Positions 1 to 33,728 of a DNA stretch of 33,728 nucleotides are shown here, in pieces. Origin of the DNA: a virus; IMG/VR virus record IMGVR_UViG_3300027847_001511, positions 1-33,728 of that record. The stretch is one strand, 5' to 3'. Position 1 is the stretch's first letter. Each line of letters begins with the position of its first letter. A model generated the notes under the pieces. That model ran no database searches and was not told the origin of the DNA. It saw only the letters and a list, made by a program, of their open reading frames with translations. Both the position numbers and the translations under genes were made by a program.

Positions 1-86
1 CCAACCCGAACCACCCCCAGACAGAAAACAACCAACCACAAACGAGATTAAACAAACCAGAACAAAGGAACAGAAAATCATCAACC

Positions 87-743
87 GTGCGCACCCAGGC
101 CGGTCACCCCTCGCCCGAAGGCCCCGACGATCGCATTCTCACCCAAACCACCCACCCCTCATCGCAATTCTCACACCCTCCACCCCCCTCCTTCGCTGAA
201 GCCAACATCGAAGCCATCGCTCATGCCATCAACGCTCTCGTTTCCGACCTCACCCCTTCGCTCTCATCTCCTCTCAGCCCCCCACACAGCCATCCTCAGC
301 CCTCTCACACACAATCACTACTCACAGCCCCACCCTCGCCTCAAACGTCTCGCCTCGCCTACATATACATGTGGTGTCGTGCCTTTGCCGCTGGCCATGT
401 CCCTCCTCAGCGCCCCCCTCATCTGCTCACCCCATCGTCTCTGTTCAGAGCAGGCCGTTGGCTGCGGCGTCGCATGAGCCTCATGAGCCTGTGCATATGC
501 GTATGCGTAGGTGCCCTCGGTGTGACGGCCGGTGTGGCAGTGGCCCTGCAGGACAACTACTCGTGCATTGGTGGTGAGCACACAGTGTGGGCCACAGGTG
601 GCTCGGTGTGGAGTGTGGTGAGTCATCAGTGCAGTGGTAGCAGGCAGCATGCCTACGAAGCCGTGGTCTCATTGAACACACATGTCGAGCCGTGGCACCT
701 GGTGCCCGGTGAGGTGTTGACCCTGCCTAGCAGCGGGGGGTAG
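87..743 (+). CDS. Membrane-anchored LysM-like protein, N-terminus uncertain
   Basis: The C-terminal half (after about residue 130) has a hydrophobic, cysteine-containing membrane segment, then a roughly 50-residue LysM-like module: VWATGGSVWSVV, a cysteine, a helix, then W-x-L-V-P-G-E-V-L-T-LP. LysM modules bind peptidoglycan, so the product probably sits in the host membrane facing the wall. The first 129 residues are Pro/Ser/His-rich and A/C-rich in codons. The frame is open from base 3, so the gene could begin left of the window at or before this GTG. A shorter start at ATG 474 would give a plain signal-anchor plus LysM protein of 89 aa, like the paralogue at 11098-11367. The reading frame is fairly safe; the start is not. 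Confidence 0.5.
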   Translation: MRTQAGHPSPEGPDDRILTQTTHPSSQFSHPPPPSFAEANIEAIAHAINALVSDLTPSLSSPLSPPHSHPQPSHTQSLLTAPPSPQTSRLAYIYMWCRAFAAGHVPPQRPPHLLTPSSLFRAGRWLRRRMSLMSLCICVCVGALGVTAGVAVALQDNYSCIGGEHTVWATGGSVWSVVSHQCSGSRQHAYEAVVSLNTHVEPWHLVPGEVLTLPSSGG

Positions 744-760
744 GGGGTGGGGGTAGGGAC

Positions 761-925
761 CTAGAGGTCCATGCCCTCCACGGGTAACCACTTACCTAGT
801 GGACACGCTGACTGAGGGAGCCGTACCTTGATCGGCATGATGCACTTGCATACCTTGCACTGCTTGGCCCATGGCCTGAACTCCTCGCATGTGAGGCAGA
901 TGGCGTACCTCTCGGCTGGCCTCAC
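761..925 (-). CDS. Small zinc-ribbon protein ending in a CPxGKW-type motif
   Basis: A 54-aa protein with two CxxC pairs (ICLTC and CKVCKC) followed by K-V-R and A-C-P-L-G-K-W. This pattern recalls small proteins common in tailed phages, including T4-like cyanophages. The function is unknown; zinc binding is likely. I chose GTG 925 because it overlaps the upstream TGA as GTGA and has GAGG eight bases before it. A longer form from GTG 952 is possible. It is the last gene of the minus-strand block. Confidence 0.7.
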   Translation of the reverse strand: MRPAERYAICLTCEEFRPWAKQCKVCKCIMPIKVRLPQSACPLGKWLPVEGMDL

Positions 926-1212
926 TCCTCGTACCTCACTAGCCTGACCCACTCCCTGACTGGTGGCCCGAGGATGGGGTCGTCCTCCACATCCTTGACG
1001 TAGGTGTGTAGTGCCTTGACCACTGAGGTGGTGAGGTCATACTTCTCGGCGTACTCAGCCCGCATGTCTCTGATCTCTGCCTGTAGAAGCATGATGGTTT
1101 CGGCGGCGTCACGGGTGGTGTGATGTACCTTCTCTGCCCCCTGCTGCTGTGCTGTGTGTGAGAGTTCGTATAGGCGTGAGAGCGTGTCGTCGACCACTGA
1201 GTCTTCGATCAT
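922..1212 (-). CDS. Hypothetical helical protein
   Basis: A 96-aa acidic, mostly helical protein of unknown function. The middle (about residues 30-60) is rich in charged residues and could form a coiled coil. The ATG at 1212 is preceded by TAGGAGAGAGAG, a good ribosome binding site. Its stop overlaps the next gene by 4 bp, so translation is probably coupled. No recognised domain. Confidence 0.75.
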   Translation of the reverse strand: MIEDSVVDDTLSRLYELSHTAQQQGAEKVHHTTRDAAETIMLLQAEIRDMRAEYAEKYDLTTSVVKALHTYVKDVEDDPILGPPVREWVRLVRYEE

Positions 1213-1221
1213 CTCTCTCTC

Positions 1222-1710
1222 CTAGTACTCTCCCCCTACTGGTGTGAGGTGCTCAGGAGAGATTAGTCGAGTTCCCTCGCTGTCATAGGAGGAGGGCTCA
1301 CCCTTCTCCCATGCCTCGTCGTAGTCGATCCAGCCCAGCACATCCACGTCCCTCAACTCTGGGGGTACAGCCTTGGCTACGAACAGCACTAGCCCCTTGC
1401 CTACCTGGTGCCGGCGTACAGCAGCGTTGAGGCTGGTACGCACCCGACGCACTTCGATGTTGCGCCCCACGTCAGGCATGTCCTTGTACTTGTGATGCTC
1501 GGTCGCATGCCATATGTGCCCATGCCAGTAGCGGTTGGTGGCCTTGGCTACAGCCAGTTCGCATACTGCTGCTGCCACCTGTGCAGTGCGGTCGTCCTCC
1601 ATTCGTTCGGAGTCGTACCATGGCGCATTCTGCTTGCTCCAGTTGGCCGTGTATCGGCGTGCCCCTACATGCGAGGCATGCTCGTATTCCCACGTTTCGA
1701 GGTTTACCAT
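1222..1710 (-). CDS. Conserved hypothetical; possible PD-(D/E)XK-like fold
   Basis: A protein of 162 aa (172 from GTG 1740). The second half contains D-V-G-x-N-I-E-V-R-x-V-R-T, then V-L-F-V-A-K and V-L-G-W-I-D. This resembles the D...ExK core and following strands of PD-(D/E)XK nuclease-like proteins, but Arg replaces the usual Lys, so catalysis is doubtful. ATG 1710 follows an AGGGG-type site and is preferred over GTG 1740. It lies between the 52-bp repeats and the small genes to its left. The nuclease idea is inference from motif spacing only. Confidence 0.65.
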   Translation of the reverse strand: MVNLETWEYEHASHVGARRYTANWSKQNAPWYDSERMEDDRTAQVAAAVCELAVAKATNRYWHGHIWHATEHHKYKDMPDVGRNIEVRRVRTSLNAAVRRHQVGKGLVLFVAKAVPPELRDVDVLGWIDYDEAWEKGEPSSYDSEGTRLISPEHLTPVGGEY

Positions 1711-1763
1711 CAACCCCTGCCCCTTTCTGGTATCTAGCACCCCTTCACCCTACCGATTTTCTT

Positions 1764-1925
1764 GTGGACACGCAAGGCCCAAAAAAGTTTTGAAGTTTTC
1801 GAAACCGTTTTTTTAGTGGACACTAGAGGCTGAAAAAAGTTTTGAACTTTTGAGAATCCGTTTTTTAGTGGACACGCAAGGTCGAAAAAAGTTTTGAAAA
1901 GTTGGCAACCCGTTTTTTAGTGGAC
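1764..1925. repeat. 52-bp tandem direct repeats, three units plus a partial fourth
   Basis: Units start at 1764, 1816, 1868 and (partial) 1920, an exact 52-bp period. Each begins GTGGACacGCAAGG, then AAAAAAGTTTTGAA, about 12 variable bases, then CCGTTTTTTAG. The A-tracts and T-tracts recur once per unit, so they fall on the same DNA face roughly every five helical turns. They lie in a 240-bp gene-free gap between two minus-strand genes, close to the RHH and primase genes. They could be iterons or an origin, a centromere-like partition site, or an operator array for the RHH protein. Confidence 0.9.
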
Positions 1926-1949
1926 TTGCGAGACGAGATTGCACCTTGG

Positions 1950-2537
1950 TCAACCGCTCAAACGGACATCACACTTGGTGCAGAAGGAAGCCCACGGGTA
2001 CTCCTGCCGAAACTCCATGGGATGTGAGCAGTCGAGGATGTCGGTGACTTTGAGATTCATGGTGTCTCTGATGAGGGCAGATAGGGACACCTCGGCTTTC
2101 TCAGCGGCACGCTTCCATCGTTCCCTGTCGTTCTCGGTGGCCCGTATGAGGATCTGCTTGTCAGCAGGCCCATCGTCGTCGCTCACCTTGGTGGACACCG
2201 TGAGATCCATGCCCTCAGCGAGGTCGTTCATCGCAGCCTCGATGTTGTCACCGACAGGGACGAGGTGGTCCTGACCGGGGGCGAATGTCGCCACTCTGTC
2301 TAGAGGCTCATCGAGCGCAGGCCCCACGGGTAGATCAGGTACCTCTTCGGCCGCGTTCCAGTTGGTGGCGTCAGGGTGCAGTTTGTTCGCACGCGTGCCT
2401 ACTCCTGATGGTGGACGCGAGTTTGAGGCTACTGGTGCAGGCAGGGGCGGTAGAGGTACCGACATGCTGACAGTTACCGAATCGTTTGCTGGTGTCGCCG
2501 GATCGGAACCTCGAACACCTATGGGATCACTTGCCAT
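1950..2537 (-). CDS. Ribbon-helix-helix DNA-binding protein with C-terminal zinc ribbon
   Basis: A 195-aa protein. Residues 1-110 are Pro/Ser/Asp-rich and probably disordered. Residues 125-168 form a likely RHH (Arc/CopG-like) unit: the beta strand K-Q-I-L-I-R-A, then two helices ending S-L-S-A-L-I-R-D. A zinc ribbon follows, with C170-x-H172 and C186-x-x-C189. The small protein at 33331-33672 has the same RHH then zinc order. ATG 2537 has GGAGG seven bases upstream and overlaps the preceding gene by 11 bp. The 52-bp repeats just downstream are an obvious candidate binding site, as inference. Possible roles are repressor, partition or replication control. Confidence 0.75.
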   Translation of the reverse strand: MASDPIGVRGSDPATPANDSVTVSMSVPLPPLPAPVASNSRPPSGVGTRANKLHPDATNWNAAEEVPDLPVGPALDEPLDRVATFAPGQDHLVPVGDNIEAAMNDLAEGMDLTVSTKVSDDDGPADKQILIRATENDRERWKRAAEKAEVSLSALIRDTMNLKVTDILDCSHPMEFRQEYPWASFCTKCDVRLSG

Positions 2538-3192
2538 TTGTTTCCTCCACTATCTCTGCTTCTACTACGTCGCTGTCGTCATCGATTCGATGTTGGTATT
2601 TCAACAAGTCAGCAGAGGCCTCTGCACCCAACGCGCCCTCTACCTCTGTGGGTGAAACAACACCCGATTTGACCATGAGAGCCAACAGTTGTTTGGCTTC
2701 CTGCTCGGGTGAATGGGCAGTCGCGCTTGGTAGAACCGCCACTCCGGCCATGGCCAGACGTATCGATTCGCTGGCTCCGTCAAGACCGATCTTGACATCA
2801 ACCTGTTTTTGTTGGACTTCCATGCCGAGCAGTTTAGACCGGCGATCCATCACAGAAAGCACCTGCTGGATTGCCTTCATATCCGGCTCCACGGAGACCT
2901 CTGTCCCGTCATCCAACGTAATGCGCCGATGTTGAGTCATTGGCCATATCGCAGACTGCAAAGAGTCGAGTCGCTCCAACTCCATGCGAAGCACCTCGGG
3001 ATAAGCCAAAAGTGCCTCAGAGTTCAGTTTCTCAAGTTGCCGATTCACAGAACGGCCCACGACAGCAACGCTGCAACCGAATCTACGGGCAATCTCTTGA
3101 CTGGCCACGCCAGCCTGCCTCATCTTGAAAATGCGCACATCACGTTCCGCTAAGAACTCACGGGTAAGTGTGACTTTGCTTTCTTCTGCCAT
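2527..3192 (-). CDS. Terminase small subunit-like HTH protein
   Basis: A 221-aa protein. Residues 18-52 form a helix-turn-helix (R-Q-A-G-V-A-S-Q-E-I-A-R-R-F-G-C then a recognition helix). A long helical part follows, containing M-D-R-R-S-K-L-L-G-M at about residues 115-124, a signature often seen in phage small terminase subunits. The acidic tail is likely disordered. The gene starts with an ATGA overlap with the primase stop. A small terminase would recognise packaging DNA, but no large subunit is in the window and the neighbours are replication genes. A general HTH DNA-binding protein is a real alternative. Confidence 0.65.
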   Translation of the reverse strand: MAEESKVTLTREFLAERDVRIFKMRQAGVASQEIARRFGCSVAVVGRSVNRQLEKLNSEALLAYPEVLRMELERLDSLQSAIWPMTQHRRITLDDGTEVSVEPDMKAIQQVLSVMDRRSKLLGMEVQQKQVDVKIGLDGASESIRLAMAGVAVLPSATAHSPEQEAKQLLALMVKSGVVSPTEVEGALGAEASADLLKYQHRIDDDSDVVEAEIVEETNGK

Positions 3193-4931
3193 CAGACCGT
3201 CATCCAGTCAATCACTTCGAATGGGAACCTAACCCCACGTTTCATGGTAGCCGGCCAATGTCTTTCGTCACGGGCACCCCTGAAATGGGAGATTCGATAT
3301 ACATATTCTCCCACATTTGTCGGATCGGGTGTCAAAGCGATGCCAAACTCGGGCCACCGGGACCACACAGCAGAACCGAATGGTCGCAGGTCACGACTCG
3401 CTCCGGTGCCCAACGGGGCGTGATGTTCTAGCCACAGGGCCACCCCGTAGATCGCACGGAGGGTGTCTAGGTATTTGGCGATTTCTGTGGCGATGGCTTC
3501 GCTTGTTCGACCTCCCGGATCGACGAACGACTTGTACAGGGGGCCGAGTAGTAACAGGTCGGGTTCGACCTCTTCAATCTTGCTCTCCAGAAGCAACCGG
3601 TCGGGCATCTTCATCAAATCGAAGCCATCGGGCTTCATGTACAGGTGGGCGTCCAGATTCGGCTCGAATCCCATCGACTTTGCCGCACCGATGATGCTTC
3701 GTGATGTACGACGGATAATCCGCTCCGGATTCTCGAGATCAACGCTGAGAGTGCGTATGGGTGGCATCGGTTGAAAGGAGAACGGCTGAACGCCCATCGC
3801 CGGAAGAATCGCAGCCTGCCGGAGAAGCATCGTCTTGCCGACACCTTCAGCCGCAACCACGATGACTCGCTCACGTCGTTCCAACAGCCCCGGAATCAAC
3901 CAGTCATAAGAATCATCGTCGTCCTCAGCAACGAAGTCACCCCACATGACAAGCCGACCTTGGTTCGCAGTGGGAGTGACCTCTGCGCTCCCCAACAACA
4001 ACATCGCCTTGTGCATGATGCTGGCAGGTGATCGCGTGGTGTCATCCAGCAGCCCCCTCAGTTGAGAGAGCGTCTCGTCCACGGGTGAGAGTGGCGCCTC
4101 CTCAACCTCGACAACTTCGGGCAGAGGCTGATCTCCGTAGTCATCCAACTTGTATTCAACGAGTTGTTCGGTGGTCCCACCCGCTGCGATGTGATCGGTG
4201 ATGTCCTTCTCTTCGGGACAGATCCATACGGCTACGTCACAGCCAGCCTCTCGAAGTTTGATCTCGACATCTGCTGCGTGCCGTCTCCCTGGGTCGTCAT
4301 TGTCAACAATGATGTCGACTGTCGCCCCAGCAAGTGCACGGGTGTGTAGGTCCAGCCACTTGCCGGCACCACCGGGCATGGTTGTCGCACAGGCACCCAG
4401 CCGGTTCAGGGTGTCGCAGTCCTTCTCGCCTTCCACCACCCAGATCGGCAGTCCCTCTTTCTTCTGCCTGAGCACATCGGGCAAGTTGTAAAGCACTTTG
4501 GGTATGTCGCCGAGTTTGTAATCCCAGCCACCTTTCCCGTCGGGCTTCCTCTGCCGAAAGGTTTTCTTCCCGTCGGGTTCCGCGAAACGGACTTTTTGGA
4601 ACAGCAGAGCACCGTCGGCATCTTCGTAGTCGTAGGCGGCGACGTACTTGAGTTTCTTCTGCTCGATCTTCGGGTACTCGCGGCCCGCTGTCTTCTGCGG
4701 ATCCTTATGGAAGAGATCCGTGATCCCGAGACTGACAGAGTCAAGAATGTCAGCGGTACTGCAGCCTCCGTTGCGATGGCAATGCAGGAGCACTTGTCCG
4801 TCGTCGTTCTCGTGAACGGATAGCGACGGGTTCCTGTCGTCTTGCCGGCATGGGCAACGTGCTTCCCAACCGTTTGCTGAACTGACCACACCCTCTAAGC
4901 GGGCGAGAAGATCATCCGTGTGCTTGAACAT
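3192..4931 (-). CDS. Primase-helicase: zinc finger, TOPRIM and RepA-like ATPase
   Basis: A 579-aa multidomain replication protein. A CHC2-like zinc finger spans residues 26-57 (C26, C28, C51, C57, with PSLS between the pairs). A TOPRIM domain follows, with V-V-E167-G-E-K-D and D210-N-D212-D-P-G-R, the acidic metal-binding residues of DnaG-type primases. The C-terminal half is a RecA/RepA-like ATPase with Walker A A-A-E-G-V-G-K366-T and Walker B P-D458-L-L-L-L-G-P, then an L-E-H-H-A sensor-like motif. The protein should make primers and probably unwind DNA at the phage fork. It overlaps WhiB by 20 bp and the TerS-like gene by an ATGA. Confidence 0.9.
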   Translation of the reverse strand: MFKHTDDLLARLEGVVSSANGWEARCPCRQDDRNPSLSVHENDDGQVLLHCHRNGGCSTADILDSVSLGITDLFHKDPQKTAGREYPKIEQKKLKYVAAYDYEDADGALLFQKVRFAEPDGKKTFRQRKPDGKGGWDYKLGDIPKVLYNLPDVLRQKKEGLPIWVVEGEKDCDTLNRLGACATTMPGGAGKWLDLHTRALAGATVDIIVDNDDPGRRHAADVEIKLREAGCDVAVWICPEEKDITDHIAAGGTTEQLVEYKLDDYGDQPLPEVVEVEEAPLSPVDETLSQLRGLLDDTTRSPASIMHKAMLLLGSAEVTPTANQGRLVMWGDFVAEDDDDSYDWLIPGLLERRERVIVVAAEGVGKTMLLRQAAILPAMGVQPFSFQPMPPIRTLSVDLENPERIIRRTSRSIIGAAKSMGFEPNLDAHLYMKPDGFDLMKMPDRLLLESKIEEVEPDLLLLGPLYKSFVDPGGRTSEAIATEIAKYLDTLRAIYGVALWLEHHAPLGTGASRDLRPFGSAVWSRWPEFGIALTPDPTNVGEYVYRISHFRGARDERHWPATMKRGVRFPFEVIDWMTV

Positions 4932-5274
4932 GCGGCATTCGTTTAGACCTTGTAGAGCGTAAGCCCAGTTGGTTGCGAGACGATTTGATTCCTCCGTGAA
5001 TGCGGAGGAGCCTTCGCTCCTGTTCGTTCAGTCCACCCCAAATGCCGAATGGTTCATGCTTCAAAGAGTATGCAAGGCACTCTTCCGAAACTACACAACC
5101 GGAACAAACGCTCACTGCGCGGGCTGTATCTATCATCAGATCGATGTCGATGGAAAAACGCGATCGCTTAGGTCGGGGTTCCGGAAACCACCACTCGGTC
5201 GGCTTGCCATTACAGGCACCGTCCACGGGTGGAAGAGCGCCATCTTCGTTGAAGAAACGAGGCAGATCAGACAC
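4912..5274 (-). CDS. whiB: WhiB-family iron-sulfur transcription regulator
   Basis: A 120-aa protein with the four WhiB cysteines C21, C57, C60 and C66, and the family turn G-I-W-G-G at 77-81, followed by a basic tail that would contact DNA. WhiB proteins hold a 4Fe-4S cluster, bind the primary sigma factor and are restricted to actinobacteria and their phages, so this gene is strong host evidence. In phages such proteins can redirect host transcription. GTG 5274 overlaps the upstream stop by 8 bp; its own end overlaps the primase start by 20 bp. It may act on the many sigma70-like promoters here, which is speculation. Confidence 0.93.
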   Translation of the reverse strand: MSDLPRFFNEDGALPPVDGACNGKPTEWWFPEPRPKRSRFSIDIDLMIDTARAVSVCSGCVVSEECLAYSLKHEPFGIWGGLNEQERRLLRIHGGIKSSRNQLGLRSTRSKRMPHVQAHG

Positions 5275-5677
5275 GGACCAACCGTTCGATGTCTCCCGGG
5301 GAGAGAAAGACGACTGCTGATTCCACGGTTAGTTCCGCTCCCCTCTCGGTGACCACGAGGTCGACTGCTTCGGCTGGGACGCCCAGTGCAGAGGCAAGAG
5401 ATCCTCGAAGGCGGGCGACGTGGACCTCATTCTGGCTCAAAATCTCATCGTAGTCAAGTGTCATTCGTGGACTCATCGTGACAGCCCCGACATCACGCTC
5501 TTTCTCGACCGTGCGGAAGCACCATGCACACCCCAACTTTGGTGCCCGTGAAGCACGGGTACGGATCTCCGTATGACCGCATTCCAGCAGGTGATGGTAC
5601 TTGACGGTGCCGTGGATGCCCATGCGGTCGATGCTCTCGATCCTGCGACGAGGGGCCTTGCGATGTTCGGTGGTCAT
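5267..5677 (-). CDS. Conserved hypothetical, zinc-binding N-terminal part
   Basis: A 136-aa protein. Residues 28-55 hold H-H-x4-C-G-H and C-A-W-C, a probable zinc site. The C-terminal part is alpha/beta and ends V-F-L-S-P-G-D-I-E-R-L. Function unknown. It is the first gene of the minus-strand block that runs to 761; its ATG (5677) opens the block and its stop overlaps whiB. Confidence 0.75.
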   Translation of the reverse strand: MTTEHRKAPRRRIESIDRMGIHGTVKYHHLLECGHTEIRTRASRAPKLGCAWCFRTVEKERDVGAVTMSPRMTLDYDEILSQNEVHVARLRGSLASALGVPAEAVDLVVTERGAELTVESAVVFLSPGDIERLVRV

Positions 5678-6029
5678 CGGTCCAGATTAGTCCTGCGATC
5701 TCCCGAACACGGGACCCCCAATCTCCGACAGGACTGAACGCTGGAGCACCCACCTCCCATTAGGGGAAGTAGGGGTGCACACCTAATCGCCCAGCACCCA
5801 TGGGAAAGGGGTGGAACGAAACAGCCGGCATCACTGAGAGAAGCAGTGAGAGCGCTTGTTGGATTTCGGCAGCCGCCGGTGACTAGGGGGCTATCGAACA
5901 GAAGTTTCTCAGGTCGCCGTGCAACTTTCGGCGCTCCGCAGACATGTGGTTACTAGGCGCTGCAAGACGCGGCGCTCCACAGGCATGAGACTAATAGGGC
6001 CGATGCGCCCGGAAAGAGAGTGTTGTCAA
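5678..6029. other. Gene-free spacer between divergent blocks, with a direct repeat
   Basis: This 350-bp spacer separates the minus block (starts at 5677) from the plus gene at 6030. It must hold both promoters, but I see no clean TTGACA-17-TAnnnT in it. An imperfect direct repeat, CGGCGCTCCrCAGrCATG followed by an A-x-TAGG stretch, starts at 5929 and again at 5970 (41 bp apart). A short inverted repeat CACTG-7 nt-CAGTG lies near 5832-5848. These may be regulator sites. Confidence 0.5.
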
Positions 6030-6389
6030 ATGGACAGCCATGATTCAACTAACCACGGGTGGGGCTTCGAAATCGGCGCCATCCTTCAGGAAGCCGAGAG
6101 CAAGGAGAGGTGGGATGAATGTTGCGCCTTGATAAGCGTGGCGGTGGCCGCGTACTGCGACGAGCAGTCTGGTGAAGACATGATGGCCGACGAGGAGGGC
6201 CGGTGCTTTGTGTTTGCGATAACTGATTGCATCACGAACCTGCACTCCCTGTACCTGCCGTTGCTGAAGCGCATGGATGCCATCAGCCGAGACTCCCGTT
6301 CCATCCGGAAGCGGTGCAAGTCGGATGCGCCACCCGTGCCCTCCGAGTCGCCGGACTCTCCTCAACGACCGCTATGGGAGTGGGACTGA
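6030..6389 (+). CDS. Hypothetical protein
   Basis: A 119-aa protein starting MDSHDST, with an acidic helical body and a C-terminal Pro/Ser tail ending W-E-W-D. No recognised domain. ATG 6030 has AAGAGAG upstream. The frame is open back to 5919 with an earlier ATG at 6003, but that region reads as non-coding spacer. First gene of the plus-strand set. Confidence 0.65.
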   Translation: MDSHDSTNHGWGFEIGAILQEAESKERWDECCALISVAVAAYCDEQSGEDMMADEEGRCFVFAITDCITNLHSLYLPLLKRMDAISRDSRSIRKRCKSDAPPVPSESPDSPQRPLWEWD

Positions 6390-6495
6390 GAAAGAAACTT
6401 TCCGAAAACCGGCCTATTTCGATCGGATTGACCCGTCTCACGGCGTCTAAAGGGGTGACAGATAAAACACCGAACCTCGGAAAGGGGGTGAACAA

Positions 6496-6621
6496 GTGAT
6501 CAACACCGACGAACTGGCGCCGAAGTGCGACCGCTGCTTGCAGCCGGTCTACTGGGAGCGCTGGGACCAGTTGGATAACGAAGGCAATCCCATCTGCCTC
6601 CGTTGCCCGACGACTGACTAA
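6496..6621 (+). CDS. Very small zinc-ribbon protein
   Basis: A 41-aa ORF from GTG, with AAAGGGGG seven bases upstream. It has two CxxC knuckles, C-D-R-C and C-L-R-C, about 20 residues apart with a Trp-rich stretch between them. It matches the many tiny zinc ribbons in this window. Function unknown. Confidence 0.65.
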   Translation: MINTDELAPKCDRCLQPVYWERWDQLDNEGNPICLRCPTTD

Positions 6622-6762
6622 GACTCGGCGCCCGGGGGAGCGTGGCAACAGAATCCCCCCACCACCCCGTGGCCATGGAGTCGTCGATAACCAACGCCGA
6701 CACGCCACTCACGGGGCTTCCCCCTGGCGTCCCGACGCAACACGGATTCTCTCAATGAAGCC

Positions 6763-6791
6763 TTGACATCGCCGTCTGGTTCCGGTAGGGT
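6763..6791 (+). promoter_or_regulatory. Sigma70-like promoter
   Basis: TTGACA (6763-6768), 17 bp, TAGGGT (6786-6791). It drives the 6880 gene through an 80-nt leader that holds the inverted repeat GATGGCC-AGG-GGCCATC (6805-6821). Confidence 0.85.
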
Positions 6792-6805
6792 GGAGATACA
6801 ACCAG

Positions 6806-6877
6806 ATGGCCAGGGGCCATCGACCTCCTGAGCATGAGGGAAAAGGCTCACCTACCTACGCTGAGAGGCACCCCTAA
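6806..6877 (+). CDS. Upstream ORF or leader peptide (23 aa)
   Basis: An ATG-started 23-codon ORF (MARGHRPPEH...) lies in the leader and ends TAA two bases before the ATG of the next gene. Its start overlaps a GATGGCC/GGCCATC hairpin. It could couple or control translation of the 6880 gene, whose own ribosome site is weak. It could also be chance. Confidence 0.35.
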   Translation: MARGHRPPEHEGKGSPTYAERHP

Positions 6878-6879
6878 AT

Positions 6880-7293
6880 ATGACAGAACCAGCCACCACG
6901 ACACGCTACCCATGCGACCGCTGCGCCGTTCCGACACGCTCCGTCTTTGAAGGCGAATCGACCTTGGAGGACTACAGCACGCAGTTGAACGGTGGCCTCC
7001 ACATGACCGCCTCAGGGTATTACGGGGGTTACTGGGATACCGCCTCCTTCATGGGCGACGAGCCTATCGATTTTCACCTATGCCATGACTGCGCCACATG
7101 GCTGTCACGCGAGATCCCGAAGATGGCTCAGGCGGCAAAGGGTGGCCACTTCGCAGCCAACGTAGAAAGCGAAGGCTCCCGTCACGCCCACGAGGCACGC
7201 GAAGGAACCGACAAAGAGTGGTGCAAAGAGGAGAAAGCCTTGGGCATCAAGGTCATCGAGCCATGCTGCGAGTCGGGTGTTCTTACTTCATGA
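6880..7293 (+). CDS. Conserved hypothetical with split zinc knuckles
   Basis: A 137-aa protein with C-D-R-C near residue 12 and C-H-D-C near residue 69, which together would hold one zinc. Between them is a G-Y-Y-G-G-Y-W-D segment, giving a small beta-rich rubredoxin-like body. The C-terminal half is charged. Function unknown. It is transcribed from the promoter at 6763; its stop overlaps the next start as ATGA. Confidence 0.75.
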   Translation: MTEPATTTRYPCDRCAVPTRSVFEGESTLEDYSTQLNGGLHMTASGYYGGYWDTASFMGDEPIDFHLCHDCATWLSREIPKMAQAAKGGHFAANVESEGSRHAHEAREGTDKEWCKEEKALGIKVIEPCCESGVLTS

Positions 7294-7688
7294 CACCGCC
7301 CAGCGAACAAACGAACGCACAACGACAACTTCGGGCAGAGGCTGACAGGGAACGATGGAAGAACCGGCATGAGAAACTGCACAAACAGGAGGCTGCACGT
7401 CTCAAGTCGCAGCAACGCGACTTCGACGGGTTCCTCAAGGCCACGAAAACTTGGGAGTTCGCTGACTGGGTGCACGATCACCACGACGAGGACGACTGGG
7501 GCACCTACGCGCTGTTTGCCTTCGCGCAAGTTCTACGCAAGATGCTTCCGAACATGACGCTTTGGGAGTTCAAGAAGTTAGCGACCCAAGAAGTCGGCTG
7601 GGACAAAGAGAAGTCATGGATGTTGCGTGGGGGGCTATCCGACTACGCCACCGGGCAGTTCTCTCTAGCCAAGGAAGATCTGCGATGA
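7290..7688 (+). CDS. Hypothetical charged helical protein
   Basis: A 132-aa protein. Residues 8-45 are a highly charged helix (probable coiled coil). A Trp-rich helical domain follows (W-E-F-A-D-W-V, then L-W-E-F-K-K-L-A). No recognised family. The start is fixed by the ATGA overlap with the previous stop, and its own stop overlaps the next start the same way, so three genes are translated in series. Confidence 0.75.
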   Translation: MTPPSEQTNAQRQLRAEADRERWKNRHEKLHKQEAARLKSQQRDFDGFLKATKTWEFADWVHDHHDEDDWGTYALFAFAQVLRKMLPNMTLWEFKKLATQEVGWDKEKSWMLRGGLSDYATGQFSLAKEDLR

Positions 7689-7855
7689 GCGCCACCACGA
7701 CAACCCGACCGGATCCCCTCGATTGGCGCACGGTAAGGATCGCTGTCAAACAGCATCTGCCCACGATGAACCGTTACGTCGGGGCTCGCCGGCTCGTAGC
7801 CGATGCCCTCGGCATTCATCCGGAAACACTTGACATCCCCTTGACGGGCGAGTAG
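7685..7855 (+). CDS. Small hypothetical protein ending inside the next promoter
   Basis: A 56-aa protein with a small helical fold (V-K-Q-H-L-P-T-M-N-R-Y-V-G-A-R-R-L-V-A-D-A-L-G). Its last residues, LD-IPLTGE, are encoded by the promoter of the next gene, and its TAG stop (7853-7855) is the first half of that promoter's TAGGAT. It starts with an ATGA overlap. Confidence 0.75.
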   Translation: MSATTTTRPDPLDWRTVRIAVKQHLPTMNRYVGARRLVADALGIHPETLDIPLTGE

Positions 7856-7858
7856 GAT
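7830..7858 (+). promoter_or_regulatory. Promoter for a leaderless gene, overlapping an upstream stop
   Basis: TTGACA (7830-7835), 17 bp, TAGGAT (7853-7858), then 6 bp to the ATG at 7865. The spacer has a second TTGAC at 7841. Confidence 0.9.
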
Positions 7859-7864
7859 GGGGTC

Positions 7865-8302
7865 ATGAATCACCTGACTCACATGACTTTGACCTGCTTT
7901 GGTAGTGAAGAGGAAATGTACGACGAAGAAGACGCTTACAACGACATGCAGTTCGCCAAAGAAATGGCGCGACCCGGATCGTCACGGTTCGACCCCCGCT
8001 GGCCTGAGGCTCCGTGGTCAGCCCCAGTGAGGATACGCCGACGAGAGCGTCGATACACCTGTTCACGGCCATGTTGCGGACGACAGGCAGTCGTGTCGGT
8101 CTACACCGACATGGAAGGGGTCAGGAAGGTGAACACTGAGGTCCGGGCGTGCAAGCATTGCGGAGTGGCGTGGTCGGTGACGGAGGGGAAAGTCATCTGT
8201 GACTCACACACCGAAGAGTGTGCAAGATACGGGGAGCATTCCTCATCAGAACAAGAAGCGGCGTGGGATGCGCTTCTCCCTCCCGTCCTGTCACCCTTCT
8301 AA
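7865..8302 (+). CDS. Zinc-ribbon protein from a leaderless mRNA
   Basis: A 145-aa protein with an acidic N-terminal region, then R-Y-T-C-S-R-P-C-C-G-R and C-K-H-C-G-V-A-W about 40 residues later, a four-cysteine zinc ribbon, and a possible further C/H pair (C-D-S-H). Function unknown. The start lies 6 bp after the -10 box with no Shine-Dalgarno, so the transcript should begin at the start codon. Confidence 0.8.
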   Translation: MNHLTHMTLTCFGSEEEMYDEEDAYNDMQFAKEMARPGSSRFDPRWPEAPWSAPVRIRRRERRYTCSRPCCGRQAVVSVYTDMEGVRKVNTEVRACKHCGVAWSVTEGKVICDSHTEECARYGEHSSSEQEAAWDALLPPVLSPF

Positions 8303-8319
8303 TGGGGACGGCAGAGCAC

Positions 8320-8348
8320 TTGACAACCCCTTGACGAGCAAGTAGGAT
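8320..8348 (+). promoter_or_regulatory. Promoter for a leaderless gene
   Basis: TTGACA (8320-8325), 17 bp, TAGGAT (8343-8348), 6 bp, ATG 8355. The -10 and downstream bases match those at 7853-7867 exactly, and a second TTGAC lies in the spacer at 8331. Confidence 0.9.
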
Positions 8349-8354
8349 GGGGTC

Positions 8355-8549
8355 ATGACCACAACAGTAACTATCAACAAAGGTGACCGTGTACGTCTGA
8401 TTCGCACTAGCGATGCGTACACCAGCCTGCTCTCTGGCGCTCAGGGAACTGTGCGTCGTATCGACGCCCTCGGCACCGTTCACATCAACTGGGATTGCGG
8501 TTCACGCTTGGGCCTCGTTCCCGGTGAGGATTCGTGGGTGATCCTGTGA
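8355..8549 (+). CDS. DUF4314-family protein
   Basis: A 64-aa single-domain protein: G-D-R-V-R-L-I-R-T-S-D, then G-T-V-R-R-I-D and H-I-N-W-D-C-G-S-R-L-G-L-V-P-G-E-D. This matches DUF4314 as I know it from phages and Gram-positive mobile elements. The fold should be a small SH3-like beta barrel. Function unknown. Leaderless start; the stop overlaps the next start as GTGA. Confidence 0.88.
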   Translation: MTTTVTINKGDRVRLIRTSDAYTSLLSGAQGTVRRIDALGTVHINWDCGSRLGLVPGEDSWVIL

Positions 8550-8791
8550 CCTCCACCCAAGAGTTCGTATCCTGCTGTGGCTACTGCGGGTCGGCAATCG
8601 ACTACTGCCAAGGTCACGGAGAAGACGAGCGAGCCGAATACGGATTCGACTACGACTCCGATCAGTACGAGGCACGACGCGACGTGTTTGAGACTTCGCT
8701 GAACTTCGCCGACGACTGGACCCGCTGGCAGTCACATACTGAAGCCGACGCTCTGAGGGCGACCCTTGACGACTCCTTGACAAACGGATAG
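8546..8791 (+). CDS. Small cysteine-rich protein ending inside the next promoter
   Basis: An 81-aa protein from GTG 8546, chosen for its GTGA overlap (an in-frame GTG at 8534 is an alternative). The N-terminal C-C-G-Y-C and a later C-x-G-H make a probable zinc site, followed by an acidic helical part. The tail LD-DSLTNG and the TAG stop at 8789 are encoded by the promoter of the 8801 gene. Confidence 0.75.
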   Translation: MTSTQEFVSCCGYCGSAIDYCQGHGEDERAEYGFDYDSDQYEARRDVFETSLNFADDWTRWQSHTEADALRATLDDSLTNG

Positions 8792-8794
8792 GAT
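8766..8794 (+). promoter_or_regulatory. Promoter for a leaderless gene, overlapping an upstream stop
   Basis: TTGACG (8766-8771), 17 bp, TAGGAT (8789-8794), 6 bp, ATG 8801. A second TTGAC is at 8777. Confidence 0.88.
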
Positions 8795-8800
8795 GGGATC

Positions 8801-9136
8801 ATGAAGAACACCGAAGCAATCGTTTACTATCGCAAGAACGCCGACTGGCTGAGCAAGACGCCGTGGCAACCACCGTCAATCACACGCCTAGACGAACTCG
8901 ACGAGGTTCATCGCATGGACATCATGCCGATGCCAAGCGTGTATTGGCTAGAGCACGTCTGGAAGACGATGCAGAACATCGACGGCGGCGACCTACCCCA
9001 GCAGTTGGGCGTGCGTTCAATGATGGTCGGCGACATTGTCGTCATCGGCAACGAGGGCTGGCAGGTCGAAGCGACCGGCTGGTCTCCCGTATCCAGCGAC
9101 TGGCTGACCAACGAACCCCTGTACGCAAAGCCCTAA
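8801..9136 (+). CDS. Hypothetical protein, leaderless
   Basis: A 111-aa protein. The second half has the pattern S-M-M-V-G-D-I-V-V-I-G-N-E-G-W-Q-V, like small beta-barrel phage proteins that carry the phrase 'vGDvv'. A conserved-looking Y-W-L-E-H-V-W-K-T-M-Q-N lies in the middle. Function unknown. Last gene of the plus set; no terminator hairpin is obvious after it. Confidence 0.75.
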   Translation: MKNTEAIVYYRKNADWLSKTPWQPPSITRLDELDEVHRMDIMPMPSVYWLEHVWKTMQNIDGGDLPQQLGVRSMMVGDIVVIGNEGWQVEATGWSPVSSDWLTNEPLYAKP

Positions 9137-9138
9137 AT

Positions 9139-9301
9139 CTCACCGGCCATACGAGGCTCGCTACCCAGAACACCCACGCCGGTCACCACAACCTCACCAG
9201 CCAAAGCCTTGAGCCCCTCCGAACTCGTCCCGGTACCCAATGAATCAGCGGGGGGTTCAATAATCTCACTAGCCAAGGCCCTCCCGATACCCAGTACTAC
9301 G
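9139..9301. repeat. Gene-free spacer with three imperfect direct repeats
   Basis: Between convergent gene ends, the motif CTCACyrGCCA followed some bases later by a TACCCA core starts at 9139, 9193 and 9265. A related GATACCCAG core recurs at about 11788. Copies are imperfect. No gene or terminator seen. Confidence 0.45.
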
Positions 9302-9308
9302 CCGCTAG

Positions 9309-9476
9309 TTAGTCTGAGTCACCGAGGATGAGTGCATCCCGTGCGTGATCTGCGGCTGCCTGTTCGCTGGACAGTAGGTCCGTCAGGCGATTGACCTCAT
9401 CCACCAGATGTACGATCCTCCACATGTACCAGTCCATCCCCATGTCCTTGCCCGGCTCGTAATCCTGCAAGTCCAT
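9309..9476 (-). CDS. Small hypothetical protein
   Basis: A 55-aa acidic helical protein (MDLQDYEPGK...), with a Trp/Met-rich M-D-W-Y-M-W-R segment and then a probable coiled coil (L-V-D-E-V-N-R-L-T-D-L-L). It starts three bases after the stop of the basic protein upstream. Function unknown. Confidence 0.6.
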   Translation of the reverse strand: MDLQDYEPGKDMGMDWYMWRIVHLVDEVNRLTDLLSSEQAAADHARDALILGDSD

Positions 9477-9478
9477 GG

Positions 9479-9625
9479 TCAAAACTTCATGGTCGGATAG
9501 GAGGTCCGACCAGTCGGCGTCGCTTCTTTCTTGACTTTCTTCATCGCTCGCCGGTTCCTCTTCTTCTGGTACTCTGCTCGCTTCTGAGCCTGAGCCGTCT
9601 TGCGCTGTTCCTTGTGCTTCTTCAT
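9479..9625 (-). CDS. Small highly basic protein
   Basis: A 48-aa protein that is nearly half Lys/Arg/Gln in its first 35 residues (MKKHKEQRKTAQ...), likely a nucleic-acid-binding or ribosome-associated peptide. ATGA overlap with the HIT gene stop. No known family. Confidence 0.65.
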   Translation of the reverse strand: MKKHKEQRKTAQAQKRAEYQKKRNRRAMKKVKKEATPTGRTSYPTMKF

Positions 9626-10056
9626 GCCGGCAGGTCAGACATCGACGAGTAGCGAGCCTTCTCCGGGATCACCCATCGAACACCCCCACGGGGATCCCTC
9701 ACATCTCCCTCTCGTCGCGGAATGACGTGAACATGTGCGTGCTCGATGGTTTGCCCGGCGGAAGCCCCGACATTCGTACCAATGTTCATGCTGGTAACTC
9801 CAGTAACACGAAGGTTGTCTGCGATCAGGTTGACCAACGACCACAGATCGGCCCGCTCGTCCTCGTCCAGTTGAAACACATTCATGACGTGCCTGCGTGG
9901 GACAACCAGCATGTGACCTTCCGTGACTGGGTAGTTGTCGGGAAAAGCGGCTGACGATCGACCCATCGTGGTGCCGGCTGCGTGCCGTGTCCACCCGCTA
10001 TCCAGTCCCGCAATGTCGCAGAACGGACATTGATCTATACGAACTCCGGATTCCAC
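9622..10056 (-). CDS. HIT-family nucleotide hydrolase or transferase
   Basis: A 144-aa protein with the histidine triad H106-A-H108-V-H110-V, the catalytic signature of HIT enzymes that cleave dinucleoside polyphosphates or nucleotide-phosphoramidate bonds. N-terminal C10-P-F-C13 is the usual zinc pair, and N-Y-P-V-T-E-G-H-M-L-V-V-P is the conserved substrate-pocket strand. GTG 10056 was chosen because it is the only in-frame start close before the CPFC motif; it overlaps the endolysin stop. Its role in infection is unknown; alarmone or signal-nucleotide removal is a possibility. Confidence 0.9.
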   Translation of the reverse strand: MESGVRIDQCPFCDIAGLDSGWTRHAAGTTMGRSSAAFPDNYPVTEGHMLVVPRRHVMNVFQLDEDERADLWSLVNLIADNLRVTGVTSMNIGTNVGASAGQTIEHAHVHVIPRREGDVRDPRGGVRWVIPEKARYSSMSDLPA

Positions 10057-10766
10057 AGACGCTCCCACGTTTGAGGACCAACACACCCATCCTTGGTCAG
10101 TCCTTCCATCCTTTGGAACTTCTTGACGGCCCAATGGGTACGCCACCCGTACACGCCGGTGTTCTTCATTGTTCCGAAGAAGCCGAGCATGATGATGCGC
10201 TCTTGCAGAGTGCCGACGATGGGGCCACGCGAGTTCCGCCTTTTCGACAACGGTGTGGCTGCCACCTGATCTGCGCAAGCAGCGATGTAGGCCAGGATGG
10301 CAAGAAAGTCAACTTTTACTTCAACCTTCTCTTCTTTTGATTCTTTGACTGCTGGGGCATCGAACCATCCGTTGGCATCTCGGGGTTGATGATGCCACCA
10401 CTCGCGGGCTTTGATGGTGGGGACGACGCCGTAGCGTTCAGCGATGTTGTTGACTTCCCACTTGGCGATCTTGTTACTGACCATGTGCAAATCGACCGCA
10501 TAGCAGAATCCATCGTCCTGCGTCATGTGCCAACTTCCTCTCCACCAGCCGCCGGCCCCGAAGCGGCGGTCTGGGTTGGCGGCGAGATTGCCAGTTCCTG
10601 CCTTGTATTTCTTGTAAAAGTACGCCTGCTTTGCGTAGGTGCGGCATGCGCTACTGACCTTCACCCGACCAACGATCTGAGGATCTTGGAAGAAAGCCTC
10701 TAGTCGTTTGACGAAGCGCGGGTGGAGAAGAGAGAGGTCAACGTTCTTGCCTGTGACTGGAATCAT
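10035..10766 (-). CDS. Endolysin: M15/VanY-like peptidase with peptidoglycan-binding domain
   Basis: A 243-aa protein. The catalytic part (1-130) has S-A-C-R-T near 39, G-S-W-H80 followed by A-V-D92-L-H, and E122-W-W-H125, the zinc ligands and catalytic Glu of LAS/M15 peptidases; spacing H80 to D92 is longer than in classic VanY. Residues about 195-240 are a PG_binding_1-type domain (G-W-R-T-H-W-A-V-K-K-F-Q then G-x-V-G-P-Q-T-W). It should cut the peptide part of host peptidoglycan at lysis. There is no signal peptide, so a holin is expected elsewhere. TATTGT lies 6 bp before the ATG, but no -35 is evident. Confidence 0.9.
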   Translation of the reverse strand: MIPVTGKNVDLSLLHPRFVKRLEAFFQDPQIVGRVKVSSACRTYAKQAYFYKKYKAGTGNLAANPDRRFGAGGWWRGSWHMTQDDGFCYAVDLHMVSNKIAKWEVNNIAERYGVVPTIKAREWWHHQPRDANGWFDAPAVKESKEEKVEVKVDFLAILAYIAACADQVAATPLSKRRNSRGPIVGTLQERIIMLGFFGTMKNTGVYGWRTHWAVKKFQRMEGLTKDGCVGPQTWERLWNPEFV

Positions 10767-10795
10767 GCAATCACAATAGCATCCGGCTTGCGGCT

Positions 10796-11098
10796 CTAGC
10801 GGATGGGTACGACTTCCGCCATCAGGCCATCGTCTTCAGTTGTCTCGGGTGTCGCTGGGTTCGGTTGGAACAAGGTAACCCAATCGGAAGAAGCCAGCAT
10901 TCCGTCCTCTACCTCCGGGCCATGCCATGAACGCAACATCTTCATCCATGCATCCTGTAAGCGGATGCCGATGTAGCGACTGGCTGGCCGGTTCCCGTCC
11001 TCCATGCGCTTCTGCCACTCCGTGGAGACGGCACCGGCTAGGGCGCCAAACTCTTCGGCGGTCAGTTCAAGGGTGATGGTCTTGGTCTTGATTGACAT
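10796..11098 (-). CDS. Hypothetical protein
   Basis: A 100-aa protein. The first 30 residues (I-T-L-E-L-T-A-E-E-F-G-A-L-A-G-A-V) look like a short strand plus helix common in phage regulators. The middle is W-H-G-P-E-V-E-D-G, and the tail is acidic. Function unknown. Its start overlaps the LysM gene stop as TAATG, so the two are translated together. Confidence 0.7.
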   Translation of the reverse strand: MSIKTKTITLELTAEEFGALAGAVSTEWQKRMEDGNRPASRYIGIRLQDAWMKMLRSWHGPEVEDGMLASSDWVTLFQPNPATPETTEDDGLMAEVVPIR

Positions 11099-11367
11099 TA
11101 GTTCTCCGTTGGGATCTGGACAGTCTGGCCGATCTGAAGGGTGGCCGAACCGTCATTGAGTTGGATCATGTGGTGGACAGCGTTCTGGAGGTTGCCTTCG
11201 CAGTTGTCGGAGGCGATCTGCCAGATCGTGTCAAAGGCTTGGGCCACAACTGGCTCCGTTGAGCAGGTGAACTTGACGTGTGCTGCGTTGGCTGTGCCGA
11301 ACGCCCACACTCCACCGGCTACGGCTGCTGCCATGAGTATTCCCGTGAGTCCCCTCTTTATGTTCAT
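11098..11367 (-). CDS. Secreted or anchored LysM-like protein
   Basis: An 89-aa protein with an N-terminal signal or anchor (M-N-I-K-R-G-L, then about 18 hydrophobic residues ending A-N-A-A), then a LysM-like module: F-D-T-I-W-Q-I-A-S-D-N-C, a helix, and L-Q-I-G-Q-T-V-Q-I-P. It parallels the C-terminal part of the gene ending at 743, including the two cysteines. It would bind peptidoglycan outside the membrane; a role in lysis or exclusion is possible. Leaderless start. Same strand as the endolysin. Confidence 0.8.
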   Translation of the reverse strand: MNIKRGLTGILMAAAVAGGVWAFGTANAAHVKFTCSTEPVVAQAFDTIWQIASDNCEGNLQNAVHHMIQLNDGSATLQIGQTVQIPTEN

Positions 11368-11373
11368 GCCTTC

Positions 11374-11402
11374 ATCCTACAACCTGTTGACACGGCTGTC
11401 AA
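11374..11402 (-). promoter_or_regulatory. Promoter for leaderless LysM gene
   Basis: On the minus strand: TTGACA, 17 bp, TAGGAT, 6 bp, ATG 11367. The -35 region forms an inverted repeat with TGTCAA in the spacer. Confidence 0.9.
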
Positions 11403-11542
11403 GTGCGGCTATGCTGGGTTCGGGAGGCCAAAGGTATGGTGTCCCCGGGTAATGTAAATGCACAGCGTGGCGTATTGCAGCGTGAAACTGTGTAGCCCGG
11501 GTATCGCAGGGTTCAACTCCCTGTCCGCTCACTGCTGACTGG

Positions 11543-11615
11543 CTCGGCGGGGAGGGATCGAACCTCCAACCTCCGGGTCCAAAACCCGGCGTTCTGCCAG
11601 TTGAACTACCGCCGA
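11543..11615 (-). tRNA. tRNA-Gln (anticodon TTG)
   Basis: Acceptor TCGGCGG pairs with CCGCCGA, the anticodon loop is TTTTGGA, and the T-arm is GGAGG-TTCGATC-CCTCC. Discriminator G, followed by an encoded CCA (11540-11542). Confidence 0.93.
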
Positions 11616-11619
11616 CTGG

Positions 11620-11691
11620 TACCCCCAACGGGGATCGAACCCGTGTTACCAGCGTGAAAGGCTGGCGTCCTAACCACTAGACGATGGGGGC
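11620..11691 (-). tRNA. tRNA-Glu (anticodon TTC)
   Basis: Acceptor GCCCCCA pairs with TGGGGGT (first pair G-T wobble), the anticodon loop is CTTTCAC, and the T-arm is ACGGG-TTCGATC-CCCGT. Discriminator A, followed by an encoded CCA (11617-11619). Confidence 0.93.
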
Positions 11692-11695
11692 TTGG

Positions 11696-11768
11696 TGGGA
11701 GCGGAGGGACTCGAACCCTCAACCGTCGGATTAAAAGTCCGCTACTCTGCCAGTTGAGTTACGCTCCC
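11696..11768 (-). tRNA. tRNA-Lys (anticodon TTT)
   Basis: Acceptor GGGAGCG pairs with CGCTCCC, the anticodon loop is CTTTTAA, and the T-arm is GAGGG-TTCGAGT-CCCTC. Discriminator A, followed by an encoded CCA (11693-11695). First of the three in transcription order. Confidence 0.93.
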
Positions 11769-11856
11769 CTTGGCTCTCCTTCTCCCGATACCCAGAAACG
11801 CTACGCCATACACGGGGCTCTCGGCCCAGAAAACGCGCAGAAACTTACTCGGGCAT

Positions 11857-11883
11857 GAAGAAACCCCCGGCTTGGACCGGGGG
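11857..11883 (-). terminator. Rho-independent terminator
   Basis: Minus strand: CCCCCGG-TCCAAG-CCGGGGG followed by TTTCTTC. It lies seven bases past the stop of the small membrane gene. Confidence 0.85.
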
Positions 11884-11889
11884 CCTTGC

Positions 11890-11961
11890 TCACATCTTGT
11901 GAGCGACCATCAACACCGCTCCTAGAACGGTGCCGATGCAGAGGATCGGGAAGATCCACAT
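11890..11961 (-). CDS. Very small membrane peptide (23 aa)
   Basis: A 23-aa peptide MWIFPILCIG... with a single hydrophobic span and a short H-K-M end. It has its own canonical promoter, a strong Shine-Dalgarno (GAGGTGAT) at good spacing, and a terminator just after the stop, so it is a complete miniature transcription unit. It may be a holin-like, exclusion or toxin-type peptide; nothing in the sequence decides. Confidence 0.65.
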   Translation of the reverse strand: MWIFPILCIGTVLGAVLMVAHKM

Positions 11962-11987
11962 AAAGCATCACCTCTCTTACTGCTCCC

Positions 11988-12016
11988 ATCTTAGTCGACC
12001 GTCAAGGAGTTGTCAA
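11988..12016 (-). promoter_or_regulatory. Promoter of the small membrane peptide, overlapping an upstream stop
   Basis: Minus strand: TTGACA, 17 bp, TAAGAT; second TTGAC in the spacer. The TAA of the -10 is the stop codon of the 11991-12215 gene. Leader of about 20 nt with a ribosome site. Confidence 0.9.
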
Positions 12017-12215
12017 GTCTTTCGTGGAACATTACCCACAACCGATCCATCGTTCGGCTGGCCGTCGACTCGAACAGGGCCGGAATGATGGCGTGCACTG
12101 TTGCGGCTAAGGCTCCCCGTGCCATCAGGACGGCACACCGCAAGGCGAAACGGGCGTGCCCACCCCACGTCTCGCCAACCGAAGCCGGGTGTTCAGTGAA
12201 GAAGTTCATCCTCAT
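11991..12215 (-). CDS. DUF6356-like membrane-associated protein
   Basis: A 74-aa protein with E-H-P-A-S-V-G-E-T-W near the start, a long weakly hydrophobic helix (F-A-L-R-C-A-V-L-M-A-R-G-A-L-A-A-T-V-H-A-I-I-P-A-L-F) and S-T-A-S-R-T-M. I recognise this as the DUF6356 pattern, which is mostly bacterial. Unknown function; a membrane role is likely. It starts directly after the helicase stop. Its last eight codons (LD-NSLTVD) and stop are formed by the next promoter. Confidence 0.75.
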   Translation of the reverse strand: MRMNFFTEHPASVGETWGGHARFALRCAVLMARGALAATVHAIIPALFESTASRTMDRLWVMFHERLDNSLTVD

Positions 12216-14132
12216 TCAGGAACCGAAGGCGAGATTCATCACCAAATCGCTCGTCGAGGCGGCAGCCCCGTCGGTGACACCCTCAGTTGCTTGGTTGACA
12301 ACGCTTCTTTTGGCATTGATCAAGTCGTAGATCTGCTGATCGATGGTGTCGACGGTCAGCATGTACGTCGCTGTGACCGAACCCTCCTGTCCGATGCGGT
12401 GCAATCTCGCAACCGTTTGGTCAACGTCGGCTGGAGTCCATGGCTGCTCAACGAACAAGATGTCTTGGGCTGCAGTGAGCGTGTGGCCAGTCTTGCCGGC
12501 CTGAATACTGAGAACCATGACGAGGTCGCCCGGTTCGTCTTGGAACAAGGCCTTCGCTTCCTCCACCTCGTGAACGCTCATGCCTCCCTGGATCTTTAGT
12601 CCTCCGTGTTCTCGGGCGAGTTCGTCCACAATGTCTCGATGGTGTGCCGCGACAACGACTTTGCGTCCTTCCTCCATGTGGGCTGCGACCCATTCATGGG
12701 CTGCCGCCATCTTCGCCTTGGCTGCAATACGCCGAAGTACTGAAATCTTGACTAAATGCTCGGAAGCCTCGGCCCGGAACCTCGCACGGACAGCAGCCGA
12801 CTGATGGTTCAATCCCATCTCTTTGGCGATGGCACGAGCGCGATCAACGAGATACTGAACGATGTCCTTCTCTGCCTTGGCGTACTCCTTCATCACGGAG
12901 GGTGTGCCGGCAACGAGCACGGGTGAGTGGACGATGGGTGGCAACTCCTTCATTACCTCTGGCTTGGTACGCCGGATGTAGCAGGTTGAGCGTAAGCGTT
13001 CGTTGAGTTCTTCAAGATTCGAGTGCCCCTCCAGATGCCACTGCCCCCACTTGTCTTTGAACGCATCGCAGTACCTTCGGTAGAACCCCCACGTCCCACC
13101 GAACTTGTCGATCTGTCCGATGATGTCCAGTTGGGCTGCGTACTCGGCTGGCCTGTTGGTGACTGGCGTTCCGGTAAGCAGCATTATCGGGGCTTCCACG
13201 CCGGCGGAGCGCGCAAGCCGTTTCGCAGCCTTTGTTCGCTGGGCGGTCGGTGTCTTACAGTAGTGAGATTCATCGAATATGTACGACTTGTGACTTGACA
13301 ACTGTCGTACCCAAGTGGTAATATTGGAATACCCAATCACGACGATGTCGTAGTCAGTCGGAAAGTCTTTCCGGTTTGTGACTATCTGGACATTCCGATT
13401 CGGAAAGAACTTCCACCACTCCGCTTGCCAGTTCAGCACCAAGTTCGGTGGGCATATGACAGCCCCGGGGAACACGTCTTCCCCCCGTGAGGCCAACAGT
13501 TCGATTGTGGCTGCTGCCTGCACTGACTTGCCTAACCCCATTTCGTCTGCGATGAAACAGCGTCGGCTGGCTAGGGCATAGGCGACTCCGGCGCGCTGGT
13601 ACGGGAGCAGTTCGCCCGACATCCCAGGGACATGGATGGCTGCGTCCGTGGCACGGCTGGCTGCCATTGTCGTGTCGAGTTGGCTTCTGACCGTGCTGGC
13701 TTCCTGTCGTACCGCCGCCTCTACGGGTACATCGAATGTCTCGCTCCATCTCACCACTTCATCAACGCTCGTAATCGGGGCTTTCCACGCGTGTGTCGCC
13801 TTGTCCCATGTGATGCCGGGGATCTGCTTCGCGGAGGTGACTGCAACCCGGTCGTAGGCGAATGCGAGATGAATGAATCCATCTGGATGCATGTAGATGC
13901 GTCGGCTGGCGTGGCGAAGCGTGGGGAGGGTGAGAAGTAGAACTTCTGGGTCGATGCTGAACTCGTGGGTGGCTGCGAAAAGCCGAACTTGATCGAGACT
14001 GGATACGGGTGCACGCCACACCCGACTAACTTTGTCCCACTTCGCACCTTTGAGTAGGCGCACTTCGGCAACCTGAGCGGAGTCGTAGGGGAAGTCCAGA
14101 ATGAGGTGGTCGTCGGCTAGGGACAGTCGCAT
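12216..14132 (-). CDS. SNF2-family helicase with two N-terminal HARP-like repeats
   Basis: A 638-aa protein. Two HARP-like repeats, each with W-D-K-x6-W-x-A-P and a closing helix, lie at about 30-50 and 108-130. The ATPase has Q-R at 179-180 (Q-motif region), Walker A D196-E-M-G-L-G-K202-S, and motif II D287-E-S-H. The C-terminal lobe ends with motif VI, R-L-H-R-I-G-Q at 576-582. The order matches SMARCAL1/HARP annealing helicases, which remodel forks; in the phage it likely aids replication or recombination. ATG 14132 was chosen over 14279 because the extra 49 residues would read through the terminator hairpin. TACGAT sits 6 bp upstream, so it may be leaderless. Confidence 0.9.
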   Translation of the reverse strand: MRLSLADDHLILDFPYDSAQVAEVRLLKGAKWDKVSRVWRAPVSSLDQVRLFAATHEFSIDPEVLLLTLPTLRHASRRIYMHPDGFIHLAFAYDRVAVTSAKQIPGITWDKATHAWKAPITSVDEVVRWSETFDVPVEAAVRQEASTVRSQLDTTMAASRATDAAIHVPGMSGELLPYQRAGVAYALASRRCFIADEMGLGKSVQAAATIELLASRGEDVFPGAVICPPNLVLNWQAEWWKFFPNRNVQIVTNRKDFPTDYDIVVIGYSNITTWVRQLSSHKSYIFDESHYCKTPTAQRTKAAKRLARSAGVEAPIMLLTGTPVTNRPAEYAAQLDIIGQIDKFGGTWGFYRRYCDAFKDKWGQWHLEGHSNLEELNERLRSTCYIRRTKPEVMKELPPIVHSPVLVAGTPSVMKEYAKAEKDIVQYLVDRARAIAKEMGLNHQSAAVRARFRAEASEHLVKISVLRRIAAKAKMAAAHEWVAAHMEEGRKVVVAAHHRDIVDELAREHGGLKIQGGMSVHEVEEAKALFQDEPGDLVMVLSIQAGKTGHTLTAAQDILFVEQPWTPADVDQTVARLHRIGQEGSVTATYMLTVDTIDQQIYDLINAKRSVVNQATEGVTDGAAASTSDLVMNLAFGS

Positions 14133-14175
14133 GGTTCTATCGTACCGGCGGGGCTCGCCGGCTGCGGGCGCATCA

Positions 14176-14216
14176 AAAGCGAAAGACCCTCCCCCGATGG
14201 AAGGACGGGGGAGGGT
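14176..14216 (-). terminator. Rho-independent terminator
   Basis: Minus strand: CCCTCCCCC, 11-nt loop, GGGGGAGGG, then TCTTTCGCTTTT. It ends the 14280-14489 transcript ahead of the helicase. Confidence 0.85.
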
Positions 14217-14279
14217 GCAGAGGGCCGGTTGGCTGCCCTCGGGCGGTCTGCGCGGATGAGGGGTCCGGCGACCTGCCAT

Positions 14280-14489
14280 CTAGTTCGTTGGGATCACGTT
14301 CATCGGGATCAGTGGGCGATCCATGTCCTCCACCATTCTAACTGAGTGGTTGTGATCGGAGATCCTGACGATCAAGTCTTGCGTCGCCTCGAACGTCGCC
14401 GACACGATGTCGGCAATGAGGAAGTGGCGAAGGGCCGATTCTGCCAGTTCGCTTTCGTTATGTGTCATCTTGACTGTGTATGTGTCCAT
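14280..14489 (-). CDS. Small hypothetical protein, leaderless
   Basis: A 69-aa protein, alpha/beta in outline (T-Y-T-V-K-M at the start, a central helix, D-L-I-V-R-I-S-D). Function unknown. A promoter with the exact 6-bp gap fixes ATG 14489, and there is a terminator downstream, so it is a one-gene transcript. The SOS boxes at 14627-14697 are about 140 bp upstream. Confidence 0.75.
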   Translation of the reverse strand: MDTYTVKMTHNESELAESALRHFLIADIVSATFEATQDLIVRISDHNHSVRMVEDMDRPLIPMNVIPTN

Positions 14490-14495
14490 GTCTCT

Positions 14496-14524
14496 ATCTT
14501 ACTCGACGCAACCCCGCCCGTCAA
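14496..14524 (-). promoter_or_regulatory. Promoter for a leaderless gene
   Basis: Minus strand: TTGACG, 17 bp, TAAGAT, 6 bp, ATG 14489. Confidence 0.88.
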
Positions 14525-14546
14525 GAGGTCATCCGGACTTTAGGCC

Positions 14547-14575
14547 TTGACTTGTGCGAACTCGCCCTGTAGGGT
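14547..14575 (+). promoter_or_regulatory. Plus-strand promoter of the SOS-box region
   Basis: TTGACT (14547-14552), 17 bp, TAGGGT (14570-14575). The start of transcription would be about 14582, so both SOS boxes lie inside the leader. Confidence 0.7.
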
Positions 14576-14626
14576 GAAGAGCCCCGCCCAGTCCATTAGC
14601 GCTGCCCAACACACACCCGACGGGCA

Positions 14627-14642
14627 TCGAACATTTGTTCGA
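14627..14642. promoter_or_regulatory. LexA (SOS) box 1
   Basis: A perfect 16-bp palindrome, TCGAACA-TT-TGTTCGA. It fits the Gram-positive/mycobacterial LexA site CGAACrnryGTTCG. Confidence 0.8.
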
Positions 14643-14681
14643 TTTGCCAAAGATCACACGAAACCCAGCCGCCGGACGCAA

Positions 14682-14697
14682 TCGAACAGGTGTTCGA
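14682..14697. promoter_or_regulatory. LexA (SOS) box 2
   Basis: A perfect palindrome, TCGAACA-GG-TGTTCGA, 55 bp from box 1 and ending one base before ATG 14699. The AGGTG inside it could serve as the ribosome site. Confidence 0.8.
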
Positions 14698-14698
14698 C

Positions 14699-14857
14699 AT
14701 GAGGGAAAACCCAGAGGAAATACTCGGTTCAAACTCAAAAAAGTCAGAAAACGAGCCATCCGCGCATCGTTCACCAGAATCGCAACGCTCTTTTTTACTT
14801 CCATCATTTATTACGGTGGAGGAAAGGACTGTCCTCATGGGTTTATCACCCTCGTAG
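14699..14857 (+). CDS. Small ORF directly behind SOS box 2
   Basis: A 52-aa ORF starting MRENPEEILG, Ser/Glu-rich, ending F-I-T-V-E-E-R-T-V-L-M-G-L-S-P-S. The TVEERTVL part is encoded by one copy of the dispersed GGTGGaGGAAAGGACTG element, so its coding value is uncertain. It would be controlled by LexA if expressed. The alternative is that 14580-14880 is an untranslated leader. Confidence 0.35.
   Translation: MRENPEEILGSNSKKSENEPSAHRSPESQRSFLLPSFITVEERTVLMGLSPS
14813..14831 (+). repeat. Dispersed element copy
   Basis: ACGGTGGAGGAAAGGACTG. See finding. Confidence 0.7.
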
Positions 14858-14890
14858 TGCGGGGCTTTCGTAGCGCTCTTGCATCAGAGA

Positions 14891-14915
14891 CAAAAAAAGG
14901 CCCCCCGAAGGGGGC
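14891..14915 (-). terminator. Rho-independent terminator
   Basis: Minus strand: GCCCCC-TTC-GGGGGGCC followed by TTTTTTTG, downstream of the 14938-15105 gene. Confidence 0.88.
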
Positions 14916-14937
14916 ACTTCGTTGATTGCCGGATCGG

Positions 14938-15105
14938 TTAGAAGCAGGTATCGCAAGTGCAATGATTGCGTCCACCGCTCTGGCAACTTGAACTGGCGGA
15001 GTGGTTAGGGAAGATTGCTTTCCCTGCCCTCTCAGCGTCCGTGGCGCGATCGCAGTAAGCGCATCCGCCTCCGAGTGACATAACTGCTATGTGGTTTGTT
15101 TCCAT
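14938..15105 (-). CDS. Small cysteine-rich zinc protein, leaderless
   Basis: A 55-aa protein (METNHIAVMS...) with C-A-Y-C-D-R near residue 15, similar to the bacterial zinc pattern G-G-G-C-x-Y-C, and C-T-C-D-T-C-F at the end. Zinc binding is near certain, role unknown. ATG 15105 is fixed by the promoter, which is divergent from the plus promoter at 15167. Confidence 0.75.
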   Translation of the reverse strand: METNHIAVMSLGGGCAYCDRATDAERAGKAIFPNHSASSSCQSGGRNHCTCDTCF

Positions 15106-15111
15106 ACCCCT

Positions 15112-15140
15112 ACCTTACTCGCCCCAGCACCCCCTGTCAA
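15112..15140 (-). promoter_or_regulatory. Promoter for a leaderless gene
   Basis: Minus strand: TTGACA, 17 bp, TAAGGT, 6 bp, ATG 15105. Back-to-back with the next promoter, about 27 bp between the -35 boxes. Confidence 0.9.
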
Positions 15141-15166
15141 GTCATTCAGAAACTTTCTCACAGCCC

Positions 15167-15195
15167 TTGACACGGCTTGATCCATCAAGTAAGGT
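15167..15195 (+). promoter_or_regulatory. Promoter for a leaderless gene
   Basis: TTGACA, 17 bp, TAAGGT (15190-15195), 6 bp, ATG 15202. Confidence 0.9.
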
Positions 15196-15201
15196 ACAGA
15201 C

Positions 15202-15414
15202 ATGGACACAACCACAGGACAGACCATACTCACAGGAAAGCCCACCAAAACATATGGTGGAGGAAAGCGCCGCATCTGCGACGCCCCCGACTGCTCAGTC
15301 GTCATCTCCAAGTACAACGCCAAAGAAAAGTGCGCCTCCTGCTGGAACGCCATCCCAGTTCAGGAACGCCCCTACGCCTACGCGGACGGCTGGTCCAGCC
15401 TCCCCAAAGGATAA
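15202..15414 (+). CDS. Small zinc-finger protein, leaderless
   Basis: A 70-aa protein with R-R-I-C-D-A-P-D-C-S and, about 15 residues later, K-C-A-S-C-W-N-A, a four-cysteine treble-clef-like or ribbon site, then an aromatic tail (Y-A-Y-A-D-G-W). Phage proteins with C-x4-C...C-x2-C of this size are usually DNA/RNA-binding or HNH-derived; there is no His for an HNH here. A double hairpin terminator follows at once. Confidence 0.78.
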   Translation: MDTTTGQTILTGKPTKTYGGGKRRICDAPDCSVVISKYNAKEKCASCWNAIPVQERPYAYADGWSSLPKG

Positions 15415-15416
15415 GC

Positions 15417-15476
15417 CTGCAGGGTTGTGGCCCCTGCATCCTCCCCCCGCCCCTCTCGCGGGGGGAGGACTTTCTT
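15417..15476 (+). terminator. Two consecutive hairpins, the second a strong terminator
   Basis: GCAGGG-TTGTGGC-CCCTGC, then CCTCCCCCCGC-7 nt-GCGGGGGGAGG followed by ACTTTCTTTT. Confidence 0.88.
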
Positions 15477-15487
15477 TTCGTACCCTC

Positions 15488-15516
15488 TTGACGCCATCCC
15501 GGGGCTGCTGTACACT
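15488..15516 (+). promoter_or_regulatory. Promoter for a leaderless gene
   Basis: TTGACG, 17 bp, TACACT (15511-15516), 6 bp, ATG 15523. It begins a few bases after the terminator T-run. Confidence 0.88.
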
Positions 15517-15522
15517 ACGAAC

Positions 15523-15663
15523 ATGACCGAAACCACCACCCCGTTGATCGCAGAAATCGAGACCTTCCTGTCCCTCACCGCGAAGCGTGAGATGTTCACC
15601 TCGCAGGAGATCCAAGATCTACTACTGGACCTCCGCATGCTTGCCGAGCCTCAGCACAACTAA
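15523..15663 (+). CDS. Small helical protein, leaderless
   Basis: A 46-aa acidic protein MTETTTPLIA..., predicted as two amphipathic helices (I-E-T-F-L-S-L, then Q-E-I-Q-D-L-L-L-D-L-R-M-L). Function unknown. The promoter with exact 6-bp gap supports the start. Confidence 0.7.
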   Translation: MTETTTPLIAEIETFLSLTAKREMFTSQEIQDLLLDLRMLAEPQHN

Positions 15664-15715
15664 CACTTGACTTTCCGGGGCTTTCGTGCTAACTTCCCAG
15701 TTCGCGAATAACCCC

Positions 15716-15744
15716 TTGACATGCCGGCCGAAGTCAAGTAGGAT
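15716..15744 (+). promoter_or_regulatory. Promoter of a short non-coding unit
   Basis: TTGACA, 17 bp, TAGGAT (15739-15744), 6 bp, GTG 15751. The GTG frame closes after five codons. Confidence 0.88.
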
Positions 15745-15750
15745 GGAGTT

Positions 15751-15859
15751 GTGAGGCCAGCGTTGTAGCCAGCGAGACTGTCGCAAATGGCTCAGCCGTC
15801 GACGGGCACCTCACGGAAAAGGACCCTCGGCTGATCGACACGATCCAGCGGGGGTCTTT
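15751..15859 (+). ncRNA. Candidate small RNA or tiny-peptide transcript
   Basis: A consensus promoter ends 6 bp before 15751, and a terminator hairpin (GACCC...GCTG / CAGC...GGGTC, 15822-15856, then TTTC) lies about 105 nt downstream. Between them there is only GTG plus four codons, and a 15-codon ATG ORF at about 15787 that runs into the hairpin. A small RNA is the simplest reading; a 15-aa peptide is the alternative. Confidence 0.5.
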
Positions 15860-15862
15860 CTC

Positions 15863-16033
15863 ATGCCCAAATCTCGCCGGCGTGCAGCGGCCCCGGGTAC
15901 ACTCCCTGACCCAGGGAGTGCCGTGACACCCCACCTCAGAACCAAGCCAACTAGTAAGCGATACCCATTGACGCCTCGCTTGGTTCCTGCGGGGCTCGCG
16001 CACAGCAAATCCAAGTTCAGGACAAAACGACGA
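15863..16033. other. Spacer with a perfect 9-bp inverted repeat
   Basis: CACTCCCTG-ACC-CAGGGAGTG at 15900-15920, and a GCGGGGCTCGCGCACAGCAA stretch near 15994. An open frame crosses it but runs through the following terminator, so I do not call a gene. Confidence 0.5.
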
Positions 16034-16062
16034 AAACCCCCGGTCACTACCGGGGGCTTTAT
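16034..16062. terminator. Bidirectional terminator
   Basis: AAAACCCCCGGT-CAC-TACCGGGGGCTTTATT: T-runs on both strands. It separates the plus small-RNA unit from the convergent gene ending at 16074. Confidence 0.88.
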
Positions 16063-16073
16063 TCTCGTTTCGT

Positions 16074-16385
16074 TTATTTGAGGGTGGGTGCTTCTCCGGC
16101 CTTGAACGATTCCCATGCTGCTGCTTCGATTGCCTCGTGTTCACGGATCGCCGCAGCGTCGGGATCGTTCGACTCCAAGAACGCCTTGAAGGGTGCGAAC
16201 AGTTCATGCGTTCCGTTCTCCAAGTCTTTGAGTTCGCTGCGGAGGCGATTACGCTCTTCCTCTAGGAAGTCGATCATGGCATCGATCTCTTCGTTCCGAC
16301 CCGCCATCTCGGGGTCGTGGCCCAGAGCGATGACGCACTGGTCGTACATGTGGATTGCATCTCGCATGGTTTGTTCTAGTCTCAT
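16074..16385 (-). CDS. Hypothetical coiled-coil protein, leaderless
   Basis: A 103-aa helical protein. About residues 30-60 (E-E-I-D-A-M-I-D-F-L-E-E-E-R-N-R-L-R) form a heptad-like coiled coil. Function unknown. The start is set by a promoter whose -10 overlaps the upstream gene's stop. Ends at a bidirectional terminator. Confidence 0.78.
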   Translation of the reverse strand: MRLEQTMRDAIHMYDQCVIALGHDPEMAGRNEEIDAMIDFLEEERNRLRSELKDLENGTHELFAPFKAFLESNDPDAAAIREHEAIEAAAWESFKAGEAPTLK

Positions 16386-16391
16386 ACTCTT

Positions 16392-16420
16392 ACCTTACTC
16401 GCTAGGCAGCAGGCTGTCAA
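16392..16420 (-). promoter_or_regulatory. Promoter for a leaderless gene, overlapping an upstream stop
   Basis: Minus strand: TTGACA, 17 bp, TAAGGT, 6 bp, ATG 16385. The TAA in the -10 is the stop of the 16395-16664 gene. Confidence 0.9.
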
Positions 16421-16664
16421 GGGATTGTACGTCAGAGTTGGGTGTGTTCCAGTTGCGTTCCGCCCACACCAGAACTTCCGGTCGGACGGTTTCAAAGTGG
16501 AATGGGTCAAGGGCGTGGCCGCACAGTCGCTCCGCGAGCCCCGGCTTCGCCGACGACAGGTTGTTGAAGAACGACTGCCCGTAGCGTGGTTTCAGTCGAG
16601 GCAGTCCCTCGTGTGGCTTAGCGCACCAGCGCAGGAAGCCGTTGAAGTCGATCACTTCCACCAT
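16395..16664 (-). CDS. Conserved phage hypothetical (RYGQ...DPF type)
   Basis: An 89-aa protein with R-Y-G-Q-S-F-F-N-N-L, P-G-L-A-E-R-L and L-D-P-F-H, in the order I associate with a common phage protein family of unknown role. ATG 16664 is preceded by an A/G-rich site that also encodes the Lys tail of the upstream basic protein. The C-terminal LD-SLLPSE and stop are made by the next promoter. Last of a five-gene overlapping minus-strand set starting at 17133. Confidence 0.78.
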   Translation of the reverse strand: MVEVIDFNGFLRWCAKPHEGLPRLKPRYGQSFFNNLSSAKPGLAERLCGHALDPFHFETVRPEVLVWAERNWNTPNSDVQSLDSLLPSE

Positions 16665-16744
16665 TTCTTCTTCTTTCGCTTCTTCTTCGGGCCTTTGATG
16701 ATCTTCTTTGCCCGATGGTATGCGCCTCGCGCCCAGAAGTCCAT
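16652..16744 (-). CDS. Tiny, extremely basic peptide (30 aa)
   Basis: MDFWARGAYH then a Lys/Arg run, G-P-K-K-K-R-K-K-K-K-W-W-K. It overlaps the previous stop as TAATG and the next start by 13 bp. Perhaps a nucleic-acid- or membrane-binding peptide. Its codons double as the ribosome site for the next gene, so its main role could be translational coupling. Confidence 0.5.
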   Translation of the reverse strand: MDFWARGAYHRAKKIIKGPKKKRKKKKWWK

Positions 16745-16908
16745 TAGAAGTCCCCGTCGTCTTCGTGTAGTTCCTCAATGTCGTACTCAATGTCGGTGTA
16801 GAGGTGGGCCATCTCGTTGGCCTCTAGGAGCGCATCGGCCCTGTTCGGGCAGTCAAGCACCTTCTCGAACTCGCCGTAGATGTTGGCGTTGATCAGATAC
16901 TTAGGCAT
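16744..16908 (-). CDS. Small acidic protein
   Basis: A 54-aa protein, MPKYLINANI... with a very acidic C-terminus (D-I-E-E-L-H-E-D-D-G-D-F). The V-L-D-C-P-N-R-A-D-A-L-L-E-A-N-E pattern suggests a beta-alpha ferredoxin-like half, as in DpnD/PcfM-type small proteins. Overlaps the previous gene by 8 bp. Confidence 0.65.
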   Translation of the reverse strand: MPKYLINANIYGEFEKVLDCPNRADALLEANEMAHLYTDIEYDIEELHEDDGDF

Positions 16909-17032
16909 GAGCCATCACCGTGTGAACGAAGTCTTGGATGGCACGGGCCTGCTCGTCGGTCATGTCGGGCGTGCGGTACACAAGCACCGGTAAACCCGCT
17001 TTTTTCCATTGGCTGTTCTTAGTGCGATTCAT
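16901..17032 (-). CDS. Small hypothetical protein
   Basis: A 43-aa protein MNRTKNSQWK... with V-L-V-Y-R-T-P-D-M-T-D-E-Q-A-R-A-I-Q in the middle. ATGA overlap with the membrane protein upstream and an 8-bp overlap downstream. Function unknown. Confidence 0.6.
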   Translation of the reverse strand: MNRTKNSQWKKAGLPVLVYRTPDMTDEQARAIQDFVHTVMAHA

Positions 17033-17133
17033 TCCGGGTGCCCCCATGGGTGCTTGTCGGCGCAGAGGTAGAGCAGCAGGGCCATGAAGCCGATGCCCAT
17101 CGCGGTGGTGAGGAAGAAGTGGATTGTTTCCAT
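17029..17133 (-). CDS. Small membrane protein (34 aa), leaderless
   Basis: METIHFFLTT then a continuous hydrophobic span ending L-L-L-Y-L-C, and a short hydrophilic tail with two His. One transmembrane segment. First gene of the operon that runs to 16395. Possible holin-like or envelope role; not assignable. Confidence 0.65.
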   Translation of the reverse strand: METIHFFLTTAMGIGFMALLLYLCADKHPWGHPE

Positions 17134-17139
17134 GACTCC

Positions 17140-17168
17140 ACCTTACTCGCCTTGCAGGCCCCTGTCAA
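17140..17168 (-). promoter_or_regulatory. Promoter for a leaderless gene
   Basis: Minus strand: TTGACA, 17 bp, TAAGGT, 6 bp, ATG 17133. Confidence 0.9.
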
Positions 17169-17224
17169 GTGGTTATCGGAATGATTACTGCAGCGGGGTC
17201 GGGGCCGGCGACGAGCAGGCAGAA

Positions 17225-17250
17225 ACAGACCCCCGCCCGAAGACGGGAGC
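17225..17250 (-). terminator. Probable terminator
   Basis: Minus strand: CCCG-TCTT-CGGG then CGGGGGTCTGTTTC, just after the 17265-17429 stop. Confidence 0.55.
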
Positions 17251-17264
17251 CTGACCGGAGCCGA

Positions 17265-17429
17265 TCAGTCGGCATCGAGGCCGGTGACCGACAACTCGTA
17301 ATCGTCGCCCCAGACGACCTTCTTGGAGGCCAGCGTGGAGAGACTCTCTAGAGCCTCTTCGGCGTCCATTGCGTCAGCCGCCTCTATGGTGACGGTGCCC
17401 TCTAGTCGGACATACCCTGTGAACTTCAT
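17265..17429 (-). CDS. Small alpha/beta protein
   Basis: A 54-aa protein MKFTGYVRLE... with a strand, the helix D-A-M-D-A-E-E-A-L-E-S-L, and a strand Y-E-L-S-V-T-G-L. It resembles other short phage 'beta-alpha-beta' proteins such as the one at 20837. ATG 17429 follows GAAGGGAG, and the transcript has a normal leader, unlike most neighbours. Confidence 0.72.
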   Translation of the reverse strand: MKFTGYVRLEGTVTIEAADAMDAEEALESLSTLASKKVVWGDDYELSVTGLDAD

Positions 17430-17456
17430 TTTTTCTCCCTTCTGTGGCATAACCAC

Positions 17457-17485
17457 ATCTTAGCCGATCGTCAAGGGGTTGTCAA
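17457..17485 (-). promoter_or_regulatory. Promoter with conventional leader
   Basis: Minus strand: TTGACA, 17 bp with a second TTGAC, TAAGAT. About 27 bp to the start at 17429. Confidence 0.88.
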
Positions 17486-17596
17486 GTCTTTTCTTTGAGA
17501 ATCGTTCCCACTTTCAGACTGCCGACACACCACGGATACACCACGGACACGCCACGGAAACCCGGGGCCGGCGGCCATGTGTTACGCAACACTCAC

Positions 17597-17615
17597 TCGG
17601 TGGCGGAAAGGACCG
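17597..17615 (+). repeat. Dispersed element copy (GGTGGCGGAAAGGAC)
   Basis: TCGGTGGCGGAAAGGACCG, with GTTACGCAACACTCAC before it. See the finding on the six copies. Confidence 0.7.
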
Positions 17616-17636
17616 TCAGTAATCTCGAAGAACCCC

Positions 17637-17665
17637 TTGACAAGCCGGTCGGGATCATGTAAGAT
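17637..17665 (+). promoter_or_regulatory. Promoter with short leader
   Basis: TTGACA, 17 bp, TAAGAT (17660-17665); leader with GAAGGGAAGGGGG before ATG 17693. Confidence 0.88.
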
Positions 17666-17692
17666 GTAGTTATCGAAGGGAAGGGGGTGACT

Positions 17693-17830
17693 ATGTCCAA
17701 GCCACGTTTGCGTTCCGCCGAGGAGCGCGCCTCTGAGCCGTCCGACGACGACGGATCGGGGCTGTACTGGGCTTCCAAGGATGCTTACTACGATTCTTGG
17801 GATTCCGACCCTGATCAGGTCAACGACTGA
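17693..17830 (+). CDS. Small acidic protein (45 aa)
   Basis: MSKPRLRSAE... then an Asp/Ser-rich stretch, G-L-Y-W-A-S-K-D-A-Y-Y-D-S-W and an acidic end. It has a canonical promoter, a strong ribosome site and two terminators, so a real gene is likely. No family recognised. Confidence 0.68.
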   Translation: MSKPRLRSAEERASEPSDDDGSGLYWASKDAYYDSWDSDPDQVND

Positions 17831-17838
17831 TCCGGTTG

Positions 17839-17866
17839 GCCCCTGCCTTCGGGCGGGGGTTCTTCC
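17839..17866 (+). terminator. Terminator
   Basis: GGCCCCTGCC-TTC-GGGCGGGG then GTTCTTCC. Confidence 0.7.
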
Positions 17867-17883
17867 GTAGCCAATCGGGAAGT

Positions 17884-17908
17884 GCCCCCTTCGGGGGGCT
17901 TTTCTTCT
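17884..17908 (+). terminator. Second terminator in tandem
   Basis: GCCCCC-TTC-GGGGGGC followed by TTTTCTTCT. Confidence 0.85.
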
Positions 17909-17923
17909 GCCCAAATCAACCCC

Positions 17924-17952
17924 TTGCCGGCGAGCCCCGCAAACTGTAGGCT
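17924..17952 (+). promoter_or_regulatory. Promoter for a leaderless gene
   Basis: TTGCCG, 17 bp, TAGGCT (17947-17952), 6 bp, ATG 17959. The spacer carries GAGCCCCGC. Confidence 0.75.
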
Positions 17953-17958
17953 CGCCAC

Positions 17959-18162
17959 ATGCCCCTCCCCCCGCTGCACTCTTGCCACTATTGCCAGGCT
18001 GAACTTAGCCCCAAGGGACACAGCGTGCTGCGACTAGTAACCGGCTGGGTGACGGGGCCTACGGGCAAAACAGTCAAAGACCAAGTGCAAGAACATTACA
18101 AGTACTGCCATGAAACATGCCTACCCAGAAAGGTGGAGGACGCAACTCCACCAATGTTCTAA
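17959..18162 (+). CDS. Small zinc-binding protein, leaderless
   Basis: A 67-aa protein with C-H-Y-C-Q near residue 9 and H-Y-K-Y-C-H-E-T-C-L about 40 residues on, with V-T-G-W-V-T-G between. It resembles the small phage 'HxxYCxxC' proteins that pair an N-terminal CxxC with a C-terminal HxxxC site. Function unknown. Confidence 0.75.
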   Translation: MPLPPLHSCHYCQAELSPKGHSVLRLVTGWVTGPTGKTVKDQVQEHYKYCHETCLPRKVEDATPPMF

Positions 18163-18188
18163 AGAAGACAGCCGGCACTCGAGCCCCG

Positions 18189-18383
18189 CTAACTGGAGTA
18201 GTCGCTCCATTGGTAGATGTGGCCGTGCGTGGCACCGATGGACTTCTCGTCGGGTTCCGACAAAGCCAATCGCATCTCAACGATCTTACGGTTGAGATTC
18301 TCGATTTCTCGAATGATCGCTTCTACATCGCGCGTGTTCTTTGCGATCTTGTAAGCAAGAAGGTCATCGCGCTGTTCGTCCAT
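18189..18383 (-). CDS. Small coiled-coil protein
   Basis: A 64-aa protein with a strong amphipathic helix (V-E-A-I-I-R-E-I-E-N-L-N-R-K-I-V-E-M-R). Function unknown. TATCGT lies 5 bp before the ATG, but the -35 is not canonical, so it may be read from the upstream gene's promoter past a weak hairpin. Confidence 0.65.
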   Translation of the reverse strand: MDEQRDDLLAYKIAKNTRDVEAIIREIENLNRKIVEMRLALSEPDEKSIGATHGHIYQWSDYSS

Positions 18384-18487
18384 ACCTAACGATACTGCTA
18401 GTGGTGCGGGGCCTCAGAGCACAACACCAGTTTGGGGCAAAACGAGGCATACCCCCCGCCGAAGCGAGGGGCAAGACGCAGAAAGCG

Positions 18488-18667
18488 TCAGCGGTGAGGG
18501 CGCAGAACGCCGAGACCGGGCACGACCAGAGCACTGTGGCGCTCGCAGTACGGGAGGCCCGGCTCCACGGAGAAGGGCGGCCCAAGCGGCATAAACATCT
18601 CGCCCTCGCAAGGCCCAACGGCCCCGTCGGAAGCAAGGAAGCAGTCTTCGTGCGTGAAATCGGTCAT
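18488..18667 (-). CDS. Small protein with probable zinc site
   Basis: A 59-aa protein MTDFTHEDCF... with a Cys near residue 9, a Cys near 20, and Y-C-E-R-H near 41, a likely three-Cys/one-His zinc site. The promoter and the GAGAGGAA ribosome site support ATG 18667. A GC hairpin follows the stop. Function unknown. Confidence 0.68.
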   Translation of the reverse strand: MTDFTHEDCFLASDGAVGPCEGEMFMPLGPPFSVEPGLPYCERHSALVVPGLGVLRPHR

Positions 18668-18694
18668 GATGTTCCTCTCGTTCGGTGTACCCCC

Positions 18695-18723
18695 ACCCTA
18701 CAGGACCGTCAAGGGATTGTCAA
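18695..18723 (-). promoter_or_regulatory. Promoter with conventional leader
   Basis: Minus strand: TTGACA, 17 bp with a second TTGAC, TAGGGT; about 27 bp to ATG 18667. Confidence 0.9.
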
Positions 18724-18871
18724 GTGATTCTTTCCGAATGTTTCAAATCACACATTCAGAACGAAGGCCAGCCGGCGGACGGACTACGGGTATCGCCTCC
18801 CATATGGCCGGCCAGCCCCGATGATGAGACAACCTCGCGCTACATCAACACGGTGGAGGAAAGGACTGCCC
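18724..18871. other. Spacer with dispersed element copy
   Basis: Holds the inverted repeat GAATGT-10 nt-ACATTC, a GGGTATCGC word (about 18788) and the dispersed element ACGGTGGAGGAAAGGACTG at 18850-18868, preceded by GCGCTACATCAAC. No gene seen. Confidence 0.6.
18850..18868 (+). repeat. Dispersed element copy
   Basis: ACGGTGGAGGAAAGGACTG, identical to the 14813 copy, and preceded by GCGCTACATCAAC. Confidence 0.75.
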
Positions 18872-19270
18872 TCAGGCGAAGTCGACCCACTCGTTGACGT
18901 TACGAATGATGATGGGCGTGTTCTCTCCAACCCACGCACCAGCGATGTTGAAGGAGTAGTGCTCCCACGCTTCCTCGAAGGGCAGACCCTCTACCTCAGT
19001 CAGATGCTCAATGATGTCGTCCTCGTTGTAGACGACCACCGTGTTCTTCGAGTACTGGCAGCCCCATCCAACGATTGCGGAATCCAGTCCGTCCATGAAC
19101 AGGGCCTCAGGGTTCAGTTCTTCTAGGGCTGATTCCGTGATCTTGCGAGCGCGAGTGCCTTTGAGTTGGCGTTCGTTGGCTTCTGGCTCACTCTCCATGA
19201 TGGCAGCGTTGGCCTCTAGTTGGGCGAGTGCTGTGGGATCCCCATCTTCGGGGTCGTGGTAAGCGGGCAT
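18872..19270 (-). CDS. Conserved phage hypothetical (DGLDxAIxGxG / NxxGAWxGExTP type)
   Basis: A 132-aa protein. The C-terminal 80 residues have F-M-D-G-L-D-S-A-I-V-G-W-G, then V-V-V-Y-N-E-D, E-E-A-W-E-H-Y, and F-N-I-A-G-A-W-V-G-E-N-T-P. I recognise this as a very widespread uncharacterised protein of tailed phages. The N-terminal 50 residues are an acidic helical extension. Leaderless start. Confidence 0.85.
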   Translation of the reverse strand: MPAYHDPEDGDPTALAQLEANAAIMESEPEANERQLKGTRARKITESALEELNPEALFMDGLDSAIVGWGCQYSKNTVVVYNEDDIIEHLTEVEGLPFEEAWEHYSFNIAGAWVGENTPIIIRNVNEWVDFA

Positions 19271-19276
19271 GCCCCC

Positions 19277-19305
19277 ACCCTACAACCCCTTGTCACCCGT
19301 GTCAA
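19277..19305 (-). promoter_or_regulatory. Promoter for a leaderless gene, overlapping an upstream stop
   Basis: Minus strand: TTGACA, 17 bp, TAGGGT, 6 bp, ATG 19270. The TAG in the -10 is the stop of the HTH gene 19280-19429. Confidence 0.9.
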
Positions 19306-19429
19306 GCCATTTCTCAACTGTTTCCGGCTTCAACCCCATCACCTGAACGATCCGCTCGGGGCTAGCGCCAAGCGCGTGCATCTCACGAACGTGATCGGAA
19401 ACCGTCCAAGCCTTGTACCCACCACTCAC
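19280..19429 (-). CDS. Small helix-turn-helix protein
   Basis: A 49-aa protein from GTG. The helix V-R-E-M-H-A-L-G-A-S-P-E-R-I-V-Q-V-M-G followed by L-K-P-E-T-V-E-K-W-L is a homeodomain-like HTH of the type used by small phage regulators. It starts with a GTGA overlap on the 19426 stop. The upstream frame stays open, so a -1 fusion is possible. The tail LD-TGDKGL is encoded by the next promoter. Confidence 0.62.
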   Translation of the reverse strand: MSGGYKAWTVSDHVREMHALGASPERIVQVMGLKPETVEKWLDTGDKGL

Positions 19430-19584
19430 CGCCCGCGCCCGCAGCACACCCTCCCCTTCGAGAGAACGATGTCCGCAGCCTTCGCCATCTTGGATACGAA
19501 GTTTTCGTATTCCTTTTTGACTCCGGACTTGGATGGCATCCCGCCGAGAGCCCCGCGATTGTCTGGTTCTTCTTCTTCTGTCAT
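19426..19584 (-). CDS. Small hypothetical protein
   Basis: A 52-aa protein MTEEEEPDNR... with a helical K-K-E-Y-E-N-F-V-S-K-M-A-K-A-A-D-I-V-L and a Cys/Arg end (V-C-C-G-R-G-R). It may form a functional pair or frameshift fusion with the HTH protein that follows. Divergent from the 19612 gene, 27 bp apart. Confidence 0.6.
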   Translation of the reverse strand: MTEEEEPDNRGALGGMPSKSGVKKEYENFVSKMAKAADIVLSKGRVCCGRGR

Positions 19585-19611
19585 GTCCCTATTGTATGTT
19601 AGAGTGCGCTT

Positions 19612-19803
19612 ATGGAAGTCGACCCGCAAGCAATCATCAACGCCCTGAGTCAGCAACTCGGCGCGCTGCATACAGAAAACACCATTCTCAAGATGGCGCT
19701 TCAGCAGCAACAAGTGGCTTTGGCCGCATCCGACGGGGCTTCCGCTGAAGAAGGCACGGACAAAAAGAAAAGCGCCCCGAAGGGCGCACCAGATTCCGAA
19801 TAA
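19612..19803 (+). CDS. Small coiled-coil protein, probably leaderless
   Basis: A 63-aa protein. Residues 8-38 form a Leu/Gln heptad coiled coil (I-I-N-A-L-S-Q-Q-L-G-A-L-H), followed by an Ala/Ser linker and K-K-K-S-A-P-K-G-A-P. TAGAGT lies 6 bp before the ATG, although the -35 is poor. The KKKSAPKGAP codons are also the terminator of the convergent gene on the other strand. Confidence 0.7.
   Translation: MEVDPQAIINALSQQLGALHTENTILKMALQQQQVALAASDGASAEEGTDKKKSAPKGAPDSE
19763..19787 (-). terminator. Terminator inside the opposing gene
   Basis: Minus strand: GCGCCC-TTC-GGGGCGC then TTTTCTTTTTG. It lies within the 3' end of the plus-strand 19612 gene. Confidence 0.88.
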
Positions 19804-19804
19804 C

Positions 19805-20002
19805 TCAGAAGCGAACTTTGCCGCGACAGATGCGGCGTGCCCCTTCCTTCTTGCGATCCACGAAAGTCGATGCGCGGTTCCTGCGTCCTTCACGGAGGGC
19901 TGAGACCTGATTGTCGCGGGACAGGCGACGCAGGGTTGTCATGTCCTGCTTGCTCACCCGACGGGTGGTCTTGGAGATCGGCTTAGCGTCTTTCTTTCGC
20001 AT
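19805..20002 (-). CDS. Small basic protein, leaderless
   Basis: A 65-aa highly basic protein MRKKDAKPIS... with the helix T-L-R-R-L-S-R-D-N-Q-V-S-A-L-R, likely nucleic-acid binding. The promoter geometry selects ATG 20002 over 20017. Convergent with the 19612 gene; the two stops are one base apart. Confidence 0.72.
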   Translation of the reverse strand: MRKKDAKPISKTTRRVSKQDMTTLRRLSRDNQVSALREGRRNRASTFVDRKKEGARRICRGKVRF

Positions 20003-20008
20003 AGGTAA

Positions 20009-20037
20009 ATCATACATCCTCTAGACAGCCTTGTCAA
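20009..20037 (-). promoter_or_regulatory. Promoter for a leaderless gene
   Basis: Minus strand: TTGACA, 17 bp, TATGAT, 6 bp, ATG 20002. The -35 lies in the last codons of the upstream gene (L-D-K-A-V). Confidence 0.9.
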
Positions 20038-20284
20038 GTCGGATGTGTTCGATTCGGATGCCCCACTTCACCAGATCCCCGAGGCGGTAGGTCAGGGTGC
20101 CGTCGTCGTCTTCCTCCATCCAGTCGGCGGCGTCGTCATCCAGAACGACGGCCTTGCCACCGTCCCAGCGGACGATCTTGCCGTGGATGTCTTGGTCGAC
20201 GACCTTCACGCGGTCGCCAATGCGGAAGACGGCCCCGTCATCGCGGGTGCGGTCGGGCGTATCGGACCAAGGCGGGAGGGTCAT
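20021..20284 (-). CDS. Small SH3/KOW-like beta-barrel protein
   Basis: An 87-aa protein. F-R-I-G-D-R-V-K-V-V-D-Q-D-I-H-G-K-I-V-R-W-D-G-G-K-A-V-V is a typical KOW/SH3-like hairpin; after an acidic D-D-D-A-A-D-W-M-E-E loop comes T-Y-R-L-G-D-L-V-K-W. Possibly RNA- or protein-binding. Start fixed by the ATGA overlap with the zinc protein upstream. Confidence 0.75.
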   Translation of the reverse strand: MTLPPWSDTPDRTRDDGAVFRIGDRVKVVDQDIHGKIVRWDGGKAVVLDDDAADWMEEDDDGTLTYRLGDLVKWGIRIEHIRLDKAV

Positions 20285-20436
20285 GCGTTCATCATTTGCT
20301 CGGTGTCGCACTCGGCGCAAACCTCGCCGAACGCCCAGTTGCTCTGGGGGAACAGCGGGAACTCGTAGCCCGGGCCGGAGCCGTGGCAGGTCTCGCAATG
20401 GGGAATGTTGTTGTTGACGTGTGGGTTTTTTCTCAT
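20281..20436 (-). CDS. Small zinc-ribbon protein, leaderless
   Basis: A 51-aa protein: N-terminal basic/Asn stretch, C-E-T-C-H-G-S-G-P-G-Y-E-F (a DnaJ-type CxxCxGxG knuckle) and C-A-E-C-D-T-E, making one complete zinc site. Start fixed by the promoter. Function unknown. Confidence 0.75.
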   Translation of the reverse strand: MRKNPHVNNNIPHCETCHGSGPGYEFPLFPQSNWAFGEVCAECDTEQMMNA

Positions 20437-20442
20437 GCCCTC

Positions 20443-20471
20443 ACCTTACTCGTTTGTCAAGAAGTTGTCAA
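20443..20471 (-). promoter_or_regulatory. Promoter for a leaderless gene
   Basis: Minus strand: TTGACA, 17 bp with a second TTGACA, TAAGGT, 6 bp, ATG 20436. Confidence 0.92.
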
Positions 20472-20477
20472 GTCTTT

Positions 20478-20840
20478 TCACTCCGGCCACGGTTCACTCA
20501 CTCCCACCTGCGTCAGGCCGGACATGTAGTTCAGTTCGGGGTTGTTCCCAGCCACCCAGAGTGCCCACTTCTCGGCGGGCTCCTTCTTGTGGCGCTCGGC
20601 CCAGATAGCGTTAGCGTTGGCCTCGGACTTGATCTTGACGTTGCCGACGGTTTCCTCGGACATGCCGTCATCGGCCAGTTCCTCAGCCATTTCGATGAAG
20701 TCGTCGGCCCCGAAATCCTGGCAAACGAGTGCCATGGTCAGCGACATTTCCAGCGCCTCCTCATGGGATGCGGGGTACGGGACGGGATCGCCCCCATCCA
20801 CCATTTCCCAATGGAAAGGGGTGCGTTCGGGCGTAGTCAT
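20478..20840 (-). CDS. Hypothetical acidic protein
   Basis: A 120-aa helical, acidic protein with no known motif; W-A-L-W-V-A-G-N-N-P-E-L-N-Y and A-I-W-A-E-R are its distinctive parts. GGAGGT before ATG 20840 and an ATGA overlap with the upstream gene. Last gene of the 21345 operon. Confidence 0.75.
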   Translation of the reverse strand: MTTPERTPFHWEMVDGGDPVPYPASHEEALEMSLTMALVCQDFGADDFIEMAEELADDGMSEETVGNVKIKSEANANAIWAERHKKEPAEKWALWVAGNNPELNYMSGLTQVGVSEPWPE

Positions 20841-21013
20841 TTCTGTACCTCCACTTTGGTTCCTAGGTCATAGAGTTTCGGATCGCCGGGGTTGTCCCAA
20901 GTACGCAACCCGAAGGAACGGAGTTCCTCGGCCGCAGCCTTAGCCTCGGCCTCGGAGTCCGCTTCGACCTCGAAGTCCCAGCGTTCCTTGATCCTGACGA
21001 CGTAGGTGGTCAT
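20837..21013 (-). CDS. Small alpha/beta protein
   Basis: A 58-aa protein: the strand T-T-Y-V-V-R-I-K-E-R-W-D-F-E-V-E-A, a helix rich in E-A-E-A-K-A-A-A-E-E-L, then T-K-V-E-V-Q-K. Same outline as 17265-17429. ATGA overlaps on both sides. Confidence 0.7.
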   Translation of the reverse strand: MTTYVVRIKERWDFEVEADSEAEAKAAAEELRSFGLRTWDNPGDPKLYDLGTKVEVQK

Positions 21014-21345
21014 GCCGCCACCCTCTCGCCGTTCCTTGTGCGGAGGGTCGCTTCACGCTTGACGAAGTTGGCCGTGCGACCAATCGACATTGTGGTGAAG
21101 AACATGGCAGCGACCGACAGGGCCGATGCCTGACCGGCGTAGTCGTAGCGGTAGATGTGCGGACCCCAATGGATCGACACCTCGTCGTCGGAGACCTTGA
21201 TGGCCCCCACGTCGGAAGCGGTGGCGTCCCCATGCGGAAAGAGCCAAAGGTCGGAACGTCCCTCGCCCATGCGGGTGAGTTCGGCGGTCACGATGCCGCT
21301 GTTGATCGGGTGGGTATGTTCTGTGGTTTTCGTGGTTTTGTCCAT
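21010..21345 (-). CDS. Hypothetical protein, leaderless
   Basis: A 111-aa protein. The strand-rich middle, L-W-L-F-P-H-G-D-A-T-A-S-D-V-G-A-I-K-V-S, continues to I-H-W-G-P-H-I-Y-R-Y-D-Y-A-G, then a helix. It looks like a compact beta-sandwich. Function unknown. First gene of a three-gene overlapping operon with its own promoter. Confidence 0.75.
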   Translation of the reverse strand: MDKTTKTTEHTHPINSGIVTAELTRMGEGRSDLWLFPHGDATASDVGAIKVSDDEVSIHWGPHIYRYDYAGQASALSVAAMFFTTMSIGRTANFVKREATLRTRNGERVAA

Positions 21346-21351
21346 GCCCCT

Positions 21352-21380
21352 ACCGTACTCTCATGCCATACCCCTGTCAA
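21352..21380 (-). promoter_or_regulatory. Promoter for a leaderless gene
   Basis: Minus strand: TTGACA, 17 bp, TACGGT, 6 bp, ATG 21345. Confidence 0.9.
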
Positions 21381-21386
21381 GGGATT

Positions 21387-21429
21387 CTTAGACATTTCTA
21401 AGAGATACTTTCTATCTCACATTCAGATA
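21387..21429. repeat. Two adjacent inverted repeats
   Basis: TCTTAGA-CATT-TCTAAGA, then CTATCT-CACATTC-AGATAG about 10 bp on, immediately upstream of the 21352-21380 promoter on the minus strand. Possible operators. Confidence 0.6.
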
Positions 21430-21540
21430 GGAAACAGCCCCCTCCCGGCGTTTCCGGCTTGGGTATCGCGTCGCCCGTGGCCAGGAGAGGACCGGGGCTT
21501 TCGCTCTCATGCTACGACCACACGGTGGCGGAAAGGACTG
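21430..21540. other. Spacer with dispersed element copy
   Basis: GGGTATCGC at 21461, CGGGGCTTTCGC near 21493, and ACGGTGGCGGAAAGGACTG at 21522-21540, preceded by ATGCTACGACCAC. It abuts the stop of the 21541 gene. No gene seen. Confidence 0.6.
21522..21540 (+). repeat. Dispersed element copy
   Basis: ACGGTGGCGGAAAGGACTG, ending at the stop codon of the minus-strand gene 21541. Confidence 0.75.
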
Positions 21541-22077
21541 CTAGAACCAAGCGTCCATGCCATCGCATTCGGCGGCGGTCCAGCGCAGATACCAGATAGC
21601 GAACTTCACCTCGTCAGTGAGGTCGGTCACCGTGGGCTCGCCATCCGTGTAATCCAACTGGTTGACAAACGTGAGTTTCCCGCCTCGCTCATTCAGGGTG
21701 GCCTCCATCTGATCGGCCAGATCACGGCACTCCGCAGGTGGACGGTAAAGCCCATCCTCATCGGTCCCATAGAAGGTGTCCTCACCATTTGTTTCCCAGA
21801 CGTAAGAGTCGATCTCGTGGATGTTGGTGGTGTCGGAGTTGAGGGCGTTGATGAGCCAGTTGCCGTGCTTGCCTCTGTACCAGCAGTAGGTACCCAGCAT
21901 CCCGGTCACTTGACCGGAGGGTGGGGAGGCGTTCGTGTAGGGGCAGCCTTTGGCTTCGATGGTTGCAGCGCAGTTGATACGTTCGTCCGTGGAGCCGTCA
22001 TGCAGGGTGATGGTTTCCATGATGGCGGTGCCCCCGGTAGTGCAGGGGTAGGCGTGCGGCATGTTGTCTAGGCCCAT
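21541..22077 (-). CDS. Conserved phage hypothetical (MGLDNMPHAYPC / CWYRGK type)
   Basis: A 178-aa protein with M-G-L-D-N-M-P at the start, C-A-A-T and K-G-C-P-Y near residue 40, then G-T-Y-C-W-Y-R-G-K and D-T-F-Y-G. I recognise this combination from uncharacterised proteins in several phages. The cysteines could bind metal. The ATG overlaps the upstream stop as ATGA. Function unknown. Confidence 0.82.
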   Translation of the reverse strand: MGLDNMPHAYPCTTGGTAIMETITLHDGSTDERINCAATIEAKGCPYTNASPPSGQVTGMLGTYCWYRGKHGNWLINALNSDTTNIHEIDSYVWETNGEDTFYGTDEDGLYRPPAECRDLADQMEATLNERGGKLTFVNQLDYTDGEPTVTDLTDEVKFAIWYLRWTAAECDGMDAWF

Positions 22078-22271
22078 CAGACAAGATCCTTCTGCTCACA
22101 CAATGCGGCAGCAAGTTCCGTCAGGTACGGGTAGGCACGACGGATCGGCCCGCTGTGTCCAGCGAACATCTCACCCATGATGACATGCTCGTGTAGCACG
22201 GCAGCCAGCGAGTCAGCCTCGCTAGCGGTAAGCGTGATTTTGGTGCGGCGGAGCACCCTGTCAATCTTCAT
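22077..22271 (-). CDS. Small helical protein
   Basis: A 64-aa protein MKIDRVLRRT... with a strand (I-T-L-T-A-S-E) and two helices, like small phage or plasmid accessory proteins. Ribosome site GAAGGGGAAC; co-transcribed with the 21541 gene. Function unknown. Confidence 0.72.
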   Translation of the reverse strand: MKIDRVLRRTKITLTASEADSLAAVLHEHVIMGEMFAGHSGPIRRAYPYLTELAAALCEQKDLV

Positions 22272-22301
22272 CTAGTTCCCCTTCGTTAGTAGGTACCCAT
22301 C

Positions 22302-22330
22302 ACAGTACTGGAGTCAACGAAGGATGTCAA
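22302..22330 (-). promoter_or_regulatory. Promoter with conventional leader
   Basis: Minus strand: TTGACA, 17 bp with a second TTGAC, TACTGT; about 30 nt to ATG 22271. Confidence 0.85.
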
Positions 22331-22489
22331 GGGGTGATCGCATAAAGACGAGAAAAGACACGGGGTGGGGTCTGGAGCCCCGACAAGGAAGGGGGGAACC
22401 TGCCGGAACTACACCACCGAACAAACCCCACCCGGTGCCAGTTCGAAGAATAACACGGGGCTCGCGCACGGAAAGCAACTATGGACAAA
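22331..22489. other. Gene-free spacer
   Basis: G/A-rich, contains ACACGGGGCTCGCGCACGG near 22455, nearly the same as the stretch at 15994. Nothing else seen. Confidence 0.5.
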
Positions 22490-22515
22490 AGAAAAACCCC
22501 CCGAAGGGGGCTTTT
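22490..22515. terminator. Bidirectional terminator
   Basis: AAAAACCCCCC-GAA-GGGGGCTTTTCT; T-runs on both strands. Serves the minus-strand gene ending at 22552. Confidence 0.85.
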
Positions 22516-22551
22516 CTCGGCGGGACGTTCCTAGCCAACTTGTCAGTAGGC

Positions 22552-22719
22552 TTAGAGGTACTTCCTCTTGAGTTTGATTGGGCGAGGGGGCGGGTCTTTG
22601 TAGACCATCTTTGTGGTGCCAGCCTTGGCCCCTTTAGCCCCGGGTTCGTCGGCCGTGTAGACGGTGATCGTGCCCATCTCCGTTTCGTGGATGGTGTACC
22701 CGATAGCGTTCTCAGTCAT
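22552..22719 (-). CDS. Small hypothetical protein
   Basis: A 55-aa protein MTENAIGYTI... with the strands G-Y-T-I-H-E-T and G-T-I-T-V-Y-T-A and a basic Pro-rich tail. Starts inside the end of the zinc protein (8-bp overlap). Function unknown. Confidence 0.68.
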   Translation of the reverse strand: MTENAIGYTIHETEMGTITVYTADEPGAKGAKAGTTKMVYKDPPPRPIKLKRKYL

Positions 22720-22945
22720 CGTATTTCCTGTCGTCGGGACGTAGGCACTTGTCGCACACGTCGATGTAGCCGAAGCCCCCACCCAGCGGTTCGACGATCT
22801 GGTGTTCCTCGTCAATGTCGATGGTTGCTCCGCATCGCTCGCACTCGCGGCAGCAGCACATGAGACAGGTGTCGCCCAGTCGCATGTCGGGTGCCTCGCC
22901 CGCCAAGACGGACTCGCAAGGATCGGAAGTGCAGGTGGTGGTCAT
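22712..22945 (-). CDS. Cysteine-rich zinc protein, leaderless
   Basis: A 77-aa protein with C-x4-C near the start, C-L-M-C-C-C-R-E-C-E-R-C-G in the middle and C-D-K-C-L near the end, enough for two zinc sites. I-D-V-C-D-K-C-L-R-P resembles an HNH-type knuckle, but catalytic His residues are absent. Function unknown. Confidence 0.75.
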   Translation of the reverse strand: MTTTCTSDPCESVLAGEAPDMRLGDTCLMCCCRECERCGATIDIDEEHQIVEPLGGGFGYIDVCDKCLRPDDRKYDD

Positions 22946-22951
22946 GTCTGA

Positions 22952-22980
22952 ATACTACCTTCGTTCTGAATGGCTGTCAA
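22952..22980 (-). promoter_or_regulatory. Promoter for a leaderless gene
   Basis: Minus strand: TTGACA, 17 bp, TAGTAT, 6 bp, ATG 22945. The spacer word CATTCAGAACGAAGG also occurs at about 18753. Confidence 0.9.
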
Positions 22981-23025
22981 GCCCCACCGGGAAGAATGTT
23001 CCCGATGGGGCCGGACGGGCCAGCG

Positions 23026-23424
23026 TTAGATGGCGTCTGCCACCGGGACTTCGACCACGTTCTCCGTGGCGTCGTTCACGTTGACACGGACGTAGGCGGT
23101 ACCCGTGACCACGGCCTCAACCGTGGAATAGGCGATGGAGCCGTTGTCGACCAGACGGTCGAACGAACGGGAGTCCACGGAATGCTTCACCGTAGCGTTG
23201 TAAACCACATCGCTAACGGCCTCACGAAGCGCCGGGACTGAGAACGAGCGACGGAAGGCCTCGGTCAAAACGACCGCCCTACCGTCAACGACGACGGTGG
23301 TCGTCCCTGCGTTCTCTGCAGCGTCAACGAGGTTGCTTTTGGCATCAGCCAAAGCGCCCTCTGCTGCGGATTTTGCTGCGAGACACAACAAGTATGTCTT
23401 AGCAGCCTGAGCGTGATTGCTCAT
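23026..23424 (-). CDS. Hypothetical protein
   Basis: A 132-aa protein: an Ala-rich helical first half (A-K-T-Y-L-L-C-L-A-A-K-S-A-A-E-G-A) followed by a strand, V-V-V-D-G-R-A-V-V-L-T, and a mixed C-terminus rich in V/T. Function unknown. ATG 23424 has GGGGAG upstream. Confidence 0.75.
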   Translation of the reverse strand: MSNHAQAAKTYLLCLAAKSAAEGALADAKSNLVDAAENAGTTTVVVDGRAVVLTEAFRRSFSVPALREAVSDVVYNATVKHSVDSRSFDRLVDNGSIAYSTVEAVVTGTAYVRVNVNDATENVVEVPVADAI

Positions 23425-23477
23425 ATTTCACTCCCCTTCGGGGTATCAGGGTCACCGGCTCTCGGCGACTAAGAAAC

Positions 23478-23506
23478 ACGGTACTTGACAGGTGTCAAGG
23501 AGTCAA
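23478..23506 (-). promoter_or_regulatory. Promoter with conventional leader
   Basis: Minus strand: TTGACT, 17 bp with a second TTGAC, TACCGT; about 50 nt to ATG 23424. Confidence 0.8.
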
Positions 23507-23749
23507 GCGATTTCTTAGATTGTTTGTCAAGATAACGTCCCGTCTGCAAGACCCGTCGGTCAGGGCCAAAAAGCCAACTTCTTGCCAAAACCCCACAGAC
23601 GTTCAAGGTCAAAACCGTCAAAGAAATCCTAAGAAATCTTGCGCTACCTCAACACGGTGGCGGAAAGGAACTGAGAGGGGAGGCGACCAAGGGTGAAAGG
23701 ACTAAACCCCCCCGCGCCTTGCGGCCACAGGAACCTCCCCACTCAGAGA
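23507..23749. other. Spacer with dispersed element copy
   Basis: Holds GCGCTACCTCAACACGGTGG-type sequence ending in CGGAAAGGAACTG (23641-23673) and a C/G-rich stretch before 23750 that may act as a weak minus-strand terminator. No gene seen. Confidence 0.5.
23654..23673 (+). repeat. Dispersed element copy
   Basis: ACGGTGGCGGAAAGGAACTG, preceded by GCGCTACCTCAAC. Confidence 0.7.
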
Positions 23750-24520
23750 TCAGGTCAAGACGCTGATTACGTTCAGGGCATCCGTTTCAGCCCTGTTCAT
23801 CAACTCCTGCCAGCGTTCAGTTATGGCTTCCAGCGTTTCCATCTCCGCCGTGCCATCGTCCTCAATCTCAGCAGCCTCATGGTATTGCGTATGCAGGGTG
23901 CCCAGCACGGGGTCTTCGTCCCCGTAGTAAGAGTGACGAACCTCGCCGTCCTTGTAGGCGTTGGCACCCCAGAAGTCCATGCCTTCTTCGAGGTATGACT
24001 CCACGAAAGATAGGAGCGGGTTGAGTTCCGACAGTTTACTGACCAGTCCTTCAGCCGGACCCCACGCCGTCTGGTAGGAAACGGTCGCTGAACTAACGTC
24101 ATCGCTCACATCTATCAATATGTCGTGAACGTCTGGCGCCCATTTGGTGCCCCACTTGGCGATGTTCCAGTCGTACCAGTTGTTGTAGCCCGTTTCTTCG
24201 TGGGCTTTCTCGCCCTGTTCGATCTGTTCGATCATCCCTGCCAGATACTCGTCGGTCACCCACGAACCGTTTTGGGTTTCGCCGTCGAAGTTGTCACCGG
24301 CACGGAGTTTGCCTGCGTCACGATCAGCACGCATTTCCTCTACCGATTCACGGGTCTGCATCGGTGAACGGGTACCCAGAAGAACGTGAGGGGTTGGGTG
24401 GGGCAGGGTCAGGTCGTACACGTCGGGCGAGACTGTGACGGATTTGACGAACTCATCCAGCGCCGTGGCATCGCCCTCATTGGCGATGACGACCAGTCGG
24501 TTTGTGCACCAGTTCGGCAT
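23750..24520 (-). CDS. Api92/YubB-like ferredoxin-fold protein
   Basis: A 256-aa protein starting M-P-N-W-C-T-N-R-L-V-V, with L-P-H-P-T-P in the first half and W-Y-D-W-N-I-A-K-W-G-T-K-W at about residue 118, the hallmarks of the Api92-like proteins of phages and plasmids. Cellular role unknown. TAATG overlap with the small gene upstream; GGGGAGGG ribosome site. Confidence 0.85.
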   Translation of the reverse strand: MPNWCTNRLVVIANEGDATALDEFVKSVTVSPDVYDLTLPHPTPHVLLGTRSPMQTRESVEEMRADRDAGKLRAGDNFDGETQNGSWVTDEYLAGMIEQIEQGEKAHEETGYNNWYDWNIAKWGTKWAPDVHDILIDVSDDVSSATVSYQTAWGPAEGLVSKLSELNPLLSFVESYLEEGMDFWGANAYKDGEVRHSYYGDEDPVLGTLHTQYHEAAEIEDDGTAEMETLEAITERWQELMNRAETDALNVISVLT

Positions 24521-24642
24521 TAGCCCTCCCCTAGGAAGGACTGCAATACCTTGATTTCCGTTTGCCAGTCATCGCCGTATTGCTCGTTTTCTTCCAAGAA
24601 ACGTATGACCGTTTCTACATGGGCTTTTGTTCCAGTAGGCAT
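24520..24642 (-). CDS. Small hypothetical protein (40 aa)
   Basis: MPTGTKAHVE... one amphipathic helix (V-I-R-F-L-E-E-N-E-Q-Y-G) and a second (I-K-V-L-Q-S-F-L). It has a promoter, an AGAAGGAAA ribosome site, and is coupled to the Api92-like gene. Confidence 0.62.
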   Translation of the reverse strand: MPTGTKAHVETVIRFLEENEQYGDDWQTEIKVLQSFLGEG

Positions 24643-24672
24643 TGGGTTTCCTTCTCTTAGTAGTTGGGTACC

Positions 24673-24701
24673 AGCATAGAGGACACCCGGCCACTTGTCA
24701 A
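24673..24701 (-). promoter_or_regulatory. Promoter with conventional leader
   Basis: Minus strand: TTGACA, 17 bp, TATGCT; about 30 nt to ATG 24642. It overlaps nothing else. Confidence 0.88.
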
Positions 24702-24705
24702 GCGG

Positions 24706-24969
24706 TTATGGGATTTCTACCGTCTCTACCGTCACCAACTCGAAGACATCCTGCCACTCAATCTCGCACTTGTCGCAACGCACCCATTGGTACACCATGT
24801 TCTCGAAGGCTTCCAACTTCGTGGCCTCAACGGCCCGATGCTCGCAGAAGGGACAGAAGTAAGGGTGCTTGATGTAACGCTGCAGGGTCGCAGCATCAAC
24901 AGCCCCGGTCTCCACGACAGACTGGTAGCCCATCGCCTCGGTCGGTTCGGAGGTCACGATGACGCCCAT
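24706..24969 (-). CDS. Zinc-ribbon protein
   Basis: An 87-aa protein with Y-F-C-P-F-C-E-H and V-R-C-D-K-C-E-I-E-W-Q-D, a classic two-knuckle ribbon (TFIIS/transposase-like). Such single ribbons often bind nucleic acid or a polymerase. ATG 24969 overlaps the upstream stop by 16 bp; GTG 24957 with a GTGA overlap is an alternative. Confidence 0.78.
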   Translation of the reverse strand: MGVIVTSEPTEAMGYQSVVETGAVDAATLQRYIKHPYFCPFCEHRAVEATKLEAFENMVYQWVRCDKCEIEWQDVFELVTVETVEIP

Positions 24970-25409
24970 CCGAAGAACAGGAACCAGCGTTCGCCGTCGT
25001 TCTTAGGCTGCTCGTCGTCGGTGAGTTCGATAGCGATGGCGCTGTCCCACTTGTCGTCCGACATATTGACGATCTTCTCAGCCTCGTCGTGTCCAAACCA
25101 CTTGACGATCTTCTGGAACGCTTCCTTGCTGGCCGTGCGGGCTTCAGCCGCCTTCGCCGCATATTCCGGCTTCTGACCCGGCCAAACGTGTGGCACGCTG
25201 TTCCAGCCCTGAGCCGTCACGATCACGTCCTTCACGTTGCGCGCCCTCATCCCCGAAGGCCTAGGTATGAGGTAGGCGCTGTCCTTCTCACAGATCGTGC
25301 CCGTGTAGCCAGCGTGGCCGTAGTCGTAGAAAGCGCCGTCGACAGCGTGTCGGAACGCTTCCTTCACGTCCTTGCCGTTGGCTTCTGTCTCGAACTGTTC
25401 AGCGCCCAT
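24954..25409 (-). CDS. Conserved hypothetical (GYTGTI motif)
   Basis: A 151-aa protein with D-Y-G-H-A-G-Y-T-G-T-I-C-E-K near residue 30 and D-D-K-W-D-S-A-I-A-I-E-L near the end. This pair of motifs is familiar from uncharacterised phage proteins. ATG 25409 has AAAGGGG nearby and follows a promoter; the longer frame from 25514 would include the promoter and is rejected. Confidence 0.78.
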   Translation of the reverse strand: MGAEQFETEANGKDVKEAFRHAVDGAFYDYGHAGYTGTICEKDSAYLIPRPSGMRARNVKDVIVTAQGWNSVPHVWPGQKPEYAAKAAEARTASKEAFQKIVKWFGHDEAEKIVNMSDDKWDSAIAIELTDDEQPKNDGERWFLFFGWASS

Positions 25410-25437
25410 TGCGCCACCCCTTTCATTAGGTACCCCC

Positions 25438-25466
25438 ACCCTACTCGCCCACCATCCGCCTGTCAA
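25438..25466 (-). promoter_or_regulatory. Promoter with conventional leader
   Basis: Minus strand: TTGACA, 17 bp, TAGGGT; about 28 nt to ATG 25409. Back-to-back with the next promoter. Confidence 0.9.
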
Positions 25467-25492
25467 GAGATAAAGAAAGATTCGATTTCCTA

Positions 25493-25521
25493 TTGACAAG
25501 ACCAACACGTTCACCTACTAT
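25493..25521 (+). promoter_or_regulatory. Promoter for a leaderless gene
   Basis: TTGACA, 17 bp, TACTAT (25516-25521), 6 bp, ATG 25528. Confidence 0.9.
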
Positions 25522-25527
25522 CCAGTC

Positions 25528-25953
25528 ATGACCAACACACAGGAATACATCACAACCAACTGGAAGTGCACTGACGAGAAGGGCACCCTTCTCAAAATCA
25601 TCAACTTCCCTTGCGACTACGGTGACTTCGGAGGCGAATCCATGTGGGTCCGCCTTATCGAAGGCACCGACAATGATGGGATCGGCTTCGTCTGCAACGA
25701 CCCGGCGTTCTCATCTCTGCGCTATGGCGACGTGATCGCCTACGCCGGAGGCACTGACGACACGAAGGCTCACTACGCCGGACGTGCCGTCAACGTCTTC
25801 GAGTACAACGGCTCACCACAACGTGAGTACCTGAAGGAAGTTGCCAACGAGACTCCAGAACTCCAGCAGTTCAACGGACTCATGAAAGACCAAACCGAAT
25901 GCGGTGAGTGCGGCGACCCTCTCCACCAGCATGATGTCACGGTTGGCGAATGA
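25528..25953 (+). CDS. Hypothetical protein with C-terminal zinc knuckle, leaderless
   Basis: A 141-aa protein. The beta-rich body has M-W-V-R-L-I-E-G-T-D-N-D-G-I-G and L-R-Y-G-D-V-I-A-Y-A-G-G-T-D; the C-terminus has C-G-E-C-G-D-P-L-H-Q-H-D, a compact CxxC-H-H metal site. Function unknown. First gene of a plus-strand run. Confidence 0.78.
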   Translation: MTNTQEYITTNWKCTDEKGTLLKIINFPCDYGDFGGESMWVRLIEGTDNDGIGFVCNDPAFSSLRYGDVIAYAGGTDDTKAHYAGRAVNVFEYNGSPQREYLKEVANETPELQQFNGLMKDQTECGECGDPLHQHDVTVGE

Positions 25954-25954
25954 C

Positions 25955-26065
25955 ATGCCTGTCATTAGAAATCTTATTGCAGAGGTTGCAGAAGCAGACC
26001 TACCCCATGTAGTGTTTCCTTCTCGTACTAACACAAACTGTCAAAGTTGCTTATCATGCCCGTAG
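25955..26065 (+). CDS. Tiny ORF with CxxCxxC end (36 aa)
   Basis: MPVIRNLIAE... ending N-C-Q-S-C-L-S-C-P. It begins one base after the previous stop and overlaps the next start by 10 bp, so it fits the operon, but there is no clear ribosome site. Confidence 0.42.
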   Translation: MPVIRNLIAEVAEADLPHVVFPSRTNTNCQSCLSCP

Positions 26066-26448
26066 ACACGAAGCCGTCAAACGGCACACAGTTCGCCCGC
26101 ACTATGGACGGGAAGATCAACTTCGACGCCTATGCGGGGCTAACTGGCACCGTTGTCTGGGCGAACATGACAATCGACATCATTGTCGTTGACGCACGTC
26201 AGAGATACGGACACCTGGACTTACAAGTCACGCCCGTCTCCGGCCACGGCTTCATCTGGCTAGAACGCAAGAACGTACACCTGATCGACGATCCGGGTCT
26301 TGAGCCACCCAAACCGGCTCCCCTGATCGACATTCTCTTGGAGGATCCTCCTCTCAAGGACTCCACGGTGGGGGATAGCACCCCTGTTAGATCCGTGGAT
26401 GCCGGGTTCTTGTCGCTCATACGAGCGGTGACAACCCGTATCAAGTAA
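26056..26448 (+). CDS. Hypothetical beta-rich protein
   Basis: A 130-aa protein. G-L-T-G-T-V-V-W-A-N-M-T-I-D-I-I-V-V-D-A-R and L-D-L-Q-V-T-P-V-S-G-H-G-F-I-W-L suggest an SH3-like barrel; the C-terminal 40 residues are a Pro/Asp linker plus helix. Function unknown. ATG 26056 is preferred to the TTG at 26047. Confidence 0.7.
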   Translation: MPVDTKPSNGTQFARTMDGKINFDAYAGLTGTVVWANMTIDIIVVDARQRYGHLDLQVTPVSGHGFIWLERKNVHLIDDPGLEPPKPAPLIDILLEDPPLKDSTVGDSTPVRSVDAGFLSLIRAVTTRIK

Positions 26449-26477
26449 ATAACAACAACCCATGGAGATGAATAATC

Positions 26478-26753
26478 ATGGCTATTCCCCGTAAGCAGTA
26501 TCAGGTAGTTCTGGAAGTACCACCCGAGCCCCAGCGTGGGCGTCCCGGGCATGGCAACCTCCAGAAGTTCCTCGCTCGTCTTGAGGACGAGCATCCCGGC
26601 GAGTGGTCGGTCCTTGACCGGAACCGCAAGCACATCGGGTACATCTACAACCTGAAGAAGAAGTACCCGAACCTTTCGGTGAACGCTCGTCAGAACGACG
26701 ACGGCACCTACGGCGTTTGGGTGAAGATGGACAAGGCCGAGGCCTCCGTCTAA
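26478..26753 (+). CDS. Small basic protein
   Basis: A 91-aa protein MAIPRKQYQV... with G-R-P-G-H-G-N-L-Q-K-F-L-A-R-L-E, then N-L-K-K-K-Y-P-N-L-S-V-N-A-R and V-W-V-K-M. Small alpha/beta fold, probably nucleic-acid binding by charge. GGAG ribosome site; strong terminator right after. Confidence 0.75.
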   Translation: MAIPRKQYQVVLEVPPEPQRGRPGHGNLQKFLARLEDEHPGEWSVLDRNRKHIGYIYNLKKKYPNLSVNARQNDDGTYGVWVKMDKAEASV

Positions 26754-26778
26754 CTGATCTTCACCACCAAAAAGATTA

Positions 26779-26810
26779 GACCGCGCGGTTTGCCCGTGCG
26801 GTCTTTTCTT
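26779..26810 (+). terminator. Strong terminator
   Basis: GACCGCGCGG-TTTGC-CCGTGCGGTC followed by TTTTCTTTT. Confidence 0.92.
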
Positions 26811-26852
26811 TTGCCCAAATCACTCTCGAGGCGTGAAGCCCCGCAAGATCTT

Positions 26853-27056
26853 TTAGTCGTCGGACTTCTTGCCCTTCGGAGCGGCTTTGGGGGCCGGGGC
26901 CGCTGTACCGAACCGTGCACCGATCGTGGTGACAGTCGGTGCATGCCCGCTGGCGGTGCCGAACTCGGGATGCATGGAATCGTCTGCGTCAAGACCTGAT
27001 TCGTCTTCCGACATGACTCCGGTGACATAATGACTCGGTGAGGTTACTTTGCGCAT
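26853..27056 (-). CDS. Small hypothetical protein
   Basis: A 67-aa protein MRKVTSPSHY..., Ser/Asp-rich then Ala/Pro/Lys-rich (A-P-A-P-K-A-A-P-K-G-K-K). Mostly disordered. GGGAG before the ATG and a TAGAAT upstream. Could be a scaffold-like or linker protein; unknown. Confidence 0.62.
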   Translation of the reverse strand: MRKVTSPSHYVTGVMSEDESGLDADDSMHPEFGTASGHAPTVTTIGARFGTAAPAPKAAPKGKKSDD

Positions 27057-27116
27057 GTTTACTCCCAGTTGGATTGTTCCCCTATTCTACCCCACAGGAG
27101 ATCTTCAAGAAATCAC

Positions 27117-27146
27117 TTGACGCCTTATGCTTGTCTGGTGTAAGGT
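27117..27146 (+). promoter_or_regulatory. Promoter with leader
   Basis: TTGACG, 18 bp, TAAGGT (27141-27146); leader with AAGGGG before ATG 27176. Confidence 0.85.
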
Positions 27147-27175
27147 GATGTTCGTACTGACAAGGGGACTACCTT

Positions 27176-27820
27176 ATGAACAAGAAACAAGAAGCAGCAG
27201 CAGCCCATCGTGAACTCAAGGATGCCATTCTCTATGCACAAGCACTAGAGGACGGCTACGAGTTCCCCGATGAGATCGTCCTGCCTGCCGGCACGCTCGT
27301 ATCCGGTCGGCTGTTCCAACTCTCTAAGCCAGACGTTGACGGTAACCACATTCGAGAGTTGGGCTGGTACCGCTTTGATGGCGCCGTCAAGCAGCCTCCG
27401 TCAAGAATCGGCATGGGGTTCGGCTACTGGGGCACCATCGGCACTTGGACCATCCTCGCCCATGGCCCCTACAACAAGAACGGATCTCCGAAGGGGCATT
27501 GTCGCCAGATCGACCTGTGTGTCGGCGAGGGTGCTTCGGGTCGTGTTGAGACTCGCATCTGGAAGATCGCTAAGGGTCGTGAGACTGCCAACTCTAGGGG
27601 CGTCAAGTTCGTCAAGGTTGCGGAGAACGGTCGTGCCGAACAGTACGCCGACTTCGAGGAATGGTCGGGCGACCATGAGGGGGAGCAGTTCTCAACCCAG
27701 GAGTTGGTCGAAAAGTCTGGTTTTTCATCACAGACCGTATTGAAGTATCTCAAGACCTCGGCCCACTTCACTAAGATCAAGTCGGGCTTGTATGAGTGCG
27801 GAAAGAATCAGACCGCCTAA
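27176..27820 (+). CDS. Hypothetical protein with possible C-terminal HTH
   Basis: A 214-aa protein. An N-terminal helix (K-K-Q-E-A-A-A-A-H-R-E-L) precedes a beta-rich region with G-M-G-F-G-Y-W-G-T-I-G-T-W-T. The C-terminal 40 residues, F-S-T-Q-E-L-V-E-K-S-G-F-S-S-Q-T-V-L-K-Y-L, read as a winged HTH. It may regulate the AAA/VWA genes that follow, or be co-regulated with them. No family recognised. Confidence 0.75.
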   Translation: MNKKQEAAAAHRELKDAILYAQALEDGYEFPDEIVLPAGTLVSGRLFQLSKPDVDGNHIRELGWYRFDGAVKQPPSRIGMGFGYWGTIGTWTILAHGPYNKNGSPKGHCRQIDLCVGEGASGRVETRIWKIAKGRETANSRGVKFVKVAENGRAEQYADFEEWSGDHEGEQFSTQELVEKSGFSSQTVLKYLKTSAHFTKIKSGLYECGKNQTA

Positions 27821-27839
27821 AGAATCTTCCAATAAACCC

Positions 27840-27868
27840 TTGACAGCCCATATTGACTGCTGTAGGGT
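27840..27868 (+). promoter_or_regulatory. Promoter of the AAA/VWA operon
   Basis: TTGACA, 17 bp, TAGGGT (27863-27868); about 35-nt leader with AGGAGG before ATG 27911. Confidence 0.9.
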
Positions 27869-27910
27869 ACTTACATACCTACCGATAACAAGTCCATAGG
27901 AGGACTACTA

Positions 27911-28630
27911 ATGAGCAACTCAGAAGCCACACTCCCCGACTGCTGGGAAAAGTTCCAGCAGGTCCTAGACAACGGGATCGACCGTGTGATCCTGTTCGGC
28001 CCACCGGGAACGGGCAAAACCTACTGTGGTCTGAACCACGGAAACGTCGATGCAGGCGCCTTCCGTCTGGTCTGCACAGAGGACATGACCAACGCCGACG
28101 TGACCGGCTCCTTCATGCTTGAGAAAGGTGACTTCCGCTGGGTATCCGGCGCAGCACTCAAGGCGTGGAACGGGAACGGCAATCAGGGCGGTCGACTCGT
28201 CGTGGACGAGATCGACAAGGCCGGGGGCGACGTGTTCGCCACGCTGCTCGCCATGCTGGACACTCCTGAGTCCGCTTCGTGGGAGAACCCGCAGAACGGT
28301 CGTGTCCACAAGCCGAAGGATGGCTTCACGGCGGTCATGACGACCAACGTCGAAGAAATGCGTGAACTCCCTCCGGCACTCACCGACCGTTTCCCTGTCC
28401 GTATCCGTATCGACCAGCCTCATCCCGATGCTCTCCTGCTGCTCTCCCGTGACCTTCGTGGGATTGCCGTCAAGATGGCTGATGCCGGGGAACGTCGCAT
28501 CTCGCTTCGCCAGTTCATGTCGTTCGACTCGCTTCGCAAGGGGCTGGAAGTTGAGCGTGCCGCTGAGATCGTGTTCGGTAATCGTGCCGAATCCATCATG
28601 GATGCCATCGCCGTGGACGGTGTAGCGTGA
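27911..28630 (+). CDS. AAA+ ATPase, MoxR/CobS-like
   Basis: A 239-aa AAA+ protein: Walker A G30-P-P-G-T-G-K36-T, Walker B L-V-V-D99-E100-I-D, sensor 1 in A-V-M-T-T-N-V-E, and P-A-L-T-D-R-F-P-V-R as the arginine-finger region. MoxR/CobS-type ATPases act as remodelling chaperones with a VWA partner, which is exactly the next gene (ATGA overlap). The substrate in the phage is unknown. Confidence 0.92.
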   Translation: MSNSEATLPDCWEKFQQVLDNGIDRVILFGPPGTGKTYCGLNHGNVDAGAFRLVCTEDMTNADVTGSFMLEKGDFRWVSGAALKAWNGNGNQGGRLVVDEIDKAGGDVFATLLAMLDTPESASWENPQNGRVHKPKDGFTAVMTTNVEEMRELPPALTDRFPVRIRIDQPHPDALLLLSRDLRGIAVKMADAGERRISLRQFMSFDSLRKGLEVERAAEIVFGNRAESIMDAIAVDGVA

Positions 28631-30138
28631 ATCAGCCCACCCACTTCCCTGAGCCGGAGATTCTCTCCCGTGAAGATACAGAACACGGTCGCTGGACCGT
28701 AGAGGGCTGCGCTCCAAAGCGTGGGCTTCCCCACACAATCATCCCTGAGCGCATCATGCACGCCCCTGTCGACACGTCCGACATGTCACGCTGCATCCGT
28801 GCCCATGAGATGATGCACGCCAAGGTTTCTCCCGGCATTGAGTTTCAGACTTGGATCGACCGTGGCTTGGCATCGGAGCAAGCACTCAAATCCGTTGAGG
28901 AAATGCGTGTGAACCACCTTTGCCAACTGGCCGGGTTCGACATGAAAAAGCATCTTTCCGACGACGGCGAGACTTACGACGGGGAACGTGGCGTTGCCCT
29001 GCGTGATTGGCGTGGCTGCGTACTCATGGCAATCGCCTGTGCCGGCACGGCTTCCCACAAGAAGTTCCTGACTGGCGTCCGTCGCCACGATCGCTTTTGG
29101 GGGAAATGCCTGCTGGACATCAGTAAGCGTGCAATGCGTGAGATGAAAAAGGTCTACGCCGTCGACCTCGCCTCCACAAAGGTCCACAAAGACATCGGCA
29201 TTGCTCCCATGGGATTCGCTCACACAGAGCGCATCGCTGAGTGGATCGACAGGATCGCTGAACAGGAGCCACCACCACCGCCAGAGTCAGAGACTGAGAA
29301 GGCTTCGACTCCCGACGCCGACGACGCCGACGAAAACGAGGGCCAAGAGGGTGTCGCGGAGGGTCGCAAACTCACCCATGACAACCGTGGGAAGGAGAAC
29401 CCTCAGAAGGAAGAAGGGTTTGGAGAACGCCTAAAGGGCATCACTCCCGATCGCGGCTTCTACGATATTCCTCGCTGGAATGAACTCCGTGTCGAAAAAC
29501 TGCCTTTGACTACTCTGGTCCCCGGCACCATCGGCAAGAAGCGCATCGCTTCCAACACGGGTCGCCACCCTCGTCGCCTCCACCGTTACCTAACCGATCC
29601 CGAAATGCGTATCTTCGATCGCGTAATCAAGGGCGTGGGCGGGGTGCTGGTGCTGGACTGCTCCGGCTCAATGGATCTAACCAAAAAGCAGATCCGTGAA
29701 ATCTTGCAGGCCGCACCCGGCGTAACCGTGCTGGGCTACACCGATCGTGGCAACGATGGCCCGAACGCATGGGTACTGGCCGACAAGGGGCGCATGGTCG
29801 ACGATCTTCCATTCACCGGCTCCGGCAACGGCGTCGATCTCCCCGCAATCGAATGGGGCGTCGCCCACAAGCAGCGTTCCGGTGCCCCCGTCATATGGGT
29901 GAGCGATGGCGGCGTCTGCGGCGCCGGGCAAGGCTCATCGGATGCGCTGGCGATGCAATGTATCAAATACTGCATCAAGAATCGGGTCATCGTCGTACCC
30001 CACTTGAGCGAGGCTGTCGAAATGCTCAAGAAGATGAAACGTGGAGAAAAAGGGCGCACTCGCTGGCCTAGCCAACTCCGCTACGTCTACCGCAACATGA
30101 ACGGCTCTCGTCTGGAGGACGACTACCCGAACGGTTGA
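28627..30138 (+). CDS. VWA-domain protein with HExxH metallopeptidase motif, CobT-like
   Basis: A 503-aa protein. The N-terminal domain has A-H60-E-M-M-H64-A, an HExxH zinc motif inside a helical region that continues to E-M-R-V-N-H. A low-complexity acidic linker follows at about 215-265. The C-terminal VWA domain has the MIDAS site D344-C-S346-G-S348 and later W-V-S-D-G-G. Together with the AAA+ partner this matches the CobS/CobT or MoxR/VWA arrangement. It may clip or remodel a host or virion protein. A terminator follows. Confidence 0.9.
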   Translation: MNQPTHFPEPEILSREDTEHGRWTVEGCAPKRGLPHTIIPERIMHAPVDTSDMSRCIRAHEMMHAKVSPGIEFQTWIDRGLASEQALKSVEEMRVNHLCQLAGFDMKKHLSDDGETYDGERGVALRDWRGCVLMAIACAGTASHKKFLTGVRRHDRFWGKCLLDISKRAMREMKKVYAVDLASTKVHKDIGIAPMGFAHTERIAEWIDRIAEQEPPPPPESETEKASTPDADDADENEGQEGVAEGRKLTHDNRGKENPQKEEGFGERLKGITPDRGFYDIPRWNELRVEKLPLTTLVPGTIGKKRIASNTGRHPRRLHRYLTDPEMRIFDRVIKGVGGVLVLDCSGSMDLTKKQIREILQAAPGVTVLGYTDRGNDGPNAWVLADKGRMVDDLPFTGSGNGVDLPAIEWGVAHKQRSGAPVIWVSDGGVCGAGQGSSDALAMQCIKYCIKNRVIVVPHLSEAVEMLKKMKRGEKGRTRWPSQLRYVYRNMNGSRLEDDYPNG

Positions 30139-30154
30139 TGGTAAAAGATCGTTG

Positions 30155-30204
30155 GCCCCTCCGGAGATTCGTGTCCTCCTTGCTCCGGAGGGGTCAGCCT
30201 TTTC
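30155..30204 (+). terminator. Terminator of the AAA/VWA operon
   Basis: GCCCCTCCGGAG, 16-nt loop, CTCCGGAGGGGTC, then TTTTCGTTT. Confidence 0.85.
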
Positions 30205-30406
30205 GTTTCTGACTGAACAACCCCCGGTCCCACAGCCGGGTCGCCATAGTTATGGCAACGACTGCTGAGCATTGCGCCCAGCGGAGATCAGCGCCCAGGA
30301 TCTTGAGGATCCCCCACAGCGCCACGCTGTAGAGCGGTAGCGACAGGATAATGAACAACAACGGTGCGGTTGCCGTTAGTTCGTTGGCGTCCACGGTCTC
30401 AGGCAC
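30194..30406 (-). CDS. Small two-span membrane protein
   Basis: A 70-aa protein with two hydrophobic spans (A-P-L-L-F-I-I-L-S-L-P-L-Y-S-V-A-L-W-G-I-L and A-V-V-A-I-T-M-A-T) and a basic tail (F-S-Q-K-R-K-G). Size and shape fit a holin, but there is no lysis neighbour here. GTG 30406 chosen for its 8-bp overlap and CGGAGG nine bases upstream. Confidence 0.65.
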   Translation of the reverse strand: MPETVDANELTATAPLLFIILSLPLYSVALWGILKILGADLRWAQCSAVVAITMATRLWDRGLFSQKRKG

Positions 30407-30848
30407 TGGCGAATGCCTCCGGCCCAACGATCTGGTGGATGCGTTGCCGCGACAACTCGTATGTGTCGGCTAACACCTTGACTCTGGCTCCGTCGCCGTA
30501 GAGACGCTGGATCTCCTTGTTTCTTGCCGCTTTTGACGCCGGCCCAGGCCGTAGTGGTCCCCACTCCCAACCCGGGATTGATTCAAGTGCTTCTTCTCGC
30601 TCCCGGAACTTGACAAGGTTCGACTCAAGTTTTCGAACGGCCGCCGAATCTCCTCGGTTTCGTGCAATATCCCGGTCTTCTCGCAGTTTTCGCCGCCGCT
30701 GCCGCAGATAAGACACAAAGGAGCCAAGTTTGACTTCCATGCCTTCGAGCACCTCGACGTGGAGGGCCGGCACGCGGCAGTGTCCCTCCCGTCGAGCGAA
30801 CTGATTGAGCGCTACTACATACCACTGGAACCGCAGATTGTTGTCCAT
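30399..30848 (-). CDS. Helicase-associated (HA) domain protein with C-terminal HTH
   Basis: A 149-aa protein. Residues 5-95 match the HA domain (PF03457) pattern: W...L-N-Q-F-A-R-R-E-G-H-C-R-V-P, then K-L-G-S-F-V-S-Y-L-R, ending I-P-G-W-E-W-G-P. The C-terminal 40 residues, L-Y-G-D-G-A-R-V-K-V-L-A-D-T-Y-E-L-S-R-Q-R-I-H-Q-I-V, are an HTH. HA domains normally sit beside helicases; alone with an HTH it is probably a DNA-binding regulator. TAGTGT lies 6 bp before the ATG, so it may be leaderless. Confidence 0.8.
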   Translation of the reverse strand: MDNNLRFQWYVVALNQFARREGHCRVPALHVEVLEGMEVKLGSFVSYLRQRRRKLREDRDIARNRGDSAAVRKLESNLVKFREREEALESIPGWEWGPLRPGPASKAARNKEIQRLYGDGARVKVLADTYELSRQRIHQIVGPEAFASA

Positions 30849-30860
30849 ACGTCTACACTA

Positions 30861-30875
30861 GTACGAGAGTCGTAC
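30861..30875. promoter_or_regulatory. Perfect inverted repeat between divergent genes
   Basis: GTACGA-GAG-TCGTAC, 12 bp upstream of the HA-HTH start and about 35 bp upstream of the plus gene at 30909, just upstream of the HA gene's -10. A likely operator, perhaps autoregulatory. Confidence 0.6.
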
Positions 30876-30908
30876 AACCGACAACCCCCTCCACCACAGG
30901 TGAATAAC

Positions 30909-31346
30909 ATGGACCCTCAGGAAATAGAGGACCTCAGAGACGAGATCATGAAGTTCCTTCAGGCTCTCCCTGGACCGGAAACCTCAAAACTCAAGGATCT
31001 GATGGACAAACTCGCCGAGCAGATGATCGAGACGCAGTCCGATGGGAATGACGTGCTCTTCTGCGGAAGCGATGGGAAGACCATCATCAAGGCCGTTCAC
31101 TTCCCGAGATCTAGTCTTGGTAGCGACGGCCCCGTGATTCTTCCGAGTGCCGATAGCAAAGTTATCCTTGCTGCGTTCTCCGATGAGTATGTCCAGACCA
31201 ATCTGGACGAGGTGCGCAACGTTTTCCAAGATCCTTCAGTGCGCGAGCACCAATGGGAACAGTTTCTGAATGGTTTGGCCACCCAAGTAAGCCGGGCTCA
31301 TGCTGAAAGTGACGAGTTCGACTGGTCCGGTGCTCTGCCCGAGTAA
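30909..31346 (+). CDS. Hypothetical protein
   Basis: A 145-aa protein MDPQEIEDLR... an N-terminal helical pair (K-L-K-D-L-M-D-K-L-A-E-Q-M), a strand (V-L-F-C-G-S-D-G-K-T-I-I-K-A-V) and a helical C-terminus. Function unknown. ATG 30909 chosen over 30759 because the earlier codons run antisense through the HA gene. Confidence 0.72.
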   Translation: MDPQEIEDLRDEIMKFLQALPGPETSKLKDLMDKLAEQMIETQSDGNDVLFCGSDGKTIIKAVHFPRSSLGSDGPVILPSADSKVILAAFSDEYVQTNLDEVRNVFQDPSVREHQWEQFLNGLATQVSRAHAESDEFDWSGALPE

Positions 31347-32204
31347 AAGTTGGCTTTCTCGTTTACTCTTTACCAACCTTGTGGGGACCAATAACGCTCT
31401 GACCTGCAGGTTTGCGAAAAGCACCATATAGGGTATGTGCTACATTGAAGCACATGGGGATGGAAGTGCATCAGCCTGAATGCTGAGAATAATGCAAGCG
31501 GGGACCTTGCATCAAAAAATGACTTTAAGGATCCGACCCCCGACTCTCATCCTCATTCCCACTGATTCTCAAAAGTCTTCCAGGGGAACGCTCAAAAAGC
31601 CGGTTAAAAGCCGGTTACTCCTCCTGGCCGCCTCGAGGAGATAAACCAGAAACTTGACTTTTCGATCCAGGTGCAGTAGTTGCAGTGCTCGAAAAGTGGA
31701 CTTTTGGGCATCCACCACGAGTAGCCTGGTTTGCTGATATCTCAGTTTAAACAAGCAGAACCTTGCATTGCGAGTTCGGAAATTGCCGATCGCCGTCCTG
31801 GATTTCGATTTCAAATCTCGCGCGCTATGCACCGACGGTGGTGGATAGCACTGCGGGTAGATGAGGGCGACCCCCAAAAATGCGGGAGCCCGGAGAGATC
31901 AGCGCCACCTGCCACCACTGAAATATCCCCGGGCTCAACCGCATTACATTCTTGCTTCGCCGTCTCTTGCCTGCTCCGGCTTTACCAGATTACCACGTTT
32001 CTGGATTTTCTTGAGATAGTTGCTTGCGCCGGCGGCCCGCGAGTGCTAGTTTCACAACTCACAACCAAGCGGCCGGCCCGGCGCTCATCAAGACTGTTGA
32101 AAAACCACGGTCTCGGATCGACGCGTCCATATATCAGTCGAGCATTTCTAAAGGTTCCCCCCAGACCCCCCTCCAAAGGGGGCTCAGGATCCTGAAGGAA
32201 TCAC
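31347..32204. other. Long gene-free, hairpin-rich region
   Basis: About 850 bp with no convincing ORF (frames present are short and of poor composition). Inverted repeats: ATGTGCT-7-AGCACAT (31435-31455), ATGCAAG-7-CTTGCAT (31492-31512), and CTCCTC..GAGGAG near 31618-31641. An 11-bp tandem repeat, AAAGCCGGTTA, lies near 31597. Candidate replication origin, recombination site or untranslated RNA. Confidence 0.55.
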
Positions 32205-32233
32205 TTGACGAGGTCATTGAGTTTCTGTATACT
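32205..32233 (+). promoter_or_regulatory. Promoter of the replication-initiation operon
   Basis: TTGACG, 17 bp, TATACT (32228-32233). The leader contains the dispersed element (32248-32266). Confidence 0.88.
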
Positions 32234-32247
32234 CTCGCTACCACTAC

Positions 32248-32266
32248 CTGGTGGCGGAAGGACTAG
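32248..32266 (+). repeat. Dispersed element copy in a 5' leader
   Basis: CTGGTGGCGGAAGGACTAG, preceded by CTCGCTACCACTAC, starting right after the predicted transcription start. ACCA-CTACC-TGGT can form a small hairpin. Confidence 0.65.
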
Positions 32267-32274
32267 ATAATTCA

Positions 32275-32295
32275 ATGGTCTCTGAGATCTCATGA
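32275..32295 (+). CDS. Six-codon leader ORF
   Basis: ATG plus five codons then TGA, overlapping the next start as ATGA. Probably translational coupling for the 32292 gene. Confidence 0.35.
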   Translation: MVSEIS

Positions 32296-32705
32296 CAACT
32301 CCCAACTCTAAGGGGCGTGGCGAGTCGCGCCTGAAGAGAGATCAGCGGCGTAAGGCTGAACTAATCCCTGATGCCCTGATATCTGAGGTGTATGAGTACT
32401 GGCTGCAGGTTATGAGGCCAGGACGCACCCGGGTGCCGGCTTTGGATGCGAAGCGTCGTTTAAAGGTGGCTTCCGCTATCGCCGACTACGGGGCCGCCGA
32501 TTGCATGCGTGCCATCGATGGGTGCGCCCATTCGGATTTCCACATGGGTAGGAACAGGCAGAACAAGAAGTACGACGATCTTGAACTAATTTTCAGAGAT
32601 CAGGATCATATTGAACGGTTTCTGGGTAGCGCCGAGTCAGTGCCCGAGTCTGGCGAGTGGGATGCCGAGCCCTCGAGGGAAAGGTGCAAGAATGCTGAAA
32701 ACTGA
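32292..32705 (+). CDS. Phage replication-initiation/replisome-organiser-like protein (C-terminal-type domain)
   Basis: A 137-aa protein. Residues 30-115 contain V-Y-E-Y-W, R-R-L-K-V-A-S-A-I-A-D-Y-G, A-I-D-G-C and F-H-M-G-R-N, then Y-D-D-L-E-L-I-F-R-D-x-x-H-I-E-R-F, a pattern found at the C-terminus of phage O-like and DnaD-like replication proteins. The origin-binding N-terminal part is absent, so it may work with a separate DNA-binding protein. It overlaps the loader-like gene by 14 bp. Confidence 0.75.
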   Translation: MTTPNSKGRGESRLKRDQRRKAELIPDALISEVYEYWLQVMRPGRTRVPALDAKRRLKVASAIADYGAADCMRAIDGCAHSDFHMGRNRQNKKYDDLELIFRDQDHIERFLGSAESVPESGEWDAEPSRERCKNAEN

Positions 32706-33168
32706 ACTGAAGGACCTGGTTCTCAGAACTTTCGCCTTGTTTAATCAGACCCTGTACGCAGCGGATCAGCAAATCACTTTGACTTCCTGGTTTTCTGTGC
32801 TGCATGACCTGCAGTTCGAAGACTGCCGGCAAGCCCTGGAGACGTGCGCAATTGCTGACAAATTCATGCCAACCCCTGGAGCGCTCCGCCGCCTGGTTAT
32901 CAGCGAGAAAGAAGACATCCCAACCGAACACCAATTCTGGTCATACATCCAAGCCGGAATAAAAGCCCGGAACGAAGGCACCACAATAAAAACCCGGAAA
33001 GAAATAGCGGAACACCCCATAGTCATAAAAACCATAGAAGAAATCGGGCACGACGTAGTCTGGGGACTACACACAAACGGAGACAGACAATGGGCACTAG
33101 CCGCATATAACGAAAACCTTAAACGCTTCATGGCTAAAGGCATCACGGTGGTGGAAAGCAATGCGTAG
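32692..33168 (+). CDS. G39P-like helicase loader
   Basis: A 158-aa protein. Residues 4-70 have the layout of the phage loader domain (G39P-like, PF11417): L-N-Q-T, T-L-T-S-W-F-S-V-L, F-E-D-C-R-Q-A-L-E and K-F-M-P-T-P-G-A-L-R-R-L. The rest is charged helix. It should bring the replicative helicase to the origin; the helicase could be the primase-helicase here or the host DnaB. Start ATG 32692 has GAGGGAAAGG nearby. Confidence 0.75.
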   Translation: MLKTELKDLVLRTFALFNQTLYAADQQITLTSWFSVLHDLQFEDCRQALETCAIADKFMPTPGALRRLVISEKEDIPTEHQFWSYIQAGIKARNEGTTIKTRKEIAEHPIVIKTIEEIGHDVVWGLHTNGDRQWALAAYNENLKRFMAKGITVVESNA

Positions 33169-33334
33169 AAACCCCGGACGCCCACCCAAAGAACCCACAG
33201 GCGACAAATCAACCCTCACACTGAAGATAACAGCCGACTTCAAACGCCTACTCATGCGCCAAGCCCACGCATACGGCATGACACTAACCGAATACATCAT
33301 AACCCTAGTCAAAAGAGACGCAGAACAACCATGA
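33161..33334 (+). CDS. Small RHH protein with GRPP basic arm
   Basis: A 57-aa protein: the basic arm M-R-R-N-P-G-R-P-P-K, the strand S-T-L-T-L-K-I-T, and two helices ending L-T-E-Y-I-I-T-L-V-K-R, an Arc/CopG-like ribbon-helix-helix. It begins inside the loader gene (8 bp overlap) and ends with an ATGA overlap. Likely transcription repressor. Confidence 0.75.
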   Translation: MRRNPGRPPKEPTGDKSTLTLKITADFKRLLMRQAHAYGMTLTEYIITLVKRDAEQP

Positions 33335-33672
33335 GAAAGGCAACCAGAGCCCAATACCCCCACCGAATGTACAATATTGTACTCAGAATAACCGGCAAAG
33401 AGAAAAACAAGATCCTAAAAGCCGCCAAAAAAGCCGAACTAACACTCACAAACTACATAAAGTACTGCATCTACACCGAAACACGCCGAGAACAAGGCTT
33501 CCCCACACCAAACAAAACACTCCACCCACTCCCAACCATACAAGAACAAATCAAAGCAATCGCCACAGGATCCAGCCTGGCGCAGCCCTGTGGGGCTTTT
33601 GGGTGTGATTTGGTGGTGGTGGATGTGGCTTCTATGAGGTTTTGTGAGGTTTGTAGTTTGAGGGTGGGGTAG
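33331..33672 (+). CDS. RHH protein with C-terminal zinc ribbon
   Basis: A 113-aa protein. The strand Y-N-I-V-L-R-I-T is followed by helices K-I-L-K-A-A-K-K-A-E-L and T-N-Y-I-K-Y-C-I-Y, the RHH unit; a Pro-rich linker and C-G-A-F-G-C then C-E-V-C form a zinc site. Same order as 1950-2537. Base composition flips from A/C-rich to G/T-rich at about 33590 inside the gene, between the two domains. Confidence 0.68.
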   Translation: MRKATRAQYPHRMYNIVLRITGKEKNKILKAAKKAELTLTNYIKYCIYTETRREQGFPTPNKTLHPLPTIQEQIKAIATGSSLAQPCGAFGCDLVVVDVASMRFCEVCSLRVG

Positions 33673-33674
33673 GT

Positions 33675-33728
33675 ATGCTGTTCTTCTCGGGGGTCATCGA
33701 TTTACCGTTACCCATCTTCGTTGCGTCC
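33675..33728 (+). CDS. Start of a further gene, cut by the window edge
   Basis: ATG and 17 more codons (MLFFSGVIDL...) run off the right edge with no stop. GGGGTAGGT precedes it. Too short to identify. Confidence 0.45.
   Translation, partial: MLFFSGVIDLPLPIFVAS

Follow-up and report, generated by a model that had tools for sequence, protein, structure and literature searches.

A conserved LexA-box module downstream of a candidate untranslated-RNA promoter in a putative, probably virulent actinophage lineage

The window, that is, the whole stretch of DNA analysed here, is a linear virus record of 33,728 bases. It carries two LexA (SOS) boxes that are conserved in related phages and lie at fixed distances downstream of a conserved promoter sequence, and no conserved ORF follows them. 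On balance, the comparison of these phages argues that host LexA would act as a brake: a dedicated phage promoter would stay repressed, and its untranslated RNA unmade, until the SOS response or a high copy number relieved the block. That LexA binds the boxes, represses the promoter and releases it upon SOS induction, and that the RNA has a function, is what we infer from this comparison. LexA-controlled phage promoters as such are already known; to our knowledge, the phages concerned are temperate, and the control serves induction there. New here is the setting: an actinophage lineage that looks virulent conserves LexA operators downstream of a putative untranslated-RNA promoter, and close relatives differ in box number, from one to five. 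If the proposal is true, a lytic phage senses the SOS status of its host during infection. The coordinates of the features are collected in Table 1.

Table 1. Features of the window, with positions counted from its first base
Feature	Position	Strand	Remark
HIT-domain protein	9622-10131	-	
tRNA cluster, three genes: Gln(TTG), Glu(TTC), Lys(TTT)	11540-11768	-	
Flanking ORF, 69 aa	14280-14489	-	no Pfam/PHROG match
Sigma-70-like promoter TTGACG-N17-TAAGAT of the flanking minus ORF	14496-14524	-	promoter scan
Sigma-70-like promoter TTGACT-N17-TAGGGT, towards the boxes	14547-14575	+	predicted start ~14582
Conserved AGCCCCGCC near the predicted transcript start	14580-14588	+	alignment
LexA (SOS) box 1, TCGAACATTTGTTCGA	14627-14642		centre +52.5 from predicted start
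LexA (SOS) box 2, TCGAACAGGTGTTCGA	14682-14697		centre +107.5 from predicted start
Conserved non-coding stretch, candidate untranslated RNA body	14698-14867	+	
Dispersed 20-bp motif copy, TTACGGTGGAGGAAAGGACT	14811-14830	+	
Strong intrinsic terminator closing gene 14938-15105	14900-14915	-	terminator scan
Convergent ORF, 55 aa	14938-15105	-	no Pfam/PHROG match

The two boxes and the probable host

Boxes 1 and 2 are both exact copies of TCGAACA-NN-TGTTCGA, 16-bp palindromes that are perfect except for the central bases; their start-to-start distance is 55 bp. The sequence-only reading had described a pair 55 bp apart and unique in the window, and a mismatch search confirmed its coordinates as well as its uniqueness: at fewer than three mismatches, the two boxes are the sole matches of TCGAACANNTGTTCGA in the window. 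With up to three mismatches allowed, the window contains seven matches of the box motif where 1.86 would be expected, and all 100 shuffles stayed below seven. Without mismatch, CGAAC-N4-GTTCG occurs only at boxes 1 and 2 in the whole record. So close a pair of boxes within 33.7 kb is no chance event.

Both boxes match the actinobacterial LexA half-site TCGAACA exactly (PMC2248561), agree in full with the TCGAAC-N4-GTTCGA palindrome of actinobacterial LexA boxes, and fit the LexA consensus of S. venezuelae, tCGAAC-N4-GNNCGa (PMC9380542). The LexA boxes of Firmicutes have A...T flanks, TACGAACATATGTTCGTA (PMC2248561), whereas the boxes of the window have T...A flanks and are of the actinobacterial type.

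The window encodes one WhiB-family regulator (4912-5274, minus strand, E 1e-14). In comparison with isolate phages, its helicase and primase reach ~32-36% identity to the relatives with the best coverage, which are mostly from Arthrobacter phages, and the wider helicase and primase matches include many Gordonia phages. Judged by the WhiB gene and these relatives, the host is most likely actinobacterial. No DNA similar to the window was found among isolate phages. Assigning the host through GTDB contigs was uninformative, as the closest contigs came from MAGs of other phyla (Oxalobacteraceae, Gemmatimonadetes).

A search of 15 clade records, some of which exceed 75 kb, gave no tyrosine or serine recombinase domain (PF00589 and PF00239), the window itself being a fragment; the window and its box-bearing relatives likewise gave no integrase domain. 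The absence of recombinase domains suggests that the lineage is probably virulent, a call that is weakened by the incompleteness of the records.

Boxes in related phages

Relatives were gathered with the adjoining helicase gene (12216-14132), which yielded 49 related loci. At the homologous intergenic spot, the closest relatives fall into six genotypes with one to five boxes each: two boxes in the genotype of the window (L013/L014, one phage), five in L015, three in L016/L017, one in L018, two in L019 and four in L069, the record of which also includes the helicase start. Outside this spot, CGAAC-N4-GTTCG is absent from the box-bearing closest relatives. The core bases CGAAC and GTTCG are unchanged in all 17 boxes of the six genotypes, and only positions 1, 8, 9, 10 and 16 vary.

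An invariant core with variable flanks is the behaviour of a LexA site, unlike that of an RNA hairpin with compensatory stem changes. The palindromes could also work as hairpins in the transcript instead of as protein sites: every box can form a hairpin, and the fold of 14560-14885 has a z-score of -4.4 versus shuffles. However, the five core pairs show zero compensatory changes in the 17 boxes, and substitutions at positions 10 and 16 leave the LexA core intact but destroy the palindrome. Three boxes of L069 even lie upstream of the promoter, and the covariation term is unfavourable (+3.68, with support for one of 51 pairs, from five sequences only). We consider the hairpin explanation extremely improbable.

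Several other sites were set apart from these boxes. The box arrays of L004, L005, L007, L009 and L012 were discarded: judged from L004, they seem to be 21-bp heptad repeats within coding sequence and not relatives of the boxes. The sites of G020 at 16860, 16971 and 67292 are located within long ORFs and were left out of the counts. Box triplets are also present in L010 and L011, which are unrelated AT-rich phages.

Geometry of the promoter and the boxes

A plus promoter upstream of the boxes had been proposed from the sequence of the window. The element is there and is conserved in the relatives; however, it scores 8/12 in the window, which is under the threshold of the scanner, so that it was not listed, and its -10 element TAGGGT is weak. 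Six of six genotypes have TTGAC[T/A]-N17-TANNNT with AGCCCCG after it, L015 in two copies, and it is this conservation across genotypes, not the consensus score, on which we base the promoter call.

Except in L018, the centre of the first downstream box falls between +52.5 and +55.5 relative to the predicted start (+53.5 in L069). In the window, L015, L016/L017 and L019, a second box is centred between +106.5 and +110.5. L018 has lost the upstream box; its single remaining box is centred at +74.5. In L015, the promoter, the leader and two boxes were duplicated as one unit with the distances unchanged, and L069 has three more boxes ahead of the promoter, at -46.5 and further upstream. Owing to the fixed promoter-box distances and the joint duplication in L015, the boxes read as operators of the plus promoter. 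Together with the syntenic conservation and the invariant core, the fixed spacing from a conserved promoter also lends support to the original identification of the palindromes as LexA boxes. At ~+53 and ~+108, their downstream placement is unusual: at classical SOS promoters the LexA boxes lie over the -35 and -10 elements, whereas those of the window begin ~45 bp inside the predicted transcript.

The same data bear on a decoy function, which the sequence-only reading had offered as an alternative (titration of LexA) and in which the amplified phage boxes sequester host LexA, the SOS regulon is turned on and the transcript is incidental. The boxes are near-consensus, their number ranges from one to five between relatives, and they are confined to a single locus, all of which would suit a decoy. 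However, a decoy needs neither a fixed distance to a conserved promoter nor the co-duplication of promoter and boxes; one box, as in L018, makes a poor sponge, and the sequence downstream of the boxes is conserved too. A decoy function is thus unlikely.

The minus promoter (14524-14496) is directed away from the boxes, with ~100 bp to the nearest one. The ORF it serves, 14280-14489, has homologous sequence in L015 and L019; L016 and L017 have a different one, and it is absent from L018. On the plus strand, the terminator scan found no terminator in the window. A repeated promoter cassette, CTTACTCG...CTGTCAAG (minus-strand TTGACA-N17-TAAGGT-like), is located before many small genes at seven sites between 14480 and 25472 of the window.

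The stretch downstream of the boxes

The sequence-only reading had tied the boxes to a single transcript with a 52-codon ORF as the target. The link to a plus-strand transcript is borne out by the comparative evidence; the ORF is not. The ATG ORF 14699-14857 is present as an open frame in the window, but none of the distinct relatives examined has it intact: L016/L017 have a stop after two codons, L018/L019 have no ATG, and L015 is frameshifted. The stretch 14698-14867 is 65-84% identical to the relatives. Its substitutions past the last box look non-coding, being even over the codon phases (8/10/8, 19/19/17, 17/15/20 and 11/16/16), and most indels there are not multiples of three; in a comparable comparison versus L015, the helicase gene has the expected third-position excess (53/31/175). 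The even codon phases and the indels indicate that the stretch is conserved yet non-coding. A longer plus-frame ORF from TTG 14635 was rejected as well, its frame being broken in L016 and its amino-acid identity (~34-51%) being about the non-coding expectation; several relatives have stop-to-stop frames of like length.

The most economical and more likely reading is that the putative box-controlled transcript is an untranslated RNA. AGCCCCGCC (14580-14588) is complementary to GCGGGGCTT (14859-14867), and the pairs are almost invariant. Against shuffled sequence the fold of 14560-14885 is the more stable one (z -4.4), yet covariation supports just one of 51 pairs, which leaves the RNA structure putative. 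A search of Rfam 15 gave no match at the gathering score in the box transcript; the only matches in the window are the three tRNAs.

Proposed mechanism and candidate ligand

We propose that the palindromes are operators for host LexA. LexA dimers bound ~53 and ~108 bp downstream of promoter 14547-14575 would block or road-block transcription, and the blocked product would be a short untranslated phage RNA that extends from ~14582 to ~14880. RecA filaments on damaged or replicating DNA would lead to cleavage of LexA, upon which the block would be lifted and the RNA made. Alternatively, the RNA would be made once the phage copies outnumber LexA. Several findings speak against this mechanism: the boxes begin inside the predicted transcript, the -10 element is weak, no plus-strand terminator was found in the window, the RNA fold has no covariation support, and L018 retains a single box at +74.5.

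In 22 records, either related or box-bearing, no peptidase of the S24/LexA type turned up, nor did a LexA-type repressor in the window or the tested box-bearing relatives, nor a LexA-domain-only protein in the tested box-bearing records, which are up to 80 kb in size. Four long relatives, G024-G027 (L091-L094), do encode proteins with the LexA DNA-binding domain only (PF01726, E 3e-9 to 4e-15); their open frames are 86-154 aa in length and have no S24 domain. The 387 kb of these four relatives contain zero CGAAC-N4-GTTCG sites. As no LexA-fold protein was found in the tested box-bearing records and G024-G027 have no boxes, host LexA is favoured, and it is likely the ligand of the boxes.

The record is a fragment, so a phage repressor encoded beyond its ends could be the ligand instead. 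The boxes would then be operators for a phage LexA-like DNA-binding protein outside the sequenced fragment, in the manner of gp6, the truncated LexA homologue of phage GIL01. The domain-only proteins of G024-G027 are of this type and lend the idea some weight. However, no box was found in those very phages, no such protein in box-bearing records up to 80 kb, and gp6 itself recognises another site (PMC6182141); we regard a phage-encoded ligand as quite unlikely. The sister phages have LexA-domain proteins but no boxes, an apparent trade-off that lends itself to a comparative test. In L091-L093, the LexA-domain gene adjoins the gene for a conserved ~165-aa protein (AFTEGHSYNK...).

Comparison with known systems

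A precedent is the P3 promoter of GIL01, which host LexA represses through tandem boxes that follow the -35 element (PMC6182141). Like the proposed unit of the window, P1 and P3 of GIL01 (host LexA with gp7; gp6) combine a phage promoter, host LexA and more than one box (PMC6182141, PMC4551915). GIL01 differs in being a temperate phage of Bacillus thuringiensis, the boxes of which control protein-coding operons, whereas the unit of the window looks non-coding and no protein-coding phage operon was found under its boxes. GIL01 also has the LexA cofactor gp7; for the phage of the window, no such cofactor is known and no integrase was found. GIL01 itself does not integrate (PMC9700832), which, like the fragmentary state of the window, weakens the call of a virulent life style from missing recombinases. 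The domain-only proteins of the gp6 type are encoded by the sister phages G024-G027 and absent from the box-bearing records found. With the LexA regulon of S. venezuelae, in which prophage genes are LexA-controlled, the window shares the 16-bp consensus (PMC9380542); different from the boxes there, those of the window are in an apparently virulent phage, inside the predicted transcribed region and at a fixed distance.

Box groups of the wider clade

G036, G037 and G038 also have box groups, each at one intergenic locus. G038 (L095) has boxes at 51866 and 51898, with four abutting LexA-like boxes, two of them degenerate; 14 DnaA-box-like sites (51566-51841) directly adjoin the LexA-like boxes. 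The pair of G037 (34763 and 34835) has three DnaA boxes around it, and G036 has one box at 27207 plus a degenerate copy. Past the boxes, the three share AATTTTG and then TTAGATTTATC. G020 and G018 have one common box, at another locus. The cluster of DnaA and LexA boxes in G038 is possibly an origin or a DnaA/LexA sponge, and an origin-like role is conceivable for part of the clade.

Extended to the window, a replication origin or copy-control element would have LexA sites that gate initiation and a promoter that gives activating or priming transcription. Besides the sites in G038 and G037, the only two records with DnaA boxes or DnaA-box-like sites beside the LexA boxes, an A-rich stretch adjoining box 2 of the window is consistent with this. 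However, the window has no DnaA boxes, none are near the boxes in G036 and G020, and the cumulative GC skew of the tested records has no extreme at the boxes, which makes an origin very unlikely.

A dispersed 20-bp motif and other repeats

Copies of the motif ACGGTGGNGGAAAG with its flanks are located on the plus strand of the window at 14811-14830, 18848-18867, 21520-21539 and 23652-23671, and weaker copies near 17597, 32248 and 33143. In parts of the clade genomes the motif recurs every 1-3 kb; more than 100 copies were found in 19 records; within a record they share one strand, save for one exception, and the reversed control gave zero. A stop codon of an antisense gene lies within 60 nt of 42 of the 98 sampled copies, versus 11% of random positions. 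The motif as such was not found in isolate phages. Candidate roles are a 3'-UTR element, a signal for a phage polymerase or a DNA-level site.

Bases 14813-14837 and 18850-18874 are identical at 24 of 25 positions, and the latter overlap the stop codon of gene 18872-19270 (minus strand); given this match, the box transcript could pair with the mRNA end of that gene. One may go further and suppose that a virulent phage times a regulatory RNA by the host SOS repressor, used as a sensor of damage or copy number, and that the 20-nt sense motif of this RNA pairs with complements at the 3' ends of several phage operons for their joint regulation, though we hold this extension to be quite doubtful. 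Elsewhere in the window, the intergenic region 1757-1925 contains three tandem 52-bp repeats ending in TTTTTTAGTGGACAC, which are iteron-like or terminator-like.
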